Below, in pieces: positions 1 to 64,000 of a DNA stretch of 64,000 nt. The stretch lies in contig OZ020484.1 of NCBI GenBank assembly GCA_963971405.1, positions 33,130,770 through 33,194,769 of the forward strand, read 5' to 3'. Position numbers and translations under genes: made by a program. The notes beneath the pieces were generated by a model. The model saw only the letters and a program-made list of their open reading frames with translations. It was not told the DNA's origin and did not search any database. Positions within the stretch are counted from its first letter, which is position 1. Each line of letters opens with the position of its first letter. The stretch comes from Psococerastis gibbosa. Taxonomy: Eukaryota > Arthropoda > Insecta > Psocodea > Psocidae.

Positions 1-358
1 AAATAAGCAAAGGCTGTTAGTTTATTAAACCCAGGGCTTAGAGTTAGTTCATTAAAATTGTAATTACTACCAGGCATATAGCACGAAGTACAAAGTTAAC
101 TTATTCCTAAATGTAGAGTGCAATTCTAAAATTATTTTATTTACATTTTTTACCCTGGGAATGGTTTAACCTGATACCTTGTGCTGTGTCTGCTGGAGAC
201 CGAGCTTACTGGTCGGTGTAGCCAATGCAGTGAAGGCATTCATAAATAAAATTATTGCAATTTTTTCAAATAATTTTACACGGATTTTCGTAAAAGTGCA
301 AAATGTGTGAAAATATGTTAATTAGGATAAATCGTACATCTAAATTTAATGCAAATGG
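1..358. other. Unannotated AT-rich stretch
   Basis: No gene or complete repeat is recognised. A short motif containing 'ctggagaccgagc' near 193 recurs near 2,483, so a fragment of a low-copy interspersed repeat is probably present. Confidence 0.4.
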
Positions 359-1478
359 AAAAGAACCGGTACGAGTTTACTCGAACATCCTTTCCAATTT
401 ATCAAAATTAGTAGATAGAGAAAATGAGTAATTTGATTGTAAGTAATTTTCCTACGGCTAAATTTCCGATATCTTGGGGGGGGGGTGTCCCCCTGACGTC
501 ACTGGAGGTGAGATAAATTCTAGATAAGTCAGACCAACACATTACCACACAGCAATAATGGCAGGGTACACAATGCATTTGAGCGTGAATTTTCTATAAT
601 TTTTTCAAAAAAACATTTATTTGCACAAAACCAAATAGTTTTTTGGGCAAGTAACCTGTCCGGTTTCGTTACTCAATTTAACACCTAAAACATGCCTGAA
701 AGTAGAAATCATCGATAGAAAGGTTTCGCAGAAAAATTATTTTTTAGTCATTTTTCATGAAAATTTAGTTATTTTTAGTTTTTTTACCCCCAGAAGCAAA
801 CTATCAAGGGGCAAGCGACCCCCCGCATTTTGTCAAAATTAATGACGACTACAATATATGAGAATTTAAAAGAAATCGTTGGAGCCGTTTTTGAGAAATA
901 AATTTTTTGGACCTTTTTTGGAATTTTTTGAGAATAAAACCCCCCCAAATTGAGTTAGCCCAAAATAAAAAAAAATGTCCCGAGGTATGATTTTTGTGAA
1001 CCTACAGGCCGAATTTCATCAAAATTGACCGAGTAGTTTCCCCGGAAATCGATGAACAGACAGACAGAGCGACAGACAGACAGACATTTCGTAAAAACCA
1101 CTTTTTTGGGTTCCTGGGACCTCAAAACGTGTAATTCCGTTGAAATCTTGGAATCAAAAATGTGAACCGTCACACGACGACACGACACGTCCAGAGGAGG
1201 GAGGAAACATCCCTCCTAAAGCGTATACAGAACATGGCACTCCCTGGACCCCGCCCGCGGGGAAGACCGAAAATGACACTCCCCAGAAAAATCGAAGAAG
1301 ACATAAGGACTCTCGCCCAGAACAAGGAAGACGCTCTAAACTGAGTTGTTTGGAAACGCCGCTGCCGTGCCGCCGACCCTCCCTGAGGAAAAAGGCGATG
1401 TAAAAGTAAAAGTAAGTACAAAGCGTTCCTTATACTACGTATAAATTGGAAAGCAATAAATCGAAAAATAAATTTTTG
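359..1478 (+). repeat. Element A, copy 1 (interrupted by a LINE tail)
   Basis: This is a copy of the commonest interspersed repeat in the window. It begins at 'aagaaccggt', passes a G-run near 477, a block on 'agaccaacacattacc', a C-run near 941 and a 'gacagacagaca' tract near 1,060, and ends at 'ataaattggaaagcaa' near 1,450. Both ends carry 'tttccaattta' in inverted orientation, as in a DNA transposon. No coding capacity is evident. The 'atttcatcaaaat...gacagacagaca' stretch resembles 3' ends of arthropod LINEs or Helitrons, but the class is undecided. The copy is broken at ~1,176-1,416 by a LINE fragment. Confidence 0.75.
1162..1416 (+). pseudogene. LINE ORF2 C-terminal fragment
   Basis: A frame through this stretch reads ...HVQRREETSLLKRIQNM..., then PRPRGRPKM, RKIEEDIRTLAQNKEDALN, a stop, then VVWKRRCRAADPP. 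This is the typical basic tail after the reverse transcriptase domain of arthropod non-LTR retrotransposons (a HV-RR...GRPKM...IEEDI pattern). It is 5'-truncated and carries stops, so it is dead. It ends in an 'aaaagtaaaagtaagta' tail, which fits the short microsatellite-like 3' tails of RTE-type LINEs. It sits inside element A copy 1 and is therefore younger than that copy. Confidence 0.7.
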
Positions 1479-4228
1479 GTCTGATGTTGCGTTTAACACG
1501 GAAAAGGTCAATAAATCCAGTACCTACAGTACGTTACAGTACAAAAAAAATTGCAAATTTTGTATTGGAATTGCGAAATTAAACGTTAGTCCAAATGATC
1601 TAAACGGAATTAAGTCAATTGTTTTTGCGAAATAGTGGACCTGAAAAATTGTCAAGTTCCGTTTATCCCCTATTTTTAACATACTGCAATTTTATTATTG
1701 GTTAACTCGTAACCTTACTTTGTAAAGTCATGCTTACCCTGTTACATTGGTCGATGTTATGCTTGTCTCAGCTTGTCCATTATCGCTCTTGTAGCTGGTG
1801 TACAATTGTATCGAGTCCGTTTCAGTTTGTTAGTGGCCAAAAGTTCTAACGGAAAGTAATCAACTGCGCAAGAAGTAAACACAAGAAAAATCACCTTACC
1901 ATAGTTTATGTAAATTGTCGATAGTTTCAGATAATTTAGCACTACCGGTAATCTCCTGTATTAATAAAACATGGTACGTCACGCTAGACCTGATTCATGG
2001 TACTAAAGCCACAAAAAGTATCGACTTTGACACTGACAAAGACTCCATCAGCTGTATTGGAATGACAAGAGTAACTTATGCTATTGACATGCCGCCACTT
2101 GATTAATGATTCATGCGTTGACAACGTAATATGATGAACGACGAGCATTAAAGACAATTTTGGCATTGCTGCCACAGCCTGAAAAAACAACATGTTTTCG
2201 ATCAAGTATAAGGGAGTGGCTGGGGGGAGACGATGATGAAATATCCGACTATTTAGAGCTGTTTTGACAATATGAGTGACTGATGTCTTTTTCGTAATGC
2301 TCACACTATTGAAAGTGCTGAGGTATAAGTATGACAAGCTACTTACCGATTGGAGGCAGGGCCAGGGCAGATCCAGAGCATAGCTAGTACAGAGTCAGGG
2401 CAGAGCCTATGGATATGAGACAGCTGTCTCTCATTCAGTTGCAAAAATGTTTCAGGAACCATTGATTCAAGTAAAGTACCTATCTGGAGACCGAGCATAT
2501 AGGCCTAAGCTTGGCTAGTGTAGTGAAAATAAGTTATTTAGGCTATAAATGAAAGTTCTATTTTCTAAATTAATTTTCAGTTGATTTTCATAAAGGTATG
2601 AGGCAGGAATTTCTTTTCTGTTTAATAGAGGCCTGTGTGAAAATGGGAAATTAAAAGTGGGTCCAAATGAAATCTTCAATATTAAAAGAATATGTTCTAA
2701 AAATGGTCGCAAGCGCTTGGTGTAAATCCCTGACTATAAGACTCGATTGCTTAATCACAAATCCGCTAACTCCCACAGTGGCGTTCCGTAGGCGTAAACT
2801 GATTATTAATTACTTATTTCACAGCCTATAGCTTTTAAAATATGAAATTCCAATTTTTTTTACTAACGTAGCCTACACATGATTGTACACTTTTCAAATT
2901 CTTTTATAATTGTATGCAAAATAAAAAATGGGAAATGTTGAACTTACTCAATATGAATGAATGAATATGTGAATGAATGAATAAGTGAATGAATGAATGT
3001 GTATTAAATATAAAAACAATTTAAACACAATTATTGTAAAGCCCCACCCTACCCTAAAACTAAATAAAAGTGAAAAAATTCAATTAGACATACAGTACTT
3101 AAACTAACTTATTAAGCTACACTTACATATTAATAACAGATCTCTAAAAATATATATAGCTGCATTATACGGTGTACATAACACTGACGTTAAACTAACT
3201 TAGGTCGAAGAGGTAAACTCCACTTCATAATCTACTCCCCGGATTATACGTACGGCATAAATCGTGCTGGGTATGAGTCCCAGACTGTCCAGATTTTTCA
3301 TCATTTCCCATTTCCCATTTTCTTCCACCTTCGTCTAATATGAAAAATTATCTTAGCGTGTTCAAAATGAGAACGTGTATGACGTGCGGGTTGGAATACT
3401 GACCTATGAGGGAGGACGAGAAGCAACTTCTATCCTTATTCTGTGGCAACTGCTACATGTGCGATTGAGATGCAAATGTTGCGCTACTTCCTCGGGTATT
3501 AGCTGAGGGATAGGCGGAGAAACGAAATCGAGGGGAGATGTAGGTAGCCCTTATAAAAAGTCAGGGAACAGAGGTTAGCATGGAGAAAAGATGGACACCT
3601 GCTACAACGTGTTAGTGACTACTCGGTGGAGGGCGCCAGACCACAAGCACGATCAAAGATGTCCCTAGAAACCAAAGCGTGGCGGGTGAAGAAGATGTTC
3701 ATGTATGAAACTTCTGGAAGTTGCAGATCCGTGCCGCCACAGGAGGGCAAGGGGCCTTTAAATAAATTAAAGAATATCGTAGCGTGTAAAGGAGCCTTAA
3801 AAGCACACCCAAGCCTTGGGCTCCTATAGCCTGAGACCTCGATCTCGGAACATAATTTGGTAACCCCATCCTCACATTTTACTTCATGCGATTGAAAATA
3901 TGGAACTGAACCTTTTAATTTATTCTTAAAATTGTGGAAATCGGATAGCATTGCTTGTATACAATACTGGCATAGCATACGTAAAAAAGGTATCGTATAA
4001 CGACGAAGAGGAAAAATCTTTGCGAACAGAAGCGGATCATTATATACCCGCAGAAATCTTTTTTCAATCCAATCAAAAGGAAATGTGATGAGATTGTGAA
4101 GGAAAGGCTACCAGCTGACTGAGTCCAATAATTGGGAATGCTTCCTAAACCGACAGCACTTTTATGGAATAATGACTTGCAGCAAACTTCAAATTTCATT
4201 TAAAATTATAATAGAAATGCAATGAAGT
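1479..4228. other. Non-coding stretch, no recognised gene
   Basis: I see no supportable gene. A degenerate GAAT tetranucleotide microsatellite lies at about 2,950-3,000. Overlapping ORFs on both strands at 3,619-3,978 (119 aa on the minus strand) match no family I know and show no splice or domain signature. Confidence 0.4.
2950..3000. repeat. (GAAT)n microsatellite, imperfect
   Basis: Repeated 'gaatgaatgaat' blocks are interrupted by 'atgt' and 'aagt' units. Confidence 0.85.
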
Positions 4229-4300
4229 CAAGGGCGGATTAATGTGGGGGGGGGGGGGTAGCAGAGGGGGTGGTCACCCCTCCCCCAAGTATGCCGTAAG
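4229..4300. mobile_element. Fragment of a poly-G hAT-type MITE
   Basis: It begins 'caagggcggatt' like the complete MITE at 52,678 and has the same G-run followed by C-rich sequence. No complete right end or target duplication was found, so this is a truncated or diverged copy. Confidence 0.45.
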
Positions 4301-4432
4301 CTAAGTGTTCGCGGAACCGTTGTTTGGGAGTGTTTGCAGTACTTGCTTAAAAGACGTGCTTAAATTTTTATTGTTCTCAAATCAATTTAGAAATTTCCGT
4401 AAGAAACCTCTTATACCAACAATACTTCTCAC

Positions 4433-4662
4433 CGCCATACCAAGTTGAATCCAACGGACCAGAGCAGGTTCAAAGCTGCAGATAACTTGGTCGTGTGCAC
4501 AGTGTCGGTAGGGAAACATGGTAGGACTTGTCCTGGTCACCTCCAAACTAATCGTGTGACTTCACTGTGTTTCCCAAGTGGTTCGGAATCCACTATAATC
4601 AGGAGGCCCACTGTCCTATGGGCTGGCATAGGACAGTCAAGTCGGAGTCGCTTAGAAGCCTA
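4433..4662 (+). repeat. Interspersed repeat E, copy 1
   Basis: It is shared with ~10,756-10,815 (5' part only) and ~45,345-45,790. Anchors are 'accaagttgaatcca', 'gtgtgcacag' and 'gtggttcggaatccact'. An ORF of 72 aa here has no recognisable product. The repeat class is unknown. Confidence 0.6.
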
Positions 4663-5221
4663 ACTTAATTCTATATTACATTTTCTCATTTTGGCAGGGT
4701 GTTTTATGCGTATCTTCTATTCATTTATTATTTATTTATTTATACTGTATTTCCATACAGTATACAATACAAGCCATGAAATATTTGATGTAACAAATTT
4801 CTGAAAAATATCTCTCACACAGCAGGTTACCTACCTATTTATAAATATTGTATCACATCCGAAGCTGCGGGCTACGCTATTTGAATTCCCTTTCCATTGT
4901 CACAACATTTCCCCATAGGTCTGCATCCTTCCACTTCCCCTATTCGAAAAGCCTGACAGCTAGCGTTCCTATTGTTTTATTTGGACAGGACAATATCATA
5001 ATCGTAAAGTTTCGCTAGGTATTGTATCCATCGCTGACTGTATATTCCCTCGAAAGTTTTATGTTATTTTTCAAGTTACCCAATGAATTGTTCCATTGGC
5101 ATGATAAACTGCGAAGTTATTCAACAGCAGTAGAAGGATTATATCACAGTATCACACTGTATTTACATGGGGGTAGTATTTTTTATTTTCTTCGGAATAA
5201 AACTCCTGACGCAACAGTATG
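4663..5221. other. Non-coding stretch
   Basis: AT-rich with a TTTA-rich patch near 4,725-4,745. No gene, RNA or complete repeat is recognised. Confidence 0.4.
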
Positions 5222-5356
5222 TAAGTCGGTGGCAAGGTGGTAGTGCATAAGTCTCTACTCACTTTGCGCTCGGAGACATGTCGCAACTAGATGCAAGTTA
5301 CTAAGTGAGGGGACTGAATCATTCATTAAATTGTTTGTATGCGATTAGCAATTTTT
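5222..5356 (-). repeat. Interspersed repeat B, copy 1 (SINE-like)
   Basis: This is a short diverged copy of a ~180-bp repeat also found at 42,975, 49,610, 50,050 and 57,115. Anchors are 'gtcggtggcaaggtgg', 'ctcggagacatgtcg' and 'tgtttgtatgcgatta'. It lies directly beside element A, as repeat B also does near 19,829. Confidence 0.6.
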
Positions 5357-6222
5357 GCTTTCCAATTTAAACGTAGTATAAGGAAAGCTTTGTGATGGTC
5401 GAAATTTTCGATTCCGAGATTTCAACGGATTTACACGTTTTGAGGTCCCAGGAACCCAAAAAAGTGGTTTTTACAAAATGTCTGTCTGTCGGTCGGTCTG
5501 TCGGTCTGTCGGTCTGTCTGTTCGTCGATTTCCGGGCAAACTACTCGGTGGATTTGAGTGAAATTTGGCATGTAGGTTCACAAAAATCATACCTCGGGAC
5601 CATTTTTTTTTTGGGCTAACTCAATTTGGGGGGGTTTTATTTTCAAAAAACTCCAAAAAACGTCTAAAAATATTATTTCTCAAAAACGGCTCCAACAATT
5701 TCTTTTAAATTCTCGTAGATTGTAGTCGTTATTAATGTTGACAAAATGCGGGGGGTCGCTTGCCCCTTGATAGTTTGCTTCTGGGGGTAAAAAAATAAAA
5801 ATAACTAAATTTTAATGAAAAAATGACTAAAAAATGCGAAACCTTTCTATCGATGATTTCTACCTTCAAGCATGTTTTAGGTGTTAAATTGAGTAACGAA
5901 ACCGGATAGGTTGCTTTCCCAAAAAAATATTTGGTTTTGCCCAAAAAATTATTTTTTGAAAAAAATGATAGAAAATTCGCGCTCAAATGCATTGCATGCC
6001 CTGCCATTATTGCTGTGTGGTAATTAATGTGTTTGTTTGACCTATCGAGAATTTACCTCACTTCCAGTGACGTAAGGTGGACAACCGCCCCCCCCCCCCC
6101 CCGAGATATCGGAAATTTAACCATAGGAAAAATATTTGCCATAAAATTACTAATTTTCTCTATCTAATAATTTTGATAAATTGGAAAGCATGTTCGAGTG
6201 AACTCGGACCGGTTCTTTTTAA
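5357..6222 (-). repeat. Element A, copy 2
   Basis: A nearly complete copy in reverse orientation, from 'tgctttccaattta' to 'actcggaccggttcttt'. It carries the usual 'gtctgtcggtctgtcggt' tract, G-run and C-run. ORFs within it are low-complexity shadows. Confidence 0.75.
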
Positions 6223-6763
6223 AAACTATACTGTAAGTTATTATAACTGTAATTAGATGTGCTGATTTGTGAATTTAAAAACAAAACAAAAGAACCATTT
6301 CCCATTATGAACTACTCCACGTAAAACCTAACGGGTTATAAACAATACAAAATAATAAAGTAATGCGAAATTTCTGACAGCCGTTCCCATTGCTTCATTT
6401 GGACAAGACAGTATGGTATGGTAAAGTTTCGCAATCTATCGCACGGGGTTTGATTAATGGATGGACCAGAGGCATGATACAAGTTTCTAATTTCCCATTG
6501 TGTATCGGAAAAGTTTTTATTTATGACCTAAGGCCGATTAAAACCGTTTTTTCCATGACTGATTTTATCAATGAGTTCGACTGTTTTAGGGGAAAGGCTT
6601 GAAATAACATTGGTTGGTTGGTGATAGAATGATGTAATGATAGGCGTTCAGTTGTTACTTACCCACAAGTGAGTAGAACCATGATTTTACTGTTCTGTAA
6701 AGCGTCCTGTTACCACTGCTTTTAGTCAGTTAGTTTTGAAATGGAAGGTTGAGGTTTGATACT
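6223..6763. other. Non-coding stretch left of hAT copy 1
   Basis: No gene recognised. Its right end, 'gatactcagctaaa', is the left half of one of the two original hAT target sites. Confidence 0.4.
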
Positions 6764-6771
6764 CAGCTAAA
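6764..6771 (+). repeat. hAT target-site half X (cagctaaa), left of copy 1
   Basis: The 8 bp before the 5' end of copy 1 are 'cagctaaa'. They do not match the 8 bp after copy 1 ('agtacccg'). They match exactly, as reverse complement, the 8 bp left of copy 2 at 15,993-16,000. Confidence 0.9.
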
Positions 6772-7255
6772 CAGTGCCGGGTTTGGCTATGGGGCACTGT
6801 GGGCCCGGGCCCCAGGGCCCCCACAAAAATGGGGCCCCCACAAAACGAAAAAATACAAATAAAAAATTGAAAAAATTAAAAAAAATCAAAACAGATAACT
6901 TTTTAAATTTTCGCGGGAAATTCGAACGCATCGTGGCATTAATGACTCATTTTTGATAAAAATTTAACAAAAAATGAAGTATGTCCACTCCTGCTCTGAA
7001 ACCACGATTGTTTTGCTTCATTAAATACAAATTGAAAATTTGAAATCAAATTTCTAAATTGAAACTACTTTTATCAGCACTTTCTGGTTGGTATATTGTT
7101 AAGGTAAGTAGCATAAGTTAATTCTTATATTAGAGGCGGAAGTACCTAATAGTTGTTCTTTATAAGATAAGGTCCTTATTTTTCGTATTCTGCGCCCATT
7201 TACCACAATTCACAGAACGCATCAAAACTTTGTAAGCCTATTAATTTTAATACGA

Positions 7256-7446
7256 AATGTGCCCAGCCACGTGGTCGCCACAAAATCGAGCACGTTATAA
7301 ATATAAAATTCATTGGTCTAAAATGTTATATGTCATAAAATGTTATATTATAAGACGCATGATTCGGAATTTTGAGATGTTTTATACAAAAGGGGATAAA
7401 AAATAAAATGTATTCGATTTTGTGGTGACCACGTGGCTGCACATTT
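7256..7446. repeat. Inverted repeat inside the hAT leader
   Basis: Arms of about 38 bp, 'gtgcccagccacgtggtcgc...' and its near reverse complement, flank a ~115-bp AT-rich core upstream of the transposase start. The same structure is in copy 2 (about 19,154-19,344). It could be an older MITE captured by the hAT element, or a promoter or transposase-binding dyad. Confidence 0.7.
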
Positions 7447-7557
7447 CATCTTAAGTAGGGCAATAGGAACAAGTGGACTAGATAATTAGGCTCTGGCTAG
7501 TGAGTTCTGAAAAAACTAATTTATTACAATTTTTATTTTTGATTCCGTAGTGAAATA

Positions 7558-10307
7558 ATGGATCGTCACAAGGGAAAACGCGAATATGCAAGCGGCAGTG
7601 AAAAGCGGAAAATCGCAGCAGATAAAGAAAACAAAATTCAAGATGTTTTATCTAAAACGCGCCGTATAACGGATTTTGTAACAAAAATAGAGACGGGTCC
7701 ATCTACTCCTAGTTCTACTTCTAATTTTGTTGAAATGATGAGTGGTGATTCTGATTTTCCTGCATCTTCTCAAGTTATTGCTAGCCCTACCCAAGAGGTA
7801 AGAGTTTGACTTTAATTACTTAATTAAGGTGACCGCAATCAAAAATTACCGACCCCACTCACCCCAGTAATTCTTATGGAATTAAAAATGGGGGACTCCT
7901 GTTAATTTACTGTATGAATTAAACCTACCTAAACTTGAGTCGGCCATGCCGAAAGGATTGTTTACAAAATTAATTACAACTGTAATTGTTTTACTTGTAG
8001 GCAGTAATTGATAACAATGACGAATCCGAAAATACTGCTGATGATGGATTTTGCAAAGAAAATGACGTGGGATTGTGGCCAGCAGTTCTTAGTCAACAAC
8101 ACATCGACTATTGGATCAAGAAAGGAAATTTGGAAACTCAGCATTGTAATGAAGATATTTTGAAAGAAAAAAGCTTGGGACAAGTAGATGCAGTGAAAAG
8201 AAGAAAATGCCATGCAAGTTTATTCCTTCGTCAAACTCAGGCAGGCAAGTCTATAAGCCGCTCTTGGTTATGTTTTTCACCTAGTACGGGGAAGCTATAC
8301 TGCTTTTATTGTAAATTGCTCTGCAAATCAGCAAATCAGTTTTCAACTGAAGGGTTTGCTGACTGGAAGCATGCGTCTGAGCGTTTGAAAAGACATGAAA
8401 CTACCGTAACGCATTTGCAAATAGTTTGCCAATTTAAGCATCTCTCAAACGAGGCAATGCGTATTGATCGTGAGTTGGCCACACAAGTGAAGGAGAGCAT
8501 TGCTTATTGGCGAAACGTTCTAAACAGATTGATTTCCGTCATAATATTTCTTTCTGGACGAGGACTTGCCTTTCGAGGGGACAACGAAATTTTGGGATCA
8601 ACCAAAAATGGCAATTATTTGGGAGTCCTTGAGCTAATTGCACAATATGATCCGTTTTTAGTAGGCCACTTAGAGAAGCATGGAAATCGTGGCAGTGGTA
8701 GTGGCGGCGTTAACTACCTATCTGCCCACATTTGCGAAGAATTAATTGCGCTGATGTCCACCAAAGTTAGCGATGAAATAATTAAACGCTTAAAAGCCTG
8801 CAAATATTATTCGGTTTCGGTAGATTCAACAACTGACGAAGGCCATATAGATCAAATGACTGTGATTGTCAGGTATCTAGAAGAAAGCACACCAAAGGAA
8901 AGATTTCTTAGTTTTATGCCAAACCAAGGCCATAAAGCTAAAGAATTATTTGATGGCCTCAACAAAGTTTTAAAAAAGTTCGGCCTGGATTTGAAAGATA
9001 TTCGTGGGCAGTCGTATGACAATGCTTCCGCTATGAGTGGAGAATATAGTGGTCTACGCACTTTGGTGCTAAATGAGAATCCTTTGGCTTTATGGGTTCC
9101 ATGTTTCAATCATTCCCTCAACTTAGTGGGCACAAAAGCGATGGACTCCTGCTCCCAATCGAAATTATTTTTTAGCTTTCTTGAGCAAATTTATGTATTT
9201 TTTACAAGTTCCACAGCTCGGTTCAACGTCCTTTCAAATGTTCTAAAAAGTGCTGCGAAGAAGTATGGCCACAACATACCAGTGCCCAAAAGAATCAGTT
9301 TAACCCGGTGGTCCTCAAGAGCGGAAGCTACTAATAGCCTAGTTTTGGGCTATAACGAAATACGAGAAGTCCTTAAAGATCTCTCCGAAGAAGATGTCCA
9401 AGCAAGTGGACTCTATTTGCAAATTACCACGTTGGAGATAGCAATTTACGCTGTTCTTTGGAACGATATACTGGCAAGGGTGAATGCAGTAAACATCAAT
9501 CTCCAGAATCCAAGAATCGACATTAATACTTCGATCAGTGTGATGGAGTCCCTTAAGATCTTCATTGGGGAATTTAGGGATTCTTTCCAAGAATATGAGA
9601 AAAAGGGTGTTGAATTGTGTGGGCACAATTCTTATAAATCGGAAACTTTGCGGAAGCGGATCCGAAATGTGAGGCTAAATCCTTTGGATTATGGGAAAAC
9701 TGAGGAAGCTGAATTCAGTCATAGCGAGAAATTCCGAATCGAAAGTTTCATTCCCATAATTGACCAGTTTATGCAATCATTGGATCGGAGAATTTCAGCA
9801 TATGAAGACATAAATAGGAAATTTGGATTTTTACAATATTTAGAAAAAATAAGCCCTGATGATTTGAAAACTAGGGCAGAGAACCTGGTGAGTTGTTACA
9901 CAGGTGACTTGGACGGTAACTTGTACTTCGAGCTAGTACAGTTTCGTGAGTTTGTGAAATTATTTGTGATAGATGATGCACAAAAAAACAATATAATCGA
10001 AGAAAAACGTATCAGTTTTGAACGGTTCATGTACAATTTGATTTTAGAAAGAGGAGTAGCTGATAGCTTTCCCAATGTAGAAGTACTTTTGAAGATGTAC
10101 TTAGTTATAATGAGTGGCAACATAAGCAGCGAGCGATCTTTTTCCGTACTAAAACACATAAAAAATCCTCGTCGCACCAGTTCTTCTGAAGCTCGGCTTA
10201 GCCATCTTTCAATGCTGAATATAAATCACGACATAGTGGCAGCGTTAAATTATGACGATATAATTGACAGTTTTGCTGTAATAAAGAGTCGAAGAGTGCA
10301 TCTTTAA
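7558..10307 (+). CDS. hAT-family transposase (TTF zinc finger, ZMYM1/DUF4371-like), copy 1
   Basis: Two exons: 7,558-7,797 (80 codons), GT-AG intron 7,798-8,000, and 8,001-10,307, giving about 848 aa. The frame is kept across CAAGAG|gtaaga and ttacttgtag|GCAGTA. The ATG at 7,558 opens a basic N-terminus. A TTF/MYM-like zinc finger lies at about residues 165-215 (WLCFSPSTG, YCFYCKLL, then H residues in FADWKHASERLKRH). The catalytic triad is visible: D355 in SVDSTTD, D420 in GQSYDNA and E791 in SSERSFS in the C-terminal dimerisation domain. CFNH (448-451) and TRW (W517) are also typical hAT signatures. In this family the enzyme cuts and reinserts its own element in the nucleus. There is no stop or frameshift. 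An AATAAA overlaps the stop codon. It differs from copy 2 at L553 (Met there). Confidence 0.93.
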
Positions 10308-10599
10308 ATAAATTAAAATTTTGTGTTTATAATTAGGTACCTATTAATTTATTCCTTTTAAAAATACACCGCAGTGTCTACAGCTTTAGTTGAGTAGCCC
10401 TTAGGCTTGTATTGTACTATTGACTTGACTTTATATTACTAAGAATCGCTTTTCTTTTTTATAATGATTTTGCAACCTGTGTCACCATTTTATAATTTAT
10501 TGTGGGATATTCGTCTAAGGGGATTAGAAATTTCTCCCCGAGAAAGGGCCCCCACATAATTCGGGCCCACGGGCCCCCACAAGCCCAAACCCGGCACTG

Positions 10600-10607
10600 A
10601 GTACCCG
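10600..10607 (+). repeat. hAT target-site half Y (agtacccg), right of copy 1
   Basis: The 8 bp after copy 1 are 'agtacccg'. Their match is the reverse complement 'cgggtact' at 19,829-19,836, right of copy 2. Confidence 0.9.
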
Positions 10608-10720
10608 TATTGAGTTACTACACCTCTCCAATCGCATGGCGTGTAGAGACTCGCTGAAGTCCAAGCAAGCTAGCTACCGCCTTAACATCGAAGTTGAAAT
10701 CTTTTTGTGGTAACTGGAAA
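10600..10720 (+). repeat. Repeat B, split half 1
   Basis: Starts abruptly at the hAT end with 'agtacccgtattgagtta' and continues through 'gcgtgtagagactcgc', aligning with the middle and right of the intact repeat at 50,128-50,225. The missing left half is at 19,829-19,885. Confidence 0.8.
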
Positions 10721-10744
10721 CGCAACCTTCAAAGACCGTGACAA

Positions 10745-10820
10745 AAGTTCACCAACGGTCATACCATGTTGAATCCATCAGAACATAGCCTGTTTAAAAC
10801 AGCAGCAAAATTGGTAGTAC
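10745..10820 (+). repeat. Repeat E, 5' fragment
   Basis: 'ggtcataccatgttgaatcca' and 'ttggtagtac' match the beginning of the repeats at 4,433 and 45,345. The remainder is absent. Confidence 0.5.
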
Positions 10821-11460
10821 TAATAACAATAAATAATATTAATATTTTTAACGAGTTATTTCTAGAATTGGTATATACGGTACTTACAACTTATTTATTG
10901 TATAAAATGAAATAACCCGAAGTATTTCGGCCAAAGTGACTTGAAAGCACCCCTTTTACGGCTATTGGTCTGGCGTAGAACAACAACTGTTGTCAAGCAT
11001 GTAACTTACGTATAGTATGTGCATATAAAAAAAATGGGCAAATATAAAGCAAAGTGCAACAATTCCCCCTTCCTTCCTTTATTTAATTACAAAGAAACTC
11101 AAAGGGTTAATTCACGCTCTAAATGCTCTGTAAGTGGATCATATACTGTATATAATGCTTTTCGCAGAATGGCATCATAATTTTCCTTAAGGGTTATATC
11201 GCCTGAGTTTTTCCACTAAGGATTTTATTATGGGTATATGCAGAGTGTGTGGAAACCCACAGATAAGTGTTAAGCCTATTTCGAAACGAATTTGGAATAG
11301 CCTTATTTTGAAGAGGAAAATATTCATAATCTTGCCTATCCCAAGTGGTATATGTTGTCTGCATATCCAATAATACATTGTAAGGTGTGAATGTTATTGC
11401 AGATACATAATGAGAAGACAAATATCACGTTAAAACTGATATAGGGTACCATGAAAAAAC
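10821..11460. other. Non-coding stretch
   Basis: AT-rich; no supportable gene. Short minus-strand ORFs at 11,187-11,421 overlap each other and match no family I know. Confidence 0.4.
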
Positions 11461-11505
11461 TGAATCAGGTGGGATTCGAACCCACAATATATGCCTAAGG
11501 CCGTC
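11461..11505 (-). repeat. tRNA-like SINE fragment
   Basis: On the minus strand it carries a B-box-like 'gtgggttcgaatccc' with a short 5' extension and no complete cloverleaf. It is a SINE remnant, not a tRNA gene. Confidence 0.45.
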
Positions 11506-11593
11506 TACACACGGGGATACTCAAATTGCAACGCAACGCGGGTCCGTAACACGTCGTAGACTTGGCTCCACACACGAAGCTACCACGCCTATA

Positions 11594-11747
11594 GGCGCTT
11601 ATTCCACCGACGTCAATAGTTTACTACAATAGTTTACTATTGACGTGTTTGACGTGGTTGCAGACATTAAAGACAGTGTAAAAATGTCTGCAACCACGTC
11701 AATATCAGCAATATTTTGACTATTGACGTCGGTGGAATTTAAGCGCC
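11594..11747. mobile_element. GGCG-type foldback element, small copy
   Basis: A palindromic 154-bp element. It starts 'ggcgcttattccaccgacgt' and ends with nearly the reverse complement. Its inner arms share 'gacgtggttgcagacatt'. The 3-bp flanks are ATA on both sides. It belongs with the larger copies at 41,259 and 46,384. Confidence 0.7.
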
Positions 11748-11784
11748 ATATGATAACTGAGACTTTCGAGTAGAGACCGAGACC

Positions 11785-12487
11785 AGAGCATTTTTTCAAA
11801 AATTATTTCTCAAAAGCGGCTCAAACGATTTCTTTTAAATTCACATATATTGTAGCCATTATTAATGTTAATAATCGCTTGCCCTTTGATAGTTTGTTCC
11901 TGGGGGTAAAAAAATAAAAATAACTAAATTTTCATGAAAAATGACTAAAACATAATTTTTCTGCGGAACCTTGCTATCGATGATTTCTACCTTCAGGTAT
12001 GTTTTAGGTGTTCAATAGAGTAACAAAACCAAACAGGTTGATTTCCGAAAAAAATATTTGATTCTATTCAAAAAATTATTTTTTGAAGAAATTATGGAAA
12101 ATTCACGCTCCAATACATTGCGTGCACTGTCATTGTTACTACTGTTACAATGTATTAGTCTGTTCGTTCCAGAATATGCAATCGAGTTTTAAGGGTTTTT
12201 TTAATAGATTGAGGTGGACCCCCCCCACAATGAAATTATTTACTATGAAATTACACATTATGCCTATCTACTAATTCAAGGCCGTAGCCAGGATTTTGTT
12301 CAGGGGGGTTCAGAAAATTTGTTGGATATTACATAGCAGTTTTTATTTTTCCTCTCAAAAATCGATTCTATCTAGTATCAAGCCATTTCATTTCGGGGGG
12401 GGGGGGGGGGGGGTTGAACCCCCATGACCCCCCCTTGTACTAATTTATAAATTGGAAAGCATGTTCGAGTAAATTTGGACCGATTCT
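11785..12487 (-). repeat. Element A, copy 3 (partial, interrupted)
   Basis: Reverse-orientation copy lacking the 'gacagacaga' end, running from 'ttatttctcaaaagcggctc' to 'ggaaagcatgttcgagtaaa'. A poly-G MITE is inserted at 12,277-12,437. Confidence 0.7.
12277..12437. mobile_element. Poly-G hAT-type MITE, 161 bp
   Basis: Starts 'caaggccgtagcc' and ends '...cccccttg', flanked on both sides by the perfect 8-bp duplication 'tactaatt' (12,269-12,276 and 12,438-12,445). It contains a G-run of about 18 at 12,395. The 8-bp duplication and the CAAG terminus point to a hAT transposase. It interrupts element A copy 3. Confidence 0.8.
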
Positions 12488-14630
12488 TTATATTATGTAA
12501 CAGGCCAAAACTCAGATAAATTATTTAAAATTCACTCAAATAGCTGTCGACTACTTCGGTCCTAGTTTCTCTCTTCTTGTTGGCTATCGTCAGCCTTCCT
12601 TCCACCAAAAAATCAACTGAACCTTTCTTTGTACTGACAACACCAGCCAACTCTAGGAAATTCATGTTTAGCGGAGGAATCGGTATAATTACGAATGCAC
12701 AGTACTAAGACATGACCCAAAATGCAGCGGTTGACTATAGTAGGCTACCATTCCAGTCGTGTGGGATGATAACGGGAAAGATACCAATTTTTGAACTCGA
12801 TTTGTAAAGAATACCGGACAAGGAAGATTACGGAGGATGGAGTTTAAAAAATGTGGCCAATCGGTTTCAGTGACGGTAACATGCCATATATTAAAATATA
12901 GAGGAGAATTACTTCTAATATAATGGATGTGGCAGTTTGAGTGCTCTACAATGCCTTCATTGCGTGACTTATTTATTTATTTTGTGTGATAGAATGCTGA
13001 ATCCAGGCAGGTAAATTGGCATTAAAGACAAATTTGATATGGATATTTCCTGTAAAATTATATATTGGTCGAAAACTTATATTGAGGATGTCCAATTCGC
13101 TCTTAATTAATCTCAAACTAAACCGACAAATGTTGTTGCTAGACTACCGACTGTTTGTAATTATTTGGCCTCGCAAAATCTTCTCGTAAATGAATAGTAG
13201 CTGCGGGGTCAGCGTTCTTCTACCTAATTAAATACAGCACAAAACGGCTTATAATTTTCACGATTGACCCTCGAAATTCCCGCGAATTCGCTTAAAGTGC
13301 AATCTTACAACCCACCCTTAATTTACATCTTAATTTCGAATAATTAATTTCTTGTGAAACAAGCTGAAGGGACAAGTCAACAAGGGCTGCGGGAACAGAT
13401 GTTCATAATAGCACTTTACCGTGAGTATACTTCGGGCTTTAATATACGGCTTAGACATACTGTAAACCGTAAGTCAATATAATGCTTCCATTAATGATCA
13501 ATTTTGAACACAATACAGTACAGGCTCTTGGGCGTATTAAATTATTAGAAAAATCCAACGAGTCTCCCAAGTAAACAAACTATTAATGAAAACTATTTGG
13601 AGTTTGTTATTAAAAACCGAGAATAATTCCTGGTATTATGGAGTAATGCTTTAAACGAGACCATAACTTGATTAGACGTGAGAGCGGTAGTTATCAAGGA
13701 GCAAACAAACCCCCTTTGTCAAAATCACAATTTTGTCCATGGTAGTCTTAGATACTTGTTTTCTCCGATCAATCACCCGCAGATGATCAGCAGGCAAAAT
13801 TTTCCCAACTTCTGTCACAGCCTCGTCCAAGGCTGGTTCTTGAGGCTGGTTACGTCGTGCAAACTCCCTGCGGCCACACCACACGAGTTCATGCAAATTT
13901 TTTGCGTCCACACACTTTTCGTACGGTACGAATCAACGAATCGATCAACAGGAGTTGACCTCTTAAACCGCAGAAATCTAATCACAGACTCAGAATGGCG
14001 GGAGCGTCGATTTTCCGCTTCATCGTCATTAGACACCATTGGGTTTCGTAGACAAAGTATTAACGATTATTTGGATTTTACTAATTCTTGTTATAGTTTT
14101 TTTTAACGAGTTTTGATAAAACTAAGTTTTTGTTTGTTTGTTTATTTATTCATCGTCAGCGGCTGCTACGCCTCGAGTGAGTTTCGCTTAAGGGATGATA
14201 TAGAACAGTGGTGGGAGACACAAGGAACCCGGGGCAGTTTTCAGATTTAAGTTAGCTCGCTCCGCCAAGACGGGAGCTCGTTTGAGACTCAAATTTACAG
14301 AAACCCCTATAGCAGGTCTATATGGTTATTTATTTGTATATTTATTTTTATTTTGATTGCTAACTCACCCATTTCCCATTTTAGTTCAGGTAAGTGAATA
14401 TCTCTATTAGATAGAAAATGTTTAGCATCGTTTAGCACCTTGTTTTTAGAAAACAATTCCAATTTTACACTTTAAATTTTAATAATGAATTATTGAAGTT
14501 TCCACGCATGAATGTACAATATTCTATGTGAAATGTACAGTAATGTACAGAATGACTGTTTAAGTTTAAGTAATTTACTCATTCATTTAATTTGGAAAAA
14601 CGTGAACACCTTTAAAGTTATCTATTGTAT
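12488..14630. other. Non-coding stretch with unrecognised overlapping ORFs
   Basis: No gene I can support. At 13,672-14,106 there are overlapping ORFs on both strands (142 aa plus, 79 and 74 aa minus). None resembles a known family and no splice sites stand out. It may be a degraded transposon. Confidence 0.35.
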
Positions 14631-14811
14631 TTATAATTGTAGAAAGAATGAGACGCAACTGATCCACAATAAAATATATTAAACGTGACCGGTTTCGGTA
14701 AAATACCATCATCAGACAGTTCATGTCTGATGATGGTATTTTACCGAAACCGGTCACGTTTAATATATTTTATTGTGGATCAGTTGCGTCTCATTCTTTC
14801 TACAATTATAA
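14631..14811. repeat. Perfect 88-bp-arm hairpin
   Basis: Arms 14,631-14,718 and 14,724-14,811 are exact reverse complements by eye, around the loop 'gttca'. The arm contains 'gaccggtttcggtaaaat' and 'accatcatcagaca'. No mismatch was seen, so it is either very young or maintained by conversion. It has no coding content. Confidence 0.9.
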
Positions 14812-15540
14812 GTATGATGAAGTTCCACGAAGTCACTTTGGAGAATCTCACTATGATTATCTATTGTATTTTCACATTGTTAATGCCGTCTCTATTTTTA
14901 TAGAAATTATTTTAAATAGAAATTTATTGTCATAAATAGTGTAGAATATACTGTAGCATGATTTTGATGATGGATAATGGAGTTTTTTATGTAGCCTGCA
15001 AGCAGTATACAATTTCATATAATCATCAATGGGATTTGTGATGGGTAAGGGGAACAAAATTTAATAATGGCAACAGCACTTTGAAGAAAAGTCTCTTTAG
15101 GGACTAGAGAGTCCTCGAAAAATACCTTTCAGAAACCACTACTTTTAGAATAAATAGCATATATCCGTAGAGATATAGATACAATCTAAAGTCTGCCTGT
15201 AACATAATATTCAAAATTTAGATCTAGATTAAAACAATAAAATGAGATTGTAACCAAGAGAATTTACGTAACTCGAGGAAAATGTTAAGCTGAAGTTTAA
15301 GAGTGAACTTTTCTCCTTCATTTGAGTGTTTCAGACACTCGGAAACTTTTCTAATGTTTGAAAAAGAAAGGAATTATTTGTTAGGTGTGGGTTCTTTCTT
15401 CCTTCAGGTCGTGAAAGAGTATCGTCTCTTAATTTTATCAAAAAAGATAAACTTACTAGCGGAGCAGGGGTGAATCCAGGATTTTGCCAAAGGTTGGCAG
15501 AAGACCCATGAGCAACGAGAACTCCACGGAGCTGATATCG
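14812..15540. other. Non-coding stretch
   Basis: No gene, RNA or complete repeat recognised. Short ORFs here are unsupported. Confidence 0.4.
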
Positions 15541-15548
15541 TATCCATA

Positions 15549-15734
15549 CAATGGCGGGGGGGGGGGGGAGGGTCAGAGGGGTCATGACCCCCCCTAAATG
15601 AGTAAATATCATAAGATACCTAGTAACAAAAAAAAGAGAATAAAACTCAACTTTTCAACAACAAAAATTACCTTTTAAACTTACAAAAACGTGTGACCCC
15701 CCCCCCCATACATTTTTGGCTGGATCCGCCATTG
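15549..15734. mobile_element. Poly-G hAT-type MITE, 186 bp
   Basis: Starts 'caatggcgggggg' and ends 'ggatccgccattg'. It has a perfect 8-bp duplication 'tatccata' at 15,541-15,548 and 15,735-15,742. Inside are G- and C-runs around an AT-rich core, as in the MITEs at 52,678 and 57,381. Confidence 0.85.
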
Positions 15735-15940
15735 TATCCATAAGAGAGTTTCTTCAGTGACTTCGTGGAAGTGATACTATACTATATAATTATACTATTA
15801 AAAATTTATGTTTTGGAATTAAGTGCAATTTTATTTATAATTATTTACTTATTTGTCTGATATCGTATGTTACTTGAGTTATTTAGCGACAAAATTTGGC
15901 ACCAGCTTACATATTTTGATTAAACAATCTCACTTGGATG

Positions 15941-15985
15941 TAGGGGGGGGGGTACGGGTGGGGGGGGGTGGGTTTGGGTGAATTT
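15941..15985 (+). repeat. G-rich low-complexity tract
   Basis: Successive runs of eight to nine G separated by 'tacgggt' and 'tgggtttgggtg'. On one strand it could form a G-quadruplex. It lies just left of hAT copy 2. Confidence 0.7.
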
Positions 15986-15992
15986 TTTCACT

Positions 15993-16000
15993 TTTAGCTG
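15993..16000 (-). repeat. hAT target-site half X' (tttagctg), left of copy 2
   Basis: Exact reverse complement of the 8-mer left of copy 1. It does not match the 8-mer right of copy 2. Confidence 0.9.
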
Positions 16001-19000
16001 CAGTGCCGGGTTTGGGCTTGTGGGGGCCCGTGGGCCCGAATTATGTGGGGGCCCTTTCTCGGGGAGAAATTTCTAATCCCCTTAGACGAATATCCCACAA
16101 TAAATTATAAAATGGTGACACAGGTTGCAAAATCATTATAAAAAAGAAAAGCGATTCTTAGTAATATAAAGTCAAGTCAATAGTACAATACAAGCCTAAG
16201 GGCTACTCAACTAAAGCTGTAGACACTGCGGTGTATTTTTAAAAGGAATAAATTAATAGGTACCTAATTATAAACACAAAATTTTAATTTATTTAAAGAT
16301 GCACTCTTCGACTCTTTATTACAGCAAAACTGTCAATTATATCGTCATAATTTAACGCTGCCACTATGTCGTGATTTATATTCAGCATTGAAAGATGGCT
16401 AAGCCGAGCTTCAGAAGAACTGGTGCGACGAGGATTTTTTATGTGTTTTAGTACGGAAAAAGATCGCTCGCTGCTTATGTTGCCACTCATTATAACTAAG
16501 TACATCTTCAAAAGTACTTCTACATTGGGAAAGCTATCAGCTACTCCTCTTTCTAAAATCAAATTGTACATGAACCGTTCAAAACTGATACGTTTTTCTT
16601 CGATTATATTGTTTTTTTGTGCATCATCTATCACAAATAATTTCACAAACTCACGAAACTGTACTAGCTCGAAGTACAAGTTACCGTCCAAGTCACCTGT
16701 GTAACAACTCACCAGGTTCTCTGCCCTAGTTTTCAAATCATCAGGGCTTATTTTTTCTAAATATTGTAAAAATCCAAATTTCCTATTTATGTCTTCATAT
16801 GCTGAAATTCTCCGATCCAATGATTGCATAAACTGGTCAATTATGGGAATGAAACTTTCGATTCGGAATTTCTCGCTATGACTGAATTCAGCTTCCTCAG
16901 TTTTCCCATAATCCAAAGGATTTAGCCTCACATTTCGGATCCGCTTCCGCAAAGTTTCCGATTTATAAGAATTGTGCCCACACAATTCAACACCCTTTTT
17001 CTCATATTCTTGGAAAGAATCCCTAAATTCCCCAATGAAGATCTTAAGGGACTCCATCACACTGATCGAAGTATTAATGTCGATTCTTGGATTCTGGAGA
17101 TTGATGTTTACTGCATTCACCCTTGCCAGTATATCGTTCCAAAGAACAGCGTAAATTGCTATCTCCAACGTGGTAATTTGCATATAGAGTCCACTTGCTT
17201 GGACATCTTCTTCGGAGAGATCTTTAAGGACTTCTCGTATTTCGTTATAGCCCAAAACTAGGCTATTAGTAGCTTCCGCTCTTGAGGACCACCGGGTTAA
17301 ACTGATTCTTTTGGGCACTGGTATGTTGTGGCCATACTTCTTCGCAGCACTTTTTAGAACATTTGAAAGGACGTTGAACCGAGCTGTGGAACTTGTAAAA
17401 AATACATAAATTTGCTCAAGAAAGCTAAAAAATAATTTCGATTGGGAGCAGGAGTCCATCGCTTTTGTGCCCACTAAGTTGAGGGAATGATTGAAACATG
17501 GAACCCATAAAGCCAAAGGATTCTCATTTAGCACCAAAGTGCGTAGACCACTATATTCTCCACTCATAGCGGAAGCATTGTCATACGACTGCCCACGAAT
17601 ATCTTTCAAATCCAGGCCGAACTTTTTTAAAACTTTGTTGAGGCCATCAAATAATTCTTTAGCTTTATGGCCTTGGTTTGGCATAAAACTAAGAAATCTT
17701 TCCTTTGGTGTGCTTTCTTCTAGATACCTGACAATCACAGTCATTTGATCTATATGGCCTTCGTCAGTTGTTGAATCTACCGAAACCGAATAATATTTGC
17801 AGGCTTTTAAGCGTTTAATTATTTCATCGCTAACTTTGGTGGACATCAGCGCAATTAATTCTTCGCAAATGTGGGCAGATAGGTAGTTAACGCCGCCACT
17901 ACCACTGCCACGATTTCCATGCTTCTCTAAGTGGCCTACTAAAAACGGATCATATTGTGCAATTAGCTCAAGGACTCCCAAATAATTGCCATTTTTGGTT
18001 GATCCCAAAATTTCGTTGTCCCCTCGAAAGGCAAGTCCTCGTCCAGAAAGAAATATTATGACGGAAATCAATCTGTTTAGAACGTTTCGCCAATAAGCAA
18101 TGCTCTCCTTCACTTGTGTGGCCAACTCACGATCAATACGCATTGCCTCGTTTGAGAGATGCTTAAATTGGCAAACTATTTGCAAATGCGTTACGGTAGT
18201 TTCATGTCTTTTCAAACGCTCAGACGCATGCTTCCAGTCAGCAAACCCTTCAGTTGAAAACTGATTTGCTGATTTGCAGAGCAATTTACAATAAAAGCAG
18301 TATAGCTTCCCCGTACTAGGTGAAAAACATAACCAAGAGCGGCTTATAGACTTGCCTGCCTGAGTTTGACGAAGGAATAAACTTGCATGGCATTTTCTTC
18401 TTTTCACTGCATCTACTTGTCCCAAGCTTTTTTCTTTCAAAATATCTTCATTACAATGCTGAGTTTCCAAATTTCCTTTCTTGATCCAATAGTCGATGTG
18501 TTGTTGACTAAGAACTGCTGGCCACAATCCCACGTCATTTTCTTTGCAAAATCCATCATCAGCAGTATTTTCGGATTCGTCATTGTTATCAATTACTGCC
18601 TACAAGTAAAACAATTACAGTTGTAATTAATTTTGTAAACAATCCTTTCGGCATGGCCGACTCAAGTTTAGGTAGGTTTAATTCATACAGTAAATTAACA
18701 GGAGTCCCCCATTTTTAATTCCATAAGAATTACTGGGGTGAGTGGGGTCGGTAATTTTTGATTGCGGTCACCTTAATTAAGTAATTAAAGTCAAACTCTT
18801 ACCTCTTGGGTAGGGCTAGCAATAACTTGAGAAGATGCAGGAAAATCAGAATCACCACTCATCATTTCAACAAAATTAGAAGTAGAACTAGGAGTAGATG
18901 GACCCGTCTCTATTTTTGTTACAAAATCCGTTATACGGCGCGTTTTAGATAAAACATCTTGAATTTTGTTTTCTTTATCTGCTGCGATTTTCCGCTTTTC

Positions 19001-19828
19001 ACTGCCGCTTGCATATTCGCGTTTTCCCTTGTGACGATCCATTATTTCACTACGGAATCAAAAATAAAAATTGTAATAAATTAGTTTTTTCAGAACTCAC
19101 TAGCCAGAGCCTAATTATCTAGTCCACTTGTTCCTATTGCCCTACTTAAGATGAAATGTGCAGCCACGTGGTCACCACAAAATCGAATACATTTTATTTT
19201 TTATCCCCTTTTGTATAAAACATCTCAAAATTCCGAATCATGCGTCTTATAATATAACATTTTATGACATATAACATTTTAGACCAATGAATTTTATATT
19301 TATAACGTGCTCGATTTTGTGGCGACCACGTGGCTGGGCACATTTCGTATTAAAATTAATAGGCTTACAAAGTTTTGATGCGTTCTGTGAATTGTGGTAA
19401 ATGGGCGCAGAATACGAAAAATAAGGACCTTATCTTATAAAGAACAACTATTAGGTACTTCCGCCTCTAATATAAGAATTAACTTATGCTACTTACCTTA
19501 ACAATATACCAACCAGAAAGTGCTGATAAAAGTAGTTTCAATTTAGAAATTTGATTTCAAATTTTCAATTTGTATTTAATGAAGCAAAACAATCGTGGTT
19601 TCAGAGCAGGAGTGGACATACTTCATTTTTTGTTAAATTTTTATCAAAAATGAGTCATTAATGCCACGATGCGTTCGAATTTCCCGCGAAAATTTAAAAA
19701 GTTATCTGTTTTGATTTTTTTTAATTTTTTCAATTTTTTATTTGTATTTTTTCGTTTTGTGGGGGCCCCATTTTTGTGGGGGCCCTGGGGCCCGGGCCCA
19801 CAGTGCCCCATAGCCAAACCCGGCACTG
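16001..19828 (-). mobile_element. Complete hAT transposon, copy 2 (3,828 bp)
   Basis: Same length, ends, intron and subterminal motifs as copy 1, in opposite orientation. By reading, the two copies are nearly identical over the whole length; the only coding difference found is codon 553 (ATG here, TTG in copy 1). Such identity means recent amplification or gene conversion. The flanking 8-mers (tttagctg and cgggtact) are mispaired in the way expected after an inversion with copy 1 as partner. Confidence 0.95.
16293..19042 (-). CDS. hAT-family transposase (TTF zinc finger, ZMYM1/DUF4371-like), copy 2
   Basis: Exon 1 is 19,042-18,803, the intron 18,802-18,600 and exon 2 18,599-16,293, giving about 848 aa. 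Splice sites and frame are as in copy 1. All features of copy 1 are kept: the N-terminal basic region, the C/H zinc finger, D355 (SVDSTTD), D420 (GQSYDNA), CFNH, TRW and E791 (SSERSFS). Residue 553 is Met instead of Leu, in a variable region between the catalytic residues. I see no stop, frameshift or missing catalytic residue, so both copies could encode working enzyme. The family assignment rests on the motif set and on the element's hAT-type ends. Confidence 0.93.
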
Positions 19829-19836
19829 CGGGTACT
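19829..19836 (+). repeat. hAT target-site half Y (cgggtact), right of copy 2
   Basis: Exact reverse complement of the 8-mer right of copy 1 (10,600-10,607). Confidence 0.9.
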
Positions 19837-19885
19837 AACCTACAGAGGCGACTGAAGAGGTCAATAGGATACGTTCATTACATTA
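19829..19885 (-). repeat. Repeat B, split half 2
   Basis: On the minus strand it reads '...gacctcttcagtcgcctctgtaggttagtacccg' (shown in part) and stops at the hAT end. It is the missing left half of the repeat at 10,600-10,720. Joined, the halves align without gap to the copies at 49,660 and 50,100. Confidence 0.8.
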
Positions 19886-20742
19886 TTGCTTTCCAATTTA
19901 TACGTAGTATAAGGAAAGCTTTGTGATGGTCCAAATTTTCGATTCCGAGATTTCAACGGATTTACACGTTTTGAGGTCCCAGGAACCCAAAAAAGTGGTT
20001 TTTACGAAATGTCTGTCTGTCTGTAGTTCTGTCTGTTCATCGATTTCCGGGCAAACTACTCGGTCGATGTTGATGAAATTTGGCACATAGGTTTACAAAA
20101 ATCATACCTCGGGACAATTTTTTCTATTTTGGGCCAATTCAATTTAGGCTTTTATTCTCAAAAAGGTCAAAAAAAGGTCTAAAAAAATTATTTCTAAAAA
20201 ACAGCTCCAACGATTTCTTTTAAATTCACATATATTGTAATCGTTATTAATGTTGACAAAATGCGGGGGGTCGCTTGCCCCTTGATAGTTTGCTTCTGGG
20301 GGTAAAAAAATAAAAATAACTCAATTTTAATGAAAAATGACTGAAAAATATTTTTTCTGCGAAATGTTTCAATTGATTATTTCTACCTTCAGGCATGTTT
20401 TAGGTGTTAAATTGAGTAACGAAACCGGACAGGTTGCTTTCCCAAAAAAAATTTTGGTTTTGCACAACAAATTATTTTTTGAAAAAATGATAGAAAATTC
20501 GCGCTCAAATGCATTGCGTGCCCTGCCATTATTGCTGTGTGGTAATTAATGTGTTGGTCTGACCTATCTAGAAAATATCTCACTTCCAGTGACGTCAGGT
20601 AGACAACCCCCCCCCCCCCCCCCCCCCGAGATATCGGAAATTTAACCACTGGAAAATTATTTACCATGAAATTCCTCATATTCTCTCTCTACTAATTGAT
20701 AAATTGGAAAGCATGTTCGAGTAAACTCGGACCGGTTCTTTG
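19886..20742 (-). repeat. Element A, copy 4
   Basis: Nearly complete copy from 'tgctttccaatttatacg' to 'actcggaccggttcttt', with a C-run of about 18 at 20,609. It directly adjoins repeat B, as copy 2 does. Confidence 0.8.
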
Positions 20743-22132
20743 CAATTGACCTTTAAAAATAATTATAAAAATAAAAATAAAAATAAAACCTCGAGATCTG
20801 TGTTTTAGCCCCTTACTCCATTGGGTTCGTAGCCTGGGCAATATTACTACAATATAAACCGATATGAGAATGTGGAACCTGGCATCTCTGGATCACAGCA
20901 AATTCTTTAATTTTTATTTATTTATTTACGACGCAAGTTAGGTAAAGAAAATCTATTCAAGTTGTCACTATTCCATACATATAATGTAGACCTATTTTAT
21001 ATTATAGGTATTTTTATTATTGTTGAATATTCTGTATATACTGTATAACACTAGGTGAGAACCGAAAATTAGACGATATAGAAAAATTGGGTTCGGCGGG
21101 ATTCGAACCCCCTATCTACGCCTAACCTAATAAAGAGGAGGTTACCTCTTCAACAAAAGTTACTTTAATGTAATGTAATAATGTAATGTAATAAAATATA
21201 CACTAGGTGAGCCCTATGAGAGCAATCGCGGAGCTGTTATATATGGTGCAAGTCTTATTTATCACACCACACTACTCAAGAGAGATAAAAAGATGAACGA
21301 ATTTTGACGAAACTGAACAATCTTGATAGATGACATGTTATTAAAAGGGCCACGCATCTTATTATACCAGCTTCTAAACCTTTTCTCTGACTCAACATTA
21401 CATTCTGGCTGTCAAGATGAGCAGTTTCCATTTTTTTCTGTAAATGATAAATTGGAGAAAAGAAAACTCAGAGTTTGCTATTTCACTGATAGGCAACTTT
21501 CTTCTCGGCTTGAAAAACTGTAAATACGGTAGGTCTACTTTTTGAAGTGATACTTCTTATGGCAAAGTCTTGAAATTTTGATTCTTCTTCTTTCTTTCTT
21601 TCTTTTCCTTGTCCAGTATTCCCTGGACAAGGAGCATATATTACAAAAATGCAATATATAATAATTCCATCCCGCATTCCCAAGCTAGCGCTTATTTGGG
21701 ACAAAAGACTCATACAGTTCTGCTAAACAATCAATTTATAATGTTTATTTTATTTTATTTTCATTTTTATTTTGTTTTTACTTGTTATTTTAATGTCAGT
21801 TTTTATTATTATTAACTCCCATTGACCAGCCATCTTTTTATACCTGCTTTTAACTCACCCATCTGTTTAAATTTTTTCATTTGTGGAAGAAGTTCATTAA
21901 ATATCTTTGGTATAAGTACTTTGTTTAATCTCTCGCCGTAGTTGTTATATGTTATCTCAAACTTAAGCTTTTTTGGGTTTCTTGTATAATAATAATAATA
22001 ATCACCTTTATTTTCATTATATAAATTAAATGAGAGACCTAGGTCATCCCATTAACAGAATATAAGAAATCGCGTTACAAATTACACTTATTACAGTTAC
22101 AGTTACAATTCTTTTTAAAGTCTTTCTAGATT
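20743..22132. other. Non-coding stretch with tRNA-like fragment and microsatellites
   Basis: A minus-strand B-box-like 'ggggttcgaatcccg' near 21,095 is a SINE fragment. A (TTCT)n tract lies near 21,590-21,606 and an (AAT)n tract near 21,988-22,000. No gene is supported. Confidence 0.45.
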
Positions 22133-22608
22133 CTATTTTAAAATGATGCTTGAGATAGCTGCCGTTACTTCGTCCGTTGTGTAAAAAACATTTTGTATGA
22201 GAAACACTTTGAGGGTGGATTTGAATTTCTTGTAGGGCTGTTCTTTAAAGGACTGGGGTAACGCATTCCAAAAGAACTTGCTCTTATTAGTCGGGGCCAG
22301 TTCCACTTTCCTCATAGTAGCCAATTCATAGGAGATTAAGTGTCCGTTTCTTGCAGGGTAACGGTGCTTTATATAAGATGGAACATAATCACCCACAGAT
22401 ACTTTTTGCTTAGCAAATATAAGCAATTTGTAGACATATAATGAGGGGAATGTCATAATTCTGAGTCGCTTAAAACCATCTCTGCATGTTGTAGTTATCG
22501 ATAGTTTAAGGATACATCTAATTACCTTTTTCTGAAGTTTTAATAAAGTGTCAGAGAGAGTTTTGTGGCAACCTCCCCAGACTTCTATAACTTCTATAAC
22601 TTTTGAGT
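22133..22608 (-). pseudogene. LINE reverse transcriptase C-terminal fragment
   Basis: An open minus-strand frame reads ...VWGGCHKTLSDTLLKLQKKVIR..., then FKRLRIMTFPSLYVYKLL, then a block with RYPARNGHL and a C-terminal FFWNALPQSFKE...FKSTLKVFL. This is the tail region after the palm/thumb of Jockey/CR1-like non-LTR reverse transcriptases (W-G...L-QKK-IR; N-LP-S-K...FK--LK-FL). The catalytic FADD part is absent, so it is a 5'-truncated remnant. The frame is open for about 158 codons, so it is fairly young. The LINE clade cannot be fixed from this piece. Confidence 0.75.
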
Positions 22609-22614
22609 TTTTGG

Positions 22615-22925
22615 TGACCTAGCTATATGGCCAAATTTATTGACAGATTTCGCTGAAATTGGGCATTTTGGTTTATAATAATAATATCACATCCGATTTT
22701 CTCTGTTTTAGACTACCTCAATTTTGGGGAATCACCCCCCCCCCAAATACTTTTTAAAAAATGCCCAAAAATGTCTCCGACGATTTCTGTTAATTCACAT
22801 AGTCACATTGTAGGTCTCTCTCCCCTTCATAGTTTCGATCTGAGAGGATGAAATATATATATTTGTTTAGTTAAAAAATCACGTTATGTATCTTGACCTT
22901 GGAAAAGGACAACTTCGATACGAGT
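22615..22925 (-). repeat. Diverged element-A-like fragment
   Basis: It shares the order of motifs of element A in reverse: 'tttttggtgacct', 'tgaaattgggcattttggtt', 'acctcaattttgggga', a C-run, then 'tttctgttaattcacata'. Divergence is high, so it is an old or related subfamily. Confidence 0.45.
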
Positions 22926-23233
22926 AACATAATATTATGAAGTGATGAATTGCGAATCTGTGACCAATTTATCATTGAACCTTATCGGGGAGTTTTACTA
23001 GTACATATACGGACATATATATGCTTGCCCAAACACCATTGTTTTGCTTTCAGATAGCGATCGAGTAACTAAACCAGTAAAAAGTGAATACCGGGAATAC
23101 GCTGGAATGAAAAAAAATAGTAGATTAATCTATTAGAACAATGATTAAAGAATGAAAATTATCTTTAATACAACTGTTTTAAATAAAAATTTCCTATTGC
23201 ACAATAATATGGGCTGTAATGTGCAATAATAGA
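22926..23233. other. Non-coding stretch left of the giant foldback
   Basis: AT-rich, no gene recognised. It ends '...aataatagataa' directly before the foldback end. Confidence 0.4.
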
Positions 23234-23484
23234 TAATAGTCCGGGAGCCAGGGGGGGTCTCACTTGACGAAGTTCCGGAGAAGGTTTGAGCTCATGAGGC
23301 GCTTAGGATGTGTCTCTAGTCTGTAAAAAACCTTTTCTTACGAGCCGGCTCTGGGGCTTTTGGGTGCTACAAATTTTTTAAAGTGCCTAATTTTTGGAAA
23401 AACTTGACGAACTGGTGGGTCAAAAATTTTCAAAGAAAACTACGCTGAACTATGTACAGTAGACGAAATCTTGAAATCAGAGGA

Positions 23485-25170
23485 TTCCCAGGGGACTTTC
23501 ACCTCAAAAGAAGCAATCCAAAAAGGGTGGGAACGGGAAAAATTTGACAAAGAGGTGGGCTTATAATTTCCTTATATATGATTCCCATCGTTCTCCTGAG
23601 CACAAAAACAAAAAATAAGAAGTTTCTGTTGGGACATTCATCCCTTAAGAAGGGGACAAATTTTCGTCCAATTAAACTTGACAAACGAGATTTTGAGAAA
23701 TCTCAATTTGGAACAGTGCATAGTAGTTTCTAGTATGTCAAAACGTAATTATAAGAAAATTCCGTTAGGGCTTTCAACCCTTAAGAAGCAATCCAAAAAA
23801 GGAGGGAACGGGAAAAATTTGTCGAAGAGGAGGGCTTATAATTTCCCCCTATCTGAAAACCATGTTTTACCCAAGTCTGAAAACTGAAAATAAGAATTTT
23901 TCGTTGGGGCTTTCATCCCTTAAGAGTGGTTCAAATTTTCGTCAAATTTTTCTTGACGAACGAGATAATGACATTTCTCAATTTTAAATAATACCTAGTA
24001 GTTTTTAGTATGTGAAAACGTAATTATCAGACAATTCCGTTGGGGCTTTCACCCCTTAAGAAGCAATCCAAAAGGGGTGGGATCGGGAAAAATTTGACAA
24101 AGAGGTGGGCTTATAATTTCCCTATGTATGATTCCCACCGTTCTCCTGAGCACGAAAACGAAAAATAAGAAGTTTCTGTTGGGACATTCATCCCTTAAGA
24201 GGGGGATAAATTTTCGTCAAATTAAACTTGACGAACGAGATTTTGAGAAATCTGAATTTGGAACAATGCATAGTAGTTTCTAGTATGTCAAAACGTAATT
24301 ATAAGAAAATTCCGTTGGGGCTTTCATCCCCTAAGAAGCAATCCAAAAAGGGAGGGAACGGGAAAAATTTGTCGAAGAGGAGGGTTTATAATTTCCCCTT
24401 ATCTGAAAACCATAGTTCACCCAAATCTGAAAACTGAAAATAAGAATTTTTCGTTGGGGCTTTCATCCCTTAAGAGTGGTTCAAATTTTCGTCAAATTTT
24501 TCTTGACGAACGAGATAATGACATTTCTCAATTTTAAATAATACCTAGTAGTTTTTAGTATGTGAAAACGTAATTATCAGAAAATTCCGTTGGGGCTTTC
24601 ACCCCTTAAGAATCAATCCAAAAGGGGTGGGACCGGGAAAAAATTGACGAAGAGGTGGGCTTATAATTTCCCTATATATGATTCCCACCGTTCTCCTGAG
24701 CTCGAAAAAGAAAAATAAGAAGTTTCTGTTGGAACATTCATCCCTTAAGAAGGGGACAAATTTTCGTCAAATTAAACTTGACGAACGAGATGTTGACAAA
24801 TCTCAATTTTTAACAATTCATAGTAGTTTCTAGTATGACAAAACGTAATTATAAGAAAATTCCATTGGGGCTTTCACCCCTTAAGAAGCAATCCAAAAAA
24901 GGAGGGAACGGGAAAAATTTGTCGAAGAGGTGGGCTAATAATTTCCCCTTATCTGAAAACCATGGTTCACCCAAGTCTGAAAACTGAAAATAAGAATTTT
25001 TCGTTGGGGCTTTCATCCCTTAAGACTGGTTCAAATTTTTGTATAATTTTACTTGACGAATGAGAGGATGACAAATATCAAATTGAAACTATGCGTAATA
25101 GTGTCTAGTATGTGTAAACTTAAATATAAGAAAATTCCGTCGGGGCTTTCACCCTTTAAGACGCTATTCA
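23485..25170 (+). repeat. Higher-order tandem array, left arm (137-bp monomer, 550-bp unit)
   Basis: Monomers start near 23,485, 23,623, 23,760, 23,899, 24,035, 24,173, 24,310, 24,449, 24,585, 24,723, 24,860, 24,999 and 25,135, a spacing of 136-139 bp. Each begins with a form of 'ttccgttggggctttcatccc'-like sequence followed by 'ttaag'. Four monomer types recur in fixed order, so a given type returns every 550 bp (23,760, 24,310, 24,860). Copies 550 bp apart are much more alike than neighbouring monomers. Small ORFs at 23,678 and 24,228 are the same repeated frame and not genes. Confidence 0.9.
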
Positions 25171-25248
25171 TAAGGGATGTCATGGTGTGGTACCGGCCAA
25201 GAGTATCGGTGATGAAGTAAAGGAAAGCACATGTGAGCGGGGCTATAT

Positions 25249-25603
25249 GTCAGCAATATAACCCAAGAACAAAATAACACATAGGACATTGATTTTGGGA
25301 CGGCTGTCCATATACGAACTATTAAGCAATTTCATCTGAGACTTGCTCTCCTGAGCCTATAGCAATAATTGAGGACTTGAACTCTCTATTTTACGGTATG
25401 ATTGAAAAAGACCGTATTTTCCCTTTGCCTTGAAAACACGATATGAAGTTATTGCTTTAAAAGCATGCATTCCAATCATGGCTTTAGAGACATCGGGTCC
25501 CATTCTCTTAGCCAAGAGGGTGGCGTCAATAGCTCGCCTAATGAACACTCGTCCCAAAATCAATGTAGTAGGTGTTATTTTGTTCTTGGGTTATATTGCC
25601 GAC
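25249..25603 (-). mobile_element. 355-bp sub-element with ~55-bp inverted ends, left-arm copy
   Basis: Ends 'gtcagcaatataacccaaga' and the matching inverted end bound a 355-bp unit present three times (here, 30,024-30,378 and 33,600-33,953). A 68-codon minus-strand ORF lies inside at 25,357-25,563. It includes IRRAIDATLLAKRMGPDVSK, then MIGMHAFKAITSYRVFKAKGK. The 'G-x-HAF-x...F-x-x-KGK' spacing recalls the GxHAFTGCDxxxxFxxKGK segment of PIN/FEN-like proteins carried by some animal repeats, but TGCD is not conserved. That link is a guess. Confidence 0.6.
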
Positions 25604-26196
25604 AAAAAAAAAAATTGGTTGTCTGTAAGTCGGTTGTAAAGTCGGTTTACGGACGATAGTTTTACGTGACAACCCCTAAATCAACTTAAACATAATTAAC
25701 TAACTTACCCTAAACAATATATGGCTGGAAAGAGTACCGTAGTTTGCATTTTTTAAATAGATAATAATGGGGCCGAAAGAGTCCAATTTGGTTGAAAATC
25801 GTGTGCACCCCCTGACGTTTCACACCCCCAAAGCAAAACCCCTTACTTGATCACCACAAGTATAGCATGGCCTGAAAGAGGAGAAATAGACGAAGACATG
25901 GGTATAATTTAAATTAAGGTAGGCCTTCCTCGTCAGCCTAAAAAAATTGCTTTAAACCCCCCCTCATGCAATTCAAATGGGATTGCTGCTAATGCGTCAT
26001 TTTGTGTTCCACTCGTGTTGAAGGGGTGACGGGGTGAATTAATTATTAATTAATAATTAAAATATTTATTTATACTCGTTTGAAACCATAATTTGTACTG
26101 CTCCTAATGAAATTTAAAAATTAAAAATTAATTTCGGTTGAAAATTGCAGGCTGTGGATTTTTTTTGCTCAATAGATGCATATAAATTGGAAAGTA

Positions 26197-27120
26197 TCTG
26201 GCGGGGGGCTAAGCCCGGGGTTTTTGGTGACAAAGACGTTATGGAGGCAAAAGGCATAGCATCTACAATAACGAAAGGGAAAGTAATTCTTGGTATGCCT
26301 AATTTACATGCATCATAAAAAAATCGACATATTGATCAAGTACTTTCACAAAAACTTGTTACTCAAAATGCTTAAAATTCCGATATTTCAGACTTATTTT
26401 CTCAAACTTTTCTAAGTAGGAGACCCCCGGGCCCCCCTCCGTGGTAGTTTTATTGGTCGGTAAAAACTCAACTTTACTGCTTGGAAAATGCGAAAAACCT
26501 CACTAATTTGGGCCTATTTGTTGATTTTTTTTTTCCGGGGGAGAGCCCCGGTACCCCCTTTTTCTAGGGTATAACATGCGCAAAACCTCACTAATTTGGG
26601 CCTATTTATGAATTGCTTTTCTTTTTTTCTCCAGGGGAGACCCCCGGGCCTCCCTTTCTTCTTTCTCACTTCAGAAGTGAATGAGTAATGATTCCCGGTT
26701 TTGGGGTCCTAAATCCCCCCCCCCCCAGAAATGTTGGGAATTTACGCCAATGACTATATTACACTTATATTATCAATTTTTTTCCCCGGGGGAGACTCTC
26801 GGGCCCCCCTCTTTGGATTACGTGCAATATTGTTTCTATAAGATCTAGTCCGCATATCAACGTTGTCTGGCTGTGTCCCCACTAATTTAGCTTTTTATAT
26901 GTACCTATGGTAACATAAATAGCCTACGAGTAACACCATAACCTGCATAACCTGGGATAGGATCACAGCCACCCCCGAAGAAAATCGTGGCTAAGGCTTG
27001 CATTCCACTAATGACAATCACTCATAACAAAGATGAAATAATAAGACAAGGTAGGGCGCACCAAAGGTCTTGCGGGGGGAGGGGGGGGGGGCGCAGCAAA
27101 AGTTATTTACGCTACTGCTC
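26197..27120. repeat. Spacer: recurring GC-rich dyad units
   Basis: The motif 'ccgggggagacccccgggcc' or variants recurs near 26,420, 26,534, 26,631 and 26,783, between repeats of 'aacctcactaatttgggcct' (26,495 and 26,584). A related copy in reverse lies near 31,175. It looks like a degenerate tandem repeat of ~110-150 bp. No gene. Confidence 0.6.
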
Positions 27121-27185
27121 AAAACGTGTAAATCCGGTGAAATCTTGGGGCTCCTTATAGTACTGCGTATAAATTGGAAAGCAAA
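27120..27185 (+). repeat. Element A, 3' end fragment
   Basis: 'aaaacgtgtaaatccggtga' followed by 'tataaattggaaagcaa' matches only the last ~65 bp of element A. Confidence 0.6.
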
Positions 27186-27189
27186 AATT

Positions 27190-27570
27190 TCTACAATTTA
27201 TACTTCATAGGACTGTTATTGGCCGGAAAACTGGCCAAGGGCCGAGAAATTACCCAACATTAAAATTTTTGGTTTTCTCTAATTTCGCCCCTAATTATAC
27301 AATTCGAAAATTTTCTTCAATTTATGCTTCAGAGTCCTGTCATTGGTCGGAAAAATTGCCCAAGGACCAAGAAATAGCCCAAAGTTAAATTTTTGGTTTT
27401 CTCTAACATAGCCCCTAATTACACAATTCGTAAACATTTCTTCAATTTATGCTTCAAAGATCTCTTATTGGTCGGAAAAGTGGCCAAGGGCCGAGAAATT
27501 ACCCAAAGTTAAACTATTCGGTTTTCTTTAACTTCCCCCCTAATTCGAAAAATTTCTTCAATTTATGCTA
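27190..27570 (+). repeat. ~120-bp tandem repeat, three units
   Basis: Units start at 'caatttat(a/g)c' near 27,194, 27,318, 27,443 and 27,559. Each contains 'attggtcggaaaa', 'ggccaagggccgagaaat' and 'ggttttctctaa'. The family recurs inverted at 28,540-28,892. Confidence 0.85.
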
Positions 27571-28276
27571 AGCAGTAATAATTTATTTTCTGACACCGTT
27601 TTCATCATTCGTTCTAATATATGTATGTTATGTTATGGCACAGTTGCATAACTTGATTTACGAAAAACAGCTCAAAAATGGTTATTTTCTGTAAAATTTG
27701 ATTTTGTCACATAAAATGGCCATTGGGGATGTCCGAGTTGCTCTCCATGCATGCTCATTCTGCGGGAACTACACATTCCTGGTACGATACATTGTATCAT
27801 TATTCCCTTACATCTAATCTTACCTTTCAAGTATGGAGTGAGGGCACAACCTTCACAATTACAATTTTTTGAATAATAGGCCCGATCAGGTGGGTTTACA
27901 TATTGTGATAGCATTAACACTGAGAACTTACCGACGATGATTTCATTTTTCCTACATGGCTACATGTCACCTGGAGATTTCATGTGTGAAAAATAGGACT
28001 GAAATAATGAGGGTTTTAATACGCATTTTTATAGCATTAAAGTTTTGAATTTACAGACGAGCCCGAGTTGGGCTAGCTGTGACTAATTATTTAAGTAACT
28101 ATATATTAATTGAATTCAATAATATTGGCAAACAAAATACAGGCAAAACTGTTGTAACAAATAGTGAAGTGTGAAAAAAATCATGATGATTAGCCTACGA
28201 AGGTATTTAAATTGAAAAAAAAATGCATTAACAGAATACATAATATGCTAGGCCTATAATGAATGCGAAAATTGAA
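27571..28276. other. Spacer stretch with an unrecognised ORF
   Basis: A minus-strand 82-codon ORF at 27,672-27,920 contains NCNCEGCALTPYLKGK, followed in the DNA by a donor-like AAAG|gtaaga. It could be an exon remnant, but I recognise no family and see no partner exon. Confidence 0.3.
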
Positions 28277-28278
28277 AT

Positions 28279-28450
28279 AAATAAATAATGACTTTATTCT
28301 GTTATTATGCCAACCTAGTGGAGTTAGGGCTATAAAGCCTTCTCTCATACTCAACTAGAAAAGCCCAGGCCTGCCTGCTTTGCATGCCCTCCGAAGCATG
28401 ATGAGAAAATTTATCATATGTGGGACTCAAACCAACAACAGACATGAATC
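28279..28450 (-). repeat. tRNA-derived SINE, copy 1
   Basis: On the minus strand the head has a B box in 'ttggtttgagtcccac'. The body has 'gggctataaagcc' and 'gccaacctagtgg' (plus strand). It ends in a TTTA-rich tail. Same family as 44,095, 44,937, 50,523 and 55,437. Confidence 0.65.
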
Positions 28451-28539
28451 GGCAAGGAAGGAAAAAAAAATGAGGGTTTTTAACGAAACTACGATGCTTA
28501 GGGGCCGCTCTTGGTGTTGAATGGGGCTAATCTGCTTGC

Positions 28540-28892
28540 ACTAGAAAATTAAAAAATATTCAAATACTGTAATTAAGCCCAAAATTATCTCGTTCTTGGC
28601 AACTTTTCTAACCAATAACAGCGATATCGATTATGATATTTAATTATTTAATTTGTCGAATTGTGCATTTAGGGGTGAAATTATTAAAATAAAAATTAAA
28701 CTTGAAATTTGGCAATTGTTCCCCTCTTGCCATATTTTTCCGTCCATAACAGTATTCTGAACCAGAAATTTAAGAAAATTTTCGAATAATGTAATTTAGA
28801 GCGAAGTTAGTGAAAACCAAAATTTTGGGTAATCTCTTTACTCTTGGCCACTTTTCCGACTAATAGCTCAATTCTTAGGCATAAATTTAAAA
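28540..28892 (-). repeat. ~120-bp tandem repeat, inverted partner
   Basis: Three diverged units in reverse orientation to 27,190-27,570, with 'gaaaaccaaaattttgggta', 'ttggccacttttccg' and 'ccaataaca' blocks. It forms a second inverted pair inside the spacer that is not concentric with the main arms. Confidence 0.75.
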
Positions 28893-29455
28893 TTTATGTT
28901 AGAAAAAGGAGGCGTCAGCTCGACTTAAGTGACTTAACCAAGTTCGGTAGTCCTGATTTCGTACAATTATTTGATTCTTCCCATACATCATTTCTAAATT
29001 TTTTAAAAACCGCGCTAAAATTAAGTTTGCTCTATTGTGGCCAGCAATACAGCCAATTTGTTGTTAATAATTGAAGCACAGGCCGGCCACGCGGGTCGCT
29101 CACGCGGGTCGCTACCACGGGTCGCTAACGCGGGTCAGTAACGCTGGTTTAAAGGCTGGTTTATTCATTTCAATTGAAATTATACCCATGTGTTCATCTA
29201 ATCTTGCTCTTTCAGGCCATGCTATATCTGTTGTGATAGGGCAAGGGGTTCGACTTTGGGGGGTGGAAACGTGAGGAGGTACGCCAAAATTTGCCGATTT
29301 TAATGGAAAATATGTCCTTTCGGGGGTGTTAATATCAATTTGAAAACTTCAAACTACGTTAGTTCTTTTCCACCTTTCTTACTCTTTCCAGGCATATATT
29401 TAGGGTAAGCCATCACTGTACCGGCGGAAAACGGGTTCAAAGGGTAGGTACTTTT
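28893..29455. repeat. Spacer: diverged duplicate of the inner arm region
   Basis: About 29,170-29,420 repeats, with divergence, the sequence at 29,715-29,920 ('atacccatgt', 'caggccatgctatat', 'gtgatagggcaaggggtt', 'ctctttccaggcatatat'). No gene is supported, although an ORF at 28,844-29,074 is open. Confidence 0.5.
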
Positions 29456-30378
29456 CAATTTATATGCATAAAGTAAAAAAAAATCCACAGCCTGCAATTT
29501 TCAACCGAAATTAATTTTTAATTTTTAAATTTCATTAGAAGCAGTACAAATTATGGTTTCAAACGAGTACAAATAAATATTTTCAAATTCCCCCCTTCAC
29601 CCCTTCAACACGAGTGGAACAAAAAAAATGACGTATTAGCAGCAATCCCATTTGAATTGCATGGGGGGTTTAAAGCAATTTTCTTAGGCTGACGAGGAAG
29701 GCCTACCTTAATTTAAATTATACCCATGTCTTCGTCTATTTCTCCCCTTTCAGGCCATGCTATATTTGTGGTGATCAAGTAAGGGGTTTCGCTGTGGGGG
29801 TGTGAAACGTCAGGGGGTGCACACGATTTTCAACCGAAATAGGACTCTTTCGGCCCCATTATTATCTATTTAAAAAATGCAAACTACGGTACTCTTTCCA
29901 GCCATATATTGTTTAGGGTAAGTTAGTAAATTATGTTTAAGTTGATTTAGGGGTTGTCACGTAAAACTATCGTCCGTAAACCGACTTTACAACCGACTTA
30001 CAAACAACCAATTTTTTTTTTTTGTCGGCAATATAACCCAAGAACAAAATAACACCTACTACATTGATTTTGGGACGAGTGTTCATTAGGCGAGCTATTG
30101 ACGCCACCCTCTTGGCTAAGAGAATGGGACCCGATGTCTCTAAAGCCATGATTGGAATGCATGCTTTTAAAGCAATAACTTCATATCTTGTTTTCGAGGC
30201 AAAGGGAAAATGCGGTCTTTTTCAATAATACCGTAAAATAGAGAGTTCATGTCCTCAATTATTGCCATAGGCTCAGGAGATCAAGTCTCAGATGAAATAT
30301 CTTAATAGTTCGTATATGGACAGCCGTCCCAAAATCAATGTCCTATGTGTTATTTTGTTCTTGGGTTATATTGCTGGC
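29456..30378 (+). repeat. Third copy of the inner arm (~0.92 kb), in the spacer
   Basis: Same orientation as the right arm, aligning to about 33,007-33,953, from 'caatttatatgcata' to the end of the 355-bp sub-element at 30,378. It is more diverged than the arms are from each other; its copy of the small ORF has a stop after GLFQ. Homology stops exactly at the sub-element end. Confidence 0.8.
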
Positions 30379-31685
30379 AAAAATAGGAAGCACAACAGTG
30401 TCATTGATTTTAATTCAAAACCAATCGTTTATTTGGGGCATGAATCAATATATTTTTACAGTGGAAATACATTCTCGTGTCGGATTCCTCCTGATACCAT
30501 ACATACCATAGGCTATCTGTGGCTTCTTCAGCTGTTCCTCCGAGTCCTGAGATAAATAAACAATTGTTGCTTTCAGTGAAATTGAAATCTTTCCCTCTGG
30601 TTACAGCAGTATAAGATTTTGTTCCATTATTCGGCTAAAAGTTCTGGAAATGCACCTTTAAATTTTCAATTCCAATGTGCTCATGTCACAGGGCAGCTCC
30701 TATGAATCAAAGAGGGGGGGGGGGCGTGCCTCCTAAATGTACATGGGAGCTGCAGCTCCTATGAACCAGAAGTTAGCTCTTGTGCTCATGTAACTTTCTG
30801 CTTAGGGCCAAAAATACGGATGTCAATTAGCCCCCCTTCTTTCCCTTTCACATTGTTTCATTGATGGTGTGACATAGATTTCTATTTTAACGTCTACACG
30901 GAATGCTTCAAATGAACTAACAAACATTCTTTAACGAAAACTTCAAAATTCTCCTGTGTTCAAGTGAGCATAAGCAGATATTTAATGTTGATTAAAATTG
31001 CCAAATTCCAGCTTCAGCCTTGAAATTACACCCATTTTAAGTGCGCTTCCACGCGTTTTAAGTAATTTGCTACTAATGTAACAGTTTCTTTTAACGACAA
31101 ACTCAACCCTCCCACCCAGGCAAGGAAGGGTACAAAACTGACAAAGGAATCCTTATTCATATTGCAGCAAACAGGGGGGCACGGGGGTCTCCCCCGGAGG
31201 TTTTTTTAAAAAAATAGGCCCGAAATAGTGAGGTTTCACGATTATAACAGCCGCAAAGCTTATAATTTACACAGGAAGACATATTCACGTTACTTATGTT
31301 ATTTATGGGGAGGGGGGAGGCTGCAGCCCAATATGCCCCCTTGCTTAAGGTCTTGGTGGAATGGGAAGAAAAAGTTTGTAGAATAAATAATAAAATAGTA
31401 GGTCTAATGGAAAACGTCCCAGTCCCTGTCTGGTTTTTCCGGTACCCAGTGCATTCTGCTGCCCCTGGTGTACCGCAGTACTGACGAAAAATATAATTTT
31501 TAGTTTTAAATGAGATGAAGTTCCTAACTTCATAATAATTATAGTCAACTTCGAAAACAAATTGATATTTAATATTTTTATTAATTACATAGATTATCTT
31601 ATTATTTTTGGGAATCGAAGTGCGCCCCCACAATGCTGTGCCCCCCCCCCCCGCGCCGCGGGGGTTGCGGGGTCTTATTTACGCC
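30379..31685. other. Spacer stretch, no recognised gene
   Basis: A 158-codon minus-strand ORF at 31,157-31,633 is the longest unexplained frame here, but it matches nothing known and starts in repeat-derived GC-rich sequence. G- and C-runs occur near 30,712 and 31,640; the second resembles 54,905. Confidence 0.35.
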
Positions 31686-32437
31686 ACTGGTTGTGAGGTC
31701 CCAGGAGCCCAAAAAAGTGTTTTTTACGAAAAGTCTGTCGCTCTGTCACTCAATCTGTCTGTCTGTTCATCGATTTCCAGACAAACTACTCAGTCGATTT
31801 AGATGAAATTTGGCATGTAGGTTCATAAAAATCATACCTCGCGTCAATTTATTTTGGGCTATCTCAATTTGGGGGGTTTTATTCTCAAAAACTCCAAAAA
31901 CGTCTAAAAAATTTATTTATCAAATACGGCTCCAACGATTTCTTTTAAATTCACATATATTGTAGTCGTTATTAACGTTAACAAAATGCGGTGGGGCACT
32001 TGCCCCTTGATAGTTTGCTTCTGAGAGTAAAAAATAAAAATAACTAAATTTTCATTAAAAATGGTTAAAAAAATAATTTATCTGCGAAACCTTTCTATCG
32101 ATGATTTGTACCTTCAGGCATGTTTTAGGTGTTAAATTGAGTAACGAAACCGGACAGGTTTCTTTACCAAGAAACTATTTTGTTTTGTGCAAAAACATTT
32201 CTCTTTCAAAAATTTTGAAAATTCACGCTCAAATCCAATGCGTGCCCTGCCATTATTACTGTGAGGTATCTAGAATTTACCTCACCTCCAGTGACGCCAG
32301 GTGGACAACCCCTCCGCGCCCTGATATATCCAAAATTTAAACATAGGAAAATTATTTACCTTGAAATTACTCATTTTCTCTGTCTACTACTTGATAAATT
32401 GGAAAACATGTTCGAGTAAACTCGGACCAATTCTTTG
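31686..32437 (-). repeat. Element A, copy 5
   Basis: Reverse-orientation copy from 'ttgtgaggtcccaggagccc' to 'actcggaccaattctttg', truncated at the 'gctttcc' end. It lies inside the giant foldback spacer. Confidence 0.75.
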
Positions 32438-33006
32438 ATTGTTGATTGCTTTCTTCAATATACAATATATATCATATGAATTTAAGTAGTATCACATCTC
32501 GTTCCAATTTTTCTTGTGTCCATATTTATTGAAACAATATTATAGAGTGTGTAGTCAAGGGAGTTGTAATTCCTTAATTTGTTGTTAAATATTTGTTTAT
32601 CTAGTGGCGGTAGGCTACTATTTTTAGTTAGTTGTTAATTTTACATTTCGCTGCAGCCCAGTAAGCCTCTCATGGCTAGGGTCGTACAGTAGCTATGAGT
32701 TAGTCATTAGACATGGCAACCATTAGGAGGTTTACTTCGTAGTAAGAGTATTGAGAATTGATTCAGCATGCAAAATATTCAATTCAGCACACTATTGGCT
32801 GTTCAGTTAAATCCGGCCGAACCGAGATGTGAAAAAAACACTTAAAAACGCCGGGGCAAGAGGGCCGGTCTAGACCAGTGGTTCCCAAATGGTGTGGATG
32901 TTTTGCCCTTTCTTAAATGGGTTTAAGAGGTGATGTCCAGCTACTCTTTCCAGACATATATTTACGGTAAGCCACCACTGTATCGGCGGAAAACTGTTTT
33001 AAAGGG
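32438..33006. other. Spacer stretch before the right arm
   Basis: No gene. The last ~70 bp ('ctctttccagacatatatt...ggcggaaaact') still match the third copy at 29,390-29,450 but not the left arm. Confidence 0.4.
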
Positions 33007-33599
33007 TATTTTCCAATTTATATGCATCTATTGAGCAAAAAAAAATCCACAGCCTGCAATTTTCAACCGAAATTAATTTTTAATTTTTAAATTTCATTAG
33101 GAGCAGTACAAATTATGGTTTCAAACGAGTATAAATAAATATTTTAATTATTAATTAATAATTAATTCACCCCGTCACCCCTTCAACACGAGTGGAACAC
33201 AAAATGACGCATTAGCAGCAATCCCATTTGAATTGCATGAGGGGGGGTTTAAAGCAATTTTTTTAGGCTGACGAGGAAGGCCTACCTTAATTTAAATTAT
33301 ACCCATGTCTTCGTCTATTTCTCCTCTTTCAGGCCATGCTATACTTGTGGTGATCAAGTAAGGGGTTTTGCTTTGGGGGTGTGAAACGTCAGGGGGTGCA
33401 CACGATTTTCAACCAAATTGGACTCTTTCGGCCCCATTATTATCTATTTAAAAAATGCAAACTACGGTACTCTTTCCAGCCATATATTGTTTAGGGTAAG
33501 TTAGTTAATTATGTTTAAGTTGATTTAGGGGTTGTCACGTAAAACTATCGTCCGTAAACCGACTTTACAACCGACTTACAGACAACCAATTTTTTTTTT

Positions 33600-33953
33600 G
33601 TCGGCAATATAACCCAAGAACAAAATAACACCTACTACATTGATTTTGGGACGAGTGTTCATTAGGCGAGCTATTGACGCCACCCTCTTGGCTAAGAGAA
33701 TGGGACCCGATGTCTCTAAAGCCATGATTGGAATGCATGCTTTTAAAGCAATAACTTCATATCGTGTTTTCAAGGCAAAGGGAAAATACGGTCTTTTTCA
33801 ATCATACCGTAAAATAGAGAGTTCAAGTCCTCAATTATTGCTATAGGCTCAGGAGAGCAAGTCTCAGATGAAATTGCTTAATAGTTCGTATATGGACAGC
33901 CGTCCCAAAATCAATGTCCTATGTGTTATTTTGTTCTTGGGTTATATTGCTGA
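33600..33953 (+). mobile_element. 355-bp sub-element, right-arm copy
   Basis: Same unit as 25,249-25,603, with its ~55-bp inverted ends. The 68-codon ORF on the plus strand at 33,640-33,846 is identical to the left-arm one. Confidence 0.6.
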
Positions 33954-34049
33954 CATATAGCCCCGCTCACATGTGCTTTCCTTTACTTCATCACCGATAC
34001 TCTTGGCCGGTACCACACCATGACATCCCTTATGAATAGCGTCTTAAAG

Positions 34050-35735
34050 GGTGAAAGCCCCGACGGAATTTTCTTATATTTAAGTTTACACATACTAGAC
34101 ACTATTACGCATAGTTTCAATTTGATATTTGTCATCCTCTCATTCGTCAAGTAAAATTATACAAAAATTTGAACCAGTCTTAAGGGATGAAAGCCCCAAC
34201 GAAAAATTCTTATTTTCAGTTTTCAGACTTGGGTGAACCATGGTTTTCAGATAAGGGGAAATTATTAGCCCACCTCTTCGACAAATTTTTCCCGTTCCCT
34301 CCTTTTTTGGATTGCTTCTTAAGGGGTGAAAGCCCCAATGGAATTTTCTTATAATTACGTTTTGTCATACTAGAAACTACTATGAATTGTTAAAAATTGA
34401 GATTTGTCAACATCTCGTTCGTCAAGTTTAATTTGACGAAAATTTGTCCCCTTCTTAAGGGATGAATGTTCCAACAGAAACTTCTTATTTTTCTTTTTCG
34501 AGCTCAGGAGAACGGTGGGAATCATATATAGGGAAATTATAAGCCCACCTCTTCGTCAATTTTTTCCCGGTCCCACCCCTTTTGGATTGATTCTTAAGGG
34601 GTGAAAGCCCCAACGGAATTTTCTGATAATTACGTTTTCACATACTAAAAACTACTAGGTATTATTTAAAATTGAGAAATGTCATTATCTCGTTCGTCAA
34701 GAAAAATTTGACGAAAATTTGAACCACTCTTAAGGGATGAAAGCCCCAACGAAAAATTCTTATTTTCAGTTTTCAGATTTGGGTGAACTATGGTTTTCAG
34801 ATAAGGGGAAATTATAAACCCTCCTCTTCGACAAATTTTTCCCGTTCCCTCCCTTTTTGGATTGCTTCTTAGGGGATGAAAGCCCCAACGGAATTTTCTT
34901 ATAATTACGTTTTGACATACTAGAAACTACTATGCATTGTTCCAAATTCAGATTTCTCAAAATCTCGTTCGTCAAGTTTAATTTGACGAAAATTTATCCC
35001 CCTCTTAAGGGATGAATGTCCCAACAGAAACTTCTTATTTTTCGTTTTCGTGCTCAGGAGAACGGTGGGAATCATACATAGGGAAATTATAAGCCCACCT
35101 CTTTGTCAAATTTTTCCCGATCCCACCCCTTTTGGATTGCTTCTTAAGGGGTGAAAGCCCCAACGGAATTGTCTGATAATTACGTTTTCACATACTAAAA
35201 ACTACTAGGTATTATTTAAAATTGAGAAATGTCATTATCTCGTTCGTCAAGAAAAATTTGACGAAAATTTGAACCACTCTTAAGGGATGAAAGCCCCAAC
35301 GAAAAATTCTTATTTTCAGTTTTCAGACTTGGGTAAAACATGGTTTTCAGATAGGGGGAAATTATAAGCCCTCCTCTTCGACAAATTTTTCCCGTTCCCT
35401 CCTTTTTTGGATTGCTTCTTAAGGGTTGAAAGCCCTAACGGAATTTTCTTATAATTACGTTTTGACATACTAGAAACTACTATGCACTGTTCCAAATTGA
35501 GATTTCTCAAAATCTCGTTTGTCAAGTTTAATTGGACGAAAATTTGTCCCCTTCTTAAGGGATGAATGTCCCAACAGAAACTTCTTATTTTTTGTTTTTG
35601 TGCTCAGGAGAACGATGGGAATCATATATAAGGAAATTATAAGCCCACCTCTTTGTCATATTTTTCCCGTTCCCACCCTTTTTGGATTGCTTCTTTTGAG
35701 GTGAAAGTCCCCTGGGAATCCTCTGATTTCAAGAT
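34050..35735 (-). repeat. Higher-order tandem array, right arm
   Basis: Mirror image of the left-arm array, with the same 137-bp monomers and 550-bp units. Repeated ORFs at 34,766 and 35,316 are 550 bp apart. Confidence 0.9.
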
Positions 35736-35969
35736 TTCGTCTACTGTACATAGTTCAGCGTAGTTTTCTTTGAAAATTTTTGACCCACCAGTTCGTCAAG
35801 TTTTTCCAAAAATTAGGCACTTTAAAAAATTTGTAGCACCCAAAAGCCCCAGAGCCGGCTCGTAAGAAAAGGTTTTTTACAGACTAGAGACACATCCTAA
35901 GCGCCTCATGAGCTCAAACCTTCTCCGGAACTTCGTCAAGTGAGACCCCCCCTGGCTCCCGGACTATAA

Positions 35970-36569
35970 TAAGTCTGCGTGTACCGTAGGTATACATATA
36001 GGCCTATTCGACTGTATATTATTATATATATATATATTATATTATATATATTTTACGCGTATATGTATATAGCGATGAGTCACATGCTTTTCTTCGGAAA
36101 AAAAGATCCGAAAAATCTCTTATATCTTATAAAGTTTTCTCTTAAAAACCAATAAATCTACTACCGTACCTATAAGTTGATATAATAGAACCATCATGCT
36201 CTCTTATATATAATAATGAAATGAAATAAAATCTTATTTTCCAATTTACCCTATAAAAAAGGTTCCCTTTCAAAGAAACGCGAAATCCATTCATTCCTCT
36301 AAAATTGTAGGCTATAAGTATCATCGGTGGATGGACAGAAAATTACAGGTTATATTTTACAAAGCTCGCAAATCGAATGTGAAAGGAGGACGATATTGAA
36401 CGTACAGTATATACAGTAGGTACTGTAAATCAGGTTCTGATTGGTCCACCCGACGACCTTCAAAAGCAATTATTTACCTTATTGCGCGTGAACCAAACCT
36501 ATTTGTTGTACAATATTCCATCAGGCCTGCGTTCTTCTGCTTCTTGGGCCCTTGATCAAATCAAATCAA
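35970..36569. other. Non-coding stretch with TA-rich tract
   Basis: A (TA)n-like tract lies at about 36,018-36,055. No gene recognised. Confidence 0.45.
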
Positions 36570-36763
36570 AATATATTTCCAAAATACAGTTTACGGTTTT
36601 TGTCACTTTTCCCTATGGGCTAGGCCCGTTTGGGGTGGAAGTTTTTACAATATCCTAAGTACAATGCAGTTTAAAAATACAGTGAATTTGTAAGTGTATA
36701 TGATGTATGATGTATTAACTATTGATGGGCTTTGGTCAGCTCGTAGAGACGCCCAATTGTAAA
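36570..36763 (+). repeat. Direct repeat U, left copy (194 bp)
   Basis: Matches 40,549-40,734 in the same orientation with a few indels and substitutions ('ttacggtttttgtcactttt', 'gctcgtagagacgcccaatt'). The two copies bracket one interrupted element A. Confidence 0.85.
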
Positions 36764-36937
36764 GAACGGTCCGAGTTTACTCGAACATACTTTCCAATTT
36801 ATCGATTAGTAGAGAGAGAAAATGATTAAGTTCATGGTAAATAATTTTCCTAAGGTTAAATTTTGGATATAACGGGGGGGGGGGGTCGTCCGCCTGACGT
36901 CACTGAAGGTGACGTAAATTCTAGATAGGTCAGACCA
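36764..36937 (+). repeat. Element A, copy 6, left piece
   Basis: Begins 'gaacggtccgagtttactcg' immediately after repeat U and stops at 'ggtcagacca' (36,928-36,937). The continuation is at 39,849. Confidence 0.8.
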
Positions 36938-38189
36938 CAGAACAACATAATATATAAGAACGTTAACTCAATGTTAATATTTTGTTAGGGAAAGACTGCC
37001 AACTGCCAAAAAAAAAAATAATAATAACGTTGGCCCTCCCGCGTCTGAATCATTCGCTCCTTTTTTCAAATTTTGTGTGGCCGGGGCCCCGGCCGGCCCG
37101 GCTCGCGCTCCCTTCCTATTTAATATTATATTGACCTATTTTGTATTATATAATTGATTTTTAATGACTACTCTGGTATGTACTCTGACAACGTTGTTAG
37201 TATTCACCTTATTTTAAACAAACTATTTTTTTTTCATAGTTCCACACTAAGCCGTACCTAACATATTAAATACAAAATTAAAAAATACTCAATGACCAAC
37301 GCACATTATACTTATTAAGAAATATACATTTCTTTTTATTACTAAATTGAACTCAGTCCATACAAAATCCATCTACAAATTATTCGTGATAACGTGAATA
37401 GCTCGAAATGTAATGTATCAACACGTCGAAATAGATTGTTATGTGGAAATAGGAATACATTCTCGTCCTTGCTCTTCTTCTGGAAAGTCGAGACTGACAT
37501 CTTGTGCAGGTTCCACCTATACTCTTCATCGGTTGCGAGCCTTCCCTTGTTCGGTGATGAGCCATTCGCCGCCAATAAACCGAATCCTTCAGGCTTTTGC
37601 ATAGCGAACAATGTCTTCTTCTTCCAGCATCACGTCTATCTTTCTCCTCCTTATCAAGGCGGCATGCATGATCATCCCGAACTAGATTCTCTTAATAAAT
37701 CGCTGACATGACATCTCCTGAAAGTACAAATGATTTGATAAGCCAAACTACCCGCACAAATATGAAGAAGAAAAAGTAACGATGCTTCTCCTTTCTCCGA
37801 TCACATGGTGTGTAGAGACCTGCGCATCTTAATACCTTGCCACTTCATATACTGTAGGTACCGTAATTGATCATTTATATATTAATTTCCATTATAGGTT
37901 TCTAATTGATCGGAACATGAGTAGGCAGCCATGGTACAATTACTGACCATGGAAATTTGACATTACCTACACTAATTAATAAAAATGAAAGCATATTTGG
38001 GTAAACTCGCACCAGTCCGTTACACAAGGATATTTCCACAAATCTAACAACATAGATAGTGTCACTTTTCCTGTTTCTGGAACCGTAAAAGCAGCATGTA
38101 AATCTGTCGAATAGGTACTCGAAATGCCAATGCTTTCGTTATAATAGCGTAGGTCTACACATAGGAAAGGAAAAATAGCAGATTAGTTA

Positions 38190-38477
38190 AAGAGCCCATA
38201 GGAAATTGTCAGCCCGAAATTTAAAACTTTATTTAATTAACTAAGCAAGTTATTAAAGATTTGGCTCATTTCAGTTGTAGAAGTCTACTTTATGCATCAT
38301 ATAATAAGGTTATTGTTTACAAAATATTATCATGTCGATGAAAAAGCTACAATTTAAAATATTAGAAATACTATATCTTATCATAGGATGCATGAAGTAG
38401 TCTTTTACAACTTTAATGAGACAAATGTTAAATAACATGATTAGTTAATTATTTCGGGCTGCCAATTTCCTACGGGC
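38190..38477. mobile_element. MITE with 'agcccgtaggaaattggcag' ends, copy 1
   Basis: Ends 'gagcccataggaaattgtca' and '...ccaatttcctacgggct' are inverted. The inside shares 'ttggctcatttcagttgtag' and 'gcatgaagtagtcttttaca' with the copy at 61,477. Confidence 0.7.
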
Positions 38478-38579
38478 TGTACACCCTTAATATACTATCG
38501 TCACCCCTATCTGAGATTGCTAGAAAATACTTACTTTGCACTATGGAGTTCAACTTGTCAGCACCGACGACTGCCATTT

Positions 38580-38790
38580 TCTTACTTCTTACTACTGGGT
38601 TCCAGCTTCAGGTGATGTCGATGGCCAGATGATTCATTCACCAGTGCCCAAAGATTCTTCCGTCCCAGAATTTTTTCTATTCCTCCTCCTCCCACTGCCG
38701 TCACGAGTAAGTCCTTCTCCCTGCTTGGAATGGACCATTGCAGGAGAATATGCTCAAGAGTTTCTTCATCCATTCCACAGTTAAAATGTT
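38580..38790 (-). pseudogene. LINE ORF2 zinc-knuckle-like tail
   Basis: The minus strand reads FNCGMDEETLEHILLQWS..., similar to the 'CG--EET-EHIL--C' knuckle near the end of R1/Jockey-type LINE ORF2 proteins. The last cysteine of the usual C-P pair is replaced by W-S. About 65 codons are open. It is a short remnant. Confidence 0.45.
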
Positions 38791-39848
38791 AGTGGAATAA
38801 GGTCACTGTCAACACACAAGTTAGGTTGTATATGCCAGCTACATTAAGGTGCAATTTGTGTATCAAGTTATTGTGTAGATTAAAATGCAATTGTAACGTA
38901 ATTTTCCTTTTTCAAACAGTTACTTCCACGTTGTGGGTTCAAATAACCTCTTACACATGGTCAAAACTGACTCGTAAGTGTCCAACTTAACGTGATTAAA
39001 TTATTGTAGGTCACACATTTCACATTTTTTTGTTAACTAGGCATATATGGTTGTGCTAACATCTTACGGGCATATCTCATAGCACTGACAAGAGATCTAA
39101 CAAAGTGAGTGCGTAGGTTTTAAAAAATTTTATTTAAAAAATTGTAATTTACCTAATGTATCGTACCTTTTACTATTTTTCCTTCTCACTTGAACACTTC
39201 ACAAACAAGGAATGAATGATGAATTAAACAAATTTTAGTTGTTTTGCTACACAAATGAGTTGCACATGCTAAGGATTTTCCATTTTGAAAATTAAAACCA
39301 TGTAATATATGTAAGGTGTTGGATGGTATACAACTGAAAATGTTTAAAAAAACAGGCACATGAAATATGTTTACTCACCTCACTTCCCGTCGTAGTTCAA
39401 ATTTATATTGGCTCACAAAACTTATTAAAAATACATAATATTATTAAAGGCCGCTGTGTGTTGTCCAATGTCGGAATGTCCGTTGTTTTCATAGAAATAT
39501 ATTAACTAGAACGGCGGGAGGCATAGTAACCCTTACGGGGCACCCCTTAACCATAAGCCAAATATCAGAGATAAGTGTCAACGTTAAATATGTCGAAGTC
39601 TTACACATTGCAGAACGGATATCTGACTCAGTCTCAACCCTGTACTTAGCTTATAGAGGCTACACTAGCCGCCATGTTGACAAGGATCTGCAGCCACGGG
39701 ATGTTTGTAGTAAATCACAAACAGGTTTTACCAACATCAAATTTAAAAAAAATACAATTTCACGGTTGGCTATCGTGGGTTTGGGTCAGGGCCAATCAGA
39801 ACAGTTCCCGCGTATAACGAAAACCTCCATTGAAGTTAAACGCCCCTG

Positions 39849-40548
39849 GGTCAGACCAACACATTACCACACAGCAATAATGGCAGGGCACGCAATGCAT
39901 TTCAGCGTGAATTTGCTCTCATTTTTTCCAAAAAAAATATTTTTTACACAAAACCTAGTAGTTTTTTGGTAAAGCAAACTGTCCGGTTTCGTTACTCAAT
40001 TTAACACCTAAAACAAGCCTGAAGTTAGAAATCATCGATAGAAAGGTTTCGCAGAAAAATTATTTTTTAGTCATTGTTCATTAAAATTTAGTTATTTTTA
40101 ATTTTCTTACCCCCAGAAGCAAACTATCAAGGGGTAAGCGACCCCCCGCATTTTGTCAACATTAATAACGACTACAATATATGATTTATGAATATATGAA
40201 TTTAAAAGAAATCGTTGGAGCCGTTTTCGAGAAATAATTTTTTTAGGCGTTTTTTTGGAGTTTTTTGAGAATAAAACCCCCCCAAATTGAGTTAGCCCCA
40301 AATAAAAAAAAATGCTCCCGAGGTATGATTTTTGTGAACCTACATGCCAAATTCCACCCAAATCCACCGAGTAGTTTGCCCGGAAATCGATGAACAGACA
40401 GACCGACAGACAAACAGACATTTCGTAAAAACCACTTTTTTGGGTTCTTGGGACCTCAAAACGTGTAAATCCGTTGAAAACTCGGAATCGAAAATTTGGA
40501 CCATCACAAAGCTTTCCTTATACTAGGCTACGTATAAATTGGAAAGCA
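39849..40548 (+). repeat. Element A, copy 6, right piece
   Basis: Resumes at 'ggtcagaccaacacattacc' and runs to 'tataaattggaaagcaaa'. Repeat U starts directly after it. Confidence 0.8.
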
Positions 40549-40734
40549 AATATATTTCCAAAATACAGTTTACGGTTTTTGTCACTTTTCCCTATGGGTT
40601 TTAGGGTGGAAATTTTTACAATATCCTAAGTACAATGCAGTTTAAAAATACAGTGAATTGGTAAGTGTATATGATGTATGATGTATTGACTATTGATGGG
40701 CTTTGGTCAGCTCGTAGAGACGCCCAATTGTAAA
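40549..40734 (+). repeat. Direct repeat U, right copy (186 bp)
   Basis: Second copy of the repeat at 36,570-36,763. It abuts the right end of element A just as the left copy abuts its left end. Confidence 0.85.
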
Positions 40735-41255
40735 TAACGACAAAGTCGTAAGTGTAGATTGTTATATGAGAATCAAATTGAGACGTGTAGAAGCCAAAGC
40801 GTATAGCTGCAATTGTTTTAAATTTTGAGAAAACTGCACCATGGTCTTCCTGAAGCACTTATCTATTTTTTAGGCCAATCAGTATAACTGTAGCATTCTC
40901 AGTTCCTGAATAAAATGCATTTTAAAATCAGTTCATCAATGAAAAAGGTTAAAGTTTCTTCAAGTGCGCTTATAACAAAATGATTCAAATTAGTTTGACC
41001 GCAGCTTTGGCTTCTATACGCCTCAATTTGATTAAATGACTCGATTTTACTTGGAATCGGAATCGATAACTATTGACCTATAAGCTTATATTGCCCTATA
41101 GCCCAATGCAGATATTTTTACAAATTAAGCCATGCAGGCGCATAAAAAATCTGGGTCTGTGATGTATTCACCACGGAAGTAAGTTTTACGAAGAAATAGA
41201 AAAAGACTTCTTCCGTAGCGAGTGTCTCACCAATCCAGTCTCATTAACCATCCGT
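40735..41255. other. Non-coding stretch
   Basis: AT-rich, no gene or repeat recognised. Confidence 0.4.
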
Positions 41256-41258
41256 TTA

Positions 41259-41649
41259 GGCGCCCATTCCATTGACCGGCTAGGGCTATTTCCAACAACG
41301 GTGACGTGGTAGCAGACATTTAAGACTTAGGTAGCGTTTCCACCGACATCACATTGCAGAATGCAAATGACATTGACGGAAATTAGAATTTTCTTTTTAT
41401 AGAAATCTATTAAAATGTTTGTTTGAAGAAGAAAGAAGAAGAAGATGACGCCATTTTGTAATATTAGTTTATTTGTTTGTGATTTTACTGTATGATCATT
41501 GATCAATTTTAACTATGGCATAGAGGAAAATAAACATTTCCGTCAATTCTGCAATGCGAGGTCGGTGGAACCGCCACCTAAGTCTTGAATGTCTGCTACC
41601 ACGTCACCGTTGTTGGAAATAGCCCTAGCCGGTCAATGGAATGGGCACC
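41259..41649. mobile_element. GGCG-type foldback element (391 bp), copy 1
   Basis: Ends 'ggcgcccattccattgaccg' and its near reverse complement. TTA stands on both sides (41,256-41,258 and 41,650-41,652). Inverted arms of ~110 bp contain 'gtgacgtggtagcagacatt' and 'ccaccgac'. The asymmetric core ('atgatcattgatcaatttta') is in the opposite orientation to the copy at 46,384. Confidence 0.85.
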
Positions 41650-42974
41650 TTAAGTAAATTGCATCACACCCGATCCGATCTTAACCATGTTATACACGTG
41701 AAGATGTAAATTATTTTAGAATAGATGCCTAAACATAAGCTAAGTAACGCTGAAAGCGGTGAAACGTAAGGGGAAATGCGGGGAAATGGTAAAGGCGAGG
41801 AAAAGTGCGCGACTGAGTTCGTCGGGTTTCAACATAAATGGAACAATATTGCATCAAATGTAGAACAAATGTAAAATCCAGCAGACAGGGTGACAACAGA
41901 ATCCGCACAGTACGTTTATGCGCCTGGCAATCTTTAATAGCTTTATTATGACGGTAATTAGCTTAAATGGCGTGAACCTCCAAGCTTAATCTCAAACGCT
42001 ACCTTTTGCCAGTGTGGATGCCCATCTTACCCGCCTGGTTATACAGTACTTACCCGGTTACTTACAAGTTACACTGTTACACTTTAGCTTATAGCCTATA
42101 CCCCAAGTTGTTTGTAATCAACCATGTATCCTACATGAAGAGAGAAACATTTCATTATAGCCTATTTTTTTTTTCGATATACAATTGAAAATTCAAGTTA
42201 ATGATAAGGTACTCGTATTTATTTTATCAATAATGACAAAAACGAATGGATACCACTCGGAATCTATTGTCCAAATACTCGGTAGTCTAAATGAATTGCT
42301 TGATTCTAGGATGGAATCAGTTATCCTCCCAGTTTGCACAATGGTGCTCGTTGCACTACGAGCCTATTCTCATTGGTCATAAAATCAAAATTGAATTTGA
42401 GTAGTGGTTTTGAGCAGCGTGCAATCCCTTAAATTCTCTTCAAAACTAAGAATTCCGTCTGCTGCCGGATTACCTATTCAGGACGTTAGAAAAGTAATGG
42501 GCTACAGCTGACGTCGTAAAATTCATGAAAGCAAATTCTGAGTTCCTTCTTGGAAAAATTCCAATTTTGAACGGAATCATCGGTGAACGCGGGCATTTAA
42601 AGCTCTTCTAGTCTTCTGTAAACCAACGACGTCGCGCTGTTGCCAAGTTTCGTGGGCGCCGGAAGAGATTGTCACGGGGATGTGCTTTTGCAAGCTCTTG
42701 GCTTAGCCATAAAAGTGGAAGTGACCGAATAATTCTCTCAAGATACCGATTTTCTTAGGGCGGTTCCTACCAAGTAGAAGTAATCGCTCCTGCGGATAAA
42801 TGCTAACATCTAGATTTTATAAGCATAGGTCCCCCAGGAGATGATTTGTGAAAAAATAGTGAAGGTTTGCTCATTTTAACACCAGTACAGTTTAGATCTT
42901 ACTCATCAAGATGTAGGTATTCAATTAAAAAAAAAAATACTATTTGCATGTAACTAATTTAATGAATATATTCG
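41650..42974. other. Non-coding stretch
   Basis: No gene supported. Two small ORFs near 42,006-42,382 have no recognisable product. Confidence 0.4.
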
Positions 42975-43085
42975 ATTGACCTCCTCAGAGGCCTAAGTAA
43001 CCTATTAGGTACTTGTGTCGAGTTACAACACGTACCTCCGATCGCAAGGTGTGTACAAGTAGAAGCGCGCTACCATCTTGCCACC
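42975..43085 (+). repeat. Repeat B, copy 2 (SINE-like)
   Basis: 'ttcgattgacctcctcagag', 'gtacttgtgtcgagttac' and 'cgatcgcaaggtgtgta' match the copies at 49.6 and 50.1 kb. Confidence 0.65.
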
Positions 43086-43641
43086 GAAGCCGATTATAGC
43101 AGGAAACATTTTACATACGAAGACTTATTTATGTATAGGTATAACTGGAATCAGAAGGCCCTTGGGGAGGCCCGGGGGAAGAATTTTTAATAAGATGGGT
43201 TTCTTTATACACAACTCCACCCATGTGGTCGGCTCATTCGCCTCTGCTTCTGTTGGCCTCCAGCCTTCAGCCAGACCTTTGATGGAAAATTGAAATTAAT
43301 TATTTTATTTTTTCTGGTAGGCGCGAGGCCCTACTACCTCTGGCCGGTAGGAAGCCCCGCTACTGAATATTTCAGGTGAAAAAATGTAAATGACATGCGG
43401 AAATTTGTGTTTTTTATTAATTTTTCATCAGACCAGATCTTTGTGATTTCCTAATGAGAAATAAGTTAATTTCATAAAAAATACACGACCATTTCTTGTT
43501 TACAAAATATATTAAAATCTGTCCCAGAAGAGTAAATCTGCTTTTTCATGCAGGTTCACCGAAAGTACCCAATAAAATAATAGATTGTGTATTACAAACT
43601 TGCTAGTTGCTGGGTACCTACCTAACTACCGTAAACATACA
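43086..43641. other. Non-coding stretch
   Basis: No gene recognised. Slightly GC-richer near 43,150-43,370, but no domain can be read. Confidence 0.35.
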
Positions 43642-43643
43642 TA

Positions 43644-43894
43644 CAATATATCGTCGCTCTTTCTATGAAGTGTTGCATCTCCTAAAACATAATAATATTA
43701 TAATAATTATATAACTCGTATAATATAATATAAAAAGTGTAAACTGTTCTATCGCTTTCTACTACGTCAATAAAGTTTTTAGAGATGTAACAGTTTTACA
43801 AAAAAAAAAAAAAATTATGAATTTTTCAATGCAAAATAAAAAAATTCTATTTTTTTCAAATGTAACACTTCATAAACAGAGTGACGATATATTG
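43644..43894. mobile_element. Palindromic MITE with TA flanks (251 bp)
   Basis: Ends 'caatatatcgtcgctctttc' and the inverted 'tatgaagtgtt...' arm pair over ~37 bp with a few mismatches. TA stands at both flanks. This fits a Tc1/mariner-type non-autonomous element. Confidence 0.65.
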
Positions 43895-44094
43895 TACCTT
43901 GTATAAACCACAAATTATGAACCATACTTGACATGTTGTAGATAGGGAAACAAATTAGCATAATTATTGTGGAATTGATGATAGGATTATATCTTATGCA
44001 TTCAGCTTCGATATTAAATTGATTTCCTTGGTGATTCATATTGCCAATTGAATAATAATTCCTCAATACGTCCGAACCACATACATAACCCCCC

Positions 44095-44385
44095 CCTCCC
44101 GAAAATTATGAGTTGGGTCTCTCTTACCCTCAACTACTATAAGAAGGGCCGGGACCACCTGCTTTGCATACCCTCCGAAACATGGCCAAAAAAAGTAGGA
44201 AGCTTGGAACACGCGTCAACAAACTTTGCGGAGCTGGATCTCTCCTAGGACTAAGGGAAGTCCTGCTGCTACTGCCATTTTTACATGGTCAGAAAATTTA
44301 GAAGATGTGGGGGGACTCGAACCAACAACTTTCATTTTGAAAGTTAAAGTCCCTACCACAGCATGTCACATGTCACAGAATTTAC
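44095..44385 (-). repeat. tRNA-derived SINE, copy 2 (with ~110-bp internal insertion)
   Basis: Body and tRNA-like head as in the copy at 50,523, but separated by extra sequence at about 44,190-44,285. On the minus strand the head ends in 'ttggttcgagtcccc'. Confidence 0.55.
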
Positions 44386-44936
44386 GGACATCAAATTATT
44401 TCTCCCATACAATAATACAATAATTTCCCAACTGAATTAGGATGATTAAATTTACAGAGAATTTTGTAGTATTGGGACCTTGGGAATATCGCTATAATAA
44501 TGAGCTATTTTCAATTTAAATTAGCTGTCAAATCGAAATTAACCTACTGTGTGCAACATAACTAATTTTCAAATAACTCAGCTAATTAATAAGTTGCTTC
44601 GTGTCACATTAATTTTAGTTTGTAGACTATTCCCTAAATCCATGGGTGCTATCTGTCCGGTAGGCATCTACTACATTAAAAATGCAAATGTATAGACATT
44701 ATCCTGAATACAGTAGGTACTTGAAAATACTGTTACAATATTGTATGTTAACCTATAATTACAGGTGCACAGTACCCATGTGAATTTGTGGAAAACCTCT
44801 ACAGAGAATTGGAGGAAGGAAGAAATGGTTGGTAAAGGGATTCGAACCGGGCTGGTATGCAGACCACTGCACATAAAACATAGATGCTCTAGTGGCAACG
44901 AGTATGGGAAGACAAGGAGAATTACGTGGCGACTGA
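44386..44936. other. Non-coding stretch with a tRNA-like fragment
   Basis: Around 44,828-44,890 the minus strand shows 'ggttcgaatccc' after a gene-like arm, but no complete cloverleaf. Otherwise no feature. Confidence 0.4.
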
Positions 44937-45100
44937 TTAAATAAATAAATAAGGACTTTTTTGTTCTATTACTAAGCCAACCTAGCCGAGTTAGGAAGGC
45001 CCGGAACCACCTGCTTTACATGCTCTCCGAAGCATGATTCGGTGCAGTGGTCAGCATATCACCCCGAAAAGATGGAGATTCTAGTTCAAATCCCGTTTCC
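44937..45100. repeat. SINE body joined to a second tRNA-like head
   Basis: The left part matches the SINE body ('actaagccaacctagccgag', 'gaaccacctgctttacatg'). It continues into a plus-strand tRNA-like stretch with 'gcagtggtcagc' (A-box-like) and 'tagttcaaatccc' (B-box-like) near 45,049-45,090. Confidence 0.5.
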
Positions 45101-45344
45101 GTTACTTTTTTCATGTCTTCCTTTCTCTCAAAGAAATTTTGGGTCTCTTATTTCGCACATTTCCCCAGGGGCTCCTGCTTGCAGTTATTTGAGTCTTCAA
45201 CAGTAAAATCTATGAACCTTAGGCCTACTGCTGACAAAATGCGAATACCCCACTATTACTATTTAGCGCCTATTTCATCAAAAATACCTACTTGCAGACT
45301 ATAACTTATGTATAAGTATATAACTTGTGAACTTGCCAATGGCC

Positions 45345-45452
45345 TTACCAAGTTAAATCCATGAGAGTTGAGTATGTTTCAAACTGCGGCAAACTTGGTA
45401 GTGTGCACAGCGTTGGCAAGGGAGCATGGTGGGACATAATAACGCGCAGGAC

Positions 45453-45485
<33 letters not shown>

Positions 45486-45790
45486 CGGTGTTTTGGCGTC
45501 GACCTAATAGATCTATTGCTGCCGCTTTTTCACCTTATTCCCCGTCTAAAATACCCAATCTCTTTAAAAAAAAAAAATACGGGTTAGCTTTACGGGGTCT
45601 CGACGTATGTTCTCTAACTCCGACCCAGGAAATCCTATGGTCCTTAGGCGATGTCGTGCTAAAGCTTCACATTCTATACCAGTCATTCTACGTGCGTTTC
45701 GAGTCCTGGTCACCTCCGATTTAATCGTGTGACTTTACCATGTTCCCCAAGTGGTTCGGAATCCACTATAATCAGGAGGTCCACCCTGTC
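45345..45790 (+). repeat. Repeat E, copy 3, interrupted
   Basis: Left part 'accaagttaaatccatgaga...gtgcacagcgttgg' and right part 'ctggtcacctccgatt...gtggttcggaatccact' match 4,433-4,662. A poly-T-led insert separates them. Confidence 0.6.
45457..45703 (-). mobile_element. Poly-A-tailed retroposon insertion
   Basis: About 30 consecutive T start the insert, and a unique ~210-bp body follows, all inside repeat E. On the minus strand this is a body ending in a poly-A tail, as in a reverse-transcribed SINE or processed transcript. No target duplication was clear. An ORF across it (45,488-45,724) has no recognisable product. Confidence 0.6.
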
Positions 45791-46380
45791 AGTCAACTCC
45801 CTTTTCCCTGAGGTGAAAGAGTCTGCCCTTAGGGTGCCTCAAGTTAACAAACAGACTCCCTTCCCCCGCCAGGCTGACAGGGTTGCTTAAAGCAGCAATG
45901 CTGAGATCAGGCGTTAGAAACAACACTTCCTTCATGGTACAATTTCGTTTTACTAAGTTACATAAAATATACAGTACAGGCTTCGGATAGAGATTGCCTA
46001 TAACTTATCAGAACGGAAACAGGACCGATGAGGAGTTGGCAAGTCATTGTGTTGGTTTGTTGAGCGGCTACGCTGTGGTGTAATGGAGACCGGAATATTG
46101 CAAAGCAAAACTAGGATTTAGTTCAGCTAACCTGAACTAAGAATGGTGCAAAAATAGAATAGAATTAGATGATATCGAGGTAGGTCTTGAGGAACACAGT
46201 AGTACTAAAGTAGTACCTAACATTCTGCACAGGCTACATATAGGCTGCATATAGGCTACAAAAGGCGGGGATATGAGCTGCATATATATGGAAGGATCCT
46301 ATCTCAACAATAATAATAATATTTAAATAAATAGAGGAACCTCATCGCTTCCAAGTCCCACTGGATCGGCGACTTTAACC
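45791..46380. other. Non-coding stretch
   Basis: No gene recognised. Confidence 0.35.
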
Positions 46381-46383
46381 TTT

Positions 46384-46767
46384 GGCGCCCATTCCACCGA
46401 CCGGCTAGGGCTATTAACAATAACGGTGACGTGGTAGCAGGCATTCAAGACATAGGCGGGGTTTCCACCGACCTCGCATTGCAGAATTGATGGAAATGTT
46501 TATTTTCCTCTATGCCATAGTTAAAATTGATCAATGATCATACAGTAAAATCACAAACAAACAAACTAAAATTAAAAAATGGCGTCATGGGATATGTTAA
46601 GTACAAACATTTTAATAGATTTCTATAAAAAGAAAAACAAACATTTCCGTCAATGTCATTTGCATTCTGCAATGAGAGGTCGGTGGAAACGCCACCTAAG
46701 TCTTGAATGTCTGCTACCACGTCACTGTTTTTGTAAATAGCCTTAGCCGGTCGATGGAATGGGCGCC
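46384..46767. mobile_element. GGCG-type foldback element (384 bp), copy 2
   Basis: Same ends and arms as 41,259-41,649. Flanked by TTT on both sides (46,381-46,383 and 46,768-46,770). The core includes 'aaaaatggcgtcatgggata', which resembles a start codon region and recurs at 60,990 as 'acaatggcgtcgtctggata'. It may be the vestige of the parent element's ORF. Confidence 0.85.
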
Positions 46768-47556
46768 TTTAATAGGTATCCAGATTTTGTGCCTCTTCGG
46801 GAAACAGGTCTTAGAGGCGTTCTGGTCCTCCCTCACTTTCGTTTCAAGGGGCCTATTTAGCCTTACCCCTCCCCCAAATAGTCAGTAATACCAATACAAT
46901 ACAAATCTCCTTTAAATTATACAATACATGTAAAGTACCTATATGATAAAATCGTCCGAGTATCGTCAAAACCAGGTAGTTCTGTCATTGTCATTGTTCT
47001 AGTGCCTCAGTGACACTGTAAAAAGCTTTCTCTAAGAGATGGTTTCTAAGCAATTTAGGGAAGTTACAAGCATTTCTCGCCGCTCTCAGTTCAATCGGGA
47101 GTTTTCTAAGGTAGGCGAAACCTTGTAGTATAGGATCCAGTCGCTCACACCAGTTAAAGTGATTTATTTTCTTATTGTTTCAGAGCGTTTGCCAGAATAT
47201 TGTGCGTTTGTTGTCCAAAGCAAATACGGCGCCGCTATCAACGAGCCTTACGTAACAAGCCTAGTCAGGTTAGCATTAAAAAGCAGTTAATTTTCGAAAT
47301 TGTTTTATAGTGTTTTATGTTTTAATTTGTTTTTCATTTTGTTTGTATGCATGTACCATTACCTACATATGTTTTGGTTTTTTTAATTTTACGGTAGCAT
47401 TCATTGAAAATGTCACCCATAAATGGATTTGCACACCTTTTTGAGAATATTAAGGGCAAATTGGTCATTTAATGGGAATATCCAGCTGTCTGTGTGTTTT
47501 ATGACAAAGTCGATTTTCACAGCAAATATCGATCAAAAAGCCTTCCAAAATATCCG
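46768..47556. other. Non-coding stretch
   Basis: No gene recognised; short ORFs only. Confidence 0.35.
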
Positions 47557-47560
47557 TTAA

Positions 47561-47945
47561 GGCTGAGTGTTCAAAATGCTTTGTAAGCAAGAAATTTTGC
47601 TGATTTTTTGACGAAAATAATTTATTGCTCATTCCACAGATGCAAAGATAACAAAGTGAACAGATAAAAAGCTCATAAAAAATCCAAGTTAACGCAGGAA
47701 GTTTATATTTTCTGAACTGAAATATTATTACCTTAAAAAAATTGGATAAAGAGCCTTATACCCATTTTGTAGCACAGTTGTAAATCTGTAAGGGAAATAG
47801 ACGGCTTTCACAAAAAGCTCGTATTTTTTAAGATTTTTTCATCTGTTCCCTTTTATATCTTTGTGGCTGTGGAACGAGCAATTAATTAATTTCGTCCAAA
47901 AAGTACGATAATTTCTTGTTTACAAAACATTTTGAACACTCAGCC
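47561..47945. mobile_element. TTAA-flanked MITE (385 bp), copy 1
   Basis: TTAA on both sides (47,557-47,560 and 47,946-47,949). Ends 'ggctgagtgttcaaaatg' are inverted, and longer internal arms ('aagaaattttgctgatttt', 'aaagataacaaagtgaacag') extend the palindrome. A second copy of exactly the same length is at 63,093. TTAA targets are typical of piggyBac and Kolobok transposases. Confidence 0.85.
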
Positions 47946-48363
47946 TTAAATTAGCAGAAAAGCTCCGCTACATTTTATATATATATATGACATGTGGCCT
48001 TCAGTAAAACCAATTGACCACAGTTCGTAAACTCCTTCCTATGGAATACCACACGAATCGTTTTTATGTAGTAATTGTGGTCAATATGCGTTAGAAATAC
48101 AGACCATTTATATCAATATGATCAGCAGAAAACTTTATTTTCATGGTCCTGATATATTTTTGACAGCTCTATGATTGATTTTTATTTGTTTTATTTTTAT
48201 AGTGCTTTTCCACCTCCGATTGTCTGTTAACTGCCAGCTTACACTACAACTGTATTTATTCTATGGTATAACGACAATTTCAAACTTTGCATTGGTTTTC
48301 ATTGTAACCGAAAGTATGATGTCAGCACAGATTGTTAATAAAAAATTATAAAATATACCTTCT

Positions 48364-48538
48364 GCAGCCTGATCATGGCGATTGTTACACCGGTATTTAT
48401 TTAATCCCCTAGTAGGTGCCAAAAATGTAAACAAAATAATTTTATAATGGAAAGTGCCATTCAAAATTTGTTTGTTTACATTTTTAATACCAGGGGATTA
48501 AATAAATACCGGTATTATAATCGCCATGATCAGGCTGC
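48364..48538. mobile_element. Palindromic MITE with 'gcagcctgatcatggcgatt' ends
   Basis: Inverted arms of ~70 bp with 'taccggtatttatttaatcc' and 'aaaatgtaaacaaa' around a short core. A related element at ~63,068-63,590 was the target of the second TTAA MITE. Confidence 0.75.
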
Positions 48539-49609
48539 TGTTAGTTTACACGAAATATTTATTTCAAATTAGTAGTAGCCAATTATGCAGTATGTTTTTA
48601 TGTAGTATACAAAACTTTTACAATATGCCTGTACCCCCTTATTAAGCACTGGAATAGTGTCCCAACTAATGTTTATTATAAAAATTATAAAATTATTTGA
48701 TGGTCTATCCACGATTGGACTTTATTACAAGAAATGAATAAAATGAAGTTGCCTATCAACTATACTTGTGGACAATCGTACTTTGAAAGAAAACCATGAC
48801 ACATGCAGCCACTGAGCAATGTGGCGAATTCAATTTATGGGTCAAGTGTTGGGGGGTTTCACAAGTTGTGGCTATTACCGTGCTTATTAGCTGTTTGAAT
48901 CGTTCTCTTTTTATAATAATTATTCTCCTTCGGTGCATAGTTACTGTACCTACAAACCTTTGAATTAATTTTAAATTGCTGTCCTTTTTAAAATAATCAA
49001 AATTCAGCACTTGCATGTAATGAGGTTCTGTAGGGACAGTTTTGGTCACTATAGGTTCGCTGACGTCAAACCGATATCCATATTATTCAAAATGACCGCC
49101 GTTTGCATGTGAAAACTAAGCTCTTGGCATTATCTAATTAATTTTTTTAATATTTTTTATAATATTTTTACTATGCCTGGACCTTATTTCGCTGCATATA
49201 ATTTAATATATATATTCTCCATGATTTATAGAAAAATATCACTTTAAAATAATACGTAATTAAAAATAATTTTAAAATAGTATTGAGGCTTATGGAAAAA
49301 TCAACGCTTTGATATCATTGCAACTGGTGCTGCCATCTACAAAATGATGTCACAAATGAACCCCATTATATTTATTTTTTTCCTGATTGACACAATTACA
49401 TATATACCGTATGAGAGTACTGAAATATAATTTGGCAAAGTGGCAAATTCAGTTAAAAAATGTTAAATTAAGAATTAATAGCACTTGTTGACTTTTGGTA
49501 CTTTTGAAATCGCAATATGGCCATTCTATCATTAATTTTCGATACAGGGTATATCTGTGTTTCTATACAAGCTACGTTGTTGACTCAAATTGATCACAGA
49601 CTTTTTTTT
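48539..49609. other. Non-coding stretch
   Basis: AT-rich. A 97-codon minus-strand ORF at 48,756-49,049 has no recognisable domain. No other feature seen. Confidence 0.35.
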
Positions 49610-49785
49610 TTTTTTAATAAAAGATTAATCGCATACAAACAATTTAATGAATGTATCCGATTGACCTCTTCAGTCGCCTCTATAGGTTAGTACCCGTGTT
49701 GAGCTACCACACGTCTCCGATCGCAAGGCGTGTAAAGACTCGCACAAGTGCAAGCACGATCCCACCTGGCCATCGAAGTCGATTT
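49610..49785 (+). repeat. Repeat B, copy 3 (SINE-like, intact)
   Basis: Runs from 'aaaagattaatcgcatacaa' through 'gacctcttcagtcgcctcta' and 'acacgtctccgatcgcaagg' to 'ggccatcgaagtcgatttta'. It is ~85-90% similar to 50,050-50,225 by eye. It serves as reference for the repeat cut by the hAT rearrangement. Confidence 0.8.
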
Positions 49786-50049
49786 TACGTTTATTTACTT
49801 TTTATTTCGCATTTTACATTATGAAATTCAGTTTCCCAATTGTGTAGTGTGTGTACTTCGTGTAGATCCATATTAAAAATAAAATACAGTATTATGGATA
49901 AGTACTTAGCATGTAACCTAATGAAATATTGTAGTTCATCAACCATTGTCAAAATTGTTAATAAATCACCGTAGATGACATTTTATGTAGGCATACAGTG
50001 TCTGATCATGACATTTTCAGTGATATGTGCAAGAGGAGGTGAATTTTTT

Positions 50050-50225
50050 TTTCTTTTATAAAAGATTAATCGCATACAAACAATTTAATGAATGTATCCG
50101 ATTGACCTCTTCAGTCGCCTCTGTAGGTTAGTACCTGTGTTGAGCTACGACACGTCTCCGATCGCATGGCGCGTAAAGACTCACATAAGTGCAAGCACGT
50201 TACCATCTGGCCATCGAAGTCGATT
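50050..50225 (+). repeat. Repeat B, copy 4 (SINE-like, intact)
   Basis: Same boundaries and orientation as copy 3, 440 bp downstream. No clear A/B boxes, so the promoter origin is unknown. Confidence 0.8.
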
Positions 50226-50522
50226 ATTTTTCCCATTCACAATGGCCTCAATGTTCTGGTAGGTACGGTATATTTCGCCATATATTGTATTGTATAATGG
50301 ACTTTAAGAGGTAGCTGGCCGTTGACATTGACTAGGTACCCCAACATCATCCCAAAATAGGTTGGCTAATATTTTTATTTAATTTAAAACTAAAGTTATA
50401 TGTACAAATTTGGTTTCGTCAATTGGTTGAAGACTATTTCATACATAGTAGCAGGAGGTTGGGGACTTGTTTTAATTGAGGTGCTCCAGGGGTGGCCAAT
50501 GTCAACGGTGAGCTCCCTCTTA

Positions 50523-50760
50523 AATAAATAAATAAATAAATGAATAAATATTGACTTTTTCGTTCTATTACAAAGCCATTAAAACGGCATTAGGGCTATG
50601 AAGCCCTCTCTTACACTCAACTACAGGAAACTAGGGACCGCCTGCTTTACATACCCTCCATAGCATGGTCAGAAAATGTAACAAGTGTGGAACTCGAAGT
50701 AACAACCTTTTCGGGTGAAAGTCGGAGTCTGTACCAGTACTCTACATGCTCTGACCATGT
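50523..50760 (-). repeat. tRNA-derived SINE, copy 4
   Basis: (AAAT)n tail at the left, body with 'gccattaaaacggcattagg' and 'gggaccgcctgctttac', and at the right a minus-strand tRNA-like head: 'agtactggtacagact', a 'ctttcac' anticodon-like loop and a B box near 50,692. The loop would read UUC, so a tRNA-Glu ancestor is plausible. Confidence 0.7.
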
Positions 50761-51197
50761 TCAATCCTCTTAGCAGCCAGTACTGACTATGTTACAGACA
50801 CTGTATATGTACGGTATAGAATATAATTATGATAAGTCCTTGTTACTTTGTTTATGTATTTTCACATTGTTGGCTCCCCAGTACCTTATTAAATTTTACA
50901 TTGTTGTCAACAATTTTTTGATTACAGCGAAAGGCACACTCAGCGATGGTACGTAATTTTTTCAACAATGATAAATTTTGAATGGCTGTTAGCTGTTGCT
51001 ATATATACAATAGGCTGTTTAGTTAGACTTTAGAGCGGTAGTAGCTTAGCGTTTTTGCCTGAAAATAGCGATCGGTTTCTACTAACAAGCCAACCTAGCG
51101 AAGCACCGGCTAATAAAGCACTACCTTACTCTCGTCTTGAGTGGGCACTGGGTACAGTATCAGAATTATGTGCTTCACATGAGTAGTAACAGAATAA
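50761..51197. other. Non-coding stretch with SINE-body fragment
   Basis: 'ctaacaagccaacctagcga' near 51,081 is a short SINE-body fragment. No gene. Confidence 0.4.
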
Positions 51198-51350
51198 GGG
51201 TTGTACCAACAATGACCTTGAGAAATGTCATCAAACCCTTAAGGGTTATACAAACTAGTACCAATTATGGTCATATTACCAAGGTCATTCTTAGTATAGC
51301 CCGTAAGGATTTTGATACAAAACATTTCTCAAGGTCATTGTCAGTATAAC
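51198..51350. repeat. Inverted repeat with ~65-bp arms
   Basis: 'aatgaccttgagaaatgt' occurs near 51,210 and inverted near 51,325. Outer 'gggttgtac' and inner 'cccttaagggttatac' parts pair as well. It is probably a small foldback MITE. An ORF across it is not a gene. Confidence 0.65.
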
Positions 51351-51449
51351 CCTACCTCTGATGTGCCACCCTCCCACGCTTCAGCTTGAGGGGGCACATG
51401 TTGTAATTTCATGCTCACATGTTCATTTTTGTTGAGAAATACATGGTTG

Positions 51450-51470
51450 TCTATTCTATTCTATTCTGTT
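51450..51470. repeat. (TATTC)n microsatellite
   Basis: Four 'tattc' units, probably the tail of a retroposon to the left. Confidence 0.7.
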
Positions 51471-51760
51471 ACTACTCTCATGATTCCCAAAGCATGGCTA
51501 GAGTACACTGTATAATACTTTAGGCCTACAGCACATTGAAGGAAAGTGGAATCTGAAGGTCTAGGAAAAAATGGCGGCTTCTTTCAGATTCCGACTTCAG
51601 TAGCCAGCCACCTTAAGTAAGTTCATAGATGGTTAGCTAGCAGCAATTTATGTTTTCGCCCCCAAAAAAATAGAGCTGCAGACTGCGATGCGATAATATC
51701 AGACAGCTGTAGCATGTAATAATGTGCAACCGTATCTAAAAATAATAGGCTGAACATTTA

Positions 51761-51938
51761 GGCGGCTATTCCATCTGTCAATAATCCGTCATTTGTGCAT
51801 CAATAATAAGTCTCTCCCATATTATAACTTAATTTATAATAGATAAGTTAAGCATCTACATAATAGTCTCCTTAAAACAAGCATCTCATCAATTTTTGAT
51901 GCAAAAATGACGGATTATTGACAGATGGAATAGCCGCC
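51761..51938. mobile_element. GGCGGC-ended palindromic MITE (178 bp)
   Basis: Ends 'ggcggctattccatctgtca' and the perfect inverted copy; arms of at least 36 bp. TA flanks both sides. The core 'ataatagataagttaagcat...agtctcctta' is shared with the foldback at 60,590, which links the two. Confidence 0.8.
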
Positions 51939-52477
51939 TAAGTATTAATGTCCGTATAAACACTAAACATACAGTACTGTAATAATGCATGTGAAAATAT
52001 ACTAACTGGACAATTTGGGTCCGATTATACGCTAGATTAATAAATTTTCACCCTCTTCTTTTTCTTCTTCTTCTTCTTCCTCGACGCTGCAGCTCGAGGT
52101 GAGCCTCTTGCAACACATCACTCCCCACACATCCCGGTCCTGGTTTCTCTATTTCAAGCCACCACTTACACCTTTCCTAAGGCCAATTTCCGCCTGGTCT
52201 CTCCTTCAATTCCGTGGCGTGCCTTTTCACCTTTTGCCTAGATTAGCCTGTATATCGTAGAAAAGGCAGAAGTTAAAGGCAATCGTAGACTTATTATATA
52301 CTATAGGTATTTCTGACGGTGCGGCCATTATCCATAAAAGCCGACTTAAAACAATCGAAATATATATTTTTCTCATAAGCTACATGCATAAGTGTGACCT
52401 ACTGTTGGACAAGGCATCATAAAGTGTACACAACAATATTATTTTTATGGTCAGAATTCTATAACTTTGACTAGAGG

Positions 52478-52650
52478 ACAGATGGGAGAAATGGGGCATT
52501 CGCCAAAAATGTCTGAGGCATCCTGGCCACGTTTTTGCAATGACTGGTCATAGGAGACTTGGCAGGTGGCCCCTGAAATTAAAAACTTCTATTTTCGGTG
52601 AGAAGGAATAAATGTCCCATCTCTCCTATAGAACTCGAATTTTGACCATC
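52478..52650. mobile_element. MITE with 'agatgggacattc' ends, copy 1
   Basis: Left 'agatgggagaaatggggcat' and right 'aaatgtcccatctctcctat' are inverted. Related copies are at 55,315, 61,320 (end only) and 62,640. Confidence 0.6.
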
Positions 52651-52677
52651 CGGGGGTCTCTTTATATAACCCATAGG

Positions 52678-52864
52678 CAAGGGCGGATTTTAGGGGGGGG
52701 GGTCAGAGGGTCCGGAGCCCCCCCCCCCAAAAAAAATTAACTTACACTAGATAACAATGGGTTTACAGTGGGAATTAAAAATAATCATGTTTTTTAATGT
52801 TATAATCCACTGAACTTGACCGCTGACCCCCCCCCCCCTAAATTGGAGGCAAAATCCGCCCTTG
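52678..52864. mobile_element. Poly-G hAT-type MITE (187 bp), reference copy
   Basis: Ends 'caagggcggattttag' and 'aaatccgcccttg'; a perfect 8-bp duplication 'cccatagg' at 52,670-52,677 and 52,865-52,872. G-run near one end, C-run near the other, AT-rich core. Confidence 0.9.
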
Positions 52865-52872
52865 CCCATAGG

Positions 52873-55314
52873 TAAGAAGGTAACCTACAGTAGGAACTCT
52901 TTCTATGTCTTACGGCCATTAGGGACACGATGCTGTGCTATGGGCTGGGCCGGGTACGTTTAACTTGTAATTTGGGTGATTATTAACAAATTAAAAAAAG
53001 AACCAATGTTCATTTGATTTAGCTGTGTGCGGGTGTCATTGGTTCTCTATATTAGTCAGGTAATGTCAGCATCCGTTATTTTGAATTCATCTTCAAGTGA
53101 AGTGTATTTATAGGCCTATGCAAAGCATTGAGTGTTTACATTTTTATTTTAGTTTAAAAAATGTATCAATTTTTTAATGCATCCTCAAAAAACGTTCCAC
53201 TAGTTATTGGGAAGTGCTTAGTTAAAAATACAATAAAGTATTTTTGTTTTTTTTAATCTTCAACTAACTTACGATACAATACTTATCGTCGATGACAATG
53301 ATACCCCGTTATAAATATATATATATATAGTGTCTTAGGTGTTATTATCAACGCGTTTGGTCACTGTTGGATAAAAAAACCAGGTACTTTTTTCTCTTAT
53401 GGTGAGCTTATCTATTTAAGTGTCAAGTCATCTGAAACGGACTGTAAGACTTAGAGAATGTTTCCCGTGTTCCAGCTATGGGTTAGAATAAGAGACTCCC
53501 GGATGGTCTACCGTAACTTTTGTAAGTTATGAAATTCACTAAATTCAGACAATAGCTCCTCATGCAAATTAGTATGCTGAATTTTCATATTTGCAACCTG
53601 GAGAGGCGAGGCAACACTAGACCTATTATTATTGTGTACACCTTTTAGATGCCTGGTCCAACTACTATAGTACAGACGTACTGTATGTACCGCATGAATT
53701 AATGTAGCCTACAATACCAACTAACGTGTTTTTCATCGCAATATTATAGCCTACTAGTAATCAAGTAATGCTTTTTCAATATAAAGGATATGAACTGTGA
53801 AGTAAACGACACAACAAAGCTGCAACTGAACGGTCCGGCCCGTATCGTGTAGCTCTCGCTATTAAAGCTCTTTTTATCGGTTATGACTGCCATTGTAAGC
53901 ACCCTCCCCTTTCTCCTTTATTCCCACCCTACAAGCTCTTTACAGGACCGTATTCGCTTATTTAGCAACCAGGCCCAAGCTTGATATATCCTCTACTCCT
54001 CTTCTTACAAGAGTGTGGGTTTGCAGCGTCTCACTGCTCTGCGCAGTGCGGTGCACTAACACCCACCACTATTATAGGTCAGGGGTATGTACTATGCCTA
54101 TATATCCTAGAAAAATGGCTTCCTCGGTTAAAACCGCCTCGACTGGGGAGAAACTATGTGTACTGTTTCTCAATGTGGTCTGTGGTCTCTGCACTCCCGG
54201 GGGTTTTGCCGTGGGTAACCACGAAGCCTTCATAAATGATTTCAAAACAGTATTAAAATATTCCTTAAAAATAGTGGATCATTTCCGTATTAGAAAATCC
54301 AACACGGCAGACCTCTGCCTTGCTGTGATCGGGGTGCACTCTATCTCTCACATCTGTTGATAACTATTGCCGTACTTTCATTGCAGAATCTAATTTGTTA
54401 GAATTCAAAGATATAACAACAAAATAAACTTGTTGAAGTCATGAAGTGCACTTCTTCTCATAAGATAAGTTCGGGTAGCCAAGAGAGGATGTGCCCCACC
54501 AATCACAGGTGGTCATTTTGCCGCATTATTTGCGAAGGACATATTTTTTAACAAAGTTGTCTGCCTTTAAAGGAGTTATCAGACGACTATAAAATATAAA
54601 AGGGCAGTTTACATCCATATTGAAATTCTGAAATTAAGATAATCAATCCGAATAAGTTTCTTTATTGCTGCACCAGTGGCCAAAGTAACAGTAAAAGCAC
54701 CATGTAATTTTCTTCAACTTTTATTAAGACATATGTACCTCTACCTAACTCAGTACGACAGCACAACAGACAGTTGATCAATTTTAGATACATCTTGAGT
54801 GATATCAAGGATAAGGCTGAAATAGGCTACTGGTATGATTTAATTTCAGCTATAAGTTTTTTTAATCATAAACCTGGAACTGGGAGCTGAAGTGTGTGAA
54901 GTGTGCCCCCCCCCCCCAGCAATGCTGCGCCCCTGAACCGCGGGGGTTGCGGGAGTGTTATTGACGCCACTGAGCTGCAGACTGGTGAGAGTAGTTTCAT
55001 ATGGCCCAGCAGTTGCAGAATTTACTTCAAATTAAAGGTTACGTCAGGAAGGGAAAATAGGTGCCGGTACTTAATATTAGGAATTCCGCGTATTAATATC
55101 CAATTTTGCTTGTTTTACAGAAATTTGCCCGCCAAAGAATCCGGTACACAGCCAACGCCGCTACAACTACCACCTGGTCACTGAGAAGAAGACCTCTTCG
55201 CCAGCGCAGCTCCGGCAGCTCGTGCAATTCGGACCAAACTTATATCTAGGACTTGACCTACCCATTGCTAGCATGTAATTGCAAAGGCTTCCATGAATGA
55301 TGGAACTTAGGATT
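52873..55314. other. Long non-coding stretch
   Basis: No host gene recognised. ORFs at 53,981-54,360 (84 and 115 aa) overlap in two frames and match nothing known. A C-run followed by 'gcaatgctgcgcccctga' at 54,907 resembles 31,630. A (TA)n tract lies near 53,318. Confidence 0.35.
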
Positions 55315-55695
55315 GTATATAGGATAGATGGGACATTCGCTTTCCACCAAAAATATTGTTTTGATTTTTTTTTTAATTTCTGGGCTCACCTTGTGACCAG
55401 CCATTGAAAAAAACGTGGCAGGAGAGCCAAAAATTGTTTAAATAAATAAGGACTTTTTGTTCTATTACTAAGCCAACCTCGCGGAGTTAGGGCTATGAAA
55501 CCCTCTCTTACACTCAACTAGGAAGGCCCGGGACCGCCTGCTTTACATGCCAGGATGGCCATAAAATGTAGGAAGTGTAGGACTCAAACCAACAACCTTT
55601 CGGGTGAAAGTCAGAGTTCGTACCACTACTCTACATGCCTGACAAAAAAATTTTGGTGGGAAAGAATGTCCCATCTCTCCTACATAGAACTCCAA
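55315..55695. mobile_element. 'agatgggacattc' MITE, copy 2, interrupted by a SINE
   Basis: Left end 'ggatagatgggacattcgct' and right end 'gaatgtcccatctctcctac' belong to one MITE. Its middle holds the SINE at 55,437-55,640, so the SINE came later. Confidence 0.65.
55437..55640 (-). repeat. tRNA-derived SINE, copy 5
   Basis: Most complete head: on the minus strand 'gtagagtagtggtacga' (A-box region), 'ctttcacccgaaagg' (anticodon-like arm, UUC) and 'ttggtttgagtcct' (B box). Body as in copy 4, TTTA-rich tail. Confidence 0.75.
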
Positions 55696-55919
55696 TGAAA
55701 CCGGAGGATTATGGCTAATAGGCCGTGAAAGTGTATAGTTCCAAACTTTTTGTCAGCAGCTGCGGGCGACATCTTCAGTGTCACTGTGTAGACTTCGAAG
55801 TTTGTAAGTCGGAGGCTCAGTACCAACAGTTAGTCAGTACACAGTAACCCGGAAGAGTTCGACCTGAACGCGCAGTTGAGTCAACGCAAGTTAAAAAAAA
55901 AAGCTTCACTCTGAATTGG
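55641..55919. other. Non-coding stretch
   Basis: Includes the MITE right end and a stretch with 'gcgggcgacatcttcagtgt'. No gene. Confidence 0.35.
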
Positions 55920-55929
55920 GACCTTGGTT

Positions 55930-56215
55930 TTCCGATGCTTTTTCTTCTTTTTCTTTATATACCTCTTCTAGCAAAGATTGGCAATCATCATGGCAATTCC
56001 CACCTTGAAGAGTGCTGCTCTGAAAAGGGAAGTCGTGGCTTGCTAGACCACTGCCTCTGTTTTTCAACAAGGATGTTCTTCTTCTTCCCGGAGCCCTCAG
56101 TCCTCCTACCTTCCCTTTGATTATATACATGCAGAAGGCGTTATTTTTTGTTCCTCATCACATGGCCGAAGTATGTTAGTTTCCGTTTCTTAACCGTCGG
56201 CATGCAGCAAATCGG
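55930..56215 (-). pseudogene. LINE ORF2 tail, copy 1
   Basis: The minus strand reads VKKRKLTYFGHVMRNKK then a stop; after a frame change come LLKNRGSGLASHDFPFQSS and LQGGNCHDDC. The K-LTYFGHVMR motif marks the region after the reverse transcriptase in many non-LTR elements. It has the same family and breakpoints as 58,470-58,735 and carries a frameshift and stop. Confidence 0.7.
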
Positions 56216-57114
56216 CTTCTATATCCTTTCGCCTCAGGTCCTCGGCATTAGGTTTATCCACATTTCAAATGCACTGATTCCGGTCGCTTTAAATATATTT
56301 TTAGCAATACTTGACAAAGTATTTTTTTTTTTACTGCACTGATTCTGTTCTTCATAGCTTAGGGCAATGTCCATATACCATTTACATCCCAACCATGTTA
56401 TGAAGACTTTCGTTTGCCTTTTTTTCTTGTAATGTAGAAAAGGTATATTCGTCATATTCAGGACAAGAACCATTACATTAGTGGTAGAATTGCACACTTA
56501 GTGACAATGAATTTTTGTAATGACTATTATGCATTCCTTCGTTTTAAAGTGGGAAAGAAGTTAAAGAATAAAAGAAAATCTGTGTGTGGTGCGCCTGAAG
56601 AAGTGTTCAGTTAGTTACCTTCTTTCTTATCTATTTCTTTTCTTTCTTTCTTCTTTCTAGCGAGCGTGTCGCGTGGCGAACCAGCCCAACTTACTACCCT
56701 GCTAAAATCTGTATGTGGTGCGCCTAAAAAGTTTACACTTCAAAAATAAAAACTATGCACACGAAATGCCTTCGTAACATGGTCGGGTAGTAGTAGTACC
56801 GTAATTATTTACTATTAACTCTTATTATGACCCCCACACACCTCACGGTAAGAGGGAGCGCAACCATTATTACAAAAACTGTACATTATATCTTGTAAAT
56901 ACACGTTTATTTTATTTATTTATTTATTATTATGCATTGAAAAGGCACATTATTATCTTCTTCTAGATTGTCCTCCCGTACCCCCCTACCCATGCGGTTT
57001 GGAGAACTTCCTCGCTACAAGCGCCGTCTTCCCTCTCTGTTTAAAAAATAATAATAATAATAACAGCCAGTTATGTCTTTATTTTTTTCTGCGAGCCACC
57101 GGCTACCTGTCTTT
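56216..57114. other. Non-coding stretch
   Basis: (TTTC)n-type tract near 56,625-56,660, (TTTA)n near 56,912 and (AAT)n near 57,047. No gene recognised. Confidence 0.4.
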
Positions 57115-57300
57115 AAATGAATATCGACTTCGATGGCAAGTTGGTAAGTTACTTGTACTTATGCGAGTCTCAACACTCCATGCGATCGGAGACGTGTCGT
57201 AACTCAACACGGATTCTAACCTGCAGAGGCGACTGAAGAGGTCAATTGGATACATTCATTACATTGTTTGTATCCATGCGATTAACCTTTTGTAAAAAAA
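57115..57300 (-). repeat. Repeat B, copy 5 (SINE-like)
   Basis: Reverse orientation: 'atatcgacttcgatggcaag', 'gatcggagacgtgtcgtaac', 'gcgactgaagaggtcaattg', 'ttgtatccatgcgattaacc'. Confidence 0.8.
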
Positions 57301-57380
57301 CAAAGAAAATATGTACCCCAACCCTCCATCCCCCTTCCTACACTAGCCTTCCTCCACCTAAGCCTTGTCTTCCTCATACC

Positions 57381-57565
57381 CAAGGGCGGATTTTGCCTCC
57401 AATTTAGGGGGGGGGGGTCAGCGGTCAGGTTCAGTGGATTATAACATTAAAAAACATAATTATTTTTAATTCCCACTGTAAACCCATTGTTATCTAGTGT
57501 AAGTTAATTTATTTTGGGAGGGGGGTCTGGACCCTTTGACCCCCCCCCCCTAAAATCCGCCCTTG
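57381..57565. mobile_element. Poly-G hAT-type MITE (185 bp), second copy
   Basis: Same sequence as 52,678-52,864 in inverted orientation with a few differences. Unlike the other three, its 8-bp flanks ('ctcatacc' and 'cctagcgc') do not match, so one flank has been rearranged or mutated. Confidence 0.85.
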
Positions 57566-58469
57566 CCTAGCGCAAATTCCCGGTGGGGACGCGCCAAATA
57601 AAAACACGTCCCTATTCAGAGTGAAACATTAACTTGCACCGCCTCTGCCCCTTTTGGCTGAGGCAACTATTGGCTATCTAAGCAATATCATCAGTGGTAC
57701 TTTGAAGGTTACGTCACGTAGTTTTAGTACCAACAGTAGTATGCCTTCAGTTGAACCCAAATCTGAAAGCGTACGTACTTCCAAACGAATGGTCAGTAGC
57801 CAGAATTTTTCTAAGTACGGTTTCATACCAGCCATTAGCCTGAGTTCTCCGGTTACGTCATACTGGCACCATCGCAATAGGTACGGAATGAAATCTACAT
57901 TAAAATCTATTTTTCATCGTACTAGCCTTTACATAATTGTCCAACAATTGAAAATGTGGTAACAGAAAATTACCAATAATGAGGTCTTTTTGTATGATTT
58001 ACGAGGGAGGAAAATTGTATCAAGAATGGGGGGTAGAGACTCCCAAATATAGTAATTTTGAATTTCTCATTTTCCAACCCTTGCTGCCTTTTTCTTTTCT
58101 CCTACTCAATACAACTGCGTTACGTGACCAACTTCAATCAAAATAATAGGAAACATTTTCTTACGTTACAAAGGATAGGCCTAGATATACTGTATATTCC
58201 ATATATAATGAAAAGAAATACCGTGTTTTGAAATCTCCTTAGATTGGTATTTGAAAATAAGAATCTGCGAAATGCCCTACAGTACTATATTATTAGAGTT
58301 TCTTCAATGGCAGTAGCCAGTAGGTAGACCGTAAACGTAGAGAAAGTAGTTGGTCGGCATTTGAAGGGGAGAAACCTTCTAGGTGTTCAAAACCAAATTT
58401 AGTGGAAGAAATGTTCCTCTAGAGTCTATATAGGCCTACAATACGCTCTGATATACATATTGTATTCTT
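57566..58469. other. Non-coding stretch with unrecognised ORF
   Basis: A 102-codon plus-strand ORF at 57,654-57,962 (start MAEATIGYLSNIISG) shows no domain I know. No splice context is clear. Confidence 0.3.
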
Positions 58470-58735
58470 TTTCTTTAAAATAAGTTGTCTTCAATCGAAA
58501 ATCATCATGGCGATTTGAACCTTGAAGACTGCTGCTCTGAAAGGGGAAGGCGTGCTCCTGCCAAACCACTGCCTCAGGTTTTTCAACCAGGATGTTCTTC
58601 TTCAGCCGTGTGCCATCTGTGATCTGTCCTTCTATCTTCCCTTGTATTATTATAACATGCAGAAGGCAATCATTTTCGCTCGTCATCACATGGCCGAAGT
58701 ATGTTAGTTTCCGTTTCTTAACACGTTCACGGACA
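58470..58735 (-). pseudogene. LINE ORF2 tail, copy 2
   Basis: An uninterrupted minus-strand frame reads KKRKLTYFGHVMTSEND, then CLLHVIIIQGKIEGQ, then FPFQSSSLQGSNRHDDF. The YFGHVM...LL--II-GKIEG pattern is the classic tail of Jockey/RTE/CR1-like ORF2 proteins. No catalytic part is present. It is 5'-truncated, with a better-preserved frame than copy 1. Confidence 0.75.
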
Positions 58736-60302
58736 GGACTGCTTTACAGTCGACATCATAGTAAACGACTGCTAAGTGACTTAGTGTAAAATTTCAAATT
58801 TTTAAGCCTTTTCTAGCAAAAAATTACATTTTCCCAAGATTGCAAAAAATAGTGTGCATATATTTGCTTCAAAAACAAAAAGGAAAGAGACCCAAAAGTG
58901 TTCGTCTGGTCGCCCTTTGCAAGGAGTTCTATGGCCAATTAGTGTTTGACGGCCACATACTACAATATGTATGTATCAAAGTATGGAGGAACATTAATTA
59001 TTCTTTTTACTAATAATTACTTAATGATAGATAGATATTGACTATATTTATCGTGAAATTTAACTTTGACAATTACAGTTTGCCCGTAATCCCTCAATGA
59101 GAGGGGGGCATTACTCTGTCCACAAAGATTAATCCGGTACTGTATGTTGCCATCTACCATTGCGTATACTTATGCATCGCATACAATTCACGTACATCAT
59201 GAATCATGAATAGGATTGATATACTGTATATACTGTAGATTCAGTATTATTTTTTACTATGAGAATGAGCCCCCTGTGGAAAGCCTCAGTTGTTGCAATT
59301 TTTAATGTCAAAGCAAACGCTGGTAAAGTATCACTCGGTGTAGCCCAAAGTAATTTATCAGCAGCATTTTACGGGGGAACATGAAAGGGATGTGGATTCA
59401 TCTCCAATTAGGGTTGAATTTAATAAAAATGTTAAATTGTAGGGCTGCGTCCTGGCTATGCTATGTGGCTTTGTGTCATCCTACATGCAATTCTATAGTG
59501 CGGCGGTTCCATAGGTGGATCAAAGATTTGGGGGGGGGGGGGCAGCGCCAGCCCTGGCCAATCGTAAGGGTGGGGACGAAATCAGTGTGGAAAAGGAAGA
59601 TAATAATGAGAAATTACCTCTATAATCGCTAATCGCTGGAAGAACAAAAAAGAAATATTCCGGAAGTCGAACATTGGTCGCCGTCACATTAGGTAGATGA
59701 ATCTCCCTTGAGAGTAAGAATACAGTAAATGATACTAGGGAATGTATGAAACTGCTTTAACGAAAGGTTACAAAAACCTTTTTCAGTATCTGGGTCAACT
59801 GAAACCGAGTAAGTTCATATGTCCCCAACGTCTTGTGCCTTTCACCACCATGGAGTGTTGTAATGCAAAATTAGGTTTTACAGTATTATTTCTATACTAC
59901 AAGCCATGTTTTTGAATTTATTTCTCCAGTTTTGCTTACTTCTCTTATTTTTGCCATCGTTTTAAAGAACCGTATATATTCCTCTATTAGTGGAAAGCCT
60001 AAGAAATGTAAATAGTCGATATATAATATTAGGATCGGCTACAGCTGCACAATAACCGAAAAGTGGCCTAGGGATATGCTGTATAATAGATTTCGTCTTT
60101 TTCTTACTCAAAAATTTATTTTCTCTTATTTGATTCACGGAAAAGGGAAACAATTTCTAAAATATACCTCCTGTATTATTACGACTGCAATGGTACCGAC
60201 TGCAGTACCAAGAATTAAATAAGGTTGTATTGTGTTATCAATTCACACAATATGTAGAAAAGTAATAAATGAGTCTCCTACTTATACTAATAGCCAATAT
60301 TA
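58736..60302. other. Non-coding stretch, probably 3' flank of the ankyrin gene
   Basis: No gene recognised. A G-run of about 13 lies near 59,530. The 3' UTR of the minus-strand gene should begin below 60,303. Confidence 0.4.
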
Positions 60303-60491
60303 TTAAGGTTTTACCGGCAATGATTTGTCTGACGTATTGGCACTTTCAACAGGTAGTAAGTCAGTAAACTTGAGGTTTCCGCTATCGCGCATCAAGTCCA
60401 TCGCAGTTTTCCCATAGGAGTCGACGACATTCATTTTGACGTGAATACCCACCAGAAACGCAGCGCAACGCAGTTGATTGCCCAATACCGC
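60303..60491 (-). CDS. Ankyrin-repeat protein, last coding exon
   Basis: The acceptor gtttcag|GCGGTA at 60,491 opens a 62-codon frame to TAA at 60,305-60,303. It reads AVLGNQLRCAAFLVG, then KMNVVDSYGKTAMDLMRDSGN and a polar tail. Joined to the exon at 62,776-63,004 it completes GRTPLHM|AVLGN, a canonical ankyrin first helix, and continues into the next repeat's DSYGKTAMDLM. Phase is kept at the junction. Ankyrin repeats bind partner proteins. The order of repeats resembles the C-terminal tail of the L-asparaginase/60-kDa lysophospholipase (ASPG) family, but the catalytic part is outside the window, so the protein name is not certain. Confidence 0.8.
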   Translation of the reverse strand, partial: AVLGNQLRCAAFLVGIHVKMNVVDSYGKTAMDLMRDSGNLKFTDLLPVESANTSDKSLPVKP

Positions 60492-60589
60492 CTGAAACGA
60501 TGCAACATTTTTAGCCTCAAAATAATTAAAGTAACTTAAAATTTGGTGCTAATAAATGTGCCGGCAAATTCTCATAAGCCAATTATGTC

Positions 60590-60851
60590 GGCAATTCCAC
60601 CGGCGATTTTACTTCATTTGTGATTTGAGATTTTTTGTTTGTTTTGTTTTAAGGAGACTATTATGTAGATACTTAACTTATCTATTATAAATTAAGTTAT
60701 AATATGGTAGCAGACATCATTAATAAGTCTCTACCATATTATAACTTAATTTATAATAGATAAGTTAAGTATCTACATAATAGTCTCCTTAGAACAAAAC
60801 AAACAAAAAATCTCAAATCACAAATGAAGTATAATCGCCAGTGGAATTGCC
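60590..60851. mobile_element. Foldback with 121-bp arms
   Basis: Arms 60,590-60,710 and 60,731-60,851 pair with 3 mismatches in 121 bp, around a 20-bp loop. Ends 'ggcaattccac'. The arm segment 'agatacttaacttatctatt' and 'aaggagactattatgta' is the core of the MITE at 51,761. Confidence 0.9.
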
Positions 60852-60869
60852 GCCTATTCCACTTGTCAA

Positions 60870-61330
60870 TACTTACTGAGATTTTTGTTTTACTCTGTGT
60901 CATTCTCCATTTTAACTTCCGCATGTTAAAATTGATCAATGATCATAGAATAAAATCACGCTTTAAAGAACAATAACAAACTGAAATTAAACAATGGCGT
61001 CGTCTGGATATGATAAATAATTTTAATTAATTTCTTGAGAACAAACGAATTATTTCATAATTTAAATCATACAATTTCTTGTATATTATAAAATTAAAAA
61101 AAGGCAAACTTAAGAAATTGGAAAAAATTGAAAACAAAAATCGTCAATTATTAATGAAAAGTGGAATGAGGTGTAAAAATATAAATGATATTTCCGTCAA
61201 TGACATTATCAAAATTGAAGAAAAATTGACAAGTCGAATTATAGCCTTAGATATAATGGCGTTTGCAATGTCTCAGTCAGGAATACAGGACGGCACTGCT
61301 AAGCCCCAGAAAAGAAAAAAATTATTTTTG
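60870..61330 (+). repeat. Relic of the GGCG foldback family with an ORF
   Basis: 'gttaaaattgatcaatgatc', 'acaatggcgtcgtctggata' and 'atttccgtcaatgacatt' match the cores of 41,259 and 46,384, but the sequence between is longer. An 85-codon ORF at 61,079-61,336 (lysine-rich; MKSGMRCKNINDISVNDIIK) lies in the extra part. It could be a remnant of the parent element's protein; no homology recognised. Confidence 0.45.
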
Positions 61331-61476
61331 GTGTGAAGCGAGTGCCCCATCTATCCTATAAACAACTCTACTATTGTAACTTACAGCAGAATCGCAAACT
61401 AATCACAGCAGAAATTTCTGTAGGTAGGCTAGGATAGAGAGGACGTATCACGAACGTGCTCATATTAAGAATGTAC

Positions 61477-61855
61477 AGCCCGTAGGAAAGTGGCAGCCCG
61501 AAATTTAATACTTTTTATTTTTTATTTAATTAACTAAGCATGTTATTATTAAGGATTTGGCTCATCAAAGTTGTAGAAGACTACTTCATGTATCACATAA
61601 TAAGGTATATTTAGTTTTCGAAATTGTAGTTTTTTTTATAAAATCGTTAATACCGTACGTGAAAAGTTATTGTTGATAAAATATTTGAATTTTTTGAAAA
61701 AAAAACAACTACAATTTCGAAAATTAGAAATATCTTATAATATGATGCATGAAGTAGTCTTCTACATGCTTATAGTTCTAACATGCTTATAGTTAATGAA
61801 ATAAAAATAAAAAGTATTAAATTTCGTGCTGCCAATTTCCTACGGGCTCTTAATA
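61477..61855. mobile_element. MITE with 'agcccgtaggaaa' ends, copy 2
   Basis: Ends 'cagcccgtaggaaagtggca' and '...ccaatttcctacgggct' are inverted. Inner inverted arms 'aactacaatttcgaaaa' surround 61,620-61,725. Same family as 38,190-38,477, about 90 bp longer. Confidence 0.75.
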
Positions 61856-62384
61856 ATTTAAGATAGGTTTTTCGTCTGAAAAATTAATACCGGTAACACC
61901 CTCCCCCCCCCCCCCTCCTCCAAGCTCTGTATCCCCCAATGCCCCAGCATGTAAAAAAATTAATCACTACCGTACCTACAGCTTTATTTTTATAGCCAGC
62001 AAGACAATCTAGAGTCTAGCTTGACTATACGCGTTTGAGCTGTAGATGCTGACATTTCTGACTTGAGTGCACTTCAATACTGCAAATCACACTTTATGGT
62101 GAGATCTAAGTAAATTGCGCCTCGGTGGACTCGTATCTGTTAATTTGTCGTCTTGTCTCTAGTAGTATCTAATTCGAATTCCCCCATCCCGGCAGCAGTA
62201 AAGTACTATAGTATAAGCTGTGAGCCAGATTAATTTCAACTTCACCTAAGTTTACAGACTGTCGTATTACAATATTATAGATATTCTTATCGTGATGGTC
62301 TTAACCTTGCCAACTCAATGCTTCTGCTTCATATAATTTACTCGACACTCTTAAGCCATACCTAATACCCATACATAATTTAAG

Positions 62385-62630
62385 TTAGCCCATTGTAAAA
62401 AAAAGTCTCCTATGCATGATTTTTGCCAAATTTCATCAAAATCTATCGAGTAGTTTTTCCCTAAGTAGATGCGCACAGGCAGACAAACAGTTCATTTAGT
62501 ATGTTAGGTACATTTCGAAGAAAAAATATAGTCTTTAGGGGTCCTGGAACCTCAAAACCATTCCATTGAAAACTCCATATTGGAAATGTGTCTTATAAAA
62601 AATACCCTTATAATACGAGTTACTATAGAG
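62385..62630 (+). repeat. Distant relative of element A
   Basis: Shares 'tttaagttagccca', 'atgatttttgccaaatttca', 'atcgagtagttttt', 'gcagacaaaca' and 'ggtcctggaacctcaaaac' in the same order as element A, at clearly lower identity. Confidence 0.55.
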
Positions 62631-62634
62631 TTCT

Positions 62635-62745
62635 ATCCGGGAGAGATGGGATATTCGTTCTCGCCCAAATTCTGGAGCAATAGCTGCCTAGGAGACGAGG
62701 CAGGTGACCCTCATCACTCCTATATAGAACTCCAATACTAACATA
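62635..62745. mobile_element. 'agatggga' MITE, copy 3
   Basis: 'gggagagatgggatattcgt' on the left; 'actcctatatagaactccaa' on the right, as at 55,680-55,697. Confidence 0.5.
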
Positions 62746-62775
62746 GGAGTAGGAAAGCAAGAAGTTTCGCAATAC

Positions 62776-63004
62776 CATATGTAGTGGCGTCCGTCCTTCG
62801 AAATCTTGACAGTTAAGAGACGCTCCTGCTACGCAGTAAGACGACAGAAGCGGGAGATCGCCCTTTAACGCGGCGTGGCATACAGCCTCAGTAGTTCTGT
62901 CGGCATCCTGCTGCTCCCGTAAATGCGCTCCACACTGCAGCAGTATCCGAATAACTCCATGGTGATTGTACAGAATGGCGTCTTCGAGTGGTGTTCGACC
63001 ATAC
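62776..63004 (-). CDS. Ankyrin-repeat protein, internal exon
   Basis: Acceptor gttgcag at 63,005 and donor ATG|gtattg at 62,776 bound 229 nt, open in one frame (76 codons after one phase base). It reads YGRTPLEDAILYNHHGVIRI, LLQCGAHLREQQDADRTTEA, VCHAALKGDLPLLSSYCVAG, ASLNCQDFEGRTPLHM. GRTPL-DA...V-R-LL--GA and A--GDL--L---...GA-LN--D-EGRTPLHM are ankyrin repeats. The odd middle, where a helix is replaced by an EQQ...TT-A-C-AAL segment, recalls the ASPG-family tail. Upstream exons must lie beyond 64,000 or in the unread upstream intron. No internal stops; splice phase matches the next exon. Confidence 0.82.
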
Positions 63005-63067
63005 CTGCAACAAAAAGGGCCACGGGGTAATAGTTAGTTTAAACTACGGCCTGGTCTATTAGGCCTA

Positions 63068-63590
63068 CCATGGCGATTATTTTTAATCTTAAGCCTGAGT
63101 GTTCAAACTGTTTTGTAAACAAGAAATTATCGTAATTTTTGGACGAAATTAATTAATTGCTCGTTCCACAGCCACAAAGATATAAAAGGGAACAGATGAT
63201 AAAATCTTAAAAAATACGAGTTTTCTGTGAAAGCTGTCTATTCCCCCTACAGATTTACAACTGTTCTACAAAATGGGTTTAAGGCTCTTTGTCTCATTTT
63301 TCTAAGGTATTAATATTTTAGTTCAGAAAATATAAACATCCTGCGATAACTTGTATTTTGTATAAGTTTTTTATCTGTTCACTTTGTTATCTTTGTAACT
63401 TTGGAACGAGCAATAAATTAGTTTCCTCATAAAATCAGCAAAATTTCTTGTTTACAAAACATTTTGAACACTCAGCCTTAACCAGAGATCAAAAATGTGA
63501 ACAAGATAATTTTACAATGTGCTATTCAAAATTGTTTTGTTTACATTTTTAACCCCCAGAAGTAAGATAATATATACAATACTAATCGCC
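63068..63590. mobile_element. Palindromic MITE split by a TTAA MITE
   Basis: Outer parts 'catggcgattatttttaatc' (left) and 'aaaatgtgaacaagataatt' to 'actaatcgcc' (right) resemble the MITE at 48,364. Between them sits the TTAA element at 63,093-63,477. Confidence 0.65.
63093..63477. mobile_element. TTAA-flanked MITE (385 bp), copy 2
   Basis: TTAA at 63,089-63,092 and 63,478-63,481. Same 385 bp length as 47,561-47,945, in opposite orientation, with 10-15% differences by eye. Inserted into the palindromic MITE. Confidence 0.85.
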
Positions 63591-63785
63591 TTAGTAGGCT
63601 CGCAGTTGGTAGAAAACTTGCATATGAACAAGTTGTACGATGTTCAAGACTAGACATGAAAGGAAAAATTTTCGGTTGGCCAGAACCTACCGAACCCTAT
63701 CTAGTTCCTTACCCTAAATTCGGTTGTCAGACATATGTTGCTGACCACCAGGCATATTTTGAGATTTTAGGGCTAGGTATGTTAT
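63591..63785. other. Intron or flank sequence between MITE and NUMT
   Basis: No feature recognised; under 200 bp. Confidence 0.3.
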
Positions 63786-64000
63786 TTCCTTAGTAAAAAA
63801 TTTAATTGCATCTCTAAAAGCCTGTAAAATACCAATGACCCCGACTTTATTAGGACCCTTTCGAATTTGAATATACCCTAGACCTTTCGTTCTAATAATG
63901 TCAAAAACGCAACTCCCACTAAAACTAAAATTATTATTGATAAAAAAGACACTCCCCCAGTTATAAAATCTTTTAAAATTATCATTTAAAAGTTAAATTT
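63786..64000 (-). pseudogene. NUMT: nuclear copy of mitochondrial ND1 (5' part)
   Basis: The minus strand from 63,985 reads with the invertebrate mitochondrial code: [20 protein letters not shown], then LLERKV, then [13 protein letters not shown] and ILQAFSDAIKFF. These are the conserved first loop and motifs of NADH dehydrogenase subunit 1 ([21 protein letters not shown] in the family), with AGA in the serine position of FSDA. A single-base deletion at the V-L junction (the 'aaggtctag' stretch) shifts the frame and makes TAG. It is therefore a non-functional nuclear insertion, continuing past the window edge. Homology fades after FFTKE near 63,786. Confidence 0.85.

Follow-up and report, generated by a model that had tools for sequence, protein, structure and literature searches.

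The window, a stretch of 64,000 nucleotides from the psocid Psococerastis gibbosa (GenBank assembly GCA_963971405.1, contig OZ020484.1, positions 33,130,770 to 33,194,769 of the forward strand), is free of N characters and carries two full-length copies of a hAT transposon in opposite orientations. Copy 1 (6772-10599, forward strand) and copy 2 (16001-19828, reverse strand) are each 3,828 bp long and differ by a single mismatch, at element position 2646. They make up the longest inverted repeat in the window's first 30 kb, and its arms lie 5,401 bp apart, so that homologous transposon copies in inverted orientation lie at both ends of the intervening segment. The features of the locus are as follows.

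6764..6771, forward strand: outer 8-bp target duplication of site A (CAGCTAAA); its reverse complement lies at 15993-16000
6772..10599, forward strand: hAT copy 1, complete at 3,828 bp, with the sequence that is most frequent among the full-length copies fetched
7558..7797, forward strand: predicted transposase exon 1 of copy 1, with splice sites placed by GT...AG and the open frame
8001..10307, forward strand: transposase exon 2 of copy 1, which together with exon 1 gives an open frame of 848 amino acids; Pfam DUF4371
10600..10607, forward strand: inner 8-mer AGTACCCG of site B, partner of the duplication at 19829-19836
10600..16000, no strand: 5,401-bp segment whose inversion relative to the pre-event sequence is well supported
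15993..16000, forward strand: inner 8-mer TTTAGCTG of site A, partner of the duplication at 6764-6771
16001..19828, reverse strand: hAT copy 2, full length (3,828 bp), with a private substitution at element position 2646
16293..18599, reverse strand: transposase exon 2 of copy 2, open
18803..19042, reverse strand: predicted transposase exon 1 of copy 2
19829..19836, forward strand: outer 8-bp target duplication of site B (CGGGTACT)

The element is bounded by short terminal inverted repeats (5' end CAGTGCCGGGTTTGG..., 3' end ...CCAAACCCGGCACTG), and its predicted two-exon transposase frame, interrupted by a GT...AG intron, runs open through 848 residues in each copy. The protein matches Pfam DUF4371 (E 9.4e-20), a domain typical of hAT transposases. 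A C-terminal fragment additionally matches Dimer_Tnp_hAT with an E-value of 0.0015 and 18.7 bits, which is under the curated cut-off of 21.4, and at E <= 0.001 the domain is missing from the Pfam matches of the full exon-2 protein. No solved relative of the transposase was found by sequence at E <= 0.001. The element belongs to the hAT superfamily on account of the DUF4371 match, the terminal inverted repeats and the 8-bp duplications of the examined copies. Two open reading frames within the inverted segment had no Pfam match at E <= 0.01.

The host genome comprises 409.2 Mb in 68 contigs, in which the exact 26-bp 3' end of the element occurs 172 times (90 forward, 82 reverse). Twenty non-window copies were fetched whole, and both ends were present in 18 of them, with 16 being full length (3,828 bp, three with 5-6 bp extra) and two internally deleted. 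When these 16 are taken together with the two window copies, 105 of the 153 possible pairings are free of substitutions, and no pair differs by more than three. The 16 non-window full-length copies carry three private substitutions across ~61 kb, which at an insect-like mutation rate of 2.8e-9 per base and generation gives a rough family age of the order of 17,000 generations. Judged from these sequences, the hAT family is young and recently mobile.

Target duplications, by contrast with those of the other two-ended copies examined, do not match at either window element. Copy 1 is flanked by CAGCTAAA and AGTACCCG and copy 2 by TTTAGCTG and CGGGTACT; neither element has a matching 8-mer pair, and every one of the four recurs, reverse-complemented, beside the other element. 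The original prediction had described exactly this reciprocity, and it holds to the base, with element positions that are likewise exact. The probability of two specified 8-mer matches by chance is 4^-16, or 2.3e-10.

A baseline was obtained from 107 of the 170 non-window copies with the exact 3' end, comprising the 20 fetched whole, 78 examined by short end stretches and nine chosen later, partly for lying in close pairs. Fourteen of the 107 (loci L076 and L078 among them) had no 5' end at the searched place and were left out. All 93 remaining two-ended copies (18 + 66 + 9) bear a matching 8-bp duplication, for an upper 95% bound of about 3% on non-matching copies. The first 84 duplications are all distinct and none is identical to a window 8-mer. 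The window copies are the only exceptions found among the copies examined (107 of 170 outside the window), and the consistency of the other 93 means that the mismatched flanks need an event at this locus. Contig C21 holds a further inverted pair, un-flipped and full length by end spacing, with 13.5 kb between the 3' ends; its duplications match, which indicates that close inverted pairs arise by separate insertion. Such duplications can serve genome-wide as a check for rearrangement and for assembly error.

Further evidence comes from a dispersed repeat, here called repeat B, whose halves abut the two elements.

10600..10697, forward strand: the half of repeat B that abuts copy 1, with an approximate outer limit
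19829..19887, reverse strand: the half of repeat B that abuts copy 2, with an approximate outer limit

The half at 10600 was listed at 39 places outside the window, of which 19 were taken as loci for comparison. The break in the rejoined repeat is crossed in 18 of these, and 17 are free of gaps in the 8-mer. The locus L022 has a 2-bp insertion in the 8-mer at the join, while L021 matches another part only, so that the join is not covered. As a control, the join in the present order at copy 1, with the element omitted, is spanned in none of the 19. These counts bear out the claim that repeat B is cut at the element ends and is made whole only by a flip. Within L019 there is one more match, a divergent one at 71% identity, in which the join carries an 8-base gap. 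When the rejoined 360 bp were used in a genome search, with 40 of 1,552 candidates scored, three other loci among the 40 places listed span the join (83-89% identity); the same 40 include the two window halves and 35 places that match a neighbouring repeat only. The rejoining of repeat B indicates that nothing was lost or doubled at the site B breakpoint. For site A, the rejoined sequence had no intact empty copy in the genome search (40 of 70 candidates scored), and its halves occur, among the same candidates, in the window only, except for a short repeat end. With no intact version found, the case at site A is carried entirely by the 8-mers.

The exchanged 8-mers and the restoration of repeat B by rejoining across the elements make it well supported, at the level of sequence, that 10600-16000 is inverted relative to the sequence that the elements entered. 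The limits of the proposed 5.4-kb inversion are likewise well supported. The signature is real, and the inversion itself is probably real as well. The event is also probably recent, since it cannot be older than the insertions of a young family, and it may still be polymorphic.

The explanation that accounts best for the locus, to which a probability of roughly 0.6 is assigned, is that two insertions were followed by a crossover between the copies that turned the segment round. A young hAT would have inserted at two sites ~5.4 kb apart in opposite orientations, generating its own 8-bp duplication at each. Non-allelic homologous recombination between the practically identical 3.8-kb copies, within a chromatid or between sisters, would then have flipped the intervening segment, leaving each element with one duplication from each site. 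The pre-insertion sequence would read ...CTCAGCTAAAAGTGAAA..., with repeat B intact and the elements absent. Within this scheme we infer that the two insertions came first and that the flip was made by host recombination and not by the transposase. In a section of PMC8225341, crossover between inverted elements is described as usually resulting in non-identical duplications on the elements, with no new duplication. Against the crossover stand the gapped divergent match in L019 and the lack of an independent empty copy of site A. The close spacing is unremarkable, as a smallest gap of <=5,427 among 100 random copies has P = 0.21. Chimerism of the elements, the usual proof, is unusable here because the copies are practically identical and their sole difference is private: the distinguishing allele of copy 2 at position 2646 was found once in the genome, which deprives it of lineage information, and the remaining positions offer the chimerism test no variation to use.

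Hybrid element insertion is a tentative competitor and, on the whole, an unlikely one. It is a transposase reaction, as opposed to the host recombination of the crossover model, in which a single hAT would have had its left and right ends joined from sister chromatids and inserted as a hybrid 5.4 kb away; the inversion, the second copy and the second 8-bp duplication would all result from one event. For the P element (Gray et al. 1996, as related in portions of PMC7642927, PMC8225341 and PMC2775673), the expected products are near-identical copies with duplications exchanged in the same way. The derivation can be followed on paper: an element E at t1 on the sisters, inserted at u, yields in the inverting outcome t1-E-u'(segment reversed)t1'-E'-u, just as seen in the window. 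In its discussion of the two routes, PMC2775673 describes the outcome as strikingly similar to that of a crossover except that the copies are identical, with chimerism separating the two. The window copies are indeed identical except for the private base, but this identity is uninformative, since the same absence of substitutions is seen in 105 of 153 full-length pairs. The family was recently mobile and its predicted transposase frame is open in both copies, two points in favour of this route. With regard to spacing, three neighbour gaps of <=13.6 kb occur among the 172 copies against 0.98 expected, a mild excess (Poisson ~0.08, calculated by hand) in which one gap is a self-insertion; up to 48.5 kb, close pairs are no commoner than chance predicts, with two gaps against 2.1 expected for the 100 listed copies. 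Spacing is not decisive between crossover and hybrid insertion. In the relevant part of PMC7642927 (2020), its authors stated that they knew of no inversion in a wild population that had arisen by hybrid insertion; if it did operate here, the locus would be a naturally occurring inversion of that origin. The crossover is preferred because it is documented in nature, because the close inverted pair that it presupposes exists elsewhere in the genome, and because of that statement in PMC7642927. The original prediction held that one crossover predicts all of the observations; the crossover does fit everything and is the likeliest account, but the claim needs the qualification that hybrid element insertion predicts the same scars.

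Another possibility is an assembly artefact, in which both elements of the true chromosome keep their own matched duplications and the unique stretch between the long inverted repeats was turned round during assembly. Inverted repeats of 3.8 kb are a classical cause of assembly flips, and a flipped assembly had been named as the main alternative. It is made improbable by the matching flanks of all 93 other two-ended copies, including the C21 inverted pair, which makes a nearly ideal test by sharing the arrangement of the window copies, and from which it follows that the assembly routinely bridges this 3.8-kb repeat correctly; moreover, the window is without N and one base tells the copies apart.

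Maize Ac/Ds belongs to the hAT superfamily, as does the element described here, and its reversed-ends transposition offers a two-element aberrant route to inversion that, like two unrelated breaks followed by end joining, is very improbable at this locus. The portion of PMC8225341 that treats the maize system reports 8-bp duplications and an inversion with elements at both breakpoints, in likeness to the window; however, reversed-ends transposition needs directly oriented parental copies, deletes what lies between them and creates a matching duplication that is new, whereas the copies here are inverted with both ends of each intact, the duplications are exchanged and repeat B shows no loss at site B, so that the mechanism does not fit. 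Two exact reciprocal 8-mers are not what end joining would lead one to expect.

In the literature searched, the closest anatomy is that of the Galileo inversions of Drosophila buzzatii. As set out in part of PMC2775673, these (inversion 2z3 included) have oppositely oriented copies at the two breakpoints, with duplications exchanged and nothing lost there. Galileo is a member of the P superfamily with 7-bp duplications, whereas the present element is a hAT with 8-bp duplications; the inversion here is also only 5.4 kb long, its copies are too alike to show chimerism, and it is known from one assembly. Sequences derived from hAT elements have also been described at inversion breakpoints in Atlantic cod, in an account (PMC12368964) that cites cases from fly, maize and yeast. 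The cod case, as presented in the portion considered, rests on tandem non-autonomous copies, unlike the full-length inverted pair of the window, and the terms 'target site duplication' and 'TSD' are absent from the main text of that paper. A literature search on insect inversions with duplications found no relevant paper, and the locus is not named in the full-text literature searched, a body that leaves most subscription papers outside.

The kind of event is already known, and the locus is a new, unusually clean and young example of it. If the inversion is real, the host's chromosome has already been rearranged by a hAT family that is very young and whose transposase frame is open. The locus allows one to ask whether inversions linked to transposons arise through host recombination, with the copies passive, or are made by the transposase itself. 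Because both elements are still in place, the segment could flip repeatedly.

The young hAT family has inserted into itself: on host-genome contig C13 (40399294-40405763, loci L239-L241), one member is nested within another. The inner copy has an 8-bp duplication of its own, CTGATGAT, and directly to its right, the side that was fetched, element positions 1263-3828 of the host copy follow. The target preference of the family is mildly palindromic, with T at position 3 in 43 and A at position 6 in 37 of 84 target duplications. Four hAT copies form a local cluster near the start of contig C21, which is 12 Mb long; all lie within its first 0.7 Mb (G000:C21:428243-661184), and matching duplications are present in all four.

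Two shortened copies with internal deletions (L060 and L074; 1,582 and 780 bp), both flanked by perfect duplications, are non-autonomous derivatives of the family. Three further copies (L059, L069, and L070) are near-identical apart from private insertions of 5-6 bp. One insertion duplicates AGTACC (6 bp) in tandem; the others read TA-TCG-TA and TA-CGAG-TA. The latter two resemble excision footprints of Tc1/mariner-type elements, CGAG being Minos-like, and these footprint-like sequences suggest that other transposons entered these young hAT copies and subsequently left them.

The window also contains other repeats, as follows.

About 345-1174, inverted copy of a dispersed repeat
5351-6172, copy of the same repeat
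11798-12140, copy of the same repeat
14628-14814, palindrome within the inverted segment, with 91-bp arms 99% complementary and a 5-bp spacer
19882-20697, copy of the same dispersed repeat
23476-25150, tandem array with a period of 275 bp

One partial copy of the dispersed repeat lies within the inverted segment (10600-16000). In the tandem array, where similarity to the first unit is 78-92%, alternate units are more alike, a pattern hinting at a two-unit higher-order repeat.
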